The position numbers were made by a program, and so were the translations under genes. Under the pieces are notes generated by a model. That model searched no databases. It saw only the letters and a list, made by a program, of their open reading frames with translations, and was not told the origin of the DNA. A stretch of DNA of 64,000 nucleotides from Gemmatimonadaceae bacterium (lineage in GTDB: Bacteria > Gemmatimonadota > Gemmatimonadetes > Gemmatimonadales > Gemmatimonadaceae): the NCBI GenBank assembly GCA_040882285.1, contig JBBEBQ010000018.1:1-64000 (forward strand). Direction: 5' to 3'. Shown one piece after another: positions 1-64,000 of this stretch. Within the stretch, counting starts at the first letter, position 1. The number at the start of each line of letters is the position of its first letter.

Positions 1-46
1 GAAGGTACGGAACGACCGCGATTTCGTTTTTTCAGCAGGACGACCT

Positions 47-158
47 GTGAGGGGGATTCGGGGAGTGTCGGTGCGCGCTCGGCAGCGCCGTCTTAGCGAG
101 CGCAGTTTGCGAGCGTAGGCGCAGACGAGCGCGCACCGACACTCCCCGAATCCCCCAC
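47..158. repeat. Shared-core hairpin element, copy A
   Basis: Large imperfect palindrome filling the space before coaD. Positions 51-81 are the exact reverse complement of 126-156 (31 of 31). A short inner stem (GCGCC at 85-89 with GGCGC at 118-122) encloses a core at 90-117 that begins GTCTTAGCGAGCGCAGTTTG. The same core recurs at 4996-5023, 37705-37732 (inverted) and 37887-37914, but the arms differ completely. This copy carries two substitutions in the 3' half of the core (GCGAGCG instead of GCTCGCG). It ends just before the coaD ribosome-binding site. The structure is seen directly; its function is unknown. Bases 1-46 hold nothing I can identify. Confidence 0.85.
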
Positions 159-168
159 GGAGACGTGC

Positions 169-672
169 ATGGCCAAAGTTGCGATCTACGCGGGCGCGTT
201 CGATCCCATAACGCGCGGGCACGAGGACCTCGTCGTGCGCAGCCTGGAGTTCGTGGACCGGCTCGTGGTCGCCGTCGCGAACAACTCGGCCAAGCAGCCG
301 CTATTCGATCTGCAGGAGCGGAAGCGGCTGATCCGGGCCGCCGTCGGCGATGAACCCCGGATCGACGTGCGCGACTTCACCGGCCTGCTCGTGGATTTCG
401 CCCGCGAGGTCGAGGCGTCGCTGATCATCCGCGGGCTGCGCGCGGTCAGCGACTTCGAGTACGAGTTCCAGATGGCGCTGATGAACCGGCATCTCTCGCC
501 CGGCCTGGAGACGGTGTTCATGGTGCCCTCGCTCGACACCACGTACATCAGCTCCAGCATCGTCCGAGAGGTCGCGAGGCTCGGCGGGAATGTCGAAGGA
601 CTGGTACACCCCGTCGTGGCGGAGGCTCTCCAAACACGGTTCCGTGCGGCAGGGGAATCCAAGGTCCCTTGA
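169..672 (+). CDS. coaD: Phosphopantetheine adenylyltransferase
   Basis: Transfers AMP from ATP to 4'-phosphopantetheine, the penultimate step of coenzyme A synthesis, in the cytoplasm. The 167-residue length is normal for the family. The N-terminus reads [14 protein letters not shown], the nucleotidyltransferase signature with the (H/T)xGH-type motif. An [16 protein letters not shown] block and the ISSSIVRE motif near residue 126 complete the active site. The ATG at 169 follows a GGAGA Shine-Dalgarno sequence. The stop overlaps the start of the next gene (pta) by 4 bases, so both CoA-related genes are probably co-transcribed and translationally coupled. The rsmD gene that often precedes coaD is not in the window. 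Confidence 0.96.
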
Positions 673-1607
673 TCTTGGATTTCCCTGAGCAATCCCGGGA
701 CCCATTGATCTTCACCGACGATCTCCGCCGCCGCGCGGCCGCCACGCCAAGGCGCGTTGTCTTCCCCGAGTCCGCGGACGTGCGGATCGTCGAGGCGGTG
801 CGCGTGCTGCGCGAGCAGAAGATCGTCGTGCCCGTGCTCGTGCTCGATCCGGCGCACCCGGAGACGCACGCGACGATCGAAGGGCTCGGCGTGGAGGTCG
901 TGCGGCCGGATGCAACTCCGCCGCTGCAGTACGCGGTGGGAATGGTGCGCGACGGACGGGCGGATGCGTGCGTCGCGGGCGCGGTGTACGCCACCGCCGA
1001 CGTGCTCCGGGCGGCTCTGGTGCTCGTCGGGAAGGCGCCCGGCAGCACCACGATCTCGAGCGCCTGCTACATGGTGCGCGGTCCGGCGTGGGGCACGGGC
1101 AGCGACGTGCTCACGTTTACCGACTGCGCGGTCGTGCCGCACCCAACCGCCGCGCAGCTCGCCGAGATCGCCATTTGCGCCGCCCGCGACCGGGTGCTCA
1201 TCGTCGGGGACGAGCCGCGCGTCGCGCTGCTGTCGTTCAGCACCCACGGCAGCGCGGTGTCCGACTCGGTACGGACCGTGATCGAGGCCGTGCGTCTCAT
1301 CCGCGAGCTGGAGCCGTCGCTCCTGGTGGACGGAGAATTGCAGGCCGATGCGGCGCTGGTGCCGGCCGTCGCCGCCCGGAAGGCGCCGGGAAACATTTTC
1401 GGCGGGACGGCGAACGTGCTGGTTTTTCCATCGCTCGACGCCGGCAACATAGCTTACAAGCTGGTCGAGCGACTCGCGGGCGCTGAGGCGATCGGGCCGA
1501 TCGTGCAGGGACTGGCGAAACCCGTCGCCGATCTCTCCCGCGGGGCGCAGCCGCGGGACATTATTAATGTTGCGGCGGTGGCGGCGTTACTGGTGACTAG
1601 TGACTAG
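669..1607 (+). CDS. pta: Phosphate acetyltransferase (PTA/PTB family)
   Basis: Predicted to interconvert acetyl-CoA and acetyl phosphate. The 312 residues correspond to the short, catalytic-domain-only Pta/EutD type without the N-terminal DRTGG region. Visible family blocks are VVFPES near the start, [54 protein letters not shown], and [17 protein letters not shown] toward the end. A phosphate butyryltransferase cannot be excluded. The TTG start at 669 overlaps the coaD stop. No ackA gene is nearby. Oddly, the last codons (L-V-T-S-D-stop) are read from a tandem TGACTAG repeat, so the C-terminus is repeat-derived. Confidence 0.9.
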
Positions 1608-1750
1608 TGACTAGTGACTAGTCACTACAAACGGCGCCTCGCGAGCTTGCGAAGTTGCCATTCCGCAGTCGTTGCACTGTTCAAGGGCAGGAGCCACCGG
1701 TTATTACTTAACGCAGTCACTAGTCACTAGTCACCAGTCACCAGTCACTA
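1591..1750. repeat. Inverted pair of TGACTAG heptamer arrays
   Basis: At 1591-1626 the heptamer GTGACTA is repeated about four times and then turns into its complement (GTCAC). At 1712-1750 the reverse-complement unit (TAGTCAC, with CAGTCAC variants) is repeated about five times. The two arrays could fold back over a spacer of roughly 85 nt. The left array overlaps the 3' end of pta and provides its TAG stop. The right array abuts the STAS gene start and leaves it without an obvious Shine-Dalgarno sequence. A second copy of this arrangement lies at 28523-28627. Confidence 0.9.
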
Positions 1751-1752
1751 AA

Positions 1753-2085
1753 ATGAGCTTCACCATTCGCAAGCAGGGCGAGATCGTCGTCGTCGATGTC
1801 GAGGGCCAGCTCATCGTGGGCAATCGCCAGGAGCTGAAGCAGAAGGTGCTCGACGAGCTCGAGAAGGGGGAGAAGCGCTTCCTCATAGACTTCAGCCAGA
1901 CGGGCTACATAGACAGCTCCGGGCTCGGCGTGCTCGTGTCTCTGTCCAAGAAGATCCGCGAGCAGGGTGGCGAGCTGCGGCTCGCGGACCTGAACGACGA
2001 CCTCAAGACGCTGTTCGAGCTCACCAAGCTCGACACGCTCTTCCAGATATCCGACAGCAGGGAGCGCGCGCTAGAGAGCTTCTGA
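1753..2085 (+). CDS. STAS-domain anti-sigma factor antagonist
   Basis: A 110-residue single STAS domain of the SpoIIAA/RsbV type. In partner switching such proteins bind an anti-sigma kinase when unphosphorylated and are inactivated by serine phosphorylation. The phosphorylation-site region reads GYIDSSGLGVLVSL, with the conserved DSSG. The ATG at 1753 was chosen because the reading frame upstream consists only of heptamer repeat DNA. The stop overlaps the next start by one base. With the following kinase-like and phosphatase genes it forms a complete three-part switch. No sigma factor gene is adjacent, so the output is unknown. Confidence 0.9.
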   Translation: MSFTIRKQGEIVVVDVEGQLIVGNRQELKQKVLDELEKGEKRFLIDFSQTGYIDSSGLGVLVSLSKKIREQGGELRLADLNDDLKTLFELTKLDTLFQISDSRERALESF

Positions 2086-2513
2086 TGCCCAAAATGCGCG
2101 TTGCGCTGGAGATCGAGATTCCCAGCGACGTGCACGAGATCGAACGGGTGGTCGAGCTGGTCCAGCAGGAATGTCGCCAGCTGAAGATCGAGCCCGAGAA
2201 GTGCGCGCTCAACGTGCCCGTTGCCCTCACCGAAGCCCTGTCCAACGCCATCCTCCGCGGGAATCTTGAGGACAGCTCGAAGTGCGTCCGCATCCGCGCC
2301 TCGGTCAGCAAGGCCGGCGACAAGCTCGTGGTCGACGTCATCGACGAAGGCGCGGGCTTCGATCTGTCCTCGAGCACGCTCAACTGCACCACTCCCGAGA
2401 ACATTCTGCGGGAGGACGGGCGCGGCCTTTACCTGATGCAGTGTCTGGTCGATCGCGTCGAGCAGTTCGTCGACGGGGGAAACACCGTACGCCTGACGGT
2501 GCAGCGTGGATGA
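2085..2513 (+). CDS. Anti-sigma factor kinase, RsbW/SpoIIAB-like (HATPase)
   Basis: A 142-residue GHKL ATPase domain. The N box appears as NVPVALTEALSNAILRGN (residues near 45-62), the G1 box as VIDEGAGFDL, and the ATP-lid/G2 region as EDGRGLYLMQCLVDRVE. Proteins of this family phosphorylate a STAS antagonist and sequester a sigma factor or another target. It sits between the STAS gene (1-base overlap) and the PP2C phosphatase gene (4-base overlap), so the three are almost certainly translated together. A role in sigma control versus another output (as in RsbT-type modules) cannot be told from sequence alone. Confidence 0.88.
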   Translation: MPKMRVALEIEIPSDVHEIERVVELVQQECRQLKIEPEKCALNVPVALTEALSNAILRGNLEDSSKCVRIRASVSKAGDKLVVDVIDEGAGFDLSSSTLNCTTPENILREDGRGLYLMQCLVDRVEQFVDGGNTVRLTVQRG

Positions 2514-4096
2514 AAGACCTTCGGGCGGTGCTCACCGCGTTCTACGACGCGACCCAATGTCCAGTCGCCGTCTGGATGGGCGACGAGAAGGACCCGGCTA
2601 CGCTCGCTACCGCGATATCAGCGGGCACCGTACTCGCTCCGGACACACTCCCCGAGACTGAGCAGGGCCCGGTACCGACGAACGGCGGCGAGATAATCAC
2701 CGCGCGGCTCGCCGGCCTCAAGCGCGCGTGGATGACCATGGGTCCGTGCGAGGGCGGCAGCCGCCCGCTGGAGCGGAACGCGCGGCTGCTGCTCCCGGTC
2801 GTGAACCAGATGATGCGCACCGGGCTGGAGATGGAGCACACGGCCGCCGAGCTGGCCGGCCGGTACGAGGAGATCAGCCTCCTGTACACGATCAGCGAGA
2901 TCCTCGGCCGCACGGTGGCGCTCGAGGAAGCGGCGACGACGATTCTGACCGAGCTGTCCCAGACGGTGGGCGCGCGCCGCGGCGCGATCCTTCTGTACGA
3001 CCGGCCGACAACCATGCTGTACGCCGTCGCGGCGATCGGAACCGAGCAGGCGCAGCTCACCTCCATCCCGATCAACGACATGGGGAGCGTCGCGGCGCGC
3101 GTTTTCCGCACGCGCCACCTGGCGATCGCCGACGCGAGCGAGAGCACGTCGGAGCACGAGGCCATCTACTCCCGCGACACGATGCTCGCGGCCCCCATCA
3201 TCTGGACCAGCTCGACGGGCAGCCTGCCGCTCGGCGTCGTGATATTGTCCGAGCGCGAGACCGGCCAGCCGTTCAGCGCCGGCGACCAGAAGCTGGTCGC
3301 CGCGATCGCGACCCAGATCGGAATCGCCATCCAGAACTCGCGCCTCGTGCGGGCGTCCATGGACCAGCAGCGGCTGCAGCAGGAGATGCTGCTCGCGCAC
3401 GACCTGCAGATGAAGCTGCTCCCGCGGCCGGCGAGCCTATCGGCCGACGCCGAGATCGCCGCGCGCGTCGTGCCCGCCGAATCGGTGGGGGGAGACTTCT
3501 ACCACCTCTTCCGCCTCGGCAACGCGTCCACGGGCGTGATGATCGGCGACGTCTCGAGCCACGGCTACCGCGCCGCATTGATCATGGCGCTCACGATGAG
3601 CGCGGCTTCGATTCACGCGCAGATCCACTCCGATCCGGGCGCGATGCTGGGCGCGCTGCTCGGTTCCGTGCGCGACGAGCTGACGACGACGGAGATGTTC
3701 GTGTCGCTGTTTTACGGGGTGGTCAATCGGAAGCGGAGCGTGCTGAACTACGCGAACACCGGACATCCGCACGCGTTCCTCTTCGCGCCCGATGGCAAGT
3801 ACGAGAGACTTCCCGCCCTCGACCCTCCGCTGGGAATGGTGGACGAGCCGCCGCACGCGAAGTCGGTCCCGTGGCATCCGAGGGAGAGCCTCCTGTTGCT
3901 GTTCACCGACGGGATCAGCGACGCGCGCAACGCCAAGGGCGAGAAGCTCGGCGAGCAGCGCGTGCTCGACGCCGTCAGGAAGAACCGGAAGGAGCCCGTG
4001 GAGACGATCGTGGAGAAGATCTTCGAATCGCTCCGCCGCTTCACCGGACGCACGCCGCTCCGCGACGATCAGACGCTGGTCATCCTCCGCGCGTAG
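2510..4096 (+). CDS. GAF-domain PP2C-type serine phosphatase (SpoIIE/RsbU-like)
   Basis: A 528-residue protein. A GAF sensor domain lies around residues 125-285 and follows a short helix (EISLLYTISEILGR). A C-terminal SpoIIE-type PP2C domain spans about residues 310-525. Metal-binding motifs are visible: VGGDFYHLF, IGDVSSHGYRAALIMA, and FTDGISDARN near the end. It should dephosphorylate the STAS protein encoded two genes upstream in response to a small ligand or redox cue. The ATG at 2510 overlaps the previous stop by 4 bases, which also excludes the longer open frame upstream. No transmembrane segment is seen, so it is probably cytoplasmic. Confidence 0.9.
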   Translation: MKDLRAVLTAFYDATQCPVAVWMGDEKDPATLATAISAGTVLAPDTLPETEQGPVPTNGGEIITARLAGLKRAWMTMGPCEGGSRPLERNARLLLPVVNQMMRTGLEMEHTAAELAGRYEEISLLYTISEILGRTVALEEAATTILTELSQTVGARRGAILLYDRPTTMLYAVAAIGTEQAQLTSIPINDMGSVAARVFRTRHLAIADASESTSEHEAIYSRDTMLAAPIIWTSSTGSLPLGVVILSERETGQPFSAGDQKLVAAIATQIGIAIQNSRLVRASMDQQRLQQEMLLAHDLQMKLLPRPASLSADAEIAARVVPAESVGGDFYHLFRLGNASTGVMIGDVSSHGYRAALIMALTMSAASIHAQIHSDPGAMLGALLGSVRDELTTTEMFVSLFYGVVNRKRSVLNYANTGHPHAFLFAPDGKYERLPALDPPLGMVDEPPHAKSVPWHPRESLLLLFTDGISDARNAKGEKLGEQRVLDAVRKNRKEPVETIVEKIFESLRRFTGRTPLRDDQTLVILRA

Positions 4097-4100
4097 CTTC

Positions 4101-4925
4101 GTGCGCACGCCGGGGCCGCGCGGCAGAGGTCCGAACCCTCCGGTCCTCAAGCGACTCGGCCAGCACTTTCTCCACGACCAGAAGGTGCTTGCCGCGATCG
4201 CCGACGCGCTCGAGCTGCGCGGGGATGAAACCGTCGTCGAGATCGGGCCTGGCCGCGGCGCGCTCACGCGGCACCTGGCCGGGCGCGCGCGCCGGCTCGT
4301 CCTGATCGAGCTCGATCGCGCCCTCGCCGCGAACCTCCGCGAAGAGTTCGCCGGCGATCCCGGCGTCGAAGTCGTCGAGGCCGACGTGCTCGAAGCAGAC
4401 ATCGCCGAGCTGGCGGGTGGTCCTTACGTACTGGTGGGGAACGTCCCGTACTACATCACCACGCCGATCATCTTCCACGCGCTGAAGGCGCCGATGCCGC
4501 TGCGCGCCGTTTTCCTGGTGCAGCAGGAAGTCGCCGAGCGCATGGCCGCGAACGCCGACGACGAGGAGTACGGCGCGCTGTCGGTGACGATTCAGGCGCT
4601 GACCGAGCCCGAGCTGCTGCTGCACGTCCCGCCGAGCGCGTTCACTCCCGCGCCCAAGGTTCATTCGGCCGTAGTGCGTCTGCGGCCCAGGGCGACGCCG
4701 CTCGTCCCACCCGAGACCGCGCCCGGCTTCCAGGCCTTCGTCCAATCCTTTTTCGGAATGCGCCGCAAGCAACTCGGCACCATCGTGCGCGCCCTGGAAG
4801 GCGTGGACTCCGACCGCGCGCGTGAGATTCTCACCGCGGGCGGCTGGGATCCGCGGGCCCGCCCCGAGACACTCTCACCCGCGGAGTTCGCCCGCCTGTA
4901 CGCGACTCTCCGCGCCACGAGCTGA
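4101..4925 (+). CDS. rsmA: 16S rRNA dimethyladenosine transferase
   Basis: Dimethylates two adjacent adenines in the 3'-terminal helix of 16S rRNA during small-subunit assembly (KsgA/RsmA). The 274 residues are standard. Motifs: LKRLGQHFLHDQ, the SAM-binding VVEIGPGRGALTRHL, the acidic ELDRAL, the catalytic GNVPYYITTPII (NxPY type), and the C-terminal PPSAFTPAPKVHSAVVRL and FFGMRRKQLG. The start is taken as GTG at 4101, 4 bases after the phosphatase stop. The open frame extends much further upstream, but only as a shadow of that gene. It is followed by hairpin copy B and the convergent rex gene. Confidence 0.93.
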   Translation: MRTPGPRGRGPNPPVLKRLGQHFLHDQKVLAAIADALELRGDETVVEIGPGRGALTRHLAGRARRLVLIELDRALAANLREEFAGDPGVEVVEADVLEADIAELAGGPYVLVGNVPYYITTPIIFHALKAPMPLRAVFLVQQEVAERMAANADDEEYGALSVTIQALTEPELLLHVPPSAFTPAPKVHSAVVRLRPRATPLVPPETAPGFQAFVQSFFGMRRKQLGTIVRALEGVDSDRAREILTAGGWDPRARPETLSPAEFARLYATLRATS

Positions 4926-4960
4926 AGCCCGTCGTTCGCTTGGCAAATTCCCGATGGCCG

Positions 4961-5061
4961 GCGGGGACGCGAGGCTCCGTGCCGCCGAAGGCCGCGTCTT
5001 AGCGAGCGCAGTTTGCTCGCGTAGCGGCCGGAGCGCGGCATGGAGCCTCGCGTCCACCCGC
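4961..5061. repeat. Shared-core hairpin element, copy B
   Basis: Lies between the convergent ends of rsmA and rex. The arms 4965-4985 and 5035-5055 are inverted complements with one G/T mismatch. An inner stem GGCCGC (4990-4995) with GCGGCC (5024-5029) encloses the 28-nt core 4996-5023, which is identical to the core of copy D. Within the core GCGAGC can itself pair with GCTCGC. The position between two gene ends would suit a bidirectional terminator, but no run of T follows either arm. The arms have no similarity to those of copies A, C or D. Confidence 0.88.
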
Positions 5062-5071
5062 ACCCCAAAAA

Positions 5072-5695
5072 TCAATCCCGGTTCGTCAACGCGAACGAGA
5101 GTGCTTCCAGCTCCATGGCCATGTCCACCGTGCGCATGACCACCTTCGGCGGCCCCGAGATCTGCCCGGGTACGAAGTTGAGGATCGCGCCGATGCCGGC
5201 GCGCGCGACGCGCTCGGCCATCTTCTGCGCCCCGCGCGCCGGGAGCGCGAGCACCGCGATGTCGAACTTCTCGGACTCCGCGTCCCGCTCGAAGAAGGCG
5301 ACGTCGCGCACCTGAAGATCGCCGAGCGTCTCCCCGACGCGCGCCTGATTCGAATCGTACACCGCCACCACGTCGAACCCGCGCTGCGTGAACCCCTCGT
5401 ACTGCGCGAGCGCCGCGCCGATCTTGCCCGCGCCGACGATGCACACGCGCCAGCGGCGCTCCAGCCCCATGATCTGCCGCAGCCGCTCGAGCAGCTCGCT
5501 CACCGAGTACCCCAGCCCGCGCTTCCCGAATGAGCCGAACAGGGAAAGGTCCTTCCTGACCTGCGCCGACGTGGTGCCGCCGAGCTTCGCCAGCTGCTCG
5601 CTGGATACGGTCGTGCTCCCCCGGCGATAAATGTCTTCGAGGAAGCCGAGATAGAGAGAAAGCCGCCGAACAGTAGATTCTGCGATTCGTTTCAT
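5072..5695 (-). CDS. rex: Redox-sensing transcriptional repressor Rex
   Basis: A 207-residue NADH/NAD+-sensing repressor. An N-terminal winged helix (SSEQLAKLGGTTSAQVRKDL) is followed by the signature SLFGSFGKRGLGYSV and a Rossmann fold with VCIVGAGKIGAAL. The start is taken as ATG at 5695 (MKRIAEST). A GTG at 5716 would place the start inside the operator and is unlikely. The operator at 5701-5718 lies immediately upstream, so the gene probably represses itself when NADH is low. It is divergent from the arginine deiminase gene, which may share the control region. Confidence 0.95.
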   Translation of the reverse strand: MKRIAESTVRRLSLYLGFLEDIYRRGSTTVSSEQLAKLGGTTSAQVRKDLSLFGSFGKRGLGYSVSELLERLRQIMGLERRWRVCIVGAGKIGAALAQYEGFTQRGFDVVAVYDSNQARVGETLGDLQVRDVAFFERDAESEKFDIAVLALPARGAQKMAERVARAGIGAILNFVPGQISGPPKVVMRTVDMAMELEALSFALTNRD

Positions 5696-5700
5696 GGAGC

Positions 5701-5718
5701 TTGTGAAATCATTCACAA
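5701..5718. promoter_or_regulatory. Rex operator in the rex-arcA divergent region
   Basis: TTGTGAAATCATTCACAA is a perfect 18-bp palindrome. It matches the accepted Rex consensus TTGTGAA-N4-TTCACAA at every fixed position. It lies 5 bases upstream of the rex ATG and about 73 bases upstream of the arcA ATG. The match is seen directly. Autoregulation is the natural inference, and joint control of arcA is possible. Confidence 0.93.
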
Positions 5719-5790
5719 ACCTATTTCCTGGGCGGTCCTGGTACCAGTAGGTGTAGGCCGGAAGCGGGTTTATGGCTTATCTTCGGGTTG

Positions 5791-7026
5791 ATGCCGGTAC
5801 ACGTGACGTCCGAAATCGGAGCGCTTCGCTCGGTCCTGGTCCACACGCCGGGGCCCGAGCTCCTGGCCGTGACTCCCACGACCCGCGCGACCTACCTGTA
5901 CGACGACATGATCGACGTGCGGACCGCGGGCGAGGAGCACCGCCGGTTCGTCGCGATCCTCGAGCGGTTCGCCGAGGTGCACCAGGTCACGGATCTACTG
6001 GCCGACGTCGTGGCCGACGACGCCGTCCGCGAGAGGCTGTGGCGGGAGTCCATGGACATCATTCCGTCCGAGCCTCTGACGCGCGAGATCTACGAGTTGC
6101 CGCCGGAGCAGCTCGTGCGGACTCTCATCGAAGGGAAGGAAGAGCCGCCCGGCCCGCTCGCGCGCAAGCTCAACGAGTCCGGCTACCTCATGCCGCCGCT
6201 GCCGAATCTCTTCTTCACGCGCGACGTCGCCATGGGACTCGGCGAGCACGTGATGATCGGCTCGATGCGCTACGGCGTGCGCTGGAGCGAGGAGCTGATC
6301 ATGAAGGCGATCTTCTCCGCGCACCCGCGGCTCGCCAACAAGGGGATCCTGTACGACGGCTCCAGCGAGCGCCGGATCAACTACACGCTGGAGGGCGGGG
6401 ACGTGCATCCGCTGAGACACGATCTGGTGCTCATCGGATTCAGCGAGCGCTCCAGCCCGGCGGCCATCGAGAATCTCGCCGAGCTGCTGTTCGCCCAGAC
6501 CGGCATCACCGACGTCATCGTCGTCGTGATGCCGCGGGAGGACATCGCGATCCACCTCGACATGATCTTCACGCAGGTGGACCGCGAGCTGTGCGTCGTG
6601 TACCCGCCGCACTTCATCGGGCCGGAGCGGCTCCCGATCCTGCACTGGAAGAAGGGCAAGTCGCAGATGACCGAGATGCCGACGATCTTCGCTGCGCTCG
6701 AGGGCTGCGGGCTGCGGCTGGAGCCGGTGCTGTGCGGCGGGAGCCGCCGGATGATCCAGGAGAGGGAGCAGTGGGCGTCGGGGTGCAACTTCGGCGCGTT
6801 GCGGCCGGGACTCGTGACGTCGTACACCAGAAACGAGGCGACGCTGCACGAGATGGAGAAGGTCGGCTTCAGGATCGTGTCGGCGAAGGATTTTCTGGAC
6901 GACGCGGTGGAGATCGGCGGGGACGAGCGGGCGGTCATCACTTTCCCCGGCGGCGAGCTGGTGCGCGGTGGCGGCGGTCCGCGCTGCATGACCTGCCCCG
7001 TGACGAGGGACGACCCCTGGGACTGA
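5791..7026 (+). CDS. arcA: Arginine deiminase
   Basis: Hydrolyses arginine to citrulline and ammonium. The 411-residue length and blocks fit the guanidine-modifying superfamily: NLFFTRDVAMGLGEHVMIG near residue 145, the LEGGDVHPL motif, IHLDMIFTQVD with the catalytic His and Asp, and the C-terminal GGGPRCMTCP with the catalytic Cys near residue 399. The ATG at 5791 is preceded directly by an in-frame TTG (5788). Neither arcB nor arcC is beside it, so the complete ATP-forming deiminase pathway is not demonstrated here. Its location opposite rex suggests expression tied to the NADH/NAD+ ratio. Confidence 0.92.
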   Translation: MPVHVTSEIGALRSVLVHTPGPELLAVTPTTRATYLYDDMIDVRTAGEEHRRFVAILERFAEVHQVTDLLADVVADDAVRERLWRESMDIIPSEPLTREIYELPPEQLVRTLIEGKEEPPGPLARKLNESGYLMPPLPNLFFTRDVAMGLGEHVMIGSMRYGVRWSEELIMKAIFSAHPRLANKGILYDGSSERRINYTLEGGDVHPLRHDLVLIGFSERSSPAAIENLAELLFAQTGITDVIVVVMPREDIAIHLDMIFTQVDRELCVVYPPHFIGPERLPILHWKKGKSQMTEMPTIFAALEGCGLRLEPVLCGGSRRMIQEREQWASGCNFGALRPGLVTSYTRNEATLHEMEKVGFRIVSAKDFLDDAVEIGGDERAVITFPGGELVRGGGGPRCMTCPVTRDDPWD

Positions 7027-7109
7027 GCGGCGGGATCCATTCCGCGCCGGGGGACACGCTGCTGACGACGCGCGCGCTGGAGTATCTCTCGGCGGGACCG
7101 GCCGACGCC

Positions 7110-7931
7110 GTGGACCTGATCGCGCACGTGTGCAACCTGCCCGGCCCGCCACGCACGGTGGCCGAGCATCTGGCCGCGGCGATGTTCGCGGGCCGCACTG
7201 ATTTCGAGAAGGGACTCGACGGAAAATGGCGGATCGCGTCCGCTTTCAGCGCGCTCGCGTCGCGGCCCAATGGAAGGTTCAGCGAGCCGGCGCTCGACCG
7301 GCTCGACTCGCTGTCCTACGTGGTGGTGGACGTGGAGACCACCGGGACCAGCGCGATGTTCGGCGACCGGATCACCGAAGTGGCGGCCGTCGTCGTCCGC
7401 GACGGCGTCATCGTGGACACGTTCGAGACGCTGGTGAATCCGCGGCGGCCGATCCCGCACTTCGTCACCGCGCTCACCCACATCACCTGGGACATGGTGA
7501 AGGACGCGCCGACGTTCGAGCAGGTGGCGCCGCGACTCATGTCCGCGCTCGCGGGCCACGTGTTCACGGCGCACAACGCGAAGTTCGACTGGCGGTTCGT
7601 GTCCACGGAGATCCTGCGCGCGACCGGGAACAGGATTCAGGGGCGGCAGCTGTGCACCGTGAAGCTCGCGAAGCGGCTTCTGCCGCAGCTCCCCCGGCGC
7701 TCGCTGGATCATCTGGCCCGGTACTACGGCGTGACCATCCATTCGCGCCACCGCGCTGGCGGCGACGCTCTCGCTACGGCGGAATGCCTGGTGAAGATGC
7801 TGCAGCACGCGAACGACGCGGGGCTGCACACGTGGGCCGATCTGCAGCGGTTCGCCGGCGCGCGCGCTCCGCGGAAGCCGCGGCGCAAGTCCGCGCTGCC
7901 GGCGCCGGCCAGCAACGACCTGACGGCGTGA
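7110..7931 (+). CDS. DnaQ-like DEDDh 3'-5' exonuclease domain protein
   Basis: Exonuclease fold related to DNA polymerase III epsilon. The acidic motif I is VVVDVETTGTSAMFGDRITEV, motif II lies in TAHNAKFDWRFV, and motif III is SRHRAGGDALATAECL with the His and Asp of the DEDDh class. The catalytic domain spans roughly residues 70-235, followed by a basic tail. The start is uncertain. The first conventional start is GTG 7110, but the frame is open back into arcA and the protein-like region seems to begin earlier (LLTTRALEYLSAG). A CTG at 7023 would give the 4-base CTGA overlap with arcA usual in this window. Role (repair or proofreading) unresolved. Confidence 0.83.
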   Translation: MDLIAHVCNLPGPPRTVAEHLAAAMFAGRTDFEKGLDGKWRIASAFSALASRPNGRFSEPALDRLDSLSYVVVDVETTGTSAMFGDRITEVAAVVVRDGVIVDTFETLVNPRRPIPHFVTALTHITWDMVKDAPTFEQVAPRLMSALAGHVFTAHNAKFDWRFVSTEILRATGNRIQGRQLCTVKLAKRLLPQLPRRSLDHLARYYGVTIHSRHRAGGDALATAECLVKMLQHANDAGLHTWADLQRFAGARAPRKPRRKSALPAPASNDLTA

Positions 7932-8812
7932 GCCGGCCCGAGCCGCTGGTCCAACCCGTTCAGATCGGCGATCTGAAATGTCACGCCATTCAGGCCGGCG
8001 GGCAGCGGCTCGACGGCGGCGCGATGTTCGGCGTCGTGCCGAAGCCGCTGTGGGAGAAGAGGATTCCGGCGGACGAGCGCAACCGGATCCAGCTCGGGAT
8101 GCGCTGCCTGCTGGTCGAGCACCCGGACGGCTTGCTGCTCATCGACACGGGCGCGGGCAACAAGGAGACGGCGAAGTTTGTCGACATCTACGGCATCGAG
8201 AACGACGGGGAGCAGTCGAGAACCGCGCTGGAGGACGGGATCAGGGCGGCCGGCCACACGCCGGACGCGATAAGCGTGGTCATCAACACGCACCTGCACT
8301 TCGACCATGCGGGTGGAAATACGTATCTCGACGCGGCGGGCGAGCTCTCGATCACTTTTCCGAACGCGGAGTACTTCGTGCAGCGCGGCGAGTACGACTA
8401 CGCGACGCACACGAACGAGCGGACCGCGGCGAGCTACTTCGAGCGTAACTATGTTCCGATCGACCGGGCCGGAAAGTTGCGGTTGTTGCAGGGAGAGACC
8501 GAGGTGATGGCGGGAGTCGGTGTGATCCTGACGCCGGGCCATACCCCGTTTCACCAGAGCGTTGTCGTGACGTCGGGAGCGGATCGCGCTTGTTTTCTGG
8601 GAGACATCGCCCCGACGGCGGCGCACCTGCCGCTCCCGTGGATAATGGGATACGACGTGGAGCCGCTCGTGACGCTGGAGACCAAGCGGCGGTTGTTCGC
8701 GCAGGCGCTGGCGGAGAAGTGGCTGTTGATATTCGAGCACGACGCGGTGAAGTCATGGGGGCGCATCGCGCACGACGGAAAGACTTACAGTCTCGTGGAG
8801 AACGTCAAATGA
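7928..8812 (+). CDS. MBL-fold metallo-hydrolase
   Basis: A 294-residue metallo-beta-lactamase-fold hydrolase. The metal motif NTHLHFDHAGG (HxHxDH) lies near residue 125. Further metal ligands are in LTPGHTPFHQSV and FLGDIAPTAAH, and a terminal FEHDAV block follows. The spacing resembles the broad quorum-quenching/SoxH-like MBL group, but the substrate cannot be read from sequence. There is no signal peptide. The GTG start at 7928 overlaps the exonuclease stop by 4 bases, and the stop overlaps the next gene by 4 bases. An arcA-exonuclease-hydrolase-membrane protein operon is therefore likely. Confidence 0.85.
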   Translation: MSRPEPLVQPVQIGDLKCHAIQAGGQRLDGGAMFGVVPKPLWEKRIPADERNRIQLGMRCLLVEHPDGLLLIDTGAGNKETAKFVDIYGIENDGEQSRTALEDGIRAAGHTPDAISVVINTHLHFDHAGGNTYLDAAGELSITFPNAEYFVQRGEYDYATHTNERTAASYFERNYVPIDRAGKLRLLQGETEVMAGVGVILTPGHTPFHQSVVVTSGADRACFLGDIAPTAAHLPLPWIMGYDVEPLVTLETKRRLFAQALAEKWLLIFEHDAVKSWGRIAHDGKTYSLVENVK

Positions 8813-9132
8813 AACGGTTGCTGGCACTGTTCGGTTCGGTATTGCTCATCTCGGTCGCGGCTCCCGGATTGTCCGCGCAGGCGCGGACGGACCGTGCTCC
8901 TGCCGGACCCACGATACAGGCGGCGCGCGCCGGCATTACGGCGCCATCGGCAGCGACCTCGGTCGCAAACGGCGCCCAGTTGGAGACACCCTCGCGGGAG
9001 AGCGCGGCCCTCATGATCGTCGGCGGCGCGGCACTGCTCACCGGGCTCCTCATCGGCGGAGGCGCCGGGACGGCGATCGCGGTCGGAGGAGCGCTGATCG
9101 GCCTGTACGGCTTGTGGATGTACGTTCGCTGA
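8809..9132 (+). CDS. Small exported/membrane protein, unknown function
   Basis: A 107-residue protein I do not recognise. It begins with a clear signal peptide (MKRLLALFGSVLLISVAAPGLSAQA, cleavage probably after SAQA). A low-complexity Ala/Thr/Ser-rich stretch follows. A Gly/Ala-rich hydrophobic hairpin (ALMIVGGAALLTGLLIGGG and AIAVGGALIGLYGLWMYV) ends the protein, and GxxxG-type packing is likely. The ATG overlaps the stop of the MBL hydrolase gene by 4 bases, so the two are co-translated. It would sit in the inner membrane with its N-terminal part outside. Confidence 0.75.
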   Translation: MKRLLALFGSVLLISVAAPGLSAQARTDRAPAGPTIQAARAGITAPSAATSVANGAQLETPSRESAALMIVGGAALLTGLLIGGGAGTAIAVGGALIGLYGLWMYVR

Positions 9133-9181
9133 ACCGACACACGTCCCCGCCGCTTTCGCTCCTCCTCCCGCGGGAGCGCCG

Positions 9182-10558
9182 GTGAAGTTCAAGACCATCG
9201 TCGAGCCGTTCCGCATCAAGGTGGTCGAGCCGACCCGCCAGACCACCGACGCTGAGCGCGCTGCGGCGATCCGCGCGGCGCACTACAACGTCTTTCAGCT
9301 CGACGCCGAGGACGTGCTCATCGACCTCCTCACCGACTCGGGAACGGGTGCGATGTCGGTGTACCAATGGGCCGGCATGATGCGGGGCGACGAGTCGTAC
9401 GCCGGCGGGCGCTCCTTTCACGCCTTTGTCAGGTCGGTGCAGGAGATCACCGCATTCCGGCACGTGATCCCCACGCACCAGGGACGCGCCGCCGAGCACA
9501 TTCTCTCGGGCGCGCTGCTCAAGCCCGGGTCGATCGTCCCCAACAACACGCACTTCGACACCACGCGGGCGAACGTCGAGCACAGGGGCGCGGTGGCCCT
9601 CAATCTGCCGGTGGCGGAAGCGCGCGAGCCGCAGACAGTGCACCCCTTCAAGGGGAACATGGACGTCGCCGCGCTCGAGCGGGTCCTGGCGGAGAACGCG
9701 GGCAACGTGCCGCTGGTGATGATGACGGTGACCAACAACTCCCAGGGCGGCCAGCCGGTGAGCATGGAGAACATCCGCCGTACGTCGGCGCTCTGCCGCG
9801 CGCATGGCGTGCCCTTCTTCATCGATGCCTGTCGCTTTGCCGAAAACGCGTGGTTCATCAAGACCCGCGAGCCGGGGTACGCCGACAGGACTCCGCTGGC
9901 GATCGCCCAGGAGATGTTCTCGCTCGCCGACGGCTGCACGATGAGCGCGAAGAAGGACGGGATGGCGAACATCGGCGGATTCCTCGCGATGAACGACGAC
10001 GCCCTCGCCGTCACCTGTCGCGACTCGCTCATCCTCACCGAGGGATTCCCCACCTACGGCGGGCTCGCCGGCTACGACCTCGAGGCCATCGCGGTCGGGC
10101 TGCACGAGGCGCTCGATCCCGACTACCTGCGCTACCGAATCCGCTCGGTCGAGTACCTCGCCGAAAAGATGGTCGCAGCCGGGATTCCCGTCGTGCGTCC
10201 GGCGGGCGGCCATGCGCTCTACCTCGATGCCAGGGGCTGGCTCCCGCACATCCCGCAGAGCCAGTACCCGGGGGTGGCGCTCTGCATCGCGCTGTACGTC
10301 GAAGGGGGCATCCGCGGATGCGAGATCGGCTCCGTGATGTTCGGGCAGCAGCCGGACGGCAGCGAGCGCCCCGCCGACATGGAGCTGGTGCGGCTCGCCT
10401 TTCCGCGCCGAGTCTATGCGCAGAGCCACATGGACTACGTGGCCGAGGTGCTGCTGCACGTGAACAGCATCGCGCAGGACATTCGCGGAGTGCGGATCGT
10501 GGAGCAGCCGCGGGTGCTCAGGCACTTCACGGCGAAGTTCGAACCCGTGCCCCGCTAG
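9182..10558 (+). CDS. tnaA: Tryptophanase
   Basis: A PLP-dependent beta-eliminating lyase, 458 residues, that splits tryptophan to indole, pyruvate and ammonium. It matches the TnaA/tyrosine phenol-lyase family end to end: EPFRIKVVEP, DLLTDSGTGAMS, MMRGDESYAG, IPTHQGRAAEHI, TNNSQGGQPVS, FIDACRFAENAWFIK, the PLP-lysine motif MSAKKDG, EGFPTYGGLAG, and PKVLRHFTAK-like RVLRHFTAKFEP at the end. Tyrosine phenol-lyases carry an Arg in the ERG motif. This protein has GCEIG, with Ile at that place as in tryptophanases. GTG start at 9182; it appears monocistronic, with no tnaC leader or permease seen. Confidence 0.88.
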   Translation: MKFKTIVEPFRIKVVEPTRQTTDAERAAAIRAAHYNVFQLDAEDVLIDLLTDSGTGAMSVYQWAGMMRGDESYAGGRSFHAFVRSVQEITAFRHVIPTHQGRAAEHILSGALLKPGSIVPNNTHFDTTRANVEHRGAVALNLPVAEAREPQTVHPFKGNMDVAALERVLAENAGNVPLVMMTVTNNSQGGQPVSMENIRRTSALCRAHGVPFFIDACRFAENAWFIKTREPGYADRTPLAIAQEMFSLADGCTMSAKKDGMANIGGFLAMNDDALAVTCRDSLILTEGFPTYGGLAGYDLEAIAVGLHEALDPDYLRYRIRSVEYLAEKMVAAGIPVVRPAGGHALYLDARGWLPHIPQSQYPGVALCIALYVEGGIRGCEIGSVMFGQQPDGSERPADMELVRLAFPRRVYAQSHMDYVAEVLLHVNSIAQDIRGVRIVEQPRVLRHFTAKFEPVPR

Positions 10559-10597
10559 CCGCCGGCAGTCGCGCGCGACTCGCCGGGAACCCGGCAG

Positions 10598-11071
10598 CTA
10601 CTTCCTCTTCTGATACGTCCCGACGAGCTCTCCCTGCGCGAGGATGTGTCCCTCCATTGCCTTCTCCAGCGCCGCCTTGGTCGGTGAGCCAAGGTCGCCG
10701 AGCGCGGTGTCGAGCGCATAGAGCTTGAAGAAGTAGCGATGCCGTCCAATTGGCGGGCACGGCCCGCCCCAACCGGTGCGCTTCCAGTCGTTGAGTCCTT
10801 CGCGCACGCCGGCTGGCAGATGCGTGGACGCACCTTCGCCGAGGCTGGTGACGGAGACCGGGATGTCGTAGAGCACCCAGTGCACGTACGTCATCTTCGG
10901 GGCTTTGGGATCGGGCGCGTCCGGATCGTCGGAAATGAGCGCGAAGCTCTTGGTCTTCGCCGGTGCACCGCTCCAGGCGAGCGGCAGCGAGATGTCCTCG
11001 CCCTCGCAGGTGAACCTGGCCGGAATCTCCGCATTCGGCGCGAAGGCGGCTGATACGACGGTGATGCTCAT
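10598..11071 (-). CDS. PEBP / YbhB-YbcL family protein
   Basis: A 157-residue phosphatidylethanolamine-binding-protein-like fold. Family signatures are DISLPLAWSGAP, SFALISDDPDAPDP, VHWVLYDIP, GWGGPCPPIGRHRYFFKLYALD, and a short C-terminal helix (GHILAQGELVGTYQKRK). No signal peptide is seen, so it is probably cytoplasmic. Bacterial members are often called kinase-inhibitor-like, but a biochemical role is rarely known. The ATG at 11071 is used; the frame upstream to 11155 has no supporting homology-like sequence. Convergent with tnaA with a 39-base gap and no hairpin terminator. Confidence 0.9.
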   Translation of the reverse strand: MSITVVSAAFAPNAEIPARFTCEGEDISLPLAWSGAPAKTKSFALISDDPDAPDPKAPKMTYVHWVLYDIPVSVTSLGEGASTHLPAGVREGLNDWKRTGWGGPCPPIGRHRYFFKLYALDTALGDLGSPTKAALEKAMEGHILAQGELVGTYQKRK

Positions 11072-11195
11072 GGGAGTCACTCCGCGGTTGGTGCTCTGAT
11101 CACGAAGATAAGGTGGGCGAACGACCGGCTCGCGGCCAGCAGCGCGGGCGAACACTTTCGGCCGCTCCGGCCCGGGACCAGCTTATGTTACCGCC

Positions 11196-13145
11196 ATGCC
11201 GAGCTACCGCGCAGGTCTTCGTCCTTTCCTCGCCACGTTGCTCGTCGCGAGCCCGCTCGTCGCGAGCCCGCTCGTCGCGAACCCGCTCGGCGCCCAGTCG
11301 CGCGAGCTGACCGTGGCCGACAGCTCGCCATTCAGGCCGCTGCCGCTGCCGGCGCCGAACGAGCAGCGCACGGGCGCTGGCCGTCCGGGGCTGCGTTACT
11401 GGCAGCAGCGCGTGGACTACCGCATTGCCGCGTCACTCGACACTGCGAGCCACCTGCTGCAGGGCCGCGAGACGATCCACTACGTCAACAATTCGCCGAC
11501 CGCGCTGTCGTATCTCTGGCTCTTCGTCGAGCAGAACGCCTGTGCACCGAACAGCATCGGAAGCACGCTGAACCAGCCACCGCTCGTCTTCGGCGAGGTC
11601 GCGTTCGACTTCTCCTGTGGGAGCTTCGTCGGCAGACCGACGATCCAGTCGCTGACGATCGGCGGCGTCGAGGCGAAGCGCACGAACTATGGCACCACGC
11701 TCCGCGTCGACCTCGGCAGGCCACTGGAATCGGGACAGTCGCTCGAAATGGAGGTGGCCTGGCACTTCACCGTCCCCGAGCAGGGCGTTGGCCGCATGGG
11801 ACGCGACGGCGCGCTGTACGAGATTGCGCAGTGGTATCCGCGCATGGCGGTCTACGACGATGTCCGCGGCTGGAATCACGAGCCGTACATCGGCGCCGGC
11901 GAATTCTATCTCGAGTACGGCAGCTTCGACGTTACGCTCACGCTCCCTGCCAGCTACATCGTCGCCGCGACGGGTGAGCTGAGGAATCCTGAGCAGGTGC
12001 TCACGCGGAACCAGCTCGCGCGGCTCGCGAGCGCGCGGAAATCGGACACCGCCGTCGCCGTCATCACGCGCGACGAAGCGGGCAGGCCGGGGCGCACGCG
12101 GCCCGGCAACGGGCCGTACACCTGGCACTTCACGGCCGACAACGTGCGCGACTTCGCCTGGGCCGCCGCCCCGAACTGGCAGTGGGACGCCAGCAACCTC
12201 GACGGCATCCTCATCCAGACGCTGTACCGTTCGTCCGCCGACAAATGGCCGGAAGCTCACGCGATGGCGCGCGGCGCGATCAGGCACTTCAGCGAGCAGT
12301 GGTACCGCTATCCATACTCGCATGCCACCGCGGTCGAGGGGCCGATTGCCGGCATGGAGTATCCCATGCTCACCTTCGTCGCCAACAACAGCACGCGCGA
12401 AACGCAGCAGTGGGCGCTGGCACACGAGTTCGGGCACGAGTGGTTCCCGATGATCGTCGGCTCCAACGAGCGGCTCTATCCGTGGATGGACGAGGGGTTC
12501 AACACGTTCGTCGACCTCCAGAACGCCGCCGAGTACTTCGCCGGCACGCCTTACGGCGACACGATTCAGGTCAATCCGCTGCGGATGGCCGTCGAGCACT
12601 CACGCGCGGGGGACGATCAGCCCCTCAGCACGAATCCCACGGAGGTGCGCGACCTTATGTGGGTGGGCTACCAGAAGCCGGCGCTTATGCTCAGGACACT
12701 ACGCGAGGAGGTGCTCGGCCGCGACCGCTTCGACTTCGCCTTCCGCGAGTACATCAAGGCGTGGGCATACAAGCACCCGACCCCGGCGGACTTCTTCCGC
12801 CTCATGCGCGACGCGTCGGGAGTAGAGCTCGACTGGTTCTGGCGTGACTGGGTGTTCACCACGGCGCGGCTCGATCAGGCGGTGGACTCCGTCTCTACCG
12901 ACACGAGCGGTCGGGCAAATGTCCACATGACGAATCGCGGCACGATGACAATGCCCGCCGAGCTCCTCATCACCTTCGACGACGGCTCGACTGAGACGGT
13001 GCGCCTGCCGGTACAGATGTGGAACCTCGGCCGCCAGTTCACCTATCGCGTGCCGGCAAAGAAACCGGTGCGCCGCGTAGCGGTCGATCCGCGGAACGTG
13101 CTGCCCGACCTCGACCGGTCGAACAACGACTGGACGAAACGGTGA
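11196..13145 (+). CDS. Secreted M1-family metallopeptidase
   Basis: A 649-residue zinc aminopeptidase-like protein. An N-terminal beta domain (YRIAASLDTASHLLQGRETIHYVNN) is followed by the catalytic domain with HEFGHEWFPMIVGSNE, that is HExxH plus the downstream Glu in WMDEGFNTFVD. The usual GAMEN exopeptidase motif appears as GPIAGMEYP. A signal peptide with cleavage near NPLGAQ predicts export. The signal region is built from an in-frame 15-base tandem repeat giving SPLVA-SPLVA-NPLGA. Substrates are probably peptides in the periplasm or outside. It stands alone, upstream of the infC operon. Confidence 0.9.
   Translation: MPSYRAGLRPFLATLLVASPLVASPLVANPLGAQSRELTVADSSPFRPLPLPAPNEQRTGAGRPGLRYWQQRVDYRIAASLDTASHLLQGRETIHYVNNSPTALSYLWLFVEQNACAPNSIGSTLNQPPLVFGEVAFDFSCGSFVGRPTIQSLTIGGVEAKRTNYGTTLRVDLGRPLESGQSLEMEVAWHFTVPEQGVGRMGRDGALYEIAQWYPRMAVYDDVRGWNHEPYIGAGEFYLEYGSFDVTLTLPASYIVAATGELRNPEQVLTRNQLARLASARKSDTAVAVITRDEAGRPGRTRPGNGPYTWHFTADNVRDFAWAAAPNWQWDASNLDGILIQTLYRSSADKWPEAHAMARGAIRHFSEQWYRYPYSHATAVEGPIAGMEYPMLTFVANNSTRETQQWALAHEFGHEWFPMIVGSNERLYPWMDEGFNTFVDLQNAAEYFAGTPYGDTIQVNPLRMAVEHSRAGDDQPLSTNPTEVRDLMWVGYQKPALMLRTLREEVLGRDRFDFAFREYIKAWAYKHPTPADFFRLMRDASGVELDWFWRDWVFTTARLDQAVDSVSTDTSGRANVHMTNRGTMTMPAELLITFDDGSTETVRLPVQMWNLGRQFTYRVPAKKPVRRVAVDPRNVLPDLDRSNNDWTKR
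11246..11296 (+). repeat. 15-bp tandem repeat in signal-peptide region
   Basis: About three copies of a unit reading CTCGTCGCGAGCCCG lie inside the M1 peptidase signal sequence; the last copy is diverged. Because the unit is a multiple of three, copy-number changes would lengthen or shorten the hydrophobic core without a frameshift. The boundaries are approximate. Confidence 0.7.
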
Positions 13146-13153
13146 GCTGAGGT

Positions 13154-13173
13154 TGGCCGGCCGTCGCCGGCCA
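13154..13173 (+). terminator. Hairpin after the M1 peptidase gene
   Basis: TGGCCGG (13154-13160) pairs with CCGGCCA (13167-13173) over a 6-base loop, 8 bases after the peptidase stop. No T-run follows, so it is a weak or Rho-assisted terminator candidate only. Confidence 0.4.
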
Positions 13174-13210
13174 GACTGTTGCCGGCCCGTCCCTTTTATC
13201 CCGGACTATG

Positions 13211-13239
13211 TTGACCGGCAGAGCGCTGGCGGCTAACTT
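13211..13239 (+). promoter_or_regulatory. Candidate sigma-70 promoter for the infC operon
   Basis: TTGACC (13211-13216) and TAACTT (13234-13239) are separated by exactly 17 bases. This is a near-consensus -35 box with a weak -10 box keeping the key first, second and last positions. It would give a leader of roughly 170 nt before infC, which is consistent with the attenuator found there. Confidence 0.4.
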
Positions 13240-13350
13240 CCCTGCATATAACGTTATAAGTGGCCGAGCCTGGCAGCTCGTCCCACCCTCCGGCCCTCGG
13301 CTGTCTCGAGGTGTGCTGCAGGAGTTCCGGCCATGGCGGCGTCCCGTTCA

Positions 13351-13396
13351 CGCGGAGCGTCGTCTCCGCGGACTCCTTAATGGGTCCGCGTTTTTT
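13351..13396 (+). promoter_or_regulatory. Transcription attenuator in the infC-rpmI-rplT leader
   Basis: Two mutually exclusive hairpins are visible. The first pairs CGCGGAG (13351-13357) with CTCCGCG (13364-13370). The second pairs CGCGGAC (13367-13373) with GTCCGCG (13384-13390) and is followed by TTTTTTGTTT, a classical intrinsic terminator 20 bases before the infC ATG. Both hairpins need bases 13367-13370. The terminator and an alternative structure therefore compete, as in known ribosomal-protein leaders where L20 or translation status decides read-through. The hairpins are seen directly; the regulator is inferred. Confidence 0.7.
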
Positions 13397-13415
13397 GTTT
13401 AATGCTGTGAGGTAA

Positions 13416-13937
13416 ATGACAATACAGGACACGACAAAACGAGTTCGCGTCAACAAACAGATCCGCATCAGCCCCATTCGTGTGATCGCCGCCGACGGCG
13501 CGCAGCTGGGAATCATGGAGGTCGATGCCGCGTTGGCCCAGGCGGAAGAGCAGGGGCTGGATCTGGTCGAAGTCGCTCCGACGGCCCGCCCGCCCGTCGC
13601 CCGGATCATGGACTACGGCAAGTTCAAGTTCGAGCAGGCGAAGATGGCGCGGCAGGCCAAGAAGAAGCAGCACGTGATTCAGCTGAAAGAGGTGAAGTTC
13701 CGCCCCGGCATCAGCGAGCACGATTTCGCGACGAAGACGCGGCACGCGCGGAAGTTTCTGGGTGAAGGCAACAAGGTGAAGGTGACGTTGATGTTCCGCG
13801 GCCGGCAGATCGCGCATCCCGAGCTGGGGCGGCAGGTGCTGGATCGCGTAGCTCAGAGCCTGGCGGACGTCGCGAAGGTGGAGAGCGAGCCGAAGTTCGA
13901 AGCGAAGTTGATGATCATGATTCTGGCGCCGAAATAA
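13416..13937 (+). CDS. infC: Translation initiation factor IF-3
   Basis: Binds the 30S subunit, prevents premature 50S joining and proofreads the initiator tRNA. The 173 residues cover both domains. The N-domain reads VNKQIRISPIRVIAADGAQLGIM with LDLVEVAPTARPPVARIMDYGKFKFE. The C-domain contains KEVKFRPGISEHDFATKTRHARKFL and VKVTLMFRGRQIAHPELG. The chosen start is ATG at 13416 with GAGGTAA upstream. Many bacteria use a rare AUU start for infC autoregulation, and that is not seen here, so control more likely acts through the leader attenuator. First gene of infC-rpmI-rplT. Confidence 0.97.
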   Translation: MTIQDTTKRVRVNKQIRISPIRVIAADGAQLGIMEVDAALAQAEEQGLDLVEVAPTARPPVARIMDYGKFKFEQAKMARQAKKKQHVIQLKEVKFRPGISEHDFATKTRHARKFLGEGNKVKVTLMFRGRQIAHPELGRQVLDRVAQSLADVAKVESEPKFEAKLMIMILAPK

Positions 13938-13944
13938 GAACTGA

Positions 13945-14026
13945 AGCTGTTGGCTGTTGGCTGTTGGCTTTTGGCTGACAGCACCGCAGGAGCCAACAGC
14001 CAACAGCCAATAGCCAATAGCCAAGA
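13945..14026. repeat. AGCCAAY heptamer hairpin between infC and rpmI
   Basis: About four copies of TTGGCTG (13946-13977) face about five copies of the complementary AGCCAAC/AGCCAAT unit (13991-14025) across a 13-base GC-rich loop. Together they make a hairpin of roughly 30 bp in the mRNA. The right arm ends in CCAAGAGC, 8 bases before the rpmI ATG, and occupies the place of its Shine-Dalgarno sequence. The same unit recurs at 14239, 14751 and inside pheT at 16201. Confidence 0.92.
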
Positions 14027-14033
14027 GCGTTAA

Positions 14034-14231
14034 ATGCCCAAGATGAAGTCGCACAGAGGAGCGCGGAAACGCTTCAGCCTGACCGGAACCGGCAAGGTGA
14101 AGCGGAACAAGGCGTTCAAGAGCCACATCCTCACGAAGAAGACGTCCAAGCGGAAACGCCGCCTGCGCCAGTCCACCACGGTGGGCACGCTCGGTGAAGC
14201 GAAGAACCTCAAGCGGCTGCTGCAGTCGTAG
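14034..14231 (+). CDS. rpmI: 50S ribosomal protein L35
   Basis: A 65-residue, strongly basic protein with the L35 signature [33 protein letters not shown] and a C-terminal [12 protein letters not shown]. Middle gene of infC-rpmI-rplT. The ribosome-binding site is unusual: the heptamer array runs almost up to the ATG and the only purine run nearby is AAGAG. Translation may depend on the hairpin, on coupling, or on that weak site. Confidence 0.96.
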
Positions 14232-14238
14232 GCTGTGC

Positions 14239-14280
14239 CGTTGGTTTTTAGCCAACAGCCAATAGCCAACAGCCAACAGC
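14239..14280. repeat. AGCCAAY heptamer array between rpmI and rplT
   Basis: A short GTTGG left arm and a TTTTTA loop are followed by about five AGCCAAC/AGCCAAT units. The array is one-sided compared with the copy before rpmI, so only a small GTTGG/CCAAC hairpin is possible. It leaves a normal-looking CGGAG site before the rplT start. Confidence 0.88.
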
Positions 14281-14311
14281 GCTTTTAGAAAAAACAGACC
14301 CGGAGTCAGCA

Positions 14312-14674
14312 ATGCCCAGAGTCAAATCGAACGTCGCGCGACTGAAGCGCAAAAAGCAGGTAATGAAAGCCGCGCGCGGAGGATTCGGCGCGCGCAGCAA
14401 GCTGTGGAAGGCCGCGAAGGAGAACGTCGAGCGCGGCTGGCGGTACGCGTACCGCGATCGGAAGAACAAGAAGCGCGATTTCCGCCGCCTCTGGATCACC
14501 CGCATCAACGCCGCCGCCCACCAGCACGAGATGAGCTACAGCGTGTTCATCAACGGGCTGAAGAAGGCCGGGATCGAGATCGACCGGAAAGTGCTCGCGG
14601 ATCTCGCGGTGCGCGAGCCGGAAGCGTTCGCCGCCATCGCCGACAAGGTGCGCACCGCCATCAAGGCGGCGTGA
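14312..14674 (+). CDS. rplT: 50S ribosomal protein L20
   Basis: A 120-residue early-assembly 23S rRNA-binding protein. Signatures are [23 protein letters not shown], the conserved [22 protein letters not shown] block, [25 protein letters not shown], and a C-terminal [16 protein letters not shown]20 is the repressor of this operon in the species studied and could act on the attenuator upstream of infC, though that is inference. The gene ends the operon before a strong intrinsic terminator at 14711-14746. Confidence 0.97.
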
Positions 14675-14710
14675 CCGGTCGGCGCCGCGGCGCCGGTGTG
14701 GTGAGGTGCT

Positions 14711-14746
14711 GCGGCTCCGCGATAGATTTGCGGAGCCGTTTTGTTT
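14711..14746 (+). terminator. Intrinsic terminator after rplT
   Basis: CGGCTCCGC (14712-14720) pairs perfectly with GCGGAGCCG (14730-14738) over a 9-base loop and is followed by TTTTGTTTT. It closes the infC-rpmI-rplT transcription unit. Confidence 0.93.
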
Positions 14747-14750
14747 TGCG

Positions 14751-14797
14751 GTAGCCAACAGCCAATAGCCAACAGCCAATAGCCAACAGCCAAGAGC
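14751..14797. repeat. AGCCAAY heptamer array before pheS
   Basis: Six tandem AGCCAAC/AGCCAAT units run from just after the rplT terminator to 5 bases before the pheS TTG start. There is no inverted partner in this copy. As before rpmI, the array ends in CCAAGAGC and replaces any standard Shine-Dalgarno site. No promoter for pheS is obvious between the terminator and the gene. Confidence 0.9.
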
Positions 14798-14801
14798 TCT
14801 T

Positions 14802-15824
14802 TTGGACCTCGTCAAAGCAGCAGAGCAGCTCGAACGTGAAGGACTGGAGCGAATCGCCGCGGCCACTACGCGCGATGAGCTCGAGGCCGCGCGCACCGCA
14901 TTGCTCGGACGCAAGAGCGGTCGCCTGACCGCGCTCCTAGGCGAGCTGCCGAAGCTCTCCCCCGAGGAGAAGCGCGCCGCCGGCGCGGCGCTGAACAAGA
15001 CCAAGCTTCTCCTGGAAGGCCGGCTGGGAGAGCGGGACACGGAGCTGGTCACGGCGGCGCGCCGCCGCTCGGCGCTGGTCGACGTGACGATGCCCTCCAG
15101 ACAGCGCTGGCGCGGCGCCAAGCACCCGGTCACGCTCATCATCGAGGAGGTCGAGCAGATATTCCGCGAGCTGGGCTTCACCGTCGCGCTCGGCCCCGAG
15201 GCCGAGACCGAGTGGTACAACTTCACCGCGCTCAACTTCCCGCCCGACCATCCCGCGATGGACATGCACGACACCCTGTACGTGGGTGACGACATGCTCC
15301 TGCGCACGCATACGTCGCCCGTGCAGATCCGCACGCTCCAGACATACGGCGCCCCGGTCAGGATCATCGTTCCGGGAAACGTCTATCGGCGCGACTTCTT
15401 CGACGCGTCGCACGCGCCGATGTTCGCCCAGATAGAAGGCCTCGCGGTCGACGAAGGCGTGAGCTTCGTGGATCTCAAGGCGACGCTCACGCACTTCGCG
15501 CAGCAGCTGCTCGGAGAGACCAGGACCCGCTTCCGCCCCAGCTTCTTCCCGTTCACGGAGCCGTCCGCGGAGATGGACGTCCAGTGCGCCGCCTGCCAGG
15601 GCTCCGGCTGCGCTACGTGCAAGGGCAGCGGCTGGCTGGAGATCCTCGGCGCCGGCATGGTGCATCCCGAAGTGCTGTCCGCTTCGGGCGTGGACCCGGA
15701 GCAGTACACGGGGTGGGCGTTCGGCATGGGCCCGGGGCGGATGGCGATGGCGCGATACGGCATCCCTGACATCCGCGCGCTGTACGACTCCGACGTGCGC
15801 TTCCTCCGGCAATTCGCGCGATGA
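14802..15824 (+). CDS. pheS: Phenylalanine-tRNA ligase alpha subunit
   Basis: Catalytic subunit of the (alpha-beta)2 enzyme charging tRNA-Phe; 340 residues. An N-terminal coiled-coil arm (about 1-85) precedes the class II core with ETEWYNFTALNFPPDHPAM, LLRTHTSPVQIRTL, FAQIEGLAVDEG, FFPFTEPSAEMDV, and GWAFGMGPGRMAMARYGIPDIR. Between motifs 2 and 3 a CAACQGSGCATCKGSG segment has two CxxC pairs, a possible zinc knuckle known from many bacterial PheS proteins. The TTG start at 14802 is the best available, but it has an unconventional ribosome-binding site made of heptamer repeat DNA. Confidence 0.95.
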   Translation: MDLVKAAEQLEREGLERIAAATTRDELEAARTALLGRKSGRLTALLGELPKLSPEEKRAAGAALNKTKLLLEGRLGERDTELVTAARRRSALVDVTMPSRQRWRGAKHPVTLIIEEVEQIFRELGFTVALGPEAETEWYNFTALNFPPDHPAMDMHDTLYVGDDMLLRTHTSPVQIRTLQTYGAPVRIIVPGNVYRRDFFDASHAPMFAQIEGLAVDEGVSFVDLKATLTHFAQQLLGETRTRFRPSFFPFTEPSAEMDVQCAACQGSGCATCKGSGWLEILGAGMVHPEVLSASGVDPEQYTGWAFGMGPGRMAMARYGIPDIRALYDSDVRFLRQFAR

Positions 15825-18235
15825 ACGCGTCGCACGAGTGGCTGCGCGACTTCGTCCCCGCTGAGCTCGCGCCGCGCGAAATCCGCGACATTCTCACGGC
15901 GCGATGCGCGACCGTCGAGGAGATGCGCCCGGTGCGCCAGGATCTCGGCGACATCGTCATCGGCCGCGTGGTCGAAGCGGCGCGCCACCCGGAGTCCGAT
16001 CATCTCTGGATCACCAAGGTGGACGCGGGGCGCGGCGAGCTGCTCGACGTGGTCTGCGGCGCGCCGAACGTAACGGCGGGCATCGCGTATCCGTTTGCCC
16101 CCGTAGGCGCCACTCTGCCTGGCGGTCTCAAAATCGAGAAGCGCAAGATTCGCGGCGTGGTGTCGAACGGAATGCTCTGCTCCGCGCGGGAGTTGCTGCT
16201 CAGCCAACAGCCAACAGCCAATAGCCAACAGCTACTCGATGAGGGAATTCTCGCGCTCGAGACGGACGCGAGCCCCGGCGCCTCGTTCGTCGAGACCGTG
16301 GGTGCGGGCGACACGCTGTTCGTGGTCGACGTCATGCCCAACCGGCCCGACCTGCTGTCGCATCGCGGCATCGCGCGCGAGCTCGCGGCCGCGACCGGAG
16401 TCCCGCTGCGGGAGTTCGCCGGCGAGCCGTGGGCGGGCGTCGCGGGCGAGCCGCCATTGCCGCGAACGGAATCCGGCACAGCCGCCACCGACGGCGTCAC
16501 CGTCGGCATCGAAGACCTCGAGGGCTGCACGCGGTACGCCGCCGTGGTCATCCGCGGAGTGCGCGTGGCGCCGAGTCCGGAGTGGCTCGCGCGCCGGCTC
16601 ACGGCGATCGGCGCGCGGCCGATCAACAACGTGGTCGACGCCACGAACTACATGCTGCACGGGTACGGCCAGCCGATGCATGCCTTCGACCTCGCCAGGC
16701 TCGGCAAGCGCGTCACCGTCCGCCGGGCCAGGGCGGGGGAGAAGCTCGTGACCCTGGACGGCGTCGAGCGAACGCTGACCGACGCGACGACCGTGATCGC
16801 CGGCGCCGACCGGGCGGAGGCGATTGCCGGCGTGATCGGCGGAAAGGGAAGCGAGGTCAGCGAAGCGACGACGGACGTCCTGCTGGAAGTCGCCATCTTC
16901 GATCCGCGCCGCGTGCGCGCCGCCCGCCGCGCGCTCGGCATCTCGACCGACGCCAGCTACCGGTTCGAGCGCCACGTCGATCCCGAGTCGGTGCCGGTCC
17001 TGGCGGCAAAGGCGGCGGCGCTCATCGCGAGCCTGACGAGCGGACGCGTGGAGCACCCCGGCGTCGATGTTCATCCCGCGCCCCGGGGGCGCGAGCGCGT
17101 GTCCGTCCGTCCCGCGCGCGCGTCCGCTCTCATCGGCGATCCGATCCCCGCCGCGTCGATGGCCGGCTACCTGTCTTCGGTCGGCTTCACGCTCGTCGAG
17201 ACCGGGACGGAGCTGATCTGTACGGAGGTTCCGAGCTGGCGGTCCGACGTGACCGCGGAGGTCGACCTGATCGAGGAGATCGCGCGGCTGCACGGGTACG
17301 ACCGGATCTCGACCGAGCTGAGACCGTTCCGCCCGGGCGAATCGCCCGACGCCCCGCTCTGGCTGGTCGAGCGGCGGGTTCGCGACGCGCTGGTCGCCGA
17401 GGGTCTGTTGGAGGCGCGGCCCATGCCGTTCGTGGCGGAAGGCCGCGGCACCGACATCCGCGTGCTCAACCCGCTGGCGGAGAACGAAGCGTATCTCCGA
17501 AGCTCGATCCTCGAGACGCTCGCGCGCCGCGCCGAGCACAACCTGGGACACATGCAGGGCGACGTCCGGCTGTTCGAGATCGGCACCGTCTTCGCGCGCG
17601 GGGACGACCCCCGGCCGGTAGAGAGTCGGCACGCCGGCGCGCTGATAATGGGCGAGCGACGGCCCAGCCATTTCACCGAGAGCAAGCCGCCGGCGTGCGA
17701 TCTGTGGGACGCGAAATGGATTGCAGAAGTCATTGCCCTTGCGGCATTTGGGCTAGATGACTTAAAGTTCAGTATGAGCGATGATTCGTCCCGTCTCGCG
17801 GTTATCGCCAAGGGCGAGGAGCTCGGCTTCGTGACCGAGGTCGCGTTGGACGCGCCAGCCTGGGCGACGCCTGCGTTCGGGGTCGAGCTGGACCTGGGCA
17901 GCGCCGCCGTGCACGACGCGCGTCGCACAGTGACTCGCCCGTTGCCGGTCACTCCCGCGGTGCAGGTCGATCTCGCCCTGGTTGTCCCCGACGACCTTCC
18001 CGCGGCCCGGCTGGCCGACGCGATCCGCGCGCACGCGGGCGATCTATTGGAGAAGCTCGAGCTGTTCGACGAGTTCCGCGGCCAGGGTGTGGAGCACGGG
18101 CAGCGCAGTCTCGCGTGGCGATTGACGTTCCGTCACCCGGAGCGCACACTACGCGACAAGGAGATCGATGCCCGCCGGACCAAGCTCCTACAGGCGCTTG
18201 AGGGAGAGCTAGGTGTCAGACAGCGCACGTCCTGA
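15821..18235 (+). CDS. pheT: Phenylalanine-tRNA ligase beta subunit
   Basis: An 804-residue partner of PheS with an EMAP-type tRNA-binding domain (about 40-150), B3/B4 editing domain (IEDLEGCTRYAAVVIRGV, TNYMLHGYGQPMHAFDL), B5 domain, catalytic-like domain, and C-terminal FDX-ACB domain (LELFDEFRGQGVEHGQRSLAWRLTFRHPERTLRD). The ATG overlaps the pheS stop by 4 bases. Residues 128-137 read SQQPTANSQQ and are encoded by an AGCCAAY heptamer array inserted in the loop where relatives have a short acidic turn before GILAL. The frame stays open, so the gene looks functional. Confidence 0.95.
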   Translation: MNASHEWLRDFVPAELAPREIRDILTARCATVEEMRPVRQDLGDIVIGRVVEAARHPESDHLWITKVDAGRGELLDVVCGAPNVTAGIAYPFAPVGATLPGGLKIEKRKIRGVVSNGMLCSARELLLSQQPTANSQQLLDEGILALETDASPGASFVETVGAGDTLFVVDVMPNRPDLLSHRGIARELAAATGVPLREFAGEPWAGVAGEPPLPRTESGTAATDGVTVGIEDLEGCTRYAAVVIRGVRVAPSPEWLARRLTAIGARPINNVVDATNYMLHGYGQPMHAFDLARLGKRVTVRRARAGEKLVTLDGVERTLTDATTVIAGADRAEAIAGVIGGKGSEVSEATTDVLLEVAIFDPRRVRAARRALGISTDASYRFERHVDPESVPVLAAKAAALIASLTSGRVEHPGVDVHPAPRGRERVSVRPARASALIGDPIPAASMAGYLSSVGFTLVETGTELICTEVPSWRSDVTAEVDLIEEIARLHGYDRISTELRPFRPGESPDAPLWLVERRVRDALVAEGLLEARPMPFVAEGRGTDIRVLNPLAENEAYLRSSILETLARRAEHNLGHMQGDVRLFEIGTVFARGDDPRPVESRHAGALIMGERRPSHFTESKPPACDLWDAKWIAEVIALAAFGLDDLKFSMSDDSSRLAVIAKGEELGFVTEVALDAPAWATPAFGVELDLGSAAVHDARRTVTRPLPVTPAVQVDLALVVPDDLPAARLADAIRAHAGDLLEKLELFDEFRGQGVEHGQRSLAWRLTFRHPERTLRDKEIDARRTKLLQALEGELGVRQRTS
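16201..16231 (+). repeat. AGCCAAY heptamer array inside pheT
   Basis: Four AGCCAAC/AGCCAAT units plus AGC lie within the pheT reading frame and are translated as SQQPTANSQQ. The vocabulary is identical to the intergenic arrays at 13945, 14239 and 14751. Because the unit is 7 bases, loss or gain of one copy would frameshift this essential gene. Confidence 0.93.
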
Positions 18236-18503
18236 AAAAGCCGTGTTCAAGGAGCTCGAGTCGCTCGTCCGCCACCTGGGAGAGGAGCTCAGCGGCTTCC
18301 GCCGGCGCGCGCTCCAGGCCGAGGTGCGGTTGAAGGAGATCGACACCGCGGCGTCGTCGAGCAAGCCGACCCCCGAGCGGCTGGCTGCCCTCGAGCGCGA
18401 GAACAAGGATCTGACGCGGCGGCTCAAGGCCGCGACCGAGCGGGTCAAGGGGATGCTGGAGCGCGTGCGCTTCCTCCGCGAGCAGAGCGAGGCCGTGCAG
18501 TGA
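18213..18503 (+). CDS. Small coiled-coil protein next to zapA (ZapB-like)
   Basis: A 96-residue, highly charged helical protein without membrane segments or enzyme motifs. A first helix (KAVFKELESLVRHLGEELSGFRRRALQAEVRLKEI) and a second heptad-rich helix (RLAALERENKDLTRRLKAATERVKGMLERVRFL) predict an antiparallel or dimeric coiled coil. The GTG start at 18213 overlaps the pheT end by 23 bases, and the stop overlaps zapA by 4. The position directly before zapA suggests a cell-division partner playing a ZapB-like role. This is inferred from context and composition only. Confidence 0.72.
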   Translation: MSDSARPEKAVFKELESLVRHLGEELSGFRRRALQAEVRLKEIDTAASSSKPTPERLAALERENKDLTRRLKAATERVKGMLERVRFLREQSEAVQ

Positions 18504-18793
18504 CCGCCAAGAAAAACGTGGTCAAGGTCGAGATCCAGGGCGACGAGTACTCCATCCGCAGCGATGCGACCCCCGAGCACACGCGGGCGGTCGCAGAGCA
18601 CGTGGACAAGACCATCAAGAGCGTTCTCCAGTCCACCAACGTGGAGCAGCACAAGGCGGCCATTCTGGCCGCCCTCCAGATCACGGACGAGCTGTTTCAG
18701 GCCCGCGAGGCCTCCTACGCGACCGTAGGGGCCATGCAGAAGCTCAGCGACGAGATTCGCCCGTGGCTCCCTCCCTCCAAGAGGCGGGATTAA
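18500..18793 (+). CDS. zapA: Cell division protein ZapA
   Basis: A 97-residue FtsZ-bundling protein. The N-terminal beta part NVVKVEIQGDEYSIRSDATPEHTRAVAEHVDKTIKSVL is typical for the family, and a long helix (EQHKAAILAALQITDELFQAREA) would form the dimeric stalk. GTG start in a 4-base GTGA overlap with the preceding coiled-coil gene. It precedes rny by about 50 bases; no 6S RNA-like structure fits in that gap. Confidence 0.88.
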   Translation: MTAKKNVVKVEIQGDEYSIRSDATPEHTRAVAEHVDKTIKSVLQSTNVEQHKAAILAALQITDELFQAREASYATVGAMQKLSDEIRPWLPPSKRRD

Positions 18794-18844
18794 CTTTGCC
18801 GCAAAGCGCGACGACCATCCGGCGCGATGGAGGTATAGATCAGC

Positions 18845-20437
18845 ATGGAATACAACACGGCGTTGATCGCCGCGGGCGGGCTGGTTCTGGCAGCTGTCTC
18901 CGCCGCGGCGTTTTTCTTTGTTGGACGACGCAAGGGCGCGGCTAGCGAGTTAGCCAGGCAGCGCGCGGCGAAGGACACGGCCGAAGAGGCCGCGCAGCGG
19001 ATCGCAGCCGAGGCCGCCCGCGAGGCCGAGACGCTCAGAAAGAGCGCGGTCGTGGCGGGGAAGGAAGAGGTGATAGCCCTCCGCGAGGAATGGGAGGGTG
19101 AGGCCAGGAAGCGCCGCGAGGAGATCGAGCGCGAGGAGAAGCGCGTTCAGGAGCGTGGCACCGTCCTCGAGCGCAAGTTCGAGCTCGTCGAGCAGCGCGA
19201 GCGCGAGGTCACGCGCCGCAACGAGAGCATAGTCGAGCGCGAACAGACCATCGAGTCGCGCCGCCAGGAAGTCGAGCAGATCGTGGCCGAGGAGCGCCGC
19301 CGGTTGGAGCAGCTCGCCGGCATGTCCGCGGACGAAGCCAAGAACGAGCTGATCCGCCGGATCGAGGAAGAGGCGCAGGCCGACGCGGCAAGCCGCGTCC
19401 GCGAGATCCGCGAGACCGCCCGCAAGAGCGCCGACCGCGAGGCCAAGAAGATCGTGGCGCTCGCCATCCAGCGCATTGCCGCCGAGCATACGTCGGAAAC
19501 CACGGCATCGGCTGTCGCCCTCCCGAACGACGAGATGAAGGGGCGGATCATCGGCCGCGAAGGGCGGAACATCCGGGCCTTCGAGCTGGCGACCGGCGTG
19601 GACGTCATCATCGACGACACTCCCGACACCGTGGTCGTGTCCTGCTTCGACCCGGTGCGGCGCGAGGTGGCGCGGCTCGCGCTCGAGAAGCTCGTGGCCG
19701 ACGGCCGGATCCATCCCGGGCGTATCGAGGAGGTAGTGGCGAAAGCGCGCGACGAGGTGAGCGCCGGCATCGTCGAGACGGGGGAGCGCGCCGCGTACGA
19801 CAGCGGCGTGCACGGGCTGCACCCGGAGCTGATCAAGCTCATCGGGCGGATGCGCTGGCGCACGAGCTACGGCCAGAACATCCTCAACCACTCGAAGGAA
19901 GTCGCGTGGCTCGCGGGGATCATGGCGGCCGAGCTCGGGCTCGACGTCGCGATGGCCAAGCGCGGCGCGCTGCTGCACGACATCGGCAAGGTGCTCACGC
20001 ACGAGCACGAGGGCACCCACGTCCAGCTCGGCGTCGAGGTCGCGACGCGGTACGACGAGCACCCGCTGGTGGTCAACTGCATCGCCGCGCATCACGACGA
20101 CGTGCCGCACGAGAGCGAGATCTCGGTGCTCGTGCAGGCGGCGGACGCGATCTCGGGCTCGCGCCCGGGCGCGCGGCGCGAAGCGTTCGAGACCTACGTG
20201 AAGCGGCTCGAGGGACTGGAGAAGATCGCGTCGAGCTACAAGGGCGTGGAGAAGGTGTTCGCCATTCAGGCGGGGCGCGAGATTCGCGTGGTCGTCACCC
20301 CCGACCACATCGACGACGTGCGCATGGTGTCGCTGTCGGAGGAGATCGCGCGGCGGATCGAGGCCGAGCTGCAGTACCCGGGACAGATCAAGGTCGTGCT
20401 GATCCGCGAGACGAGAGCCGTCGACTTTGCCCGCTGA
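18845..20437 (+). CDS. rny: Ribonuclease Y
   Basis: A 530-residue membrane-anchored endoribonuclease that starts mRNA decay. Order: N-terminal transmembrane helix ([22 protein letters not shown]), a long charged coiled coil to about residue 210, a KH domain with [15 protein letters not shown], an HD domain with [21 protein letters not shown], and a conserved C-terminal block ending in [16 protein letters not shown]. The length and end match the usual 520-residue enzyme. ATG start at 18845. The stop overlaps folD by 11 bases, making it part of the zapA-rny-folD-ispA-dxs-nadK-recN string. Confidence 0.95.
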
Positions 20438-21311
20438 GCTGCTCGACGGAAAAGCGATTGCGCGGGAGCTGCGCGACGAGGTAGCCGCCGGCACCGCCAG
20501 GCTCGTCGCGCGGGGCGTGCGCCCGGGTCTCGCCGTCGTGCTCGTAGGCGACGACCCCGCGAGCGCCGTATACGTGAAGTCGAAGGGGAAGGCGTGCGCG
20601 GAGGCGGGAATGCACTCGGTCACGATCCGGCTTCCCGCTGACACGTCGCAGGCGCAGCTCGACGCCCGGGTGGACGCGCTCAACGCCGATCCGGCGATCC
20701 ACGGCATCCTGGTGCAGATGCCGCTGCCGAAGCACATAGCGGCTGACTCCGTCATCCGGCGGATCAAGCCCGAGAAGGACGTGGACGGCTTCCATCCGGT
20801 GAACGTCGGCAAGATGCTGATCGGGGATACCGACGGGTTCGTGCCGTGCACGCCCGCGGGAATCCAGGTGATGCTGCAGCGCGCGGGGGTGAAGACCGCG
20901 GGGAAGGAGTGCGTTATCGTCGGCCGGAGCAACATCGTCGGCAAGCCGATGGTCGCGCTGATGCTGCAGAACACGCCGCAGGCGAATTGCACCGTCACCG
21001 TCTGCCACAGCGCGACCACTGACATGGCGGCGCACACGCGTCGCGCGGACATCCTGATCGCCGCGGCGGGCAAGACGCGCCTCATCAAGCGCGACATGGT
21101 GAAGCCGGGCGCGGTCGTCATCGACGTCGGGATCAGCCGCGTGGAGGATCCTGCCAGCGCCTCGGGTTACAGGCTCGCGGGCGACGTCGCGTTCGACGAA
21201 GTGCGCGAGGTCGCGTCACTCATCACGCCGGTGCCGGGCGGTGTCGGCCCCATGACCATCGCGATGCTGCTCAAGAACACGCTGCGCGCGGCGGAGCGGA
21301 CGTTAGCGTGA
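20427..21311 (+). CDS. folD: Methylenetetrahydrofolate dehydrogenase/cyclohydrolase
   Basis: A 294-residue bifunctional enzyme of one-carbon metabolism that interconverts methylene-, methenyl- and formyl-tetrahydrofolate. Signatures: [18 protein letters not shown] with the catalytic Lys, [37 protein letters not shown], the NADP-binding [15 protein letters not shown], and [18 protein letters not shown]. The start is taken as TTG at 20427, inside the end of rny; it places the family N-terminus ([17 protein letters not shown]) correctly. The stop overlaps ispA by 4 bases. Confidence 0.95.
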
Positions 21312-22243
21312 TCGCGTCGCAGCCGGCCGCGCCCTCGATCGATTCGACGCTGGCGAGCTTCGAGGAAGAATTCGCCGGAGAGCGGCACGAAGCCACGATC
21401 GCGCTGGAGGATTGCGCGGCGAAGCTGCTCCCGCCCGACTGGGGTCGCCTTGGCGACGCGGTCCGGTACGCGATGCTCGGCTCCGGCAAGCGCATTCGCG
21501 GAGTGCTGCTGATCGCCGCCTATCGCGCGGCGGGCGGGCGCGGCGACGCCGCGCCGCTGGCGGCCGCCGTGGAGGTCGTGCACGCATACTCGCTCGTGCA
21601 CGACGACCTGCCGTGCATGGATGACGACGACCTGCGGCGCGGCCGGCCGACGGTTCACCGCAAGTGGGACGTGCGCACGGCGACGGTCGCCGGAGTCGCG
21701 ATGGTGCCGCTGGCCGTGCGCGCGGCGCTGGCCGGCGCGGCGCGGCTCGAGCTCGATCCGGCCGTGACTTCGGCGGTCGTGACGGAGCTCATGCGCGCCG
21801 CCGGCGGCGGGGGGATGATCGGCGGGCAGCTGCTCGACCTCGAGTCGCACGGCGCGGATTTCGGGCTGGCCGGGCTGGAGCGCATCCACCGGGACAAGAC
21901 GGGCGCGCTGATCGCCGCGTCGGTGAAGATCGGCGGACTCGCGGCGGGCGCCGGCGAGAAGCAGCTCGCCGCACTGGCCAGCTTCGGCCACGCGATCGGT
22001 CTGGCCTTCCAGATCGCGGACGACGTGCTCGACGTGACCTCGACCAGCGACCGGTTGGGCAAGACCGCGGGCAGGGACGCGGCGCTGGGCAAGCAGACGT
22101 ACCCGGCACTGCTGGGGGTCGACGGCGCCCTGCAGCGCGCGTCCGCGCTGATCACCGACGCATGCGAGGGCTTGGCCGCGTCGGGGCTCGAGAGCGCCCG
22201 CCTACAACGGCTCGCGAAATTCGTCATACTGAGAGAGTCGTGA
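21308..22243 (+). CDS. ispA: Polyprenyl synthetase (farnesyl diphosphate synthase type)
   Basis: A 311-residue trans-prenyltransferase that condenses isopentenyl diphosphate with allylic diphosphates. The first Asp-rich motif is [21 protein letters not shown] and the second is [28 protein letters not shown] and GGQLLDLES are also typical. The insertion of two residues within the first Asp motif (DDLPCMDD) fits bacterial farnesyl/geranyl diphosphate synthases. The GTG start overlaps folD, and the stop overlaps dxs. Immediate linkage to dxs makes a shared isoprenoid role likely; chain length is not provable by eye. Confidence 0.92.
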
Positions 22244-24159
22244 CTTCCAACATGCCCATTCTCGATCGAATCCACTCGCCCGCCGATCTCAAGGCGCTGT
22301 CGCGCGACGAGCTGCGCGCGCTCGCGTCCGACATCCGCGAGCGGATGATCGAGCTGTGCTCGCGCACCGGCGGCCACATCGGTGCCGGGCTCGGAGTGGT
22401 CGAGCTCACCATCGCGATCCACGCGGTCTTCGACACGCCGCGCGACCAGGTCCTGTGGGACGTCGGGCACCAGGGTTACCCGCACAAGCTGCTCACCGGC
22501 CGGAACGCGGCGATGGAATCGCTGCGGCAGGAGAACGGCATCTCCGGCTTCCTCAAGCGGAGTGAGAGCGAGTACGACGCGTTCGGCGCCGGGCACGCCG
22601 CGACCGCGATCTCGGCCGGGCTCGGAATGGCCGTAGCGCGCGATCTCAACGGCGAATCGTTCAAGGTCGTGTCGATACTCGGCGACGGCGCGCTCACGTC
22701 CGGCTTGTCGTACGAGGGCCTCAACAACGCCGGCGGAGCGGGCCGCGACTTCATCGTCGTGCTGAACGACAACGAGATGTCGATCGCGCCGAACGTCGGC
22801 GCGATGTCCAGGTATCTCACGTCGGTCCAGCGGAACCCGCTGTACAACCGCGTGCGGTCGGCGATCGGCTCCGCGATCGACCACGCTCCGGGCCCGCTGT
22901 CGTCCGTCGGAACGGTGGTGCGAAAGTGGGAAGAGAGCATGAAGTCGCTGCTCACGCCCGGCGTTCTGTTCGAGGAGCTGGGCTTCCGCTACTTCGGGCC
23001 GATCGACGGGCACAACATCGACACGCTCGTCGACACGTTCGCCGCGGTGCGGGAGATGACGGGCCCGCGGCTGGTGCACGTGATCACCCAGAAGGGGAAG
23101 GGATTTCCCGCCGGCGAGCACGGCGAGAAATGGCACGCACTCCCGCCGGGACACGACCCGGCGACTGGCAAACAGCGCGCTGTCTCCACCGCAAATCCCG
23201 GGTACACAGCGATCTTCGGGCGCGGGCTGACCGAGCTAGCCGCGGCCGATCGCCGGGTAGTCGCGATAACGGCCGCGATGCCGAGCGGCACCGGCACGAT
23301 GGCGTTCGCGAAGGAGCATCCTGACAGGTTCTTCGACGTCGGGATCGCTGAAGGCCACGCCGTCACGTTCGCGGCGGGGCTCGCAACGCAGGGGATCCGC
23401 CCGGTGTGCGCCATCTATTCCACGTTCCTGCAGCGGGCGTACGACAGCATCGTGCACGACGTCGCCATTCAGCACCTGCCCGTCGTGTTTGCAATGGATC
23501 GCGCCGGCCTGGTTGGCGAGGATGGTCCCACGCACATGGGGCTGTACGACATTGCCTACATGCTGGCGATCCCTGGCTCGACGGTGACGGCGCCCAAGAA
23601 CGCGGAAGAAATGCTGGGGCTGCTGCGCGCGGGCATCGAGCACGGCGAGGGACCGTTCTCGCTCCGCTACCCGCGCGACGCCGCGCCCGACCAGCCCGGT
23701 GCAGCGGCGGAGATTCCGCCGGTTACGTACGGCACGTGGGAAGTCGTGCGGCAGAGCGGAGAGCGCGGGGGCGACGGCTTCGCGATCCTCGCCGTGGGCA
23801 CGATGGTGCTTCCGGCCGTGGCGGCCGCGGAATCGCTCGCCGCGGAAGGACTCGACGTCACCGTCGTCAACTGCCGCTACCTCAAGCCGCACGACGAGCT
23901 GACGCTCGCGGCCATCCTTGCCGAGCACCGGCAGCTGCTGGTCGTGGAGGAAGGGACCGTGGTGAACGGCTTCGGCGCGTACATGGCCGGCGTGGTCGGG
24001 AAGCTCGACCCGGCGGTCCGCGTGGCGACGCACGGCGTGCCGGACCGGTTCATCGAGCAGGCTCCGCGCGCGTTCCAGCTCGCGGCGGTCGGTCTCGACG
24101 CCGGCGGGATCGCAAGCAGGGTGCGGGCGCTGCGCGAGACAGAGGCCATGGCCGGCTGA
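22240..24159 (+). CDS. dxs: 1-deoxy-D-xylulose-5-phosphate synthase
   Basis: First enzyme of the MEP isoprenoid pathway; thiamine-diphosphate dependent, 639 residues from GTG 22240 (an in-frame ATG at 22252 is also possible). N-terminal blocks are SRTGGHIGAGLGVVELTIAIH and DVGHQGYPHKLLTGR. The ThDP motif is GDGALTSGLSYEGLNNAG...NDNEMSI. The pyrimidine domain has GIAEGHAVTFAAGLA and DRAGLVGEDGPTHMG, and a transketolase C-terminal domain ends the protein. The GTG lies in a 4-base overlap with ispA; the 3' end overlaps nadK by one base. Confidence 0.95.
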   Translation: MTSNMPILDRIHSPADLKALSRDELRALASDIRERMIELCSRTGGHIGAGLGVVELTIAIHAVFDTPRDQVLWDVGHQGYPHKLLTGRNAAMESLRQENGISGFLKRSESEYDAFGAGHAATAISAGLGMAVARDLNGESFKVVSILGDGALTSGLSYEGLNNAGGAGRDFIVVLNDNEMSIAPNVGAMSRYLTSVQRNPLYNRVRSAIGSAIDHAPGPLSSVGTVVRKWEESMKSLLTPGVLFEELGFRYFGPIDGHNIDTLVDTFAAVREMTGPRLVHVITQKGKGFPAGEHGEKWHALPPGHDPATGKQRAVSTANPGYTAIFGRGLTELAAADRRVVAITAAMPSGTGTMAFAKEHPDRFFDVGIAEGHAVTFAAGLATQGIRPVCAIYSTFLQRAYDSIVHDVAIQHLPVVFAMDRAGLVGEDGPTHMGLYDIAYMLAIPGSTVTAPKNAEEMLGLLRAGIEHGEGPFSLRYPRDAAPDQPGAAAEIPPVTYGTWEVVRQSGERGGDGFAILAVGTMVLPAVAAAESLAAEGLDVTVVNCRYLKPHDELTLAAILAEHRQLLVVEEGTVVNGFGAYMAGVVGKLDPAVRVATHGVPDRFIEQAPRAFQLAAVGLDAGGIASRVRALRETEAMAG

Positions 24160-25031
24160 TGCGGATCGGCGTCGTCGGGCACGAAGGCTACGACAAGCTG
24201 CCGGCGATGCTCGGCCTGCTGGAGATCCTCGCGCCGGAGCTCGGATTCAAGCTGGTGTACGAGCCTCTCCTGCGGCCTGGGCTGCATGAAGAGCTGGATT
24301 CCGCGAGCGAGATCGACGCGCTCGTCACGCTCGGCGGGGACGGCACGCTGCTGCGCGGCGCCAAGCTGCTCGACGGCCGCCCGGTGCCCATCATTGGCGT
24401 CAATCTCGGGCGGCTGGGCTTTCTCACGAGCTGCAACGCGCCGGATGTGGAGAGCGCGCTGCGCCGCTTCCAGGCGGGCGATTACACGGCTGAATCGCGC
24501 ATGACAATCACCGCGACCACGGACAGCGGCTCGGGGTCTTCCGCCGGATCGGAGCGCTGGCTCGCGCTGAACGACTTCGTGCTGCACAAGGGCGGCTTTG
24601 CGCGCGTAGTTCGCCTCTCCATCTCGATCGACGGCGAGTTCATGGGAACGTACGCCGCCGACGGCATCGTCGTCGCGACGCCGACGGGATCGACCGCGTA
24701 TAGCCTCTCCGCGGGCGGACCGATCGTCGCGCCGCGACTCGAGTCCATCGTGATCACGCCGATCTCGGCGCACACTCTCGGCATACGACCGCTCGTGGTT
24801 CATCCCGAGGCGGAGATCGTGCTGCAGGGAGAAGACGGGCCCGACGAGCTGCTGCTGACCGTCGACGGGCAGGGCGGAACGGAAGTGAGACGGGGAGAGC
24901 GCCTGATCATTCGGCGCTCGCAGTCGCCCGTGATGCTCGTCCGCTTTCCACCCGACACGTTCTTCAGCCGCATCAGGCAAAAGCTGGGCTGGGGCGGGCT
25001 CAAGGAAGACGACTGCAGCAATGCTGAGTGA
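24159..25031 (+). CDS. nadK: NAD kinase
   Basis: A 290-residue ATP-NAD kinase that produces NADP. Motifs: VTLGGDGTLLRGA (GGDG), IGVNLGRLGFLT, LNDFVLHKG (the NE/ND motif variant), ADGIVVATPTGSTAYSLSAGGPIV, and a C-terminal beta-rich domain. ATG at 24159 overlaps the dxs stop by one base (TGATG). The 3' end overlaps recN by 11 bases. NADPH supply for the MEP pathway upstream would make physiological sense, but the order is also common in unrelated operons. Confidence 0.94.
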   Translation: MRIGVVGHEGYDKLPAMLGLLEILAPELGFKLVYEPLLRPGLHEELDSASEIDALVTLGGDGTLLRGAKLLDGRPVPIIGVNLGRLGFLTSCNAPDVESALRRFQAGDYTAESRMTITATTDSGSGSSAGSERWLALNDFVLHKGGFARVVRLSISIDGEFMGTYAADGIVVATPTGSTAYSLSAGGPIVAPRLESIVITPISAHTLGIRPLVVHPEAEIVLQGEDGPDELLLTVDGQGGTEVRRGERLIIRRSQSPVMLVRFPPDTFFSRIRQKLGWGGLKEDDCSNAE

Positions 25032-26691
25032 GATACGCATCCGCAACTTCGCGATCATCGAATCGATCGCGCTGCCGCTTGCGCCCGGGTTCAACATTCT
25101 CTCCGGCGAGACCGGCGCGGGTAAATCCATCATCGTTGGCGCGCTCGGATTTCTGCTTGGCGAGCGGGGCAGCACCGACGTAATCCGGCCCGGCGCGGAT
25201 CGCGCCGTGATCGAAGGGATCTTCGACATATCCGGCGCTGCCGACGTCGCCGCCTGGGCCGACGGGCACGGGATCGACGTCGAAGACGGGACCCTGGTGC
25301 TCAAGCGCGAGATGGCCGCGAGCGGCCGCGGGCGCGCGTGGGCCAACGCGACTCCGGTCGGCGCCACGCTGCTGGCTGAAGTCGGGCGGATGCTGGTGAA
25401 TCTCCACGGGCAGCACGAGGCCCAGGCGCTGCTCGACGGCGACTCGCAGCGCGCGATCCTCGACGCGTTCGCCGGCGCCGGCGACACGGTGAGTGAAGTG
25501 CGCGAGCTGCACGGCTCGCTGGGCAAAGTGCGGCGCGAGATGGAGGAGCTGGTGTCGCGGCGGAGCGAAGCCGAGAAGCGCGCCGATTACCTGCGGCACG
25601 TCGCGGGCGAGATCGAGAGCGCGAAGCTCATCGAGGGCGAGCAGGAGAAGCTGGAGGACGAAGCCCGTGTGCTCGAGAACGCGGTCGAGCTGCGCACGCT
25701 CGCGGCGTCATTGCGCGAGGCGCTCGAGGCCGAGGAGGGCGGGGCACTCACCGCGCTCGCGTCGGCGCAGCGCGCCCTGGCGAGTATCGGGCGGATCGAT
25801 CCGTCCACCAAGGCCATGCAGGAGCAGCTGGACGCCGCGTACTACGCGCTCACCGAGCTGACGCGCGAGGCCGGCGTGTACGCCGAGCGCGTGGAGCTGG
25901 ATCCGGAACGGCTCGGCACGGTGCGGGAGCGCCGGGACCTGCTGTACCGCCTGCTCAAGAAGTACGGCGACTCGGTAGCCGCCGTGATCGAGACGGGCCG
26001 CAAGGCGCGCGAGGAGCTGGATCTCGTTGAAGGCGGTGAGCTGGACCTGAACGAGCTGCGTGGGCGCGCCGTCGAGCTCGAGCGCAAGCTCGCCGCGGCG
26101 GCGGCGAAGCTGTCGAAGCAGCGGCAGGCAGCGGCGAGCAAGCTGGTGAAAGCGGTGGACGCGCGGCTGCCCGAGCTGGGAATGCCGGACGGCGCGTTCT
26201 CGGTGATGCTGCCCAAGCTCGCGGAGCCCGGGCCGCACGGCGCGGAGGAAGTCGCGTTCCACGTGACGCTGAACAAGGGCCACCCGCCGCGGCCACTCGC
26301 GCGCGTCGCTTCCGGCGGGGAGCTGTCGCGCGTGATGCTTGCGCTCAAGACGATCCTCGCGAAAGTGGATCGCACGCCGACGCTGGTGTTCGACGAGGTG
26401 GACGCGGGCATCGGCGGCAAGGTCGGGCTGCAGGTGGGGGACACGTTGCGCCGGGTTGCGGACAACCATCAGGTGTTCGCGATCTCGCACCTGCCGCAGC
26501 TCGCGGCGCGCGCGCACCACCACATCGTCGTGGCCAAGGCGGCGAAGCGCGGAGTGACGACTGCCGATGTCACGGTACTGACCGGCGCGCCGCGCGTCGA
26601 GGAGATAGCTCGAATGCTCGGCGGGGACCCAAGCAGCTCTGTCGCGAAGGCGCACGCCAAGGAATTACTGGCGTCTGGTGAGATCCAGTAA
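25021..26691 (+). CDS. recN: DNA repair protein RecN
   Basis: A 556-residue SMC-like ATPase in double-strand-break repair. The N-terminal half starts MLSEIRIRNFAIIESIALPL and has Walker A (GETGAGKSIIV) and the NLHGQHEAQALLD block. The centre is coiled coil (about residues 160-400). The C-terminal half has the ABC signature RVASGGELSRVMLALK, Walker B FDEVDAGIGGKVG, and the [19 protein letters not shown] switch. The length is usual. Last gene of the overlapping string that begins at pheS. No terminator is seen in the short gap to the next gene. Confidence 0.95.
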   Translation: MLSEIRIRNFAIIESIALPLAPGFNILSGETGAGKSIIVGALGFLLGERGSTDVIRPGADRAVIEGIFDISGAADVAAWADGHGIDVEDGTLVLKREMAASGRGRAWANATPVGATLLAEVGRMLVNLHGQHEAQALLDGDSQRAILDAFAGAGDTVSEVRELHGSLGKVRREMEELVSRRSEAEKRADYLRHVAGEIESAKLIEGEQEKLEDEARVLENAVELRTLAASLREALEAEEGGALTALASAQRALASIGRIDPSTKAMQEQLDAAYYALTELTREAGVYAERVELDPERLGTVRERRDLLYRLLKKYGDSVAAVIETGRKAREELDLVEGGELDLNELRGRAVELERKLAAAAAKLSKQRQAAASKLVKAVDARLPELGMPDGAFSVMLPKLAEPGPHGAEEVAFHVTLNKGHPPRPLARVASGGELSRVMLALKTILAKVDRTPTLVFDEVDAGIGGKVGLQVGDTLRRVADNHQVFAISHLPQLAARAHHHIVVAKAAKRGVTTADVTVLTGAPRVEEIARMLGGDPSSSVAKAHAKELLASGEIQ

Positions 26692-26731
26692 GCCTCTCTC
26701 GTAGCCTGCTTCCCGTAGATTCCCAGCCACA

Positions 26732-28516
26732 ATGACGAAGATCCCCCGCATTCCGTGGCAGCTCACCGGCAACCACTGGCTGGCGCTGCCGTGCATCCAC
26801 CCCGCCGACGGGTCGCTGCACGCCGTCGGGATGCTGCACCGCGCCGCCCGCGGCGCGATCGAGTTCGCCGGCGGGCCGGATTTCGTCAATGGCGGATCCG
26901 CGCCGCTGGCGAAACCGACTATCAGCGTCGGCGGAGTCGCGCGTGAGCTCGCCGCGGAGGGGATGGCGTGGGAGCACGTCTCTACCTGGCTCCCCACGTT
27001 CAGTTGCATTGCCGGCGAGCTGGCGGTGCGGGGGACGATCTTCGCGCCGTACGGGCGCGACGCGGACGTAGCCGGCGCCGTCTACGCGATCAGCATGGTG
27101 AACCGGAGCAAATCGGCGATCACCGTCACGCTCGGCTTCGAGGGGTCGCTCGGCCATCGGCAGCAGCGGGTCCGTTCAGCGCGCACCTTCGACGACGCGC
27201 ATCGCATCACCGCCGGCGACCGCGGGGTGATCGTGCTGGACGGTGCCGCGATTCCGGCGCACGCCGCGCTGGCCGTCGGCGGCGACGGGGAATGCAAGGT
27301 GGAAGTGAGCGGCGGTGATTCGCCGCGCTGGTCGCTCACGCGCGAGATCGAGATCGGCTCCGGCGAGCGCGTGGAGGACGCGTTCTACATCGGCGCCGGC
27401 CCCGAGCGCGACGGCGCCGAGGCCACCGTCGCGGTCATGCGCCGGCGCGGGTGGAAGGAGCTGCTTCGCATCACCTCCGAAACCCTGCGCTCGTTCGAGC
27501 AGTCCATCGGCAACGACGCGCTCGACCGGCTGATCAACCGCAATCTGCTCCTCGCATACTTTTACGGCGTGGGTCGCGCGCTGGACGACGCGCACTTCTA
27601 TCTCGTTCGCACGCGCGTGCCGTGGAACTCGCACGGACTCACGGTCAACGACTGGGAAGCGCTGACGTGGACGATTCCCGCCGTGCAGCTCGCCGACGCG
27701 GATCTCGCGCGCGAGCTGATCCTGCGCATGTGCGAGCTGCACGGGTACGCGCCGGGGACGGGCGTGCACTATCTCGACGGGACGCTGTTCCAGGCCGGGT
27801 TCTCGCTGGAGGGCGCGTCGGCCTACGCGATCGCGGTGGAGCGGTACATCTCCCAGACCGGCGACGACCTGATCGTGGAAGAGCCCGCCGTCGCCGACAC
27901 ACTCTACCAATCGCACGACGATATCGAGGCGCGGCGGGACAACCGCTGGCCGCTGTATTCGACCGAGGTCACGCCCGGCGGCGAGCCCGTGAGCCAGCCG
28001 TACGGCGCGCACGCCAACGCCGTGGTCGCCCAGGCCATGGAGATGTTCAAGCGCACGCTGGACGAGAAGACCGCGGAGAAGGTCGAGGACCCGGAGGCCA
28101 TTCGCGCCGCGTTGCGACGGAAGTTCGCGACGACGGAAGATGCGGGAACGGCCGTGCTGCACTCGTCGATCGACCTCTCCGGCGCGTCCTCGTCGGATGA
28201 CGACCCGGTCGCGTCGCTGTACTGGCTGCCATTCTACGACGGCATTCGCCGCGAAGACTCGGTGTACCGGCGCACGGTGCGTCCGCTCGACGCGCAGCAG
28301 CCGGCCGCGCTCGCGACGCACTGCGCGCGCCTGGTCGGTCCAAGCGCCGGCGCCACGCTCAAATGGCTGCGGCGCGCGCCGCTCGACAACGGCTTCGCCG
28401 CCGAGCTGGTGGACGCCGACGGAGCCGCAACGGCGAACGGCGGCGACGCAACCCTGGCCGGCCTGCTGGCGTATACTGTATGGTATGCCGTGCACGTCTT
28501 AGGCGTGCGGCCGTGA
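26732..28516 (+). CDS. Predicted six-hairpin (alpha/alpha-toroid) glycosidase
   Basis: A 594-residue protein. An N-terminal beta-sandwich-like region (about 1-235; SAITVTLGFEGSLG, HAALAVGGDGECKVEVSGG) precedes a helical domain whose pieces resemble six-hairpin glycosidases: NRNLLLAYFYGVGRALDD, PWNSHGLTVNDWEALTWTIPAVQL, LHGYAPGTGVHYLDGTLFQAGFSLEGASAYAIAVERYI, and EEPAVADTLYQSHDDIEARRDNRWPLYSTEV. Asp/Glu in NDWEALTW and EEP are catalytic candidates. No signal peptide is apparent. It could be a GH15, GH37 or GH63-related enzyme or a glycogen-debranching type; I cannot choose. The assignment is fold-level only. Confidence 0.6.
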   Translation: MTKIPRIPWQLTGNHWLALPCIHPADGSLHAVGMLHRAARGAIEFAGGPDFVNGGSAPLAKPTISVGGVARELAAEGMAWEHVSTWLPTFSCIAGELAVRGTIFAPYGRDADVAGAVYAISMVNRSKSAITVTLGFEGSLGHRQQRVRSARTFDDAHRITAGDRGVIVLDGAAIPAHAALAVGGDGECKVEVSGGDSPRWSLTREIEIGSGERVEDAFYIGAGPERDGAEATVAVMRRRGWKELLRITSETLRSFEQSIGNDALDRLINRNLLLAYFYGVGRALDDAHFYLVRTRVPWNSHGLTVNDWEALTWTIPAVQLADADLARELILRMCELHGYAPGTGVHYLDGTLFQAGFSLEGASAYAIAVERYISQTGDDLIVEEPAVADTLYQSHDDIEARRDNRWPLYSTEVTPGGEPVSQPYGAHANAVVAQAMEMFKRTLDEKTAEKVEDPEAIRAALRRKFATTEDAGTAVLHSSIDLSGASSSDDDPVASLYWLPFYDGIRREDSVYRRTVRPLDAQQPAALATHCARLVGPSAGATLKWLRRAPLDNGFAAELVDADGAATANGGDATLAGLLAYTVWYAVHVLGVRP

Positions 28517-28522
28517 AAGGCA

Positions 28523-28627
28523 GTGACTAGTGACTAGTGACTAGTGACTAGTGGCTAGTGACTGCTCTGTTGGAACAGCCAGCCTTTGTATTTACTAGTC
28601 ACTAGTCACGAATCACTAGTCACTGCA
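28523..28627. repeat. Inverted pair of TGACTAG heptamer arrays before tRNA-Leu
   Basis: At 28523-28563 about five GTGACTA units are followed across roughly 30 bases by about four complementary TAGTCAC units (28594-28627, one diverged to GAATCAC). The right arm ends 7 bases before the mature tRNA. The same vocabulary and geometry occur at 1591-1750. The DNA between the arms contains nothing recognised. Confidence 0.9.
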
Positions 28628-28634
28628 GTTCATC

Positions 28635-28719
28635 GCTCGGGTGGCGAAACGGGTAGACGCGAGGGACTTAAAATCCCTTGAGGTAAAACCTCATGTGGGT
28701 TCGATCCCCACCCCGAGCA
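28635..28719 (+). tRNA. tRNA-Leu (anticodon UAA)
   Basis: The cloverleaf can be drawn completely. The acceptor stem is GCTCGGG with CCCGAGC plus discriminator A. The anticodon stem AGGGA/TCCCT has loop CTTAAAA (anticodon TAA), and the T-loop is GTTCGATCC. A long variable arm (TGAGGTAAAACCTCA) marks a class II tRNA. CCA is not encoded. It reads UUA codons, which should be rare in this GC-rich genome. Confidence 0.96.
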
Positions 28720-28740
28720 TCCTTTCCCCGTGACACCGAA

Positions 28741-28768
28741 AAAAAGCCCGCCTTCCGGCGGGCTTTTT
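28741..28768. terminator. Bidirectional intrinsic terminator
   Basis: AAAAAGCCCGCC (28741-28752) pairs exactly with GGCGGGCTTTTT (28757-28768) over a TTCC loop. It terminates the tRNA on the plus strand and the heme-copper oxidoreductase operon arriving from the other side. Confidence 0.95.
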
Positions 28769-28791
28769 GTGCCTCCACAAAAATGCGCGAC

Positions 28792-29676
28792 TCAGAGCGC
28801 GCGAACCGCCGCTACGATCTGATCCGAGCTGCCCGTGACCACGTAAGTGATCCGGCCGTTCGGCCCGATCGCGTAGACCATGGTAGGGTGGGAGAGGTCG
28901 CCGGTTCGCTCGTTGCGAATACGCGGGATCCTCCATTTGCTCAACGTGCGCTCGACATCCTCGATCGAGCCGCTCAACACATGCGCGTCGCCGGTCAGCC
29001 CCCACTGCTTCGCGATCGCCGGCAACCGGCTCGGCGTATCGCGGAACGGATCCAGCGTTACCACGATCACCGCCGGGGTCCGCACCGGATCGGTCGCCGC
29101 GATCTTATCGCGGGCCGACAGCACGTCGTTCACGACCAGCGGACATACCGTCTCGCAATGCGCGAAGGCAAACGTCACCAGCACGGCCCTGCCGTGGTAT
29201 CGATCCAGCCTGACCGTATCGCCGGATTGGTTCACCAGCGAGAGCGCGGGTGGAACGTCGTTGATCCGCGTGAGCTGCTGTGCCAGGCTGGTGGCAGGGT
29301 TCGGATCGAACGGCTCCGCGTTGACCTCGCGCACGCGCAGTACCACGCTCCCCACGGCGGCGACCAGCACGGCCGAGATTATTCCGACCGTTATCTGGCC
29401 GGTCGTGCGCTCCAGCAGCCTGCTGATTCCCGCGCGCGTGTCTCCGCCCCAAACCGCCAGCAGCAGCAGCAGCATGCCGAGCGGCTGGCCGATGAGCAGC
29501 ACCCAGCCGCCGGCGTCAGGCAGTCCACCGACGCCCGCCCCAAAGCACACGTAGCGCGTCCGTGCCAGCCACTCCGGCGCCTCTGCCGTCAGCGGCCAGA
29601 GGGCCAGCGCCCACCACGCCGCCGTGATCAGAATGATCAGGGCGAGCGCGGCGAGCGCCGGCGTTCCGCGCCGCAC
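28792..29676 (-). CDS. SCO1/SenC-type copper protein with multi-helix membrane anchor
   Basis: The C-terminal half is a thioredoxin-fold SCO domain with the copper CxxxC motif in FAFAHCETVCPLVVND, VTLDPFRDTP, and the ligand His in LSHPTMVYAIG. SCO proteins deliver copper to CuA of terminal oxidases, which suits the CuA subunit encoded in the same operon. Unusually, the first ~120 residues carry three hydrophobic segments (ALIILITAAWWALALWPL, WVLLIGQPLGMLLLLLAVW, GIISAVLVAAVGSVVL) instead of one anchor. Start uncertain: GTG 29676 lies 5 bases after the subunit I stop; GTG 29697 is also possible. Last gene of the operon, with a terminator beyond it. Confidence 0.85.
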   Translation of the reverse strand: MRRGTPALAALALIILITAAWWALALWPLTAEAPEWLARTRYVCFGAGVGGLPDAGGWVLLIGQPLGMLLLLLAVWGGDTRAGISRLLERTTGQITVGIISAVLVAAVGSVVLRVREVNAEPFDPNPATSLAQQLTRINDVPPALSLVNQSGDTVRLDRYHGRAVLVTFAFAHCETVCPLVVNDVLSARDKIAATDPVRTPAVIVVTLDPFRDTPSRLPAIAKQWGLTGDAHVLSGSIEDVERTLSKWRIPRIRNERTGDLSHPTMVYAIGPNGRITYVVTGSSDQIVAAVRAL

Positions 29677-29681
29677 CTGTA

Positions 29682-31466
29682 TCAGCCGATCCTCCACACG
29701 AACGAGAGCACCTTCCAGTTCACGAAGAAGTACAGCATGAACGCGGCGAGGAATACGAACACGAGCACGAGCGTCCCCGGCGCGGGGCCCATCCAGCCGG
29801 CTTCGGGTCCGTGCATCCTCTCCCACCGCTCGTCCACGTCCGCGCTATGCTTGGGCGGGTGGGTGAGTCCCTGCGGCACTCCGCGCATGTTGCTGAGCGG
29901 AACCACCTCGCCGAGCGCCTCGCCGAAGAACACCGATTTCACCGCGATCGCGATGAAGATGAAGGCTCCCGTCGCGGCCGTCACCCCGCCGAGCGCGACC
30001 AATGCGAGGAACATGTCCACCGCGGGGCTGAACGCCACGTCGAACGGCGCCTGGCTGAAGCTGATGTCCCAGTGCCGCCGCGGCACTCCAAAGGTGCCCG
30101 CGAAGGTCATCGAGATCGTGAAGATGACCATTCCGCCGGCGAAGATGTACGGCTGCAGCTTCGCGAGCGACCAGAGCGCGACTTTCTTCCGGAATACGAG
30201 CGGGATCAGATAGTACGTCAATCCCATGAACGCCATGGCCGTGCCGCTGACGACCGTCGCGTGGAAATGGCCGGGCGAGCGGAGCGTGTTGTGCACGATG
30301 ATGTTGATCTGCTCCGTGCCGATCGTGACGCCGGTGATGCCGCCTATGAACCCGAACACTACGATGGACAGCACCAGCGAGCTGAAGCCGGGATCGCCCC
30401 ACGGCGCCCTGCGCAGCCAATCGAACATGCCGTTGGTGTAGCCACGCAGCCGCATGCCAAGCTCCATTCCTGCCGGAACGGTGAAGCCGTGCAGCAACGA
30501 CGCGAGGACGGCCATGTACATGAAGTAGCTGGTGTTCACGATCTTCCATGCCGATCCCATTCCGGGATCCACGAGCAGGTGGTGCGCCGACGCCAAGGAG
30601 ATGAACAGGATGTACAGCACGAACGCCGAGCGGCTGATCTTCTCGTTGAGCACGACCGCGCCCACCGTGAGCGCGCCGAGCATGTACCAGATGGCGACCA
30701 TGGCCGCGACGTTGATCTGCTGCGAGGAATGGCCCAGCGCCCACCAGAGCAGCCGGTACACCTGCGGGTCCACTTCCATCAGACCCAGCGACCAGAGGAA
30801 GGTGGGGATGTAGATCATCGCGCCGTGAACCAGCGTGATCGCCGCGATGATCGCGGCGGTCATCGCGCCGTATACCACGAGGGGCATGGACCCCTCGTAA
30901 GTGCGCTCGCGCTTGGCAATCGCGAGGTTCGCGAAGAAGACTCCGGTGACGATCAGCGCGCCGACCGCGAACAAAATGACACCGAGGTAGAAGAGCGGGT
31001 GCGCGCGCAACGGCACGTACGAGGTGAACAGGACGTCCGCCTTTCCGGCCCACATCAGGTACTCCACCATCAGCGCGCCGAGCAGCATCAGGCCGTACGC
31101 GAACCACGACGTCTTCGGCGCGACGTTCCTGGCGTTCAGCAGCGCGGTGCTCGTGAAGTGCAGCACCGCCATCTCGAAGAAGATGATGAAGAAGATGAGC
31201 ATGCTCATCCCGTGCACGCCCAGAATGCGGTAGAACCAGACCGCGGGCAAAAGGTGCACGGCCTGCCAGCGCGTGAGCACGATGAGCACCGCCGCGATGG
31301 CGCCCACCAGCAGCGCGACGATCGACGTCACGGCGTTCCATCGCGTCAGGCTCAGCGCCACCTCGTCCAATCTGCGGCCGGTAAATGGGCATACGGTGAA
31401 CCGCGTGCCGGCCGGAACGCCCGTTGCCGGTCCGATCGCGGATGCGGGTACGATCGGCGCGCTCAC
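29682..31466 (-). CDS. B-family heme-copper oxidoreductase subunit I, candidate eNOR-type nitric oxide reductase
   Basis: A 594-residue polytopic membrane protein with all six metal ligands: H85 (GVHGMSM), H246 (WWALGHSSQQ), H295/H296 (SAHHLLVDPG), H400 and H402 (SPGHFHATV). The SPGHFH and HHxxxDPG patterns resemble B-family (ba3) enzymes. Oxygen reductases have HPxVY after the helix-VI His, with Tyr cross-linked four residues on. Here position 250 is Gln (H-S-S-Q-Q). Loss of that Tyr is a hallmark of NO-reducing branches; as I recall, Gln is described for the eNOR group. Annotation pipelines would call it cytochrome c oxidase subunit I. GTG start overlaps subunit II by 4 bases. Confidence 0.85.
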   Translation of the reverse strand: MSAPIVPASAIGPATGVPAGTRFTVCPFTGRRLDEVALSLTRWNAVTSIVALLVGAIAAVLIVLTRWQAVHLLPAVWFYRILGVHGMSMLIFFIIFFEMAVLHFTSTALLNARNVAPKTSWFAYGLMLLGALMVEYLMWAGKADVLFTSYVPLRAHPLFYLGVILFAVGALIVTGVFFANLAIAKRERTYEGSMPLVVYGAMTAAIIAAITLVHGAMIYIPTFLWSLGLMEVDPQVYRLLWWALGHSSQQINVAAMVAIWYMLGALTVGAVVLNEKISRSAFVLYILFISLASAHHLLVDPGMGSAWKIVNTSYFMYMAVLASLLHGFTVPAGMELGMRLRGYTNGMFDWLRRAPWGDPGFSSLVLSIVVFGFIGGITGVTIGTEQINIIVHNTLRSPGHFHATVVSGTAMAFMGLTYYLIPLVFRKKVALWSLAKLQPYIFAGGMVIFTISMTFAGTFGVPRRHWDISFSQAPFDVAFSPAVDMFLALVALGGVTAATGAFIFIAIAVKSVFFGEALGEVVPLSNMRGVPQGLTHPPKHSADVDERWERMHGPEAGWMGPAPGTLVLVFVFLAAFMLYFFVNWKVLSFVWRIG

Positions 31467-32050
31467 TGGAGGTCTCCGGCCGCGGCCGCGACTGGTGCCG
31501 TCGACGAATCCTCGACGATCACCCTCCCGACCATTGTGTGGTGGCCGATTCCGCAGAACTCGTTGCAGATGATCCGGAAGTCACCGGCCGCGTTGGGGGT
31601 GACCCGCAGGCCGTAGTCGTAGCCCGGCACGACCTGGAAGTTGATGTTGATCGGATACAGCGAGAACCCGTGATTCACGTCGAGTGAGGACAGGTGCAGG
31701 ATGTACTCCTTGCCTTTCTGCAGCTTGAGAATCGGAGTCCACTGAAAGGCCATCGCGGTCAGATAGATGTCGGCTCCCGGCGGAGGAGCCACGATCGGCA
31801 TGCCGCGGTCGTCGCCCACCTTGTACTGGTTGGTGAACTCGAGTGTGCGCTTGTAGAACGCGGCCGGCTCGACGCGTCGCCGGATGCCCGACGGATTCTG
31901 TCCGCCCTTCCAGTGCCAGAGCGGCATCATCGCGAAGAGCACCATGCACCACGCGAAGGCGATGACGACCCACGTCTTTTCCGACCGGTGCGCCGGCTTC
32001 CACCAGTTACCTTTGGGCGAATCGAGCCCGGTATGGATATCGATGTGCAT
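31463..32050 (-). CDS. CuA-containing subunit II of the heme-copper oxidoreductase
   Basis: A 195-residue protein with one N-terminal membrane anchor (WVVIAFAWCMVLFAMMPLW) and a periplasmic cupredoxin domain. The CuA ligand set is complete: H127 (DVNHGFSLYP), then C162, E164, C166, H170 and M173 in CNEFCGIGHHTM. It should accept electrons from a soluble donor such as cytochrome c or a cupredoxin and pass them to subunit I. There is no fused cytochrome c domain. The single anchor matches the B-family arrangement. Its presence fits CuA-type NO reductases as well as oxidases. Confidence 0.92.
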   Translation of the reverse strand: MHIDIHTGLDSPKGNWWKPAHRSEKTWVVIAFAWCMVLFAMMPLWHWKGGQNPSGIRRRVEPAAFYKRTLEFTNQYKVGDDRGMPIVAPPPGADIYLTAMAFQWTPILKLQKGKEYILHLSSLDVNHGFSLYPININFQVVPGYDYGLRVTPNAAGDFRIICNEFCGIGHHTMVGRVIVEDSSTAPVAAAAGDLQ

Positions 32051-32060
32051 GAGTGTGCCC

Positions 32061-32231
32061 TTAGGGGAGTTCGGCGGGTGGGAGCGTCACGATCTCCCAG
32101 AGGCCCCACGCCGTGAAAATCGCGAACATGATGACGAGACCCAACGCGAGCAGGAGCCACACGTTGTCGAATAGTCGTTGCCAGAGTGGAATCGGCTCAG
32201 GCGGCGAATCGTCGCTTCGGAGATCAGTCAT
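32061..32231 (-). CDS. Small single-helix subunit (IIa-like)
   Basis: A 56-residue protein starting at ATG 32231, with one transmembrane helix (VWLLLALGLVIMFAIFTAWGLWEIV) and a Pro-rich N-terminus. It is 10 bases upstream of subunit II. B-family oxidases of the ba3 type have a comparable one-helix subunit IIa that completes the helix missing from subunit II. That role is inferred from size, topology and position; there is no sequence motif to confirm it. Confidence 0.7.
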   Translation of the reverse strand: MTDLRSDDSPPEPIPLWQRLFDNVWLLLALGLVIMFAIFTAWGLWEIVTLPPAELP

Positions 32232-32391
32232 GAGGTTTGCGGGATTGAGAAGCCGGGAGCGGATTATCAGGTCGCGAACAATCACAAAGTACGACGAGGT
32301 GACGCATCAGTGAATGCTCTGATATATGGTGTAGGGATTTGCCTGACACACGCCCCTCCTCACCCGCCCGCATGAACCGCTCGCATCACTG
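32232..32391. other. Divergent intergenic region, oxidoreductase operon / cytochrome b fusion
   Basis: These 160 bases must contain the start signals of both the minus-strand oxidoreductase operon and the plus-strand cytochrome b fusion gene. The only symmetry I see is ATCAG-N8-CTGAT at 32306-32323, inside an AT-richer stretch (TGATATATGG). It does not match the FNR/DNR consensus TTGAT-N4-ATCAA, and I cannot identify an NsrR- or NorR-type site. No clear sigma-70 pair was found. Confidence 0.5.
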
Positions 32392-33960
32392 ATGGCCGCT
32401 CCATCCCGCCCCGCGGAGCGCTTTGTTCTCCGTTTCCTCACGCTGGCCGACGCGACCTCCAACCGCCTGTACGGCTGGAAGTACAACCCGCTGTATCAAA
32501 GCGGGACGATCGCGGTTGCGCTGCTCTTCGTCCTGCTCGTCAGCGGACTGTGGCTGACCTTCTTCTACCGTGTCGGCACGCCCTACGACTCGGTAGCGCG
32601 CATCACCGCGGATCCCTGGCTCGGCAACTGGATCCGCGCGCTGCATCGCTACGCCAGCGACGCGGCGCTCGTCGCGGTCGCCGTGCACGCGGCGCGCATG
32701 TACGCGCAGGGCCGGAGCTGGGGACCGCGCGCGCGCGCCTGGATGAGCGGCGTGGTGCTCCTCCTGCTCGTGCTCGTCTCGGGCTGGACGGGGTATGTCC
32801 TGGTCTGGGACTCGTTCGGGGAGGTGCTGGCGCTCGAGGGTGCGCGGATGCTCGACGCGCTCCCCGTCCTCTCGGAGCCGATGTCGCGCGCGTTCACCGG
32901 CGAGCGGCCGCTGCCGAGCGTTTTCTTTTTCATCAACCTCTTCGCCCACGTCGGAATCCCGCTCAGCATGTTCGCGGTGCTGCTGTTGCACACCTCGAAG
33001 CTGGCGCGGCCGAAGCTGCTCCCGCCCAAGCCGGTGATGTGGACGCTGATCGGCGCCCTCGTCGCGCTTTCCGTCGTCCGGCCGCTGGCCATGGCGCCGG
33101 AGGCGAATCCGTTGCGCATTCCGGCGTCCGTGCCGGCCGACTGGTTTTACGCGTTCTGGCTGCCGCTGTCCCGGTCGCTCGACGGAGGCACCGCGCTGCT
33201 GGGCGCTGCGCTCACGTTCTTCGCGGTGCTGCTGATCCCTCTTGTAGCCAAGCGGCGGGGCGAGCAGGCACCGCCCAAGTCGGTGGTGGACGAAGATATC
33301 TGCGTCGGGTGCCGGCAGTGCGCGCTCGACTGCCCGTACGAGGCGATCACCATGTTCGCGCGCAGCGACGGACGCTCCGAGGAAGTGGCTCGCGTCGATC
33401 CCGATCTCTGCGTGAGCTGCGGGATCTGCGCCGGCTCCTGCGCGCCCATGGGCGTGGGCCCCCCGGGCCGCACCGGCCGCGACCAGCTCTCCCGCGCGCG
33501 CGCTTTCATCGCGCGGCCCGAGCGGCGGGAAGGTGAGCTGGTGGTGATCTGCTGCGAGCGGGGCGCTCCGAATCTCGCAAAGGAGGCCGACGCACGCGGC
33601 GTGGTGCTGTATCCAGTGGACTGCGCCGGCAGCCTGCACACGTCGGTCATCGAGCTGCTGGTGCGAAGCGGAGGCGGCGGAGTGCTTACGCTCGCGTGCC
33701 CGCCGCGCGACTGCTGGAATCGCGAGGGGCCGCGCTGGCTGAACGAGCGCGTGTATCACGATCGGGAAGCGGAGCTGAAGGCCAGGGTGGACCGCCAACG
33801 GGTCAGGCTCGCGTTCGCCAACGCGAGCGAGCCCGCGAAGGCGTGGGCTGCCATCACCGGGTTCCAGGAGCAGCTTCGCCTCGCCGGAGAGCAGGTGGCG
33901 GAGCCGGTAGTGGCCATCGATCTCGAATGCGATCCCGTGCCGATCGGCGAGGAAACATGA
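32392..33960 (+). CDS. Cytochrome b / 2x[4Fe-4S] ferredoxin / MvhD-like fusion protein
   Basis: A 522-residue three-module electron carrier. Residues 1-205 form a cytochrome b N-domain with paired heme ligands H85/H99 and H186/H200 (14-residue spacing in both helices) and SGWTGYVLVWD. Two further membrane helices follow to about 288. A ferredoxin domain has CVGCRQCALDC (C304, 307, 310, 314) and CVSCGICAGSC (C340, 343, 346, 350). The C-terminal part resembles the MvhD/FrhD iron-sulfur subunit: VVICCERGAP, PVDCAGSLH, LTLACPPRDCW. It probably links the quinone pool to a cytoplasmic iron-sulfur donor. No hydrogenase or Hdr genes are present nearby. ATG start. Confidence 0.87.
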   Translation: MAAPSRPAERFVLRFLTLADATSNRLYGWKYNPLYQSGTIAVALLFVLLVSGLWLTFFYRVGTPYDSVARITADPWLGNWIRALHRYASDAALVAVAVHAARMYAQGRSWGPRARAWMSGVVLLLLVLVSGWTGYVLVWDSFGEVLALEGARMLDALPVLSEPMSRAFTGERPLPSVFFFINLFAHVGIPLSMFAVLLLHTSKLARPKLLPPKPVMWTLIGALVALSVVRPLAMAPEANPLRIPASVPADWFYAFWLPLSRSLDGGTALLGAALTFFAVLLIPLVAKRRGEQAPPKSVVDEDICVGCRQCALDCPYEAITMFARSDGRSEEVARVDPDLCVSCGICAGSCAPMGVGPPGRTGRDQLSRARAFIARPERREGELVVICCERGAPNLAKEADARGVVLYPVDCAGSLHTSVIELLVRSGGGGVLTLACPPRDCWNREGPRWLNERVYHDREAELKARVDRQRVRLAFANASEPAKAWAAITGFQEQLRLAGEQVAEPVVAIDLECDPVPIGEET

Positions 33961-34631
33961 AGTCCGCGCTTCGCTTCCTCGCCGCGGCCACGCTCAGCGC
34001 CGCCGTCCTGCTCGCGACCGCCTGGGGATCGATCGCTCCACTGAAGGTTGCCCGGGGCGATGACGCGATCATGCGAATCTCGCTGGGCGCGCGGCCGGAG
34101 CGCATCGAGATATGCCGCCGGCAGACCGACGAGGAGCTCGCCAGGCTAGCCCCGCAGATGCGACAGAGCGTCGTCTGCGAAGGGACCACCGCGCGCTACC
34201 GCCTGGAGGTTCGCCGGAACGGCGCGCTGCTGCATTCGCAGGTCGTGCGCGGTGGCGGCCTGCGCAACGATCGCCCGCTGTACGTTTCCCGGGACCTGCC
34301 GGTTCCGCCGGGTCCGGCCGCTTTCGCGGTTCGCCTCTCCCGCATCGACACGATTCCCGCCGACCAGCAATCAACTTCGGCCGCGGACGACGACGACGAT
34401 GACGACGACGATCGACGGGTTGGAGAAGACGACGTCCCTCGCCCGGGAGACCTGCCGCCCGCACGGGCGCGGCGCGAGATCGACGAGCGTCGTCGCCGCC
34501 GGGAGGAGTCCATTCCCGCCGAGCTGCGGCTCGACCTGGACGTCAGTCTCGAGCCCCGCGAGGTGGTGCTGGTGAGCTACGACCAGCGGAGCCGCCGCCT
34601 CATCAGGGTCAGCGGGGATTCACTGCCGTAA
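33957..34631 (+). CDS. Exported protein with poly-Asp tract, unknown
   Basis: A 224-residue protein I do not recognise. It starts with a signal peptide or anchor (LRFLAAATLSAAVLLATAWGS). A presumably beta-rich part follows (ARYRLEVRRNGALLHSQVVRGGGLRNDRPLYVSRDLPVPPG), then nine consecutive Asp residues near position 145, an Arg-rich segment, and a final beta-like stretch (LRLDLDVSLEPREVVLVSYD). Its ATG overlaps the cytochrome b fusion stop by 4 bases, so it is co-translated and may be an accessory periplasmic subunit. The acidic tract could bind metal ions, but that is a guess. Confidence 0.7.
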   Translation: MKSALRFLAAATLSAAVLLATAWGSIAPLKVARGDDAIMRISLGARPERIEICRRQTDEELARLAPQMRQSVVCEGTTARYRLEVRRNGALLHSQVVRGGGLRNDRPLYVSRDLPVPPGPAAFAVRLSRIDTIPADQQSTSAADDDDDDDDDRRVGEDDVPRPGDLPPARARREIDERRRRREESIPAELRLDLDVSLEPREVVLVSYDQRSRRLIRVSGDSLP

Positions 34632-34649
34632 GGGCGCTGTAGAGCGCCC
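34632..34649 (+). terminator. Hairpin after the cytochrome b operon
   Basis: GGGCGCT (34632-34638) pairs with AGCGCCC (34643-34649) over GTAG immediately after the stop codon of the poly-Asp protein gene. No T-run follows, so termination would need help. Confidence 0.4.
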
Positions 34650-34715
34650 CGGTAACGGAACGATCCGTGCAAGACGATCACCTGTGCACGTAATCCTTGC
34701 CACAGAGGTCAAAAG

Positions 34716-35906
34716 ATGAAAATCAGCCAATACATCTCGCGCTATCGCGCGCTTGGTATCCTGTGCTTTTCCGCGGTAGCCGCGTTGGACGCGTCCGCGC
34801 AGACGCGGGTAGTGGTGCCCGAGGGCACCGTGATGATTGTCCGCACCGCTACCGCGTTGGAGTCTTCCACCGCGCGACCCGGCCAGACGTTCGAGACGGT
34901 GGTTGCCGACACGGTACGCGTGGACAACTTCACCGTCATCCCGGCAGGTAGTCGCATTCGTGGAGTAGTGGTCGCCGCGCAAGCCGCCACGCGGCAGCAG
35001 TCCGGCGCCATCGACGTCCGGTTCGACCGCCTTGCGCTTCCGAACGGCAGCTCGGTCGCGGTCAGCGGCCGCCTGACGAGCACTGACGCGGCTGAGCGGC
35101 GTCAGATCGAGTCCGATCCGAACGCGCGAGTCGTTCTCGTTGGCGGGCGCACCGGAGTCGGCGCCGCGATAGCCGGAGCCGGCGGCGACGCTGCGTCGGG
35201 GATTCTCGGCGCACTCGGTGGGCTGCTCTCGTCCGGTGCCGACGTTCGTCTTCCCGCGGGCACTCCGCTCGCCGTGCAGCTCGAATCCGGACTCGTGCTC
35301 ACGCGCAGCGGAGCGGCGCGCTCCCCGGACGCGTTCACCATCTACACGAGCTCCGAAATGATCCGGGCGGCGCAACAGGCGCTGGCGCGGCAGAACTACT
35401 ACCGCGGCACGATCAACGGGCAGCTCGACGATGCCACGCGGAACGCTCTGTTCGAATACCAGGTGGACAAGGGAATAATCGCGACCGGAAATCTCGACGG
35501 CCGGACCGCGCAGATGCTCGGCCTTTCTGCGAGCAGCGCGTTCGCGGTCCTCTCGCCCGCGGAAGCTTCGCTGCTTCGCAGGGGCGCAACGGCGCTGGTC
35601 GCGCGCGAGCGTCAGGATCTCATGATCTCCACGGCGGGGCGGATGGATACGCGCCGGCTGTACGCCGAGGGGGACGTCGAGCTGCTGTTCGCGCTGTCGG
35701 CGTTCGCCGACAATTCGGAGCTATATGAGCAGCTCGTGCGCGTCTCCGGCAACGTCGAGGGCGTGGTACTCGCGGGTAGATCGCTCGTCGCGAGCGCGAG
35801 GCGCGTGGACGCAGCGCTCACGCAGGCGCGAACCACATCGCAGGTGCAGAACGCCTGGACATCCATCCGCGCCCAGCTCGCGGAGCTGGATCCGACCTAT
35901 CGGTAG
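34716..35906 (+). CDS. Exported peptidoglycan-binding-domain protein
   Basis: A 396-residue protein with an N-terminal signal peptide (LGILCFSAVAALDASAQT). A beta-rich region of about 170 residues resembles TrbI/VirB10-like or secretin-pilot beta domains (VPEGTVMIVRTATALESSTARPGQTFETVVAD, FTVIPAGSRIRGVVVAA). A PG_binding_1 repeat lies near residues 215-265 (AAQQALARQNYYRGTINGQLDDATRNALFEYQVDKGI). The C-terminal helical region is unassigned. It is probably periplasmic and wall-attached. Own transcription unit, with an intrinsic terminator 20 bases after the stop. Confidence 0.78.
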   Translation: MKISQYISRYRALGILCFSAVAALDASAQTRVVVPEGTVMIVRTATALESSTARPGQTFETVVADTVRVDNFTVIPAGSRIRGVVVAAQAATRQQSGAIDVRFDRLALPNGSSVAVSGRLTSTDAAERRQIESDPNARVVLVGGRTGVGAAIAGAGGDAASGILGALGGLLSSGADVRLPAGTPLAVQLESGLVLTRSGAARSPDAFTIYTSSEMIRAAQQALARQNYYRGTINGQLDDATRNALFEYQVDKGIIATGNLDGRTAQMLGLSASSAFAVLSPAEASLLRRGATALVARERQDLMISTAGRMDTRRLYAEGDVELLFALSAFADNSELYEQLVRVSGNVEGVVLAGRSLVASARRVDAALTQARTTSQVQNAWTSIRAQLAELDPTYR

Positions 35907-35925
35907 CATGGCATCACCGTGACGT

Positions 35926-35957
35926 AGAGAGCGGGCCAAGCGGCCCTCTCTTTTTTT
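35926..35957 (+). terminator. Intrinsic terminator after the peptidoglycan-binding protein gene
   Basis: GAGAGCGGGCC and GGCCCTCTC pair with one bulged base over a short AAGC loop, followed by seven T residues (35951-35957). Confidence 0.88.
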
Positions 35958-35992
35958 GGCTCCCCGCGGACCCGCGCTTGTAACTTCTGCTG

Positions 35993-36886
35993 ATGCGGCG
36001 TGCCCTCGTCATTGCGAATCCCGCCTCACACGGCGGCGCGAGGAGGCAGGCCGCCGCTGCCCGCGAGCTGGCGCGCGCGAAGATTGAAGCGGACTCCGTA
36101 GCTACAGAATACGCGGGGCACGCCGCCGTGATCGCCGCGGAGCGAGCCGGCTCTTATGACGCCGTGTTCACATTAGGCGGAGACGGCACTGCGATGGACG
36201 TGATTGGCGCGCTCGCGGGCAAAGGGCCGCCGGTCGGGATCCTACCCGGCGGCACCGGCAACCTCCTCGCCCGGTCGCTCGGCATACCGCTCAGAGTGCG
36301 CCCGGCCGTAAGGGCTCTCGCGGCCGGTCGCGAAGCGCGGATCGATCTGGGCCAGCTCGGTGACGGCCGGCTCTTCGGGATCGGGGCCGGCGTCGGAGTG
36401 GACGCCACGATGATCGCCGAGACCCCGCGTTGGCTCAAGCGCCGCCTTGGCGTGCTGTCGTACGTGATCGTCGGGCTGCGCTCGCTCCTTCGCTTCGACG
36501 CGTTCCAGGTCAGCGGAACCGTCGATGGGGTGCCGTTCGAGCGGAGCGCGTCCGCCATTCTCGTCGCGAATTTCGGGACGATGTTCCGACACCTGCTCAC
36601 GCTCGGCGACGGAATTCTGCACGACGACGGCGTGCTCAACGTCTGCATTTTCTCGCCGACGACCAACGCCGACGCCACGCGAATCACCTGGAAGATGATG
36701 CGGCGCGATTTCTCGCCCGACCCGTGCATGTCCTACCTCTCGGGTCGCGAGATCGAGATCACCACGGTCCCCGCGCGTACCGTCCAGGCCGACGGAGAGC
36801 TGGCCGGATCCACTCCGCTCGGCGTGCGCGTTCTCCCGGGCGCGGGGCGGCTGATTCTTCCGAGCGGCAGGGGACGAGGGCTCTGA
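35993..36886 (+). CDS. Diacylglycerol/lipid kinase family protein
   Basis: A 297-residue soluble lipid kinase of the DagK/YegS type. The start ALVIANPASHGGARRQ, the nucleotide motif VFTLGGDGTAMDVIGAL, PVGILPGGTGNLLARSLGIP, the GAGVGVDATMI block, and a C-terminal beta domain (DDGVLNVCIFSP, VQADGELAGSTP) are all typical. The lipid substrate (diacylglycerol, phosphatidylglycerol, sphingoid base) cannot be predicted. ATG at 35993, shortly after the upstream terminator, so it must have its own promoter. The repeat region at 36901 follows directly. Confidence 0.9.
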   Translation: MRRALVIANPASHGGARRQAAAARELARAKIEADSVATEYAGHAAVIAAERAGSYDAVFTLGGDGTAMDVIGALAGKGPPVGILPGGTGNLLARSLGIPLRVRPAVRALAAGREARIDLGQLGDGRLFGIGAGVGVDATMIAETPRWLKRRLGVLSYVIVGLRSLLRFDAFQVSGTVDGVPFERSASAILVANFGTMFRHLLTLGDGILHDDGVLNVCIFSPTTNADATRITWKMMRRDFSPDPCMSYLSGREIEITTVPARTVQADGELAGSTPLGVRVLPGAGRLILPSGRGRGL

Positions 36887-36900
36887 TGCTCGCCTTCGTG

Positions 36901-37077
36901 ATTGCGGACTGAGGACTTAGGACTTTGCGGCCTCAGGACTAACTACAATTGCGGATCGGCGATTAATTGAGGACCGAGGATGAGCGGAACTCGGGGAACG
37001 GCACTGGCTGTGGTCCGTAATCCTCAATTAATCGCCGATCCGCAATGGCCGTTGGTCCTGAGTCCGCAGTCGTCAAT
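36901..37077. repeat. Long inverted repeat with GGACT / GCGGAT vocabulary
   Basis: A 26-base perfect inverted repeat (36948-36973 against 37021-37046) beginning ATTGCGGATCGGCGATTAAT. Outside it lie weaker complementary stretches built from GGACT-like words (36901-36924 against 37053-37077). The spacer of 47 bases is unrelated. Short pieces of the same vocabulary reappear at 45865-45900. The region is AT-richer than its surroundings and encodes nothing I can support. Like the heptamer arrays, it is a fold-back structure lying between genes. Confidence 0.85.
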
Positions 37078-37137
37078 GGCGCGTTATGTGCACCTCCATC
37101 TCCTGTCAAACCGAAGGCTATTCAACAGGAGGTTTCA

Positions 37138-37656
37138 ATGGACAGGGGCACAGATTTTCTCAAGAGCCAGATCAACAACGCGGTGATGCAGCACGGGGCA
37201 TTTCTGCGCGCACTCGAGGACCATGAATCCCAGGCCGAAGACTCGCGGTTCCGCGATCTCTGCACCAGACACATCCCGCACATGCGCGAGCACCACCGGA
37301 TGCTCGAGGACTACCAGCAGACGCTCGGCGCCGAGGCAGGCATAGGGAAGAAGGCGGTGGGCGCGGCGCTCGGCATGGCGCGCGACCTGGCCGACGCGGC
37401 GCGGGAGAGCGATTTCCTGCGCCTGGTGGGGGACATCGTCATGGCGCGGCAGGCCGAGGACACGTTCAAGACCTTCCGTGAGGCCGGACGCACCCTGAAC
37501 ATCGAGCCGCTGGCGGAAATCGGCGAGCTCGGCGAGCGGCATCACGACGAGTACGTGAAGGAAGCCAACCGCCTCGTCCAGCAGATCTTCGTCGAACACG
37601 TACGCGGGCCCGAAGCCGTCCGGTCCGCGACGGTCGACGCGATCCCGCCCGTCTGA
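37138..37656 (+). CDS. Small helical protein, possibly ferritin-like, unknown
   Basis: A 172-residue soluble, helix-rich protein. The ATG at 37138 has a perfect AGGAGG Shine-Dalgarno sequence 6 bases upstream, the strongest in the window, which suggests high expression. His/Glu-rich helices (AFLRALEDHESQAEDSRFRDLCTRHIPHMREHHRMLEDYQQ, GELGERHHDEYVKEANRL) resemble the spacing of metal-binding four-helix bundles. I cannot show the full ferritin ligand set, and it may instead be a DUF892/DUF2383-type stress protein. Flanked by repeat regions on both sides; monocistronic. Confidence 0.72.
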   Translation: MDRGTDFLKSQINNAVMQHGAFLRALEDHESQAEDSRFRDLCTRHIPHMREHHRMLEDYQQTLGAEAGIGKKAVGAALGMARDLADAARESDFLRLVGDIVMARQAEDTFKTFREAGRTLNIEPLAEIGELGERHHDEYVKEANRLVQQIFVEHVRGPEAVRSATVDAIPPV

Positions 37657-37675
37657 CGCGTCGATTCCGCCGGTC

Positions 37676-37761
37676 GGTTGGGGTTGGGGATGGTTGCCTG
37701 CACCTACGCGAGCAAACCGCGCTCGCCAAGACGGTGCTGGCAACCATCCCCAACCCCAACC
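37676..37761. repeat. Shared-core hairpin element, copy C (inverted core)
   Basis: The arms 37676-37698 and 37739-37761 are exact inverted complements (23 of 23). An inner CACC/GGTG stem (37701-37704 with 37733-37736) encloses the core 37705-37732 in reverse orientation, with two transitions compared with copies B and D. The arms are G/C-rich tracts of GGTTGG type not found in the other copies. Located 20 bases after the helical-protein gene. Confidence 0.88.
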
Positions 37762-37853
37762 TCCCATCCGCAGTAAGCGCGAGGAGGCCGACTCGCGTGC
37801 GACGTCGCGTCCTGCCGCTCCGCTCTTCGCGCACGTCCAGGGGAGATGTCTGC

Positions 37854-37947
37854 GGCCGGTCTCGGCGGCGGGTCCTCGCAGGCGGCGTCTTAGCGAGCGC
37901 AGTTTGCTCGCGTAGCCGCCGAAGAGGACTCGCCGCCGTGACCGGCC
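37854..37947. repeat. Shared-core hairpin element, copy D
   Basis: Arms 37854-37877 and 37924-37947 pair at 22 of 24 positions. Inner stem GGCGGC (37881-37886) with GCCGCC (37915-37920); core 37887-37914, identical to that of copy B. Together with copy C it fills most of the 335-base gap before dapE. No coding sequence is supported in that gap, and the remaining DNA (37762-37853) holds nothing I recognise. Confidence 0.88.
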
Positions 37948-37991
37948 AGCGCGGATAACACTAGCAATCGTGCGCGGTTAGCTTACCCCAC

Positions 37992-39056
37992 ATGACAGAC
38001 GTCGTAGCGCTGGCGGCTGAGATGTTATCGATCCAGTCGCTGTCCGGGCAGGAGCATGAAGTCATCGAGTTCGTCACTCGCTGGCTCGTGAAGCGCGGCT
38101 GGAACGTGAGCTTCCAGGAGGTGTCGCCCGGCCGCGGCAACGTCTGGGCGACGCGCTCGGCGGCCAACGGTGACCAGTCCGGCAGTGTCGCGCTCTCGAC
38201 CCACCTCGACACTGTGCCGCCGTTCCTCACGCCGAGACTGGAGGAGGGACGCCTGTACGGGCGAGGTGCGGCAGACGCCAAGGGAATCGCCGCCGCGATG
38301 CTGGCGGCGGCGGACCGGCTCGTCACCTCGGGCGAGAACCGCGTGCAGCTGCTGTTCGTGGTCGGAGAGGAGAAGGGATCCGACGGCGCGCGCGCGGCGA
38401 ACAACCTGCCGGCCACCAGCAGCTTCCTCATCAACGGCGAGCCGACCGAGAGCAAGCTCGCCAGCGGGGCCAAGGGCTCGCTGCGCGTGTTCGTCCGAAC
38501 GCGCGGCAAGGAAGCGCACGCCGCGTATCCGCACCTCGGCCAGTCGGCGATCGACCCGATGCTGGAGCTGCTCCCGAAAGTGAAAAAGCTGAAGCTGCCG
38601 AGCGATCCGGTTCTGGGCGAGGCGTCGGTGAACATCGGCGTGATCCGCGGCGGCACCGAAGGCAACATCATCCCGGGCCAGGCCGAAGCGGAGGTGATGT
38701 TCCGCATAGTCAGCGACGTCGAGCCGATCAAGCGGATGCTGGAGGAGTGGGCCCGCGGCGTGGCCGAGCTGGAGTGGGGCTCGCACATTCCGCCGCAGCA
38801 CTTCCACACGGTCGAAGGATTCGAGATCGAGCCCGTCGCATACACGACCGACATCCCGCTGCTCGGCCGTTGGGGCAAGCCGCTGCTGTTCGGGCCGGGC
38901 TCGATCCACGTCGCGCACACGCCGGACGAATACGTCGACGTCGCCGAGCTGCGCGCGAGCGTGGACACCTACGAGAAGCTCGTGCGCACACTGTTGGAGG
39001 AGGGCGGAGACGAGCCGGCGCGGCCTGCCCGCTCGAGCAAGAAGGCGCGCAAGTGA
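37992..39056 (+). CDS. dapE: M20-family deacylase, probable succinyl-diaminopimelate desuccinylase
   Basis: A 354-residue zinc-dependent amidohydrolase of the ArgE/DapE/ACY1 family. Metal and catalytic blocks: STHLDTVPP, GRGAADAKGIAA, VVGEEKGSDGA (general-base Glu and metal Glu), and a terminal His in IHVAHTPDEY. By itself the family covers several substrates. Its position as first gene of an operon that includes dapD, the tetrahydrodipicolinate succinylase, supports the succinyl-DAP desuccinylase role. LysK- or ArgE-type activity remains the main alternative. ATG at 37992; the stop overlaps asd by 4 bases. Confidence 0.82.
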   Translation: MTDVVALAAEMLSIQSLSGQEHEVIEFVTRWLVKRGWNVSFQEVSPGRGNVWATRSAANGDQSGSVALSTHLDTVPPFLTPRLEEGRLYGRGAADAKGIAAAMLAAADRLVTSGENRVQLLFVVGEEKGSDGARAANNLPATSSFLINGEPTESKLASGAKGSLRVFVRTRGKEAHAAYPHLGQSAIDPMLELLPKVKKLKLPSDPVLGEASVNIGVIRGGTEGNIIPGQAEAEVMFRIVSDVEPIKRMLEEWARGVAELEWGSHIPPQHFHTVEGFEIEPVAYTTDIPLLGRWGKPLLFGPGSIHVAHTPDEYVDVAELRASVDTYEKLVRTLLEEGGDEPARPARSSKKARK

Positions 39057-40114
39057 TCAGAACGAAACAGAAAGTCGCCATCCTTGGCGCGACGGGCGCG
39101 GTCGGACAGACGTTCATCCGCCTGCTCGCCGGTCACCCGTGGTTCGAGATCGCGGAGCTGGTCGCATCGGAGCGGTCGGCGGGCCAGCGGTATCGCGACG
39201 TGGTGAAATGGCAGGACGGCGATCTCTCGCCGGAAATCGGCGAGCTGACGCTGCTGCCGGCGGATCCGGCTGGCGTCCAATCGCGGATCGCGTTCTCCGC
39301 GATGGATTCGTCGGTGGCGGGCCCGATCGAGGAGATGTTCGCCAAGGCGGGGAAGACCGTGCTGAGCAATTCCAAGAATCACCGGATGGACCCCGACGTG
39401 CCGCTGGTCATACCGGAGATCAACGCGGATCATCTGCGCCTGCTCGAGCACCAGCGCCGCGCGCGCGGCTGGAGCGGCGCCATCGTCACGAACGCTAACT
39501 GCAGTGCGACCGTCGCTGCGATGGCGCTGGCGCCGCTGCACCAGCGCTTCGGAATCAACAAGATCTTCATCTCGACGATGCAGGCGATCTCCGGCGCCGG
39601 CTACCCCGGCGTCCCGTCGTCCGACATACTCGGCAACGTGATCCCATTCATCGCCGACGAAGAAGCGAAAGTCGAGCGGGAGCTGGGCAAGATTCTCGGC
39701 AAGCTCGACGGAGACTCGATCCGGGAAGCTCCGTTCACGGTCAGTGCGCACACCAACCGAGTCCCGGTCGAGCACGGCCACACTATCTGCATGTCGATCG
39801 GGCTCGAGGGGTCGCCCGACCTGAAAGCGGTCCGGAGCGCGCTCGACGAATGGACCGGCTCGGCCGCGGTGCGCGAGCTGCCGGGGTCGAAGCACCGGCC
39901 GCTGGTGGTGCGGAATGAGCCCGACCGGCCGCAGCCGCGGCGCGACGTCAACACGGGCGAAGGGATGACGGTCGTCGTCGGGCGCGTGCGCGCGGACGCG
40001 ATACTGGATGTGCGGCTAGTGGCGGTCGGACACAACACTGTGCGGGGCGCGGCCGGCGGCTCCATACTCAACGCCGAGCTGCTGCTCTCCACCGGCGCGA
40101 TCCCTTCGGCGTGA
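39053..40114 (+). CDS. asd: Aspartate-semialdehyde dehydrogenase
   Basis: A 353-residue NADP-dependent enzyme that reduces aspartyl phosphate to the semialdehyde, the branch point to lysine, threonine and methionine. Motifs: VAILGATGAVGQTFIRLL (nucleotide binding), NSKNHRMDPDVPLVIPEIN, the catalytic Cys in TNANCSATVAAMALAPL, QAISGAGYPGV, and AHTNRVPVEHGHT. The gapped form with SKNHR fits the archaeal/Gram-positive-like Asd subclass. GTG start at 39053 in a 4-base overlap with dapE; it also overlaps lysC by 4. Confidence 0.94.
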   Translation: MIRTKQKVAILGATGAVGQTFIRLLAGHPWFEIAELVASERSAGQRYRDVVKWQDGDLSPEIGELTLLPADPAGVQSRIAFSAMDSSVAGPIEEMFAKAGKTVLSNSKNHRMDPDVPLVIPEINADHLRLLEHQRRARGWSGAIVTNANCSATVAAMALAPLHQRFGINKIFISTMQAISGAGYPGVPSSDILGNVIPFIADEEAKVERELGKILGKLDGDSIREAPFTVSAHTNRVPVEHGHTICMSIGLEGSPDLKAVRSALDEWTGSAAVRELPGSKHRPLVVRNEPDRPQPRRDVNTGEGMTVVVGRVRADAILDVRLVAVGHNTVRGAAGGSILNAELLLSTGAIPSA

Positions 40115-41466
40115 TAGTCGCCAAGTTCGGCGGCACCTCGGTTGGCGACGCCGAAGCGATCGAGCGCGCGGTAGGGATCGTGCGCGGCCGGCTCGACAGG
40201 CAGCCGATCGTCGTCGTCTCCGCGCTCGGCGGGGCGACGAACGGTCTCCTCGCGGTCGCCGAGCAGTCCGCGAAGGGACATCTCATCGGCGCGCTGCGCG
40301 GCGTGGAGAATCTCCGCGATCGGCATCTCGCGGTGTGCGGGGAGCTGCTCGGCACGAGCTCCGCGGCCACCGAGATATCGGCGGAGCTGAGCGCGCTGTT
40401 CGACGAGCTGGCGTCGCTCGCCGAGGCGCTGAAGACTCTTGGGCACGTCACGCCGCGGAGCTTCGACGCGATCGCGTCGATCGGCGAGCAGTGCTCCTCG
40501 CAGCTCGTGACCGCGGTTCTGTGCGAGCGCGGGATTCCCGCGCAGCTCGTGGAAGCGGGCGACGTGATGATCACCGACGCGAGCTTCATGCAGGCGGTGC
40601 CGAAGACCGAAGCGATCGCTGAGCAGTCACGCGCGATCCTGCTGCCGATTCTCAAGGAAGGGAAGGTGCCCGTGCTCGGCGGCTTCGTCGGGCGCACCGC
40701 AGACGGGATCACTACCACGCTCGGCCGCGGCGGCTCGGATTACAGCGCTTCGCTGATCGGCGCCGCGCTGCACGCGGAAGCGATCGAGATATGGACGGAC
40801 GTGGACGGCATGATGACGGGGGACCCGCGCGTGGTGAAGGGCGCGCAGCCGATCGAGCGGATCCGGTTCGACGAAGCGTCGGAGCTCGCGTCATTCGGCG
40901 CGAAGGTGCTGCACCCGAGCACGATCGCGCCCGCCGTGCGCATCGGCATTCCCGTGTACGTGCTCAACTCGAACCGGCCGGAGCTGCCGGGCACGCTGAT
41001 CACCTTCGACGCGCCGCGGCGGGCGGTGACGGCGATCGCCGGCAGAGCGGGAATCACGCTCGTGCGCGTGCGGGCGGCGCGAATGCTGCTGGCGCACGGC
41101 TTTCTGCGCCGCGTATTCGAGGTGTTCGAGCGACACACGACTTCGGTAGACGTGGTGGCGACGTCAGAAGTCTCGGTGTCCATGACGCTCGACGACGTGA
41201 GCCGGCTCGACTCGATCGTCGTGGACCTTTCGGCGCTCGGCGACGTGTCGGTGGAGCACGATCGTGGGATAGTCGCGATCGTCGGCGCGGGGATCGCGGA
41301 TCACTCCGACGCCATGGGTCGCGCGCTCGCGTGCTTCACCGGCTCGACCGTGCACATGATCTCGCTCAGCGCCACCGCCATCAATCTCACGGCGGTCGTG
41401 GACAGCGGCCGCGTAGGCGACATAATGCGCGGGCTGCACGCCGAGTTCTTCGAGGACGGGCAATGA
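40111..41466 (+). CDS. lysC: Aspartate kinase
   Basis: A 451-residue first enzyme of the aspartate family pathway. The N-terminus is IVAKFGGTSVGDAEAIERA, with the kinase signature. The catalytic domain includes TTLGRGGSDYSASLIGAAL and IWTDVDGMMTGDPRVV. The C-terminal ~150 residues form two ACT domains (GITLVRVRAARML, GIVAIVGAGIADHSD), normally the site of feedback inhibition by lysine or threonine. GTG start overlapping asd, and stop overlapping dapB. Monofunctional: no homoserine dehydrogenase domain is attached. Confidence 0.94.
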   Translation: MIVAKFGGTSVGDAEAIERAVGIVRGRLDRQPIVVVSALGGATNGLLAVAEQSAKGHLIGALRGVENLRDRHLAVCGELLGTSSAATEISAELSALFDELASLAEALKTLGHVTPRSFDAIASIGEQCSSQLVTAVLCERGIPAQLVEAGDVMITDASFMQAVPKTEAIAEQSRAILLPILKEGKVPVLGGFVGRTADGITTTLGRGGSDYSASLIGAALHAEAIEIWTDVDGMMTGDPRVVKGAQPIERIRFDEASELASFGAKVLHPSTIAPAVRIGIPVYVLNSNRPELPGTLITFDAPRRAVTAIAGRAGITLVRVRAARMLLAHGFLRRVFEVFERHTTSVDVVATSEVSVSMTLDDVSRLDSIVVDLSALGDVSVEHDRGIVAIVGAGIADHSDAMGRALACFTGSTVHMISLSATAINLTAVVDSGRVGDIMRGLHAEFFEDGQ

Positions 41467-42170
41467 GCGCGCGGAAGGTCGCCGTGATCGGCGACGGGAA
41501 GATGGGGAAGACCATCGCGGAGATGGCGAAGGATCGCGGGTGGACCGTGACGACTCTCCTGGGTGAAAAGGAGAATCCCGACGGCAGCGGGATCACGCGC
41601 GAATCGCTGAAAGGCGCCGACGTCGCGATCGAGTTCACCGAGCCGAAATCGGCGGCGCGCAACATCAGGGCGTGCGTCGCGGCCGGATGTCCGGTGGTGG
41701 TCGGAACCACCGGCTGGTACGACGCGCTGGATGCCGTGACCGTCGAAGTGAAGGAGGCCGGCGGCGCGCTGCTCTGGTCCGCGAACTTCTCCATCGGGAT
41801 CCAGATATTCCTGGACCTGGCGAGAAGGGCTGGCGCGCTCGTTGCCGATATCGAGGGATGGGATGCCCAGATCGTCGAGACGCACCACACCGCCAAGAAG
41901 GACGCGCCGTCGGGGACGGCGATCGTGATCGAGCAGGCCGCGCGCGAAGGGCTGGGCAGGAAGGTGCCGATAACCAGCATCCGCACGGGCTCCGTCCCGG
42001 GGACGCACGAGCTCATACTCGACTCACAGTCCGAGCAGCTCACCCTCACGCACACAGTGCGCGACCGCGCGGTGTTCGCGGCCGGCGCGCTCGCGGCGGC
42101 CGACTGGCTCGTCGGCAAGCGCGGCGTGTTCACAATGCGCGATTTTCTCGCGGGAGTCGGCGACTCATGA
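41463..42170 (+). CDS. dapB: 4-hydroxy-tetrahydrodipicolinate reductase
   Basis: A 235-residue NAD(P)H reductase of the DAP pathway. Nucleotide-binding start KVAVIGDGKMGKTIAEMA; VVGTTGWYDALD; the catalytic block VETHHTAKKDAPSGTA with the conserved His and Lys; and a C-terminal FTMRDFL. Slightly shorter than the E. coli enzyme (about 270), as is common outside Proteobacteria. ATG overlaps lysC by 4 bases. Placement of dapB before dapA keeps substrate and product enzymes adjacent. Confidence 0.94.
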   Translation: MSARKVAVIGDGKMGKTIAEMAKDRGWTVTTLLGEKENPDGSGITRESLKGADVAIEFTEPKSAARNIRACVAAGCPVVVGTTGWYDALDAVTVEVKEAGGALLWSANFSIGIQIFLDLARRAGALVADIEGWDAQIVETHHTAKKDAPSGTAIVIEQAAREGLGRKVPITSIRTGSVPGTHELILDSQSEQLTLTHTVRDRAVFAAGALAAADWLVGKRGVFTMRDFLAGVGDS

Positions 42171-43057
42171 AGCACGGACGACTGTTCGGGGCCGGCACGG
42201 CGCTCGTCACGCCGTTCAGCCGCGACGGCGCGGTGGACGAGAAGGCGCTGCGCGCGCTGATAGACTGGCAGATCGACGAGGGCATCCACTTCCTGGTGCC
42301 GTGCGGCTCGACGGGCGAGGCGGCCACGCTCTCGCCGGACGAGCACCGGCGGGTAGTGGAGATCACGGTCGAGCAGGTCGCCGGGCGCGTGCCCGTGATC
42401 GCCGGCGCGGGCTCGAACGACACGAAGAAGGCGATCACGTTCTCGCGCGAGATGCAGGCCGCGGGCGCGACGCATCTGCTGCACGTATCGCCGATGTACA
42501 ACAAGCCGCCGCAACGCGGGATCATCGCGCACTTCCAGGCGATCGCGGACGCGGTGGATCTCCCGATCGTGATGTACAACGTCCCCGGGCGGACCGCGAG
42601 CAACATGGAGGCGGCGACGACGCTCCAGCTCGCGGAGAACGCGCGGCTCGTGGCGGTGAAGGAAGCCTCGGGCGACATGGCGCAGATAGGCCGCATCATC
42701 CGCGACCGGCCGGACGGGTTCTCCGTCCTGTCCGGCGACGACGCGCTCACCGTCGCGATCATGGCCGCCGGCGGAGACGGCGTCATTTCCGTCACGTCGA
42801 ACGCCACGCCGAAGCTCGTAGCGCAGCTCACGGAATCGGTTCGCTCGGGCAACATGCGGCAGGCGCGCGACATCGAGTCGCGCCTGGCGGACTGGACCGC
42901 GGCGGCTTTCGTCGAATCCAATCCGCTTCCGGTCAAGGCCGCGCTCGCGATGCAGGGACGCATCGAGAACGTGTTGCGGCTGCCGCTCGTTCCCCTGGCT
43001 GAGGCGCATGAGAGCGCCGTGCGGAAGAGCCTGGAGAAGGCGGGCGCGCTGGGATGA
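42167..43057 (+). CDS. dapA: 4-hydroxy-tetrahydrodipicolinate synthase
   Basis: A 296-residue class I aldolase that condenses pyruvate with aspartate semialdehyde. Family blocks: GTALVTPFSRDGAVD, VPCGSTGEAATLSPDEH, PVIAGAGSNDTKKAI, SPMYNKPPQRGI, YNVPGRTASNM, and the Schiff-base Lys in LVAVKEASGDM. The catalytic Tyr is in YNVPGR. ATG at 42167 overlaps dapB, and the stop overlaps dapD by 4 bases. Confidence 0.95.
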   Translation: MKHGRLFGAGTALVTPFSRDGAVDEKALRALIDWQIDEGIHFLVPCGSTGEAATLSPDEHRRVVEITVEQVAGRVPVIAGAGSNDTKKAITFSREMQAAGATHLLHVSPMYNKPPQRGIIAHFQAIADAVDLPIVMYNVPGRTASNMEAATTLQLAENARLVAVKEASGDMAQIGRIIRDRPDGFSVLSGDDALTVAIMAAGGDGVISVTSNATPKLVAQLTESVRSGNMRQARDIESRLADWTAAAFVESNPLPVKAALAMQGRIENVLRLPLVPLAEAHESAVRKSLEKAGALG

Positions 43058-43932
43058 AGCGGAACAAGGCGTGGGGCGAGAACCTGTCGCACACGATCGA
43101 GGCGCTCGCGGCCATTCCGGCCGGCGAGCCGCTGCCGGCCGACGCGCAGTCCGGGTTCGAGGCGCTGCTCCAGGCGCTCGAGGCGGGCGAGGTGCGCGCC
43201 GCCGAGCGCGCGGGCGACGGATCCTGGCACGCCGTGCAGTGGGTCAAGCGCGGCATCCTGCTCGGCTTCCGTCTCGGGCATCTCGTCGAGATGTCGGTGC
43301 CCGACGGAGCCGGGCCGGGGAACAAGCTGCAGTTCTTCGACAAGAGCACGTATCCGCTGCGCGAGCTCACGCTCGAGGACCAGGTGCGGATCGTTCCGGG
43401 CGGATCGTCCATCCGCCGCGGCGCGTACGTCGCGCCCGGCGTGGTGTGCATGCCGCCGATGTACGTGAACGTCGGCGCGTACGTGGATGCAGGGACGATG
43501 ATCGACTCGCACGCGCTGGTGGGATCCTGCGCGCAGGTCGGCGCGCGCGTGCACCTCAGCGCGGGCGCGCAGATCGGCGGGGTGCTCGAGCCGATCAACG
43601 CCGCCCCCGTGGTGATCGAAGACGACGTCATCGTCGGCGGGAACTGCGGCGTGTACGAGGGCACAGTCGTGCGCGCCAAGGCGGTGCTCGCGGCCGGCGT
43701 CGTGCTCACGCGCGGCACGCCGGTGTACGATCTCATTCGGGAGCAGGTGTACCGCGGCACGCCGGAAAAACCGCTCGAGATCCCGCCGGGAGCCGTCGTC
43801 GTCCCTGGAGCGCGCGCGATCAAGGGCGACTGGCCGCGCGCGGAGGGGCTCTCGCTCCAGACTCCGATCATCGTGAAGTACCGCGACGAGAAGACGGATC
43901 TGGCGACGACGCTGGAGGCGTGGCTCCGCTGA
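43054..43932 (+). CDS. dapD: Tetrahydrodipicolinate N-succinyltransferase
   Basis: A 292-residue left-handed beta-helix acyltransferase that succinylates tetrahydrodipicolinate. After an N-terminal helical domain, hexapeptide repeats run through VRIVPGGSSIRRGAYVAPGVVCMPP, VNVGAYVDAGTMIDSHALVGSCAQVGARVHLSAGAQIGGVLEP, and IEDDVIVGGNCGVYEGTVV. The block MPPMYVNVGAYVD and the internal VLEPINA loop are DapD hallmarks. This shows that the organism uses the succinylase branch. An N-succinyl-DAP aminotransferase (dapC) and dapF are not in the window. Confidence 0.94.
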   Translation: MKRNKAWGENLSHTIEALAAIPAGEPLPADAQSGFEALLQALEAGEVRAAERAGDGSWHAVQWVKRGILLGFRLGHLVEMSVPDGAGPGNKLQFFDKSTYPLRELTLEDQVRIVPGGSSIRRGAYVAPGVVCMPPMYVNVGAYVDAGTMIDSHALVGSCAQVGARVHLSAGAQIGGVLEPINAAPVVIEDDVIVGGNCGVYEGTVVRAKAVLAAGVVLTRGTPVYDLIREQVYRGTPEKPLEIPPGAVVVPGARAIKGDWPRAEGLSLQTPIIVKYRDEKTDLATTLEAWLR

Positions 43933-45188
43933 CCGTCGCCGGTACCGTGCGGGTACCGGGCGACAAGTCGATCTCGCATCGCGCCCTGATTCTCGCGGCG
44001 CTCGCGGACGGCGAGTCGGTGATCCGCGACATCCTCGTCGCCGAAGACACCGCGTCCACCGCGTACGCGCTCCGCGCGCTCGGCAACGACGCGCCGCCGC
44101 TCGGGCCGGAGATCCGCATTCACGGAACGGGCGTGCGGGCGCTGCGCGAGCCGGAGTCGCCGCTCGACTGCGGCAACAGCGGCACCACCGTGCGCTTGCT
44201 CGCGGGAGTCGTGGCCGGGCATCCTTTCTCCGCGACGTTCACCGGTGACGAGAGTCTCAGCCGCCGTCCCATGCGGCGGATTGCCGAGCCCCTCACGGCC
44301 ATGGGCGCGCGGATCTCTTTCGCGAAGGGTGACGGCTTGCCGATGACGGTGCAGGGAGGAGATCTCCAGCACGTCGCCTGGACCAGCGAAGTCGCGAGCG
44401 CGCAGGTCAAGAGCGCGATTCTCCTCGCGGGACTCGTCGCCGGCGTGCCCGTCTCCGTGCGCGAGCCGCGGCCGTCACGTGATCACACCGAGCGTATGCT
44501 GCGCGCACTGGGTATCGAAGTGACGGGATCGCGCGACGGCGTAACCAAGCTCACTCCGGGCGCGTCGCTCGATCCGTTCGAGCTGACCGTTCCGGGCGAT
44601 GCGTCCTCAGCCGCGTTCTTCGTCGCGCTGGCGGCGCTGGCCGCGAGCGGCAGCGTCATCTTGCCCGGCGTGTGCATCGACTCCGCTCGAACCGGCTTTA
44701 TCCGCGCGATCCGGCGAATGGGGGCGAAGGTCAGGGTATCGGGCAAGACGGAAGCGACGGGCGAAGAGACCGGCACCGTGACCGCCGGCCCGGGCGCGCT
44801 GCGCGCGACCTCCGTGAAGCCGGGCGAGATCCCCGCGATGATCGACGAGCTGCCGCTGCTGGCGTGCGTCGCGACCCGCGCCGAGGGCGAGACTGTCGTC
44901 CGCGGCGCCGCGGAGCTGCGCGTGAAGGAGAGCGACCGCATCGCGGCGACCGTGGACAACCTCCGGGCGCTCGGCGCCGACGCCGAAGCGTTCGACGACG
45001 GCTTCGCCGTGCGCGGCTCCGACAAGCCGCTCCGCGGAACGGTCCGCACGCACGGCGATCACCGGATCGCGATGTCGTTCGGCGTGCTCGGCTGCGCCCC
45101 CGGCAACGAGATCCGGATCGACGACCGCGATTGCGTCGCCGTGTCGTACCCGGGGTTCTGGGCGGACCTGAAAAAGGTGGTGGCGTGA
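43920..45188 (+). CDS. aroA: 3-phosphoshikimate 1-carboxyvinyltransferase (EPSP synthase)
   Basis: A 422-residue enzyme of the shikimate pathway that joins PEP to shikimate-3-phosphate. Motifs: VPGDKSISHRALILAALA, LDCGNSGTTVRLLAG, DESLSRRPMRRIAEPL, VKSAILLAGL, LRVKESDRIAA, and THGDHRIAMSF. The GTG at 43920 overlaps dapD by 13 bases. A CTG at 43929 would form the 4-base CTGA overlap and sits 10 bases after GGAGG (43914-43918), so it is a serious alternative start. The gene continues the dap operon into aromatic synthesis and is followed by cmk in a 4-base overlap. Confidence 0.93.
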   Translation: MAPLTVAGTVRVPGDKSISHRALILAALADGESVIRDILVAEDTASTAYALRALGNDAPPLGPEIRIHGTGVRALREPESPLDCGNSGTTVRLLAGVVAGHPFSATFTGDESLSRRPMRRIAEPLTAMGARISFAKGDGLPMTVQGGDLQHVAWTSEVASAQVKSAILLAGLVAGVPVSVREPRPSRDHTERMLRALGIEVTGSRDGVTKLTPGASLDPFELTVPGDASSAAFFVALAALAASGSVILPGVCIDSARTGFIRAIRRMGAKVRVSGKTEATGEETGTVTAGPGALRATSVKPGEIPAMIDELPLLACVATRAEGETVVRGAAELRVKESDRIAATVDNLRALGADAEAFDDGFAVRGSDKPLRGTVRTHGDHRIAMSFGVLGCAPGNEIRIDDRDCVAVSYPGFWADLKKVVA

Positions 45189-45853
45189 GGGAGCCGTTCG
45201 CGATCACCATCGACGGGCCGGCCGCGTCGGGCAAAACATCGACGGCATATCAGGTGGCCGAGGCGCTCGGCTTTCATCATGTGGACTCCGGCTCGCTGTA
45301 CCGCGCCGCGACCGCGGCCGCGCTGCGGGCGAACCCTTCGGGAGACTGGGACGAGCCCGGCGTGCTGGAGGCGGCGCGCATCATCGAGATGGAGGCACGC
45401 AAGGCTTCATTCTGTCCGCTGCTCGGCGGCGAGAACGCGGAGGAAGAGATCCGCGGCGAGGCCGTCACCGGAAAAGTCTCAGCGGTCGCGAAGATGTCCG
45501 GCGTACGCGACTGGGTGAACGCGCAGGTGCGGCACCTCGCGGATCTGCATGACGTGGTGGTGGACGGTCGTGATATCGGCACCGTCGTTCTGCCGACTGC
45601 GCGCGTAAAGGTGTTCCTGCTCGCTGAAGCCCGCGAGCGTGCCCGCCGGCGGCTGCTGCAGCGCCTGGGCCGGGAGGGAACCGAGTCGGAACTGGATGAG
45701 GAAACCGCCAAACTTGCAAAACGCGACGTCCTGGACGCAGTTCAGACCGTCCCGGCCCCCGATGCCGTGATCCTCGACACGACCGACATGAGCCAGGCCG
45801 AGCAGGTCCGTCAAATCATTGACCTGGCCCGAGCCGCCGGAGCCTCCGAGTAG
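45185..45853 (+). CDS. cmk: Cytidylate kinase
   Basis: A 222-residue (d)CMP kinase. P-loop ITIDGPAASGKTSTAYQVAEAL, DSGSLYRAA, VDGRDIGTVVLPTARVKVFL, and the lid ARERARRRLLQRL are typical. GTG start in a 4-base overlap with aroA. In many bacteria cmk is followed directly by rpsA. Here rpsA resumes only at 49637, after an inverted three-gene cassette, so the ancestral cmk-rpsA neighbourhood appears interrupted. Confidence 0.93.
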   Translation: MREPFAITIDGPAASGKTSTAYQVAEALGFHHVDSGSLYRAATAAALRANPSGDWDEPGVLEAARIIEMEARKASFCPLLGGENAEEEIRGEAVTGKVSAVAKMSGVRDWVNAQVRHLADLHDVVVDGRDIGTVVLPTARVKVFLLAEARERARRRLLQRLGREGTESELDEETAKLAKRDVLDAVQTVPAPDAVILDTTDMSQAEQVRQIIDLARAAGASE

Positions 45854-45864
45854 CTGCCTTAACC

Positions 45865-45900
45865 GGCGATTGCGGATCCAGTCCTCAGTCCGAAGTCGCA
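45865..45900. repeat. Fragment of GCGGAT/GTCC repeat vocabulary after cmk
   Basis: GGCGATTGCGGATCCAG and GTCCTCAGTCCGAAGTCGCA echo words of the long inverted repeat at 36901-37077. It looks like a degenerate or partial copy in the gap after cmk. Confidence 0.55.
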
Positions 45901-45903
45901 AGT

Positions 45904-45924
45904 ACGGTAGTGGTACAGTTTGAG
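45904..45924. repeat. Left flanking direct repeat of the HD-GYP/histidine kinase cassette
   Basis: ACGGT-AG-TGGTACAGTTTG-AG. The same sequence with three changes occurs in the same orientation at 49505-49525. The two copies bracket the three minus-strand signalling genes. It is either a duplication left by insertion or a repeated regulatory site. Confidence 0.7.
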
Positions 45925-45961
45925 CGCCAGGCTCAATGAATCAGAAATGAATTCTCTACCG

Positions 45962-47470
45962 CTAGGATGCCCGGACCAGTGCCGCGCGAACGGGACGGCG
46001 GGAATCGTCGGCTCGCTCCGTGTCAGGGGCGGCAGCGCGAAGCGGCAGGATCACCGAGAAGACCGTCCCTTCACCGGGCATACTCGCGACAGTGAGCGTC
46101 CCTTCGTGTGCTTCGACCGCTTGCTTGGCGATGGCCAGCCCGAGCCCGCTGCCCGCTCTCCGTGCGCGTCTCCCCACCTGGTAGTACTTCTCGAACACGT
46201 ACGGCAAATGGTGTGACGGAATACCGACGCCCGTATCCGCCACCTCTATGCGCACTCCCGCCGCGGCCGGAGCCGCACGTACGGTGACGTACCCGCCCGA
46301 CGGGGTGAACTTGATGGCGTTAGAAACGAGGTTGCCCAGGACCTCGCTGCGGAGCAGGTCGAAATCGGCCGAGATCGTCGCCGGCGCTGACGGGTCTACT
46401 TCCCAGCCTAGGTGTACCCGCTTCCGCCCCGCCACAGGTCCCAGCCACTGATTGACGCTCGCGAACAGATACTCCAGGGAAACCTCTTCCGGGCACAGGT
46501 TGAAGCCGCGCGCTTCCAGGCGGCTGATGTCCAGCAAGCGGTTCAGCAGCCGTGTCGCGGTCCGGACCTGATCGCCTATAAGCTCGACGAAGTCGCGGTG
46601 GCGCTTGCCGGTGTTCGCGTTCATCTCGTTTGAGAGGAGCTCGACATATCCACCGATGATGTGGATCGGTGACTTCAATTCGTGACTCGCGACCGCGACG
46701 AACTCCGCGCGCATTTTGTGGAACTCCGCCAGCCGGCGAGTCATCCAGTGGAAGGAGCGCGACAGTTCGCCGATCTCGTCGTGCTGTTCCAGCGCGAGGC
46801 CATCGGGCACGACGAACACGCCATCCGCGACTCCCGCCATCGCCGTGGCCAGGCGGTTTATCGGCCCGACCAACGACTCCGACGCCCACGCTGCGATCAA
46901 CAGCGCCACGACGACGGCGATGATCACGCCAAGCATCGTCGATGAGGCCGCCGTGGCGCTCACCTCTCGCGCACTGGCTAGGTCCACGTTGCGCCGGCGG
47001 TCTATCTCGGACGCGAGATCTCCGAGCGATCCCTGCGTTCGCCCCAGCAGCGCTCGCATTGCGCCGAACGCGCGCGTCGCTTGCGCCAGCCGGTCCTGCT
47101 GGACCAGTCTCTGCAGCTGGGACGCGGATATACGGAGCGAGTCCAGCCGGGCGCGGGGCAGCCGCGCGGCATCGGCGTACCCGTAGGACGCGAGAGCGAC
47201 TATCTGCGCGTCCATGTCGCCAAGCGAGCCGCGGACGGCCGCACCCGTCGCTGCGTCGGGCGCGACGAGGTAGCTGCGCGTTACACGATCGAGCTCAGAT
47301 AGTGCGGCCTGGAAACGCCCGAGCGCGAGCGAAGCTTGCGCATTTCGCTCCCCCTGATCTACCGCGATGTCGCGCAGCACAGAGAGCCGGCTGGCCGCGA
47401 ACAGCGCGGGGAGCGCGAGTATCGCCGCGAGGGAGACGAAGACAAGCGCCATTTTCGTGCGGATCTTCAT
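45962..47470 (-). CDS. Membrane sensor histidine kinase
   Basis: A 502-residue kinase. One N-terminal helix, a helical periplasmic sensor region (about 30-180; four-helix-bundle-like, with DQGERNAQASLALGRFQ), a second membrane helix (MLGVIIAVVVALLIAAWAS), and a HAMP linker to about 250. HisKA has FVAVASHELKSPIHIIGGYVELL with the phospho-His. The ATPase domain has NLVSNAIKFTPSGGYV, VADTGVGIP, and GSGLGLAIAK. The ATG overlaps the upstream lipoprotein gene by 4 bases. The ligand is unknown. Its likely partner is the response regulator two genes upstream. Confidence 0.92.
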   Translation of the reverse strand: MKIRTKMALVFVSLAAILALPALFAASRLSVLRDIAVDQGERNAQASLALGRFQAALSELDRVTRSYLVAPDAATGAAVRGSLGDMDAQIVALASYGYADAARLPRARLDSLRISASQLQRLVQQDRLAQATRAFGAMRALLGRTQGSLGDLASEIDRRRNVDLASAREVSATAASSTMLGVIIAVVVALLIAAWASESLVGPINRLATAMAGVADGVFVVPDGLALEQHDEIGELSRSFHWMTRRLAEFHKMRAEFVAVASHELKSPIHIIGGYVELLSNEMNANTGKRHRDFVELIGDQVRTATRLLNRLLDISRLEARGFNLCPEEVSLEYLFASVNQWLGPVAGRKRVHLGWEVDPSAPATISADFDLLRSEVLGNLVSNAIKFTPSGGYVTVRAAPAAAGVRIEVADTGVGIPSHHLPYVFEKYYQVGRRARRAGSGLGLAIAKQAVEAHEGTLTVASMPGEGTVFSVILPLRAAAPDTERADDSRRPVRAALVRAS

Positions 47471-48093
47471 TGACGCAGGATCTCGAGAATGCGGTCCAGT
47501 TCCGCGGCGAGATCTGCCAGCTGCTTCTCGATAGCGCGGCGTGCTTCCTCGGAGGCACGGAGACGAGTGTGAACCGTCTGCACTGGCAACGATAGTGGCT
47601 CGAATGGAAGCAGGCGATCACTGGCCACCGTGGGACATTTTCCGCGAACCCGCGCCGACACGCCGGTGGCCGGCGTCGCACTCGCGTTCCTCCGGCCCGA
47701 AACTGAGGAACGCGACACGGCCGCGGCCGCATCACCGCTCATCTCGAGACCGATCACATAGAACGCGCGCGCCAGCGCTCGACGTACGGGCGGCTCCCCG
47801 GGCAGGCGCAGATACAGGCGCGCGTGCGCAAGGGCCGCGGCCGGCGATCTGCTCGGATTACGCGGGTCCAGCTCCAACGACGTCAAGAGCAGCAGCGCCT
47901 CGCGTCCTTGGGTCGAGCCGGTGCACTTGGCCCTCGCCTGGAGGAGAGTGCGCGCGCCGACGAAGTCGCCGGCGTCCAGCGCTTGCGTGGGCGCAAGGGC
48001 TCCACCGTCTGCACCGCCCGTGGCGGCCGCGAGAGCGCACCCCTGGGCGATAGCCGCTATGGCGGCGATGGCGACAACACGCGCAATCGTCAC
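47467..48093 (-). CDS. Predicted lipoprotein between kinase and regulator
   Basis: A 208-residue protein with a signal peptide and lipobox (AIAAIAQGC, Cys near residue 19). It continues with a helical, TPR-like part ([45 protein letters not shown]) and ends in a coiled coil ([29 protein letters not shown]). No family is recognised. Encoded in 4-base overlaps with both the response regulator and the histidine kinase. It may be a periplasmic accessory sensor feeding the kinase; this is inferred from context. Confidence 0.72.
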
Positions 48094-49172
48094 AGCACGC
48101 TTGCAGCGGCAGGTGAGTGGCGCGCGAGCTGCGTACCGCCGGCCGCCAAAGCGGGACCGAGCGTTATGAAAGCATCGACCAACTCCGGATCAAACTGTCT
48201 GCCCCGCTGAGCCTCGAGCTCCTCAAATGCCTCTTCGACAGACCACGCGCGCTTGTATGTACGGTCGTGCACAAGCGCATCGTATGTGTCCGCGACGGCG
48301 ACGATCCGGCCAACGATCGGGATCGCGGACCCGGCGAGGCCGCGCGGGTATCCCTGTCCGTCCCATCGCTCGTGGTGGCTGAGCGCGATCTCCTCCGCTG
48401 TCCGCAGCAAATGGAACTCGCTGCCCGACAAGATGCGCGCGCCTATCGTCGTGTGGGTGCGCATCACGGCGATCTCTTCCGCGGTCAGCCCGCTGGGCTT
48501 GAGCAGAATGGCGTCCGGCACACCGATCTTTCCGATGTCGTGCAGCGGTGCGGCGCGTCGGAAGATCTCGACCATGCCGTCGCCAACGCCTAGGACCTCG
48601 CCGAGCAGCGCGGACATCGTGCCGACGCGGCGCGCATGTTCGCCGGTCTTGTCGTCGCGATATTCGGAGGCGTGCGCCAGGCGCTCCAGAGTCTCGAGCC
48701 GCGCAGCGTCGAGCGCTCGCGTACGCTCGCGTACGCGCTGATCCAGCACCTCGTTCTGGCGTTGCAGCTCGAGATGGAGGAAGCGCATCTCGAGCAGGTT
48801 GCGCACGCGAAGCCGGACCTCCGCCGGACTGAACGGCTTCGCCAGCAGGTCGCTCGCGCCCGCTTCGAGCGCCTCACGCATGGTCGTGTGCGAATGGTCG
48901 GATGTCAGGATCAGCACCGGTACCGGAGGACTGCCGTTCAAGGAGCGGACGATTCGCAGGACCTCCAATCCCGACACGTGCGGCATCATCAGGTCCGTGA
49001 GCACGATGTCCGGGTGAAACTCGGCAGCGATCGTGGCGACTTCGCGCGCGTCACTAGTCTGGCGGAGGTGCACGTAACCGGCAGGCTCTAGAATGTGACG
49101 CAGGAGCTGCAGGTTCATCGGCTCGTCGTCGACGACGAGCATTCGCGCATTGCGGAGTGTCTGTTCAAACAT
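48090..49172 (-). CDS. HD-GYP response regulator (probable c-di-GMP phosphodiesterase)
   Basis: A 360-residue protein. The receiver domain (about 10-130) has the acidic VVDDEP, the phospho-Asp in [14 protein letters not shown], the switch Thr/Ser in ILTSDHS, and the Lys in AKPFSP. A coiled linker precedes an HD-GYP domain with [32 protein letters not shown], and [19 protein letters not shown] and GYP are intact, so c-di-GMP hydrolysis is expected. The ATG at 49172 (MFEQTLRN) is chosen; GTG 49184 is possible. First gene of the cassette. Confidence 0.92.
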
Positions 49173-49504
49173 GATCGCCTTCACGCGCTCGTCCCGTCGG
49201 GGGACGCTCGCCGGCCACTGACGCACGCAGAAGCGGCACCACCATCGGCCCGACGCCGATGGTGGTTACCAAGGATATGACGACCATTTGCCGCCGGCGT
49301 CAACGGATCGCGTTTTACGCACGCGCCGCCCCTGGACGTCGGCTGCCGGCGGTGACCCGGCTGTTGGTTCAGAACCTTAAAGTGTATCGACGGATCGCGC
49401 CAACCTGTTCTTTTTGTACATACAGTCAGTTCTCACTCGGCGCGGCGGCCGGCTCGCCCCGCGGCCAGCCACCCGTAGGCTGCGTCCGCACCCTCACCTC
49501 CGTA

Positions 49505-49525
49505 ACGGTGCTGGTACAGTTTGGG
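49505..49525. repeat. Right flanking direct repeat of the cassette
   Basis: ACGGT-GC-TGGTACAGTTTG-GG matches 45904-45924 at 18 of 21 positions in direct orientation. Upstream of rpsA. Confidence 0.7.
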
Positions 49526-49557
49526 GAAAGCGTACCAGTACCCCAAGTACGCCCAAG

Positions 49558-49587
49558 TTGACGAATGCCAACGAGATAGACTAAGTT
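49558..49587 (+). promoter_or_regulatory. Candidate sigma-70 promoter of rpsA
   Basis: TTGACG (49558-49563), an 18-base spacer, and TAAGTT (49582-49587). This would give a 5' leader of about 45 nt. Nothing purine-rich precedes the rpsA ATG, which is in line with the SD-independent initiation known for rpsA in other bacteria. Confidence 0.45.
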
Positions 49588-49636
49588 TATAGGCTGTCCT
49601 TCATCCACCCTCAACCGTTTGGAACAACCCTATTTA

Positions 49637-51457
<1,821 letters not shown>

Positions 51458-51511
51458 CGCTGAGGTAGGAGCGGCCGAGGTACCGAGGCTGAGCCTGGCA
51501 CCCCCGAGTTG

Positions 51512-51542
51512 AAAAGCCCGCCGAAACCTGGCGGGCTTTTTT
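51512..51542 (+). terminator. Intrinsic terminator after rpsA
   Basis: AAAAGCCCGCC (51512-51522) pairs with GGCGGGCTTTT (51530-51540) over GAAACCT, followed by further T residues. Confidence 0.94.
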
Positions 51543-51651
51543 GCGTGCCCAGTCGTCCCTTCTCTTGTCAGGTTTGTGCTTACAGCTCCTTTGGCGCTCT
51601 GGCGTCACCAGTGAACCGCACCTAGTGTGTAACTAACAGGAGTGAGCCGGC

Positions 51652-54186
51652 TTGGTCGATTCGTCTCCAGTGCTTCCGCATTTCCCTTCCGACCGGTACC
51701 AGATCGAGCGGCTGATCGGCCGTGGCGGCATGGCCGCCGTGTACCTCGCCCGCGATCGCAAGCACGACCGGGTGGTTGCCGTGAAGGTCCTCGACGCGGA
51801 GCTGTCGCGTACCGTTGGCGCGGAGCGTTTTCAGCGGGAAATCGAGATCGTTGCACGGCTGACACACCCGCACATTCTCCCACTGCACGATTCCGGGGAG
51901 GCGGGAGGATCTCTCTACTACGTCATGCCGTTCGTGGAGGGCGAGACACTCCGCGAAAGACTCGGCCGCGAGAAGCAACTGCCGGTAGAGGATGCGCTGC
52001 GGATCGCCTGCGAGGTGGCTAGCGCCCTGGATTACGCCCACCGCCAGGGAATTCTGCACAGGGACATAAAGCCAGAGAACATCCTGCTGGAAGATGGTCA
52101 CGCCATCCTCGCCGACTTCGGGATCGCCCGCGCACTCGGCAGCGCCGGCGACCTGCGCATGACCGCAACGGGGATGACGCTGGGCACGCCGGCGTACATG
52201 AGTCCCGAGCAGTCCAGCGGGGAGTCGGAGCTCGACGCGCGGTCAGACCTGTACAGCCTAGCGTCCGTCCTGTACGAGATGCTCGCGGGCGAGCCGCCGT
52301 TCACCGGCCCCACCGCGCAGACTGTTATCGCCAAACGGCTGGGCAATTCGGCGCCGCGGATCCGAACCGTGCGCGCGGCGGTTCCCGAAGCGCTCGAGCG
52401 CGCGCTGCTTCGCGGGCTCGACCGGGTTCCGGCGGACCGCTTTGCGAGCGCGGCGCTCTTCAGAGAAGCGCTGGAGACGTGCGCGCACGAGACCGCTCGG
52501 CCGGCTTTCACGCTGTCGCGCGGAACTCGGTTCGCCGCCGCGGCGGTGGTGCTGTTCGCCGTGCTGGCCGCGGGCTGGGCTTTTCGCCCGCGCGGGTCAG
52601 CGGACAAGCTCACGACCATCGCGATCCTGCCGCTCGTCAACACGTCCGCCAATCCCGAGCACGCGTATCTGGCGGAAGGATTGACCGACGCCCTCATAAC
52701 CGACCTGGTAGGAGTGGCCGGCGTGCGCGTGATCTCGCGCATGTCGGTGATGCGGTATGCATCCGGGATGGGGAAGGGGATGTCCGGCGACGCCGCGATG
52801 CAAGAGAACATGCCGGGTCCGATGGCCGCGAGCATGTCCGCAATGCCGGCCGGCGGCATGTCATACATGGATCCGACTCCGGCCGGTGGCGGCGGCAAGG
52901 ACGCGAGCAACGGCAACGGAGGCATGGGCGGCATGGGAGCCCCCAAGACGCTGGCTCAGATCGCACAGGAGCTTGGCGCAGACGTTCTGCTTCAGGGCAA
53001 CCTCGTTCGCGAGGGTGACACCGTCCGGGTCGTGGCTTCACTGATGCGGGCACCGGCGCTGACACCGATCTGGGAAAGGAGCTATGCGCGGCACGTCCGC
53101 GAGCTCTTCGCGTTGCAGCGCGATCTCGTCGCCGCAATCGCCGCCGCCGCGGCACCCGAAGAGAAGCGTGCTGTGCGGACCGGGCCTGCCCGCGAGTACG
53201 ACCCTGCGGCGCACGAAGCATATCTGAAGGGGGCGTATTATCAGGCGCACTGGCGGCTGCCGCAGGCGGTCGAGTCCTTCGAGCGCGCCGTTCAGCTTGA
53301 TCCGACCCACGCGATGGCGCAGGCCGGGCTGTCACGCGCCTATTACTTCCTCGCCTTTTTCGGCGAGATCCCGCCGAGCGTTGCCCTGGGCGGAATGCGG
53401 CGAGCGGCGACGGCCGCGCTAGCGCAGGATTCACTGGTCGCCGAGGCGCACGCGCAGCTCGCGCTGGTAAAAATGCTGCAGGATTGGGACTGGGACGGTG
53501 CCGAGCGAAGCTTCCGGCGCGCTCTCGAGCTGGCCCCGGGTCACGCCCAGATCCGTCACGATTACGCGCACTTCCTTTTGGGCCAGGGCAGGCAGCAGGA
53601 GTCGATGGAGCAGACCAGGCAAGCAGTGGCTCTCGACCCCGTCAACCCGATGCTCATTTCCTGTCTCGGCTGGCACAGCCTCTTCGATGCACGTTTCGAT
53701 GACGCGGCCCGGTACGCGTCCGAGGCGAATGCGATGATGCCCGACCAGTGGGCGCAGGTGGTGCTTGGCTGGGCGCTCATCGGGCAGGGCAAGACGGATT
53801 CCGCGCTCGTGGCTTTCAGGGAGGCGAGGCGGTTGAGCGAGAGCGCGTTCACGCTCGCGGCGCTCGGGTATGCGCTTGCCGCCTCCGGGAGGGATGAGGA
53901 AGCGCGGCGCACGCTCGACGACCTGCTCGAGCGGGTTGAGAGGGAGTACGTCTCGCCCTACGACATCGCCACCGTATATGCCGGATTGGGTGATGCCGAC
54001 GGCGCCTTCAAGTGGCTGCGTCGTGCAGTCGAGGAGCGTTCCACGTTCATCGTGCACGTGGGATGGGACTCGCGGTTCGACCGTATTCGCCAGGAGGCGA
54101 GGTTCGCTGACCTTACGACGAGGGAAATGCGCCTGCCCGCACCACGATTCGCGTCACTTTCAGCGGCTCAGCGCCGAAGTATGTGA
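51652..54186 (+). CDS. Ser/Thr protein kinase with TolB-like and TPR domains
   Basis: An 844-residue membrane signalling protein. The kinase domain (about 15-275) has RLIGRGGMAAVYLA, VAVKVL, LHRDIKPENILL, ADFGIARALG, and GTPAYMSPEQ, so it is an active Hanks-type kinase. One membrane helix (VVLFAVLAAGWAF) follows near residue 300. Next is a TolB N-like beta domain (IAILPLVNTSANPEHAYLAEGLTDAL) and then TPR repeats to the end. Residues ~370-430 form a Met/Gly/Ala-rich insert inside the TolB-like domain (GMGKGMSGDAAMQENM, GGMGGMGAP). TTG start at 51652, with AGGAG about 8 bases upstream. Targets unknown. Confidence 0.9.
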   Translation: MVDSSPVLPHFPSDRYQIERLIGRGGMAAVYLARDRKHDRVVAVKVLDAELSRTVGAERFQREIEIVARLTHPHILPLHDSGEAGGSLYYVMPFVEGETLRERLGREKQLPVEDALRIACEVASALDYAHRQGILHRDIKPENILLEDGHAILADFGIARALGSAGDLRMTATGMTLGTPAYMSPEQSSGESELDARSDLYSLASVLYEMLAGEPPFTGPTAQTVIAKRLGNSAPRIRTVRAAVPEALERALLRGLDRVPADRFASAALFREALETCAHETARPAFTLSRGTRFAAAAVVLFAVLAAGWAFRPRGSADKLTTIAILPLVNTSANPEHAYLAEGLTDALITDLVGVAGVRVISRMSVMRYASGMGKGMSGDAAMQENMPGPMAASMSAMPAGGMSYMDPTPAGGGGKDASNGNGGMGGMGAPKTLAQIAQELGADVLLQGNLVREGDTVRVVASLMRAPALTPIWERSYARHVRELFALQRDLVAAIAAAAAPEEKRAVRTGPAREYDPAAHEAYLKGAYYQAHWRLPQAVESFERAVQLDPTHAMAQAGLSRAYYFLAFFGEIPPSVALGGMRRAATAALAQDSLVAEAHAQLALVKMLQDWDWDGAERSFRRALELAPGHAQIRHDYAHFLLGQGRQQESMEQTRQAVALDPVNPMLISCLGWHSLFDARFDDAARYASEANAMMPDQWAQVVLGWALIGQGKTDSALVAFREARRLSESAFTLAALGYALAASGRDEEARRTLDDLLERVEREYVSPYDIATVYAGLGDADGAFKWLRRAVEERSTFIVHVGWDSRFDRIRQEARFADLTTREMRLPAPRFASLSAAQRRSM

Positions 54187-54256
54187 GTTGCTGTAACTGC
54201 AGTTTGCTGCCGACGCTTTTTTGCCAGGCGGCGACCTTTTGAAACGGAGTGCAGCC

Positions 54257-55198
54257 GTGATTCTCGCCTGTCGCCGATCTATCTCCATCACGCTTTTCGC
54301 CGTCGCCACGGCCACAGCATGCGCCGATGTGAAAGACGGAGGTAAGCAAGGCAATCAAAACACCCAGGGTATCGACAGCGCGCAGTCGAGTGTCTTCACC
54401 GAGCTGGAGGTCCCGGGAGCTACCGCCTCGGTTGCGTCGGGGATCAACTCCGCCGGCGACGTCGTGGGCTGGTATCACGAAGGCGAACGCGTCCGCGGTT
54501 TCATCTACAGGCAGGGCGCGTTCACGAGCGTTGACTACCCGGACGTGGTTTTCACGCAGCTCCATGGGATCGGCCCCGACGGTACCATCGTCGGCGCCTA
54601 TCGCAAGGCAGGCGAGACGCAGCAGTTCATGGGGAAACCCGTTGCATACCACGGCTTCCGGCTGACGCCTTCGGGTGAGTTCGTCGAAGTCAATCACCCC
54701 GGTCAGAAGTACACCATCGCGCAGCGGATCCTGGCCGACGGCACGATCCTCGGATGTTATCATGGCGACGATTTCAATGAGAGCATGCGGGGGATCGCGA
54801 TACGGCCCGGCGGGACTTCCGTAGTCGAGGTGCCGGCCACGATGCACAACGGCGCGACTCCGGACGGCCGTCGGATCGTTGGTTTCGACATGGCGACGAG
54901 CCGGGCGTATCTGATCGCTGACGGCGTCTTCACCTATTTTGCCGTACCAGGCAGCGTTGTGACCGAGGCATGGGACATGAATACTTCCGGTACGATCGTC
55001 GGCATGTTCGTGGACTCTGGTTCGGTCACGCACGGCTTTGTGTTGCAGGACGGGGATTACGTCAGCGTGGATTATCCAAACGCGAAATCGACCGTCGCGT
55101 TCGGAACGAACACGAGCGGCGACATCGTCGGCGCGTTTACGGATGCGAGCGGCGGCAGGCGCGCGTATATCAGAAAAGGCACCAGCGTTCGCGAATAG
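54257..55198 (+). CDS. Exported repeat protein (HAF-repeat type)
   Basis: A 313-residue protein with a hydrophobic N-terminus ending in ATATAC, which may be a lipobox. About seven repeats share a pattern of 'GINSAGDVVGWYHEG', 'GIGPDGTIVGAYRKAG', 'DMNTSGTIVGMFVDSG' and 'GTNTSGDIVGAFTDASG', probably the blades of a beta-propeller. These resemble the extracellular HAF repeat family of unknown function. The GTG at 54257 is preferred over upstream TTG codons because of ACGGAG 6 bases before it and the position of the signal sequence. Confidence 0.75.
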   Translation: MILACRRSISITLFAVATATACADVKDGGKQGNQNTQGIDSAQSSVFTELEVPGATASVASGINSAGDVVGWYHEGERVRGFIYRQGAFTSVDYPDVVFTQLHGIGPDGTIVGAYRKAGETQQFMGKPVAYHGFRLTPSGEFVEVNHPGQKYTIAQRILADGTILGCYHGDDFNESMRGIAIRPGGTSVVEVPATMHNGATPDGRRIVGFDMATSRAYLIADGVFTYFAVPGSVVTEAWDMNTSGTIVGMFVDSGSVTHGFVLQDGDYVSVDYPNAKSTVAFGTNTSGDIVGAFTDASGGRRAYIRKGTSVRE

Positions 55199-55249
55199 CC
55201 GCGCGGGACGGCGTCGGCATGGGACAAGCGGGGGGCGGGCGCGCAATTA

Positions 55250-55278
55250 TTGACAGCGTTCAGCCGCGGACGTACGAT
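55250..55278 (+). promoter_or_regulatory. Strong sigma-70 promoter candidate for the SusC operon
   Basis: TTGACA (55250-55255), 17 bases, TACGAT (55273-55278): a perfect -35 box with consensus spacing and a four-of-six -10 box. It gives an approximately 100-nt leader to the SusC start at 55386. The best promoter match in the window. Confidence 0.72.
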
Positions 55279-55385
55279 TGGCCCGGCAGAACAGAACCTG
55301 GATCCAGCCACGTTTCACGCGGGTGCCCCACGCGCGGCAGCCGCTTTGTGTACGGGTCACCATGACGATCCTTTTTGGAGGCACC

Positions 55386-58300
55386 ATGCCGTTGCGTCGG
55401 TTTCTGAGTTGTCTTGCCATCCTGTTCCTGGCCGTGCCATCGCTCGCGGGCGCGCAGGCCACCGGAACGATCAGCGGACGTGTCCGCGACGTGGCTTCGG
55501 CCGCTCCACTCACGGGGGTGCAGGTACGAGTCGAGGGCACCGCGCTCGGCACGATGACCCGCGCGGACGGCAGCTACACCATCACCGGCGTTCCGGCCGG
55601 GTCGCATTTCCTGAGCGCCCGGAGAATCGGGTACGCTCCCGAGCGCATCCAGGTAACGGTCGGGACGGCGGCGGCCGCCACGGTGGCGCAGGACTTCGCG
55701 CTCCGCCCGGTTGTGGCCACGCTCGACCAGGTCGTGGTCACCGCGCTCGGCCAGACCGCCGAGAAGCGGTCGATCGCAACGGCGCAGCAGTCAGTCACGG
55801 GAGTTGCCATCGCGGAGACGCAGCGGGACAACTTCGTCAACGCTCTCCAGGGCCGCGTCGCCGGCGTCGAGGTGGTGAACACCTCCGGAGTTCCCGGCGC
55901 GTCCTCGTCCATCACCATTCGCGGCGTCAGCTCGATCAGCAGCAGCAACCAGCCGCTGTTCATCATCGACGGCCTGCCGATGGATAACAAGACGCTTCAT
56001 ACGTCGGCCTTCGCTTCTTCCTTCGGAGGGTCGTCGTACTCGTTCGAGAACCGGGGAGTCGACTTCACCAACCGCGCCGCCGACTTGAACTCGGAGGATA
56101 TCGAGAGCCTCGTGGTTCTGAAGGGACCGGAAGCGGCCGTGCTGTACGGCATCGACGCGGCCAACGGCGCCATCGTCATCACGACCAAGCGCGGCAAGGC
56201 GGGCAGGGGCGGGCTGGACTACAGCAACAGCTTCCGGACCGCGACGGTCCGGTCGGCCCCCGAGATCCAGCGGGTGTACGGACCGCAGGAGTCGCTGGGG
56301 AGCACGACGTTCCTCTACTGGGGCGCGCCGTATCCGGCCGGAACGCAGTTCTACGACAACATCGACGGCTTCTTCCAGACCGCCACGTCGCAGAAGCACA
56401 ACGTGACGTTCAGCGGCGCGGCCGCGGACAACAAGATCAACTACCGGCTGTTCACGTCGGCCAGCAACGACAAGGGCGTGGTACCCGGCGACAAGCTCGA
56501 CCGGATCAACCTGACCGGCGCATCGCAGGCACAGGTGACCAACTGGCTGAACGCGGACCTGACGATGGCGTACACCTACGCCGACAACAACCAGTCGTTC
56601 AAGGGAGCCGGCGGTCCGCTGATCGGTCTGCTGGTCTGGCCGCAGACCGACAACGCCTCGGATTACCTCACGCCCGCCGGGAACCGGCGGCGGCTGACGA
56701 CGCTATCGCAGGGCGCCGAGGTGGACAACCCATACTTCAACGTTTCCAAGAACTTCAACAGATCGAAGAACAACCGCATCATCGCGAACCTCGGACTCAC
56801 GATCGCGCCGTTCTCCTGGGGTAATCTCAAGACGAACATCGGCACGGACATGTACATCAACGAGGCCGAGATCCTGCGCCACCCCGAGAGCACGTGGGGC
56901 TACGCGAACAACGGCATCATTGACGTGGCGAACGACGTCACCCGCAGCAACAACATGCAGACGCTGCTGAACATCCACAGCCGCGAGATAACCAGCTTCC
57001 TCTCGATCACGGGCTTACTGGGCAACCAGATCAACGACTACAAGACGGAAACCGACGCCGCGGTCGGGCTGGACTTCCTGGAGCCGAACTTCGTCTCGGT
57101 CAACAACACGAACCTCCGGTCGAGCGCCACCAGAATCTCGCAGCGCCGGCTGGTCGGACTGTTCGGCCGGGTCACGCTGGACTTCAACCGGTATCTCTAC
57201 ATCAACTTCGACGGGCGCAACGACTGGACGTCTACGATCCCGCGGGAGCGGAACTCGTTCTTCTATCCGGGCGTGTCCTCGAGCTTCATCTTCTCGGACG
57301 CGATTCCCCAGATCGGCCGCTTTATGACCGGCAAGCTCCGGGCGGCCTACGCCGAGGTCGGCAAGGACGCGCGGCCGTACGCCTACCGCCCGTCGCTCGA
57401 GTACAAGACGACCGCGTTCGGCGGGTACGGCTACGGCTTCTGGGGCCCGAACCGGAACCTGCGGCCGGAGTTCGCCAGGTCGTACGAGTTCGGCACCGAG
57501 CTGGCGTTCATGGACGACCGGCTGGGCATCGACGCGACCTGGTACCGCAAGCAGACGAAGGACCAGATCGTGGACAACATTCGAGGCAGCTACGGCACGG
57601 GCTTCGTGCTGTTCAACCTGAACGGAGCCGTGACGAGGAATACGGGTCTGGAGCTGACCGTCCGCGGCACGCCGGTTCTCAGAGACCGCTTCTCCTGGGA
57701 CGTCATAGCCAACTTCGACCGCTCGCGCGGCAAGGTGCTGGAGCTGCCGTACGAGCTGCCCGAGTCGTACAACTCCGATACGTGGCTGTTCGGCAACGTG
57801 CGCAACGGCACCAAGCCGGGACTCTCGACGCGATCCCTGACCGGCACGTTCTATCTTCGCAACAACGCCGGGGACATTCTGATCAGTCCCACTACCGGCC
57901 TCCCCCTCCGCTCGTCCGCGTTCATCGACCGAGGGTACGACCGGCAGCCCGATTGGACGATGGGCGTCACCAACACCATCCGGTACAAGCGCGCCTCGCT
58001 GAGCTCCCTGGTCGATATCCGTAGGGGTGGCGATGTCTACAATGCCACCGAGCAATTCCTCACCGCGAGAGGGCTGAGCATGCGCACGCTCGACAGGAAC
58101 GAGCCGCGCGTGGTCGAGGGCGTACTGCAGGACGGTCTGGAGAACAGCGCCAATCCGACGCGCAACACCATCGTGGTGATCCCCGCCGTCAATACCAGCT
58201 ACTACCTCGCGATCAGCGAGGAGCTGTTCATCGAAAAGGACATCAACTGGGTGCGGCTGAGGGACGTCACCGTTTCCTACGCGCTGCCGGATGGCCGCTT

Positions 58301-58481
58301 CAAGCGCGCGAGCCTGTTCCTCACGGGCACGGATCTGTTCCTGTGGACCAACTATTCGGGAATGGATCCGATCGTGAACGGCAACACCGCGGCGACCGGT
58401 GGTTCAGGCGCCGCCGGCGTCGACTACGGCAACTTCCCCATCCCGCGGAGTTTCCACTTCGGCCTCAAGATGGGGTTCTGA
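55386..58481 (+). CDS. SusC/RagA-family TonB-dependent outer-membrane transporter
   Basis: A 1031-residue outer-membrane receptor. Signal peptide (FLSCLAILFLAVPSLAGAQ), carboxypeptidase-D regulatory-like beta domain (GTISGRVRDVASAAPLTGVQVRVEG), and plug (VVTALGQTAEKRSIATAQQSV, ALQGRVAGVEVVNTSGVPGASSSITIRG, FIIDGLP, LKGPEAAVLYGIDAANGAIVITTKRG). A large barrel ends in the C-terminal aromatic residue (FHFGLKMGF). ATG at 55386 with GGAGG 4 bases upstream. Paired with SusD (next gene, 1-base gap) for uptake of an oligomer that cannot be named. Confidence 0.95.
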   Translation: MPLRRFLSCLAILFLAVPSLAGAQATGTISGRVRDVASAAPLTGVQVRVEGTALGTMTRADGSYTITGVPAGSHFLSARRIGYAPERIQVTVGTAAAATVAQDFALRPVVATLDQVVVTALGQTAEKRSIATAQQSVTGVAIAETQRDNFVNALQGRVAGVEVVNTSGVPGASSSITIRGVSSISSSNQPLFIIDGLPMDNKTLHTSAFASSFGGSSYSFENRGVDFTNRAADLNSEDIESLVVLKGPEAAVLYGIDAANGAIVITTKRGKAGRGGLDYSNSFRTATVRSAPEIQRVYGPQESLGSTTFLYWGAPYPAGTQFYDNIDGFFQTATSQKHNVTFSGAAADNKINYRLFTSASNDKGVVPGDKLDRINLTGASQAQVTNWLNADLTMAYTYADNNQSFKGAGGPLIGLLVWPQTDNASDYLTPAGNRRRLTTLSQGAEVDNPYFNVSKNFNRSKNNRIIANLGLTIAPFSWGNLKTNIGTDMYINEAEILRHPESTWGYANNGIIDVANDVTRSNNMQTLLNIHSREITSFLSITGLLGNQINDYKTETDAAVGLDFLEPNFVSVNNTNLRSSATRISQRRLVGLFGRVTLDFNRYLYINFDGRNDWTSTIPRERNSFFYPGVSSSFIFSDAIPQIGRFMTGKLRAAYAEVGKDARPYAYRPSLEYKTTAFGGYGYGFWGPNRNLRPEFARSYEFGTELAFMDDRLGIDATWYRKQTKDQIVDNIRGSYGTGFVLFNLNGAVTRNTGLELTVRGTPVLRDRFSWDVIANFDRSRGKVLELPYELPESYNSDTWLFGNVRNGTKPGLSTRSLTGTFYLRNNAGDILISPTTGLPLRSSAFIDRGYDRQPDWTMGVTNTIRYKRASLSSLVDIRRGGDVYNATEQFLTARGLSMRTLDRNEPRVVEGVLQDGLENSANPTRNTIVVIPAVNTSYYLAISEELFIEKDINWVRLRDVTVSYALPDGRFKRASLFLTGTDLFLWTNYSGMDPIVNGNTAATGGSGAAGVDYGNFPIPRSFHFGLKMGF

Positions 58482-58482
58482 G

Positions 58483-60072
58483 ATGACATTCACACGACTC
58501 ACCCATAGACCCATGCGCACAGCGCGACTCGTGGCACTTGCAGGGTCCCTGACGCTGTTCGGGGGCTGCCAGGACTTCCTGGACGTCAACACCAACCCCA
58601 ACGCTCCGGAGACGGTAGCGGCGAATCTGTACCTGCCGCCGATGCTGCACTGGATGGTCTCGAGCACCCAGTGGGACGGGCGCTTCATCTCCCGCTATAC
58701 GCAGATGCTCAGGGCCAACAGCCACACGAATTGGGACCGGATGGGCTACGACCCGGGCAGCGACAACGGCGGGCAGATCTGGCGCACCGTGTACTGGTCG
58801 TACGGCCAGAACCTGATAGACATGATGGAGATCGCCGCCCGGGAGGAGCGCTGGGACGTGCTCGGCGTCGGCTACATCCTGAAGGCGTGGGGCTGGCACG
58901 AGGCGACGGCCGTCCATGGCGAGATCATCGTCAAGGAGGCGATCGACCAGACGAAGTTCAGCTTCAACTACGACACGCAGGAGTTCGCGTACCAGGAGGT
59001 TCAGCGGTTGCTTGACAGCGCCATCGTCTATCTCGGGCGCACGGACGGAGCGGTGGACGCGACGTACCTCGGCCGCGGCGACAAGATCTACAACGGCGAT
59101 CGCGTCAAATGGCTGAAGTTCGCGCACGGCCTGATGGCGCTCAGCCTGGGCCACTACACGAACAAGGCGTCGTACGACCCGGCCGCGGTGATCTCGCACG
59201 TGGACCAGTCGCTCGCGAGCAACGCGGACAACGCGCTGCTGTCGTATCCGGGCACGGTGAACGACGACCGCAACTTCCAGGGGCGGACCAGAGGCAACTT
59301 CGTGAGCGTCCGGCAGACGCAGTTCATGGTCGAGCTGATGGACGGCACGCAGTTCGGCGGAGCGGTCGACCCGCGGATGACGCGGATGCTGTCGCCTTCG
59401 CCCGACGGGCAGTATCGGGGCCTCGACCCCAACACCTCCGGGTTCGGCGGCTTCTCCACGACGCAAATTCCGAACAATCCCTACGGCTACCCGGGTAGCG
59501 GGGGAGTGGGAGAGCCGGGCAGATATCTGTTCGACGACAAGGCGTCCCACCCGGCCATGACCTACTCGCAGCTCCAGTTCGTCAAGGCGGAAGCGGCGTA
59601 CCGGGCGGGGGACAGGGCGACCGCCCTGGCGGCGTACATCAACGGAATCTCGTTCCACATCGATTTCGTGAACTCGAAGATCGCCGAAGGCGGGCAGACC
59701 GCGGGCGCGATCGGCGCGGCGGAGAAGGCGGCGTTTCTCGCCAATCCGCAGATAGTTCCCACGGCGGCTGGGCTGACCATGACCCACATCATGTCGCAGA
59801 AGTTCATCGCCCAGTGGGCGTGGGGTTACGTCGAGGCGTGGATGGACGAGCGCCGGTTCCACTACACGGACATCGATCCGGCAAGTGGCCGGCAGGTTTT
59901 CCCGGGATACGCGCCGCCCAACGTCCTGCACGTGCACAACGCGGGCAAGTACGTGTATCGCATCAGGCCGAGATACAACTCGGAATACGTCTGGAACAGG
60001 CCGGCCCTCGACGCCATCGGCGGACTGGCCGACGACTATCACACGGTGCCCATGTGGATCATTCAACCATGA
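58483..60072 (+). CDS. SusD/RagB-family substrate-binding lipoprotein
   Basis: A 529-residue surface lipoprotein. The lipobox is SLTLFGGC and is followed by the family start QDFLDVNTNPNAP. Alpha-helical TPR-like parts such as ILKAWGWHEATAVHGEI and YQEVQRLLDSAIVYL, and the terminal GLADDYHTVPMWIIQP, follow. The layout resembles the SusD_2 / SusD-like subgroup. Binds the ligand as a lid over the SusC barrel. ATG one base after the SusC stop; the stop overlaps the next gene by 4 bases. The substrate is not predictable, since no glycoside hydrolase or protease lies in the operon. Confidence 0.94.
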   Translation: MTFTRLTHRPMRTARLVALAGSLTLFGGCQDFLDVNTNPNAPETVAANLYLPPMLHWMVSSTQWDGRFISRYTQMLRANSHTNWDRMGYDPGSDNGGQIWRTVYWSYGQNLIDMMEIAAREERWDVLGVGYILKAWGWHEATAVHGEIIVKEAIDQTKFSFNYDTQEFAYQEVQRLLDSAIVYLGRTDGAVDATYLGRGDKIYNGDRVKWLKFAHGLMALSLGHYTNKASYDPAAVISHVDQSLASNADNALLSYPGTVNDDRNFQGRTRGNFVSVRQTQFMVELMDGTQFGGAVDPRMTRMLSPSPDGQYRGLDPNTSGFGGFSTTQIPNNPYGYPGSGGVGEPGRYLFDDKASHPAMTYSQLQFVKAEAAYRAGDRATALAAYINGISFHIDFVNSKIAEGGQTAGAIGAAEKAAFLANPQIVPTAAGLTMTHIMSQKFIAQWAWGYVEAWMDERRFHYTDIDPASGRQVFPGYAPPNVLHVHNAGKYVYRIRPRYNSEYVWNRPALDAIGGLADDYHTVPMWIIQP

Positions 60073-60917
60073 CCGCGACCATGAACGGATACGGCTCACT
60101 CGCGGTGCTGCTTTGCGCCGCCGCGCTGACGGCTTGCGATTACGACAAGAACGCCGTGCAGGACATAACCGCTCCTTCCGTCCCGGAAGCGAGAGTAAAG
60201 TTCTTCAACTTCGGCATCAGCACGCCCGCCGTGCTCTTCTACGCGGGCGACACCAAGCTGACGGCGATCAACTTTACGGGCTGCACCAATCCGCCCGCGA
60301 GTCAAACCGAGCCCTGCAGCAGCACCGGTAACGAGTCCACCGGCGGAGTCGGCTACGGCGGGGTGGCGGCGGGGGGGCTGTACGCGGGTATCGACCCCGG
60401 GCAGCACACGCTGTCGGGCAGGATTACGGCCACGACGGACAAAGGCCTGGCCATCTCGAACGTCACGACGACGCTCGCGGCCGGGATGAAATATTCGTAC
60501 TACCAGAGCGGCCCCTACAACACCACGACCAAGACGGTCGACGCCTTCGTCGTGGAGGATCCATTCCCCGAGGAGATCGATTGGGTGAACGCGTCCGTGC
60601 GCTTCGTGCACGCGGTGTACAACGCGAATCCGATGACCATGTACGCGAAAAATGATGAAACGGGCGTCGAGGTCGCGGTCGGCGGAACCACGGCTTACAA
60701 GTCCGGGGGCGCGTTCACGACCCTGCCGCCAGGCATATACGACCTGAGCACCCGGTACGAGGGATCGAGCACCAACGCCATGGCCCGGAACAACGTGTCA
60801 TTCGCCCTCGGAAGGACCTATACGATCACGGCGAGGGGAAACATCACGGTCACCCCCACCACCACCGGGTGTGCCGCCGCGAACATGACCTGTCTGGACG
60901 ACACGCTCAACAGGTAG
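60069..60917 (+). CDS. DUF4397-domain lipoprotein
   Basis: A 282-residue protein with a lipobox (LCAAALTAC). Two beta-rich segments of the DUF4397 type follow (EARVKFFNFGISTPAVLFYAGDTKL; ASVRFVHAVYNANPMTMYAKN), with YGGVAAGGLYAGIDPGQHTLSG and FTTLPPGIYDLSTRYEGSS between and after. Such proteins are typically secreted and surface attached, with unknown roles. Last gene of the SusC-SusD operon with a 4-base overlap; an auxiliary ligand-binding or surface role is inferred. Confidence 0.82.
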   Translation: MTATMNGYGSLAVLLCAAALTACDYDKNAVQDITAPSVPEARVKFFNFGISTPAVLFYAGDTKLTAINFTGCTNPPASQTEPCSSTGNESTGGVGYGGVAAGGLYAGIDPGQHTLSGRITATTDKGLAISNVTTTLAAGMKYSYYQSGPYNTTTKTVDAFVVEDPFPEEIDWVNASVRFVHAVYNANPMTMYAKNDETGVEVAVGGTTAYKSGGAFTTLPPGIYDLSTRYEGSSTNAMARNNVSFALGRTYTITARGNITVTPTTTGCAAANMTCLDDTLNR

Positions 60918-60941
60918 GGTCCGAGGCAGTGCAGCAACGAG

Positions 60942-60977
60942 AAAAAAATCCCCGGCAACCTCGCCGGGGATTTTTTT
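60942..60977. terminator. Intrinsic terminator, probably bidirectional
   Basis: AAAAAAATCCCCGGC (60942-60956) pairs with GCCGGGGATTTTTTT (60963-60977) over a 6-base loop. It ends the SusCD operon and could also stop transcripts from the minus-strand genes beyond. Confidence 0.95.
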
Positions 60978-61021
60978 GCCTCATCGCACGGCCCGGGCGC
61001 CACCGGGGAAGCCCTACCCGA

Positions 61022-61297
61022 TCAGTCCGGCTTGTCGAGAGTCGGCGGCGGCTTTACTTCGAGGGACGGGTCGAGCCCATGCCCCGGTCGCACAGCGTCC
61101 CGGCGTGTCGGCGGGCGGCCCGTGAGGCGGCGGAGCAGGGCCGCCCCGATCCCGAGGAGCAGCCCCGCCGCCAGTCCCAGCAGCAGCACGAATCCGAACG
61201 CGAGAAACACTCCGACGACCACCAGCAGCACCGTCCCGGCCACGACCGCTCCGAGCTTCCCGCCCATGCTCGAGCGAAACTCGCGGACGTACATCAT
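61022..61297 (-). CDS. Small two-helix membrane protein, unknown
   Basis: A 91-residue protein with one long or two short hydrophobic helices (LGAVVAGTVLLVVVGVFLAFGFVLLLGLAAGLLLGIGAALL) and a Pro-rich, basic C-terminal tail. The start is ATG 61297 or the adjacent ATG 61294. It follows the TonB-dependent receptor gene on the same strand by 30 bases and may be part of its operon. No family recognised. The composition argues for a real membrane protein, but coding status is less certain than for longer genes. Confidence 0.6.
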   Translation of the reverse strand: MMYVREFRSSMGGKLGAVVAGTVLLVVVGVFLAFGFVLLLGLAAGLLLGIGAALLRRLTGRPPTRRDAVRPGHGLDPSLEVKPPPTLDKPD

Positions 61298-61327
61298 CGT
61301 GCCGGCCGGTTCATGACGCGCATCCTT

Positions 61328-64000
61328 CTAGAAGCTTAGTCGCGATCCCAGCCGGAGCGAGCGCGGCGGCAGGCGGAGCCGCGGCGCGCCGAACAGCGAC
61401 GTCGGGTCGTCCGACACCTGATCGTTCACGGTGAGGTTGTTCTCGATAACCGCTGCCGATCCGAGCACGTTGAACCCGTCCGCCGTCAGCGCCCACTCGG
61501 CGCGGCCCAGGCGGAAGCTCTTCTCCAGCCGCAGGTCCACGGTCACGCGCGCGCCGTACTTCCTGTCGCCGCGCTCTTCGAGAAAGATTGTCTGCCCCAT
61601 GGTGCCGTCGAATTCGCCGAAGCGCAGCTCCCTCAAGTCGGAGCCGACGTACCGGAAGCGCGGCGTGATCTCGAATATCGGCGTGACGTGCTCGCCGGTC
61701 GAGAACGTGGTGAACGTGCCTGCCATGAAGCCGTACGGCAGCTGCGCGCCCAGCCACAGCTTCGACTCGAGCAACGGCACGTTCGGCAGCCGGCCTTCGA
61801 AGTTGATGGACTCGTTGCGGCGCACGCGCGGCCCCGCCGTAAACGACGGAACCCCGGTTCCGAACCCGCTGGCGAAGCTGGTGACGTCGGCGAAGCCCGT
61901 TAGCCCGCCAACGTTCCCGACCAAGCGCGACGCCGTCATCGACCAGAAGCCGTTCCAACGCGGCTGCTCCGTCCGCAGCGAGAACGACAGCTGATCCAGG
62001 CGCCGGCGCGCGCCAGGGATTGTCGTCAGGACGATGTCAGGGTCGTACGTCAGCCGGCTCGTATCAGCGAACGTATAGCCCGCGGGTGGGGGAGCGAAGG
62101 AATTCATGCGGCTTATCAGCGCTGCCCGGAGCGCATCGTTGCGGACCCAAATGATCGGAAGGACGAGCTCACCGGCGTTCTGGTCGAGAACCGGCGTGAA
62201 GGTGATGCGATGCCGGACGGAGACGTTGGTGAGCGGGCTGTAGTTCTCCTCGAGGTTCCGGTCCACGAGTCCGGCGATGTCCTTGTTCATCCGGTTGGTG
62301 TACAGCAGCTCCGCTTTCCACCGCGGCCCGAGAGTCTTCTCGAGTCCGATGACCCACTGATCCACATATGGCTGGCGGTAGCTCTCGACGCGGCCCGATT
62401 CGTTCAGGATCGATTCGACCAGCGTCCCGAACCCCGTAAGCGGGTTGCGCATCGCGTCGCGCTCCGCTTCGGTGAAGACCGTGCGCGGATCCGAGATCGT
62501 AGGCCCCTGGAGGTAGAACTGCTGGTTGCTGTACGCGTCCGCTCCCTCCGCTCGATCGAAGAAGAAGGAGCTCATTCCCTGGTGATACCGGCCCCAGTGC
62601 GCTTTGAACACGAGCTCGTTCCGGGCGGTGACGTCCCACACAACGCCGAGCCGCGGGTCCACTGCCTGGTCGCGAGCGGCGCGAAAGCGGGGTCCCGCGC
62701 TGTCGCTCGGCGTGAGGTAGCCCGCCCATCTTCCATACCGGACGCCGGGAGTGACCGTCAGCCCCGGGCGAATCGTGAGGTAGTCCTGCACGAACAGCGC
62801 GGCATCTTCCACGTCCGACTCGAGCCGTATCTCTCCGCCCCATTCACTGGCCAGCTCACCCCACGTGGCCGGGTTGTTCGGATCGAATGCGCCGATCGAG
62901 CCGCCGGAATACGGCCGCCAGGTGAGCCCGCCGTTGCGCGTGCGCTGCTGCTTCCACCACCCGCGCGTGTACTCGGCGCCGAGCACCAGCTCGTTCGCGC
63001 CCGCGGGGAGGGACTGCCGGGTCTTCCACGTGACGTTGCCGCCCAGGCTCCGCGGCTCCAGCCGGTCGTTGAAAACCGAGTTCTGGTAGCCGGGCTGGCG
63101 ACCTATGCGAAATACCTGAATCCCGGGAACCTTGTCGCCCGCGTAGCCGAGTCGCGACTCGATCGCGTCGAATCCCGCGATCCGCGCGTCGAATGAGCTT
63201 CCAGCAGTCGCGCGCGTGAACGCGAGCGAGTAGAAGTTTGCCGGAGCCGCGTACCTGCGTGCCGCGGTCGGATCGCTGATTCCATTCAGCTCGGCCCGCT
63301 CCACGTCTATGTCGGTGCGGCCGTACAACGCGTCGAGACGAACTCCGAGGGCGGGGAGCAGGCTCAGCTTGGCGAGTCCGCGCGCGTCGCTGAACTTCTG
63401 CATCGTGCTTCGGAAATCACCGTCCGCCGGCGTCGTGAGATCGGGTACCCGCACGTCGCGGGTGATCGCCTGTCCCGTGAAAAAATAGAACAGCCGGTCG
63501 CGCAGCAGCGGTCCGCGCAGCTCGCCGCTGATCTCGCGCCGCATGGTCTGCTCGGCGCCTTCTTCGTTCGACCGGACGTTGCTCGAGCTCAGGCCGGGTG
63601 CGATGTAGTTGAAGCGCAGCGCTCCCCGGAAGTCGTTGCTGCCGCTCTTGGTCACGGCGTTGATGATTCCGCCCTGGAAGCCGCCGTACTCGGCGCCGGC
63701 GCCGAGCCCGCGGACGATCAGCGACTCGATCCAGTCGATGCTCGGCGTGAGATAATCGCCGCCGAGTCCCGGGTGATTGACGCTCACTCCGTCGAGCTGA
63801 TAGTTGTTGGCCGCGTCCGCGCCGGCGCCCCACACGAATCCCTTGCGCGCGCCGGGCACGAGCTCCACGAGCGACGCCGCGTCGCGGCCCATCGGGATGA
63901 GCTTGACGTCCTCGACCGCGATCTGGCGCGTCATCTCGGTCGTGGTCGCATCGATGGCCGTCGGGCTGGCGACGACGCGCACGGTGGAGAGCTGCGTCGG
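61328..64000 (-). CDS. TonB-dependent receptor, partial (N-terminus beyond window)
   Basis: 891 codons of a large outer-membrane receptor are visible; the 5' end lies past position 64000. The frame continues upstream of the GTG at 63982 (TQLSTVRVVASP, the usual link to a carboxypeptidase-regulatory domain), so that GTG is not the start. Plug blocks VKLIPMGRDAASLVELVPG, NNYQLDGVSVNHPG and GGFQGGIINAVTKSGSNDFRG are of the Oar/'CarboxypepD_reg plus plug' type. The barrel ends in SLRLGSRLSF with the terminal Phe. Distinct from the SusC protein; no SusD partner is visible. Confidence 0.92.
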   Translation of the reverse strand, partial: PTQLSTVRVVASPTAIDATTTEMTRQIAVEDVKLIPMGRDAASLVELVPGARKGFVWGAGADAANNYQLDGVSVNHPGLGGDYLTPSIDWIESLIVRGLGAGAEYGGFQGGIINAVTKSGSNDFRGALRFNYIAPGLSSSNVRSNEEGAEQTMRREISGELRGPLLRDRLFYFFTGQAITRDVRVPDLTTPADGDFRSTMQKFSDARGLAKLSLLPALGVRLDALYGRTDIDVERAELNGISDPTAARRYAAPANFYSLAFTRATAGSSFDARIAGFDAIESRLGYAGDKVPGIQVFRIGRQPGYQNSVFNDRLEPRSLGGNVTWKTRQSLPAGANELVLGAEYTRGWWKQQRTRNGGLTWRPYSGGSIGAFDPNNPATWGELASEWGGEIRLESDVEDAALFVQDYLTIRPGLTVTPGVRYGRWAGYLTPSDSAGPRFRAARDQAVDPRLGVVWDVTARNELVFKAHWGRYHQGMSSFFFDRAEGADAYSNQQFYLQGPTISDPRTVFTEAERDAMRNPLTGFGTLVESILNESGRVESYRQPYVDQWVIGLEKTLGPRWKAELLYTNRMNKDIAGLVDRNLEENYSPLTNVSVRHRITFTPVLDQNAGELVLPIIWVRNDALRAALISRMNSFAPPPAGYTFADTSRLTYDPDIVLTTIPGARRRLDQLSFSLRTEQPRWNGFWSMTASRLVGNVGGLTGFADVTSFASGFGTGVPSFTAGPRVRRNESINFEGRLPNVPLLESKLWLGAQLPYGFMAGTFTTFSTGEHVTPIFEITPRFRYVGSDLRELRFGEFDGTMGQTIFLEERGDRKYGARVTVDLRLEKSFRLGRAEWALTADGFNVLGSAAVIENNLTVNDQVSDDPTSLFGAPRLRLPPRSLRLGSRLSF

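Follow-up and report, generated by a model that had tools for sequence, protein, structure and literature searches.

A putative eNOR-type nitric oxide reductase operon and its linked cytochrome b/FlpD genes in a Gemmatimonadaceae genome

By all sequence criteria tested, the operon with its subunit I gene at positions 29682 to 31466 of the window, i.e., the whole 64,000-nucleotide stretch of Gemmatimonadaceae DNA analyzed in this study, encodes a genuine eNOR. Gln was found in subunit I at the site of the cross-linked Tyr, all haem and CuB histidines are intact, a CuA subunit II is encoded by the adjacent gene, and the Gln-bearing sequences formed a clade outside the oxygen reductases. Taking all results together, the operon very probably specifies a haem-copper eNOR that is sister to the B family, contains a CuA subunit II, most likely serves as the link from NirK to NosZ, and is accompanied by a probable accessory module. 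The eNOR family is already known, and the Gemmatimonadaceae enzyme represents a further member of it; additional interest lies in the linked redox module, whose divergently oriented genes (32392 to 34631, forward strand) were absent from an initial sequence-only reading of this DNA and belong to the same system. The following features were identified in the window:

29682–31466, reverse strand: predicted eNOR subunit I, 594 aa, GTG start (PF00115, alignments, trees, AlphaFold2 model)
31463–32050, reverse strand: subunit II, 195 aa, one helix and a cupredoxin domain (CoxB match below cut-off; ba3 subunit II, E 1.5e-19)
32061–32231, reverse strand: subunit IIa-like single-helix ORF, 57 aa from ATG; alternative open GTG start at 32285
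28792–29697 (approximately), reverse strand: SCO1/SenC-type copper protein with N-terminal helices (PF02630)
32232–32391, no strand: divergent intergenic region, presumed to hold the promoters of both operons (gene layout)
32392–33960, forward strand: fusion of cytochrome b, two [4Fe-4S] motifs, and an FlpD-type domain, 522 aa (Pfam, PDB matches, conserved residues)
33957–34631, forward strand: protein termed c4, 224 aa, N-terminal helix and Ig-like beta domain (ATGA overlap with the fusion gene)

Gene Content of the eNOR Operon

The operon is transcribed from the reverse strand in the order IIa-like ORF (32231 to 32061), subunit II (32050 to 31463), subunit I (31466 to 29682, with a frame open across all 594 aa), and SCO1/SenC (approximately 29697 to 28792). 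The sequence-only reading had described a complete CuA subunit II, a IIa-like helix, and an SCO-type copper protein, and each of them was recovered. In subunit II, the five CuA ligands H127, C162, C166, H170, and M173 were aligned to those of the ba3 subunit II, and the gene was found beside subunit I across the homologous loci. The IIa-like helix corresponds to the one-helix ORF at 32061 to 32231 (reverse strand), and a small gene of similar size is located directly upstream of subunit II in the eNOR loci of Defluviimonas, Thermomicrobium, and Thermus. The copper protein was assigned by its match to PF02630; its gene overlaps the 3' end of subunit I, with 29826, 29697, or 29676 as candidate starts, and SCO genes were detected near eNOR in 71 out of 84 loci of other genomes.

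Active-Site Residues of Subunit I

The haem ligands (H85, H400, and H402) and the CuB ligands (H246, H295, and H296) of subunit I, as well as Q250, were all found at the residue numbers proposed from the sequence alone. Q249 and Q250 replace the V–Y pair, and the placement of Q250 at the site of the cross-linked Tyr, likewise part of the initial claim, was obtained in two independent alignments, namely a MAFFT alignment with A- and B-family enzymes and a phmmer alignment with the Thermus thermophilus ba3 oxidase (Y237 in ba3 numbering). The motif GHS.QQIN was seen again in the examined relatives, and Q249 together with Q250 occurred in 39 out of 39 eNOR-clade members and in none of the 13 B-family sequences, indicating that the Gln motif is the product of neither chance nor a sequencing error. 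In the same comparison, E98, Q249, Q250, N252, N311, Y314, and H326 proved to be invariant and clade-specific. The AlphaFold2 model of subunit I (pLDDT 83) found its best structural matches among ba3 structures, with TM-scores of approximately 0.75–0.80 against B-family oxidase structures.

Several unusual variants of subunit I were encountered among the homologues. An eNOR-like subunit I of a Bacteroidetes MAG (L136/L161) features GHPAQQVN, in which the Pro of the oxidase motif is retained and QQ is already present. The plasmid-borne subunit I of T. thermophilus (L053:7977–9662 and L054:7980–9662) carries GHFK instead of GHFH, so that the residue predicted to bind the low-spin haem is Lys. 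Furthermore, a degenerate haem-copper subunit I-like protein of approximately 464 aa (L116:6457–7848, forward strand) adjoins eNOR in about ten Pseudomonadota loci; it contains GHTIQF and one His where the CuB pair is expected, and similar genes are present in L087, L092, L098, L105, L110, L115, L119, and L130.

Phylogenetic Placement and Comparison with Related Enzymes

Homologues of subunit I were collected from the host's relatives, from plasmids, and from named genome contigs. Plasmid homologues belonged to Defluviimonas (49%), Thermomicrobium roseum (48%), and T. thermophilus (44–49%), and those on genome contigs to Gemmatimonadota, Acidobacteriota, Proteobacteria, Nitrospirae, Nitrospinota, Rokuibacteriota, and others. 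The Gln sequences formed one clade in a quick tree (SH-aLRT 100) as well as in a more careful one (bootstrap 100, SH-aLRT 99), and this clade spans many phyla. It was placed as sister to, and outside of, the B family including the demonstrated oxidase ba3, with the A and C families apart; the sisterhood with the B family is less certain than the monophyly of the Gln group because of the long branches between the families. The trees covered these homologues and the A, B, and C families, with Thermus and Thermomicrobium standing in for the biochemically studied eNOR of R. marinus. The family itself was reportedly treated by Hemp and Gennis in 2008 and by Murali and colleagues in PNAS in 2024.

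The B-family appearance noted in the sequence-only reading thus stood as far as the metal ligands, the CuA site, and the ba3-like model are concerned, whereas the tree position is that of a sister group and not of a B-family member. Placement inside a clade of oxygen reductases, which had been named as counter-evidence, was not observed, and the trees ruled out a position of subunit I among the A, B, or C oxidases. The residue four positions past the CuB His of helix VI, which is Gln250 and not Tyr, also argues against a B-family oxygen reductase. The diagnostic feature of eNOR is a Gln at the cross-link Tyr site of subunit I, combined with a cupredoxin subunit II (PMC8756737), in agreement with the mention of Gln for eNOR in the sequence-only reading. 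At the same site, oxygen reductases have Tyr, cNOR and qNOR have Glu, sNOR and CuANor have Asn, and gNOR has Asp (PMC8756737; table A4 for sNOR, gNOR, and CuANor). Assignment to cNOR or qNOR, for which a haem c subunit or a fused quinol-dependent form would be expected besides Glu, was rejected on the basis of Gln250 and the CuA subunit II.

Compared to the known eNORs, for which Thermus, Chloroflexi, and Proteobacteria members have been named (PMC8756737), the present enzyme shares the Gln, all haem and CuB ligands, and the CuA subunit II, and related sequences fall within the same clade. It differs in that the Gemmatimonadota subclade is 44–96% identical to other members and lacks an adjacent cyoE, and in that the Gemmatimonadaceae eNOR is flanked by the divergent cytochrome b/FlpD fusion and c4 genes, which are absent from the eNOR literature examined. 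With the B-family oxidases (T. thermophilus ba3 and A. aeolicus 7deg), it has in common the fold, the metal ligands, the CuA subunit II, and the IIa-like helix, whereas the identity is only about 30%, the clade is separate, Tyr is replaced by Gln, and Thr312 of ba3 by His326. sNOR, gNOR, and CuANor (bNOR) resemble eNOR as CuA-type NO reductases without the Tyr and deviate from it by their Asn or Asp.

The sNOR genes are arranged as norSY-senC-orfX, and the CuA subunit II and the SCO (SenC) gene of the operon would also suit an sNOR of the NorSY-SenC type. This assignment is hardly credible, however, since the Tyr position is occupied by Asn in sNOR (PMC8756737, table A4) as opposed to Gln in every aligned member, the present Gln250 included. 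An oxygen reductase that works without the canonical Tyr, for example by means of Tyr285 of helix VII, and that has only an incidental denitrification context, would be in line with metal ligands and a CuA site that are all as in a B-family oxidase, and with the presence of Tyr285 in 38 out of 39 clade members as compared to Phe in the B family. This clade-specific Tyr represents the residual caveat regarding the missing active-site Tyr. The substitute Tyr of cbb3 enzymes is located six residues ahead of the CuB His pair (pattern FLYIWAGPHH); the corresponding residue of subunit I is I289, and the other aligned eNORs likewise have no Tyr there, so that a cbb3-like substitute, the second item of counter-evidence named beforehand, and membership in the C family were both ruled out. 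Tyr285, however, lies at HH-10, one helical turn beyond this position, and is unlikely to be cross-linked. The Gln clade stands apart from all oxidases, denitrification and NO-linked genes recur near eNOR, and the host already possesses an A-family oxidase; accordingly, we regard the oxygen-reductase explanation as very improbable. A single proton channel of the K type would be expected for an eNOR; in the K-path comparison with ba3, S323 and Y261 are kept (ba3 S309 and Y248), T312 is changed to H326, and Y237 and Y244 are lost. More likely, Tyr285 would belong, together with H326 and the lost Y244, to a modified K-type proton path of the eNOR.

Oxidases and Denitrification Genes of the Host

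The host genome (96.6% complete) was examined by family-wise profile searches. Its full-length PF00115 proteins comprise one A-family oxidase and the eNOR only, which answers the initial question about another terminal oxidase. The PF00115 search, which does pick up cbb3 and NorB-like genes when applied to other genomes, returned no cNOR, qNOR, or cbb3 in the host, and no bd oxidase was found by a family search. The suggested lack of norB was thereby borne out: the two weak PF00115 matches considered as candidates are four-helix proteins of roughly 130–145 aa and do not represent NorB. These small proteins (C14:48395–48766, adjoining nirK, and C19:12840–13205) match the N-terminal third of PF00115, and a homologue is encoded in the eNOR locus L099. 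Regarding denitrification, the host encodes a NirK (best PDB match nitrite reductase 3wi9, E 8.5e-58), a clade II NosZ above the cut-off, and a NapA-like protein whose score falls short of the curated threshold.

To evaluate these links across the phylum, 395 Gemmatimonadota genomes were surveyed, 84 of them carrying eNOR. In association tests that ignore phylogeny, eNOR was positively associated with clade II nosZ (42 common genomes, OR 2.5, p 4e-4) and with above-cut-off NirK (22 common genomes, OR 3.2, p 4e-4), and the lower-scoring NirK class, which includes the host's own, showed no positive association (OR 0.45). Four genomes (G184, G185, G231, and G251) have NirK encoded no more than approximately 6 kb away from eNOR. 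Furthermore, the neighborhoods of 84 eNOR loci outside the host, 80 on genome contigs and four on plasmids, were compared to 14 control loci of other oxidases. Genes for a cytochrome d1 protein, NirJ, NosR-like proteins, or NirK were detected in 19 out of 84 eNOR loci vs. 2 out of 14 controls, a difference that alone is not significant by Fisher's exact test. More weight is given to haemerythrin (25 out of 84) and Rrf2 regulators (16 out of 84), both absent from all 14 controls, and to the partner genes described below. In other phyla, nirJ, d1, nosR, nirK, Rrf2, and haemerythrin genes recur near eNOR.

A main function in NO detoxification, and not in respiratory denitrification, has to be weighed against this background. 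Clade II nosZ is missing from half of the genomes that carry eNOR and above-cut-off NirK from most of them, and Rrf2 and haemerythrin near eNOR suggest an NO response. The genus g73 (G081, G087, G089, and others) comprises 17 genomes with eNOR that have neither nirK nor clade II nosZ, a pattern pointing to NO detoxification or the use of external NO. On the other hand, the host itself has both NirK and NosZ, eNOR shows positive phylum-wide associations with nosZ as well as NirK, and nirJ, d1, and nosR genes adjoin eNOR elsewhere. Detoxification as the main role is therefore a possibility that we take seriously but lean against.

Proposed Role of the Enzyme

Family placement, residues, gene linkage, co-occurrence, and genome content were determined from sequence, and NO reductase activity is suggested by family membership. 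For the enzyme, we infer that electrons would enter at CuA and pass via the low-spin haem to the high-spin haem/CuB site, where two NO would be converted to N2O. Proton uptake would proceed by a modified K-type path involving S323, H326, and Y261, and the SCO protein would load copper. A role as a four-electron O2 reductase appears unlikely, because the Tyr for splitting of the O–O bond is replaced by Gln250. In the Gemmatimonadaceae host, eNOR would most likely connect NirK as the producer of NO to clade II NosZ as the consumer of N2O. Points against the overall reading are the OR of 0.45 for the host's NirK class, genus g73 without nirK or nosZ, and Tyr285 in helix VII.

Surveys limited to norB miss an NO-reducing step carried by eNOR, and half of the eNOR-bearing Gemmatimonadota also carry clade II nosZ. 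Among Gemmatimonadota genomes with denitrification genes, 13% were reported to have nir and nosZ without nor in a survey that included eNOR references (PMC12569097). Automatic annotation would label the enzyme as cytochrome c oxidase, as anticipated in the sequence-only reading, and such mis-naming of eNOR genes is frequent (PMC8756737).

The Divergent Cytochrome b/FlpD Fusion and c4

The fusion protein has the haem ligands H85, H99, H186, and H200 in 59 out of 59 homologues, conserved Cys residues in its FlpD-like domain (59 homologues), and a Qo-like D250 at the position of the Glu in the cytochrome b PEWY motif. With cytochrome b6/bc1 cytochrome b, FlpD/MvhD, and HdrA, it shares two b-haem His pairs, the Qo-like DW[F/Y] region, two [4Fe-4S] motifs, and the FlpD Cys set; it differs from them by joining all of these in one protein, by the lack of a Rieske protein among its conserved neighbors, and by its linkage to eNOR. 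The c4 protein features one predicted membrane helix and two Cys that are invariant in the alignment of its Ig-like domain. It matched no Pfam or NCBIfam family, and no PDB structure reached E 0.001 in a fold search with its structure model (pLDDT 85.6).

The fusion was present in 64 out of 84 eNOR loci of other genomes and c4 homologues in 51, compared to none of the 14 control oxidase loci in either case. Within the 395 Gemmatimonadota genomes, fusion and eNOR occurred together in 79, with five eNOR-only and three fusion-only genomes (p 7e-73, uncorrected for shared descent), and at 75 out of 79 eNOR places compared, the fusion was located on the same contig no more than 6 kb away. In Pseudomonadota, the pair has another gene order, the fusion lying downstream in the same direction, and the only near-full-length match in a plasmid search with the fusion was the Defluviimonas eNOR plasmid. 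The fusion gene was not found beside the Thermus or Thermomicrobium eNORs and is thus not universally required.

The fusion and the co-transcribed, membrane-anchored c4 probably form an accessory electron-transfer module. By analogy with bc1, a cytoplasmic orientation would be expected for the Fe-S/FlpD part, and as to the function of the module, we infer that both proteins probably serve electron exchange among quinone, a partner in the cytoplasm, and possibly also eNOR. It is less likely than not that they constitute a dedicated, previously unrecognized complex acting as the redox partner of eNOR, through which quinone and a FlpD-linked partner in the cytoplasm would be coupled to the reduction of NO; if true, denitrification would have an electron route besides bc1 and cytochrome c. 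No paper on a fusion–eNOR association was found in literature searches that combined FlpD and cytochrome b with NOR or haem-copper enzymes, and the nearly one-to-one inheritance of eNOR with this unstudied fusion offers a testable lead on the electron supply of eNOR, a subject unaddressed in the literature examined.

The fusion is also the sole PF00033 cytochrome b found in the host. A QrcB-like molybdopterin-type protein, scoring below the cut-off, is encoded at C5:84802–85860 (L195) and may belong to an alternative complex III; such a complex would be consistent with the presence of no other PF00033 cytochrome b in this genome.
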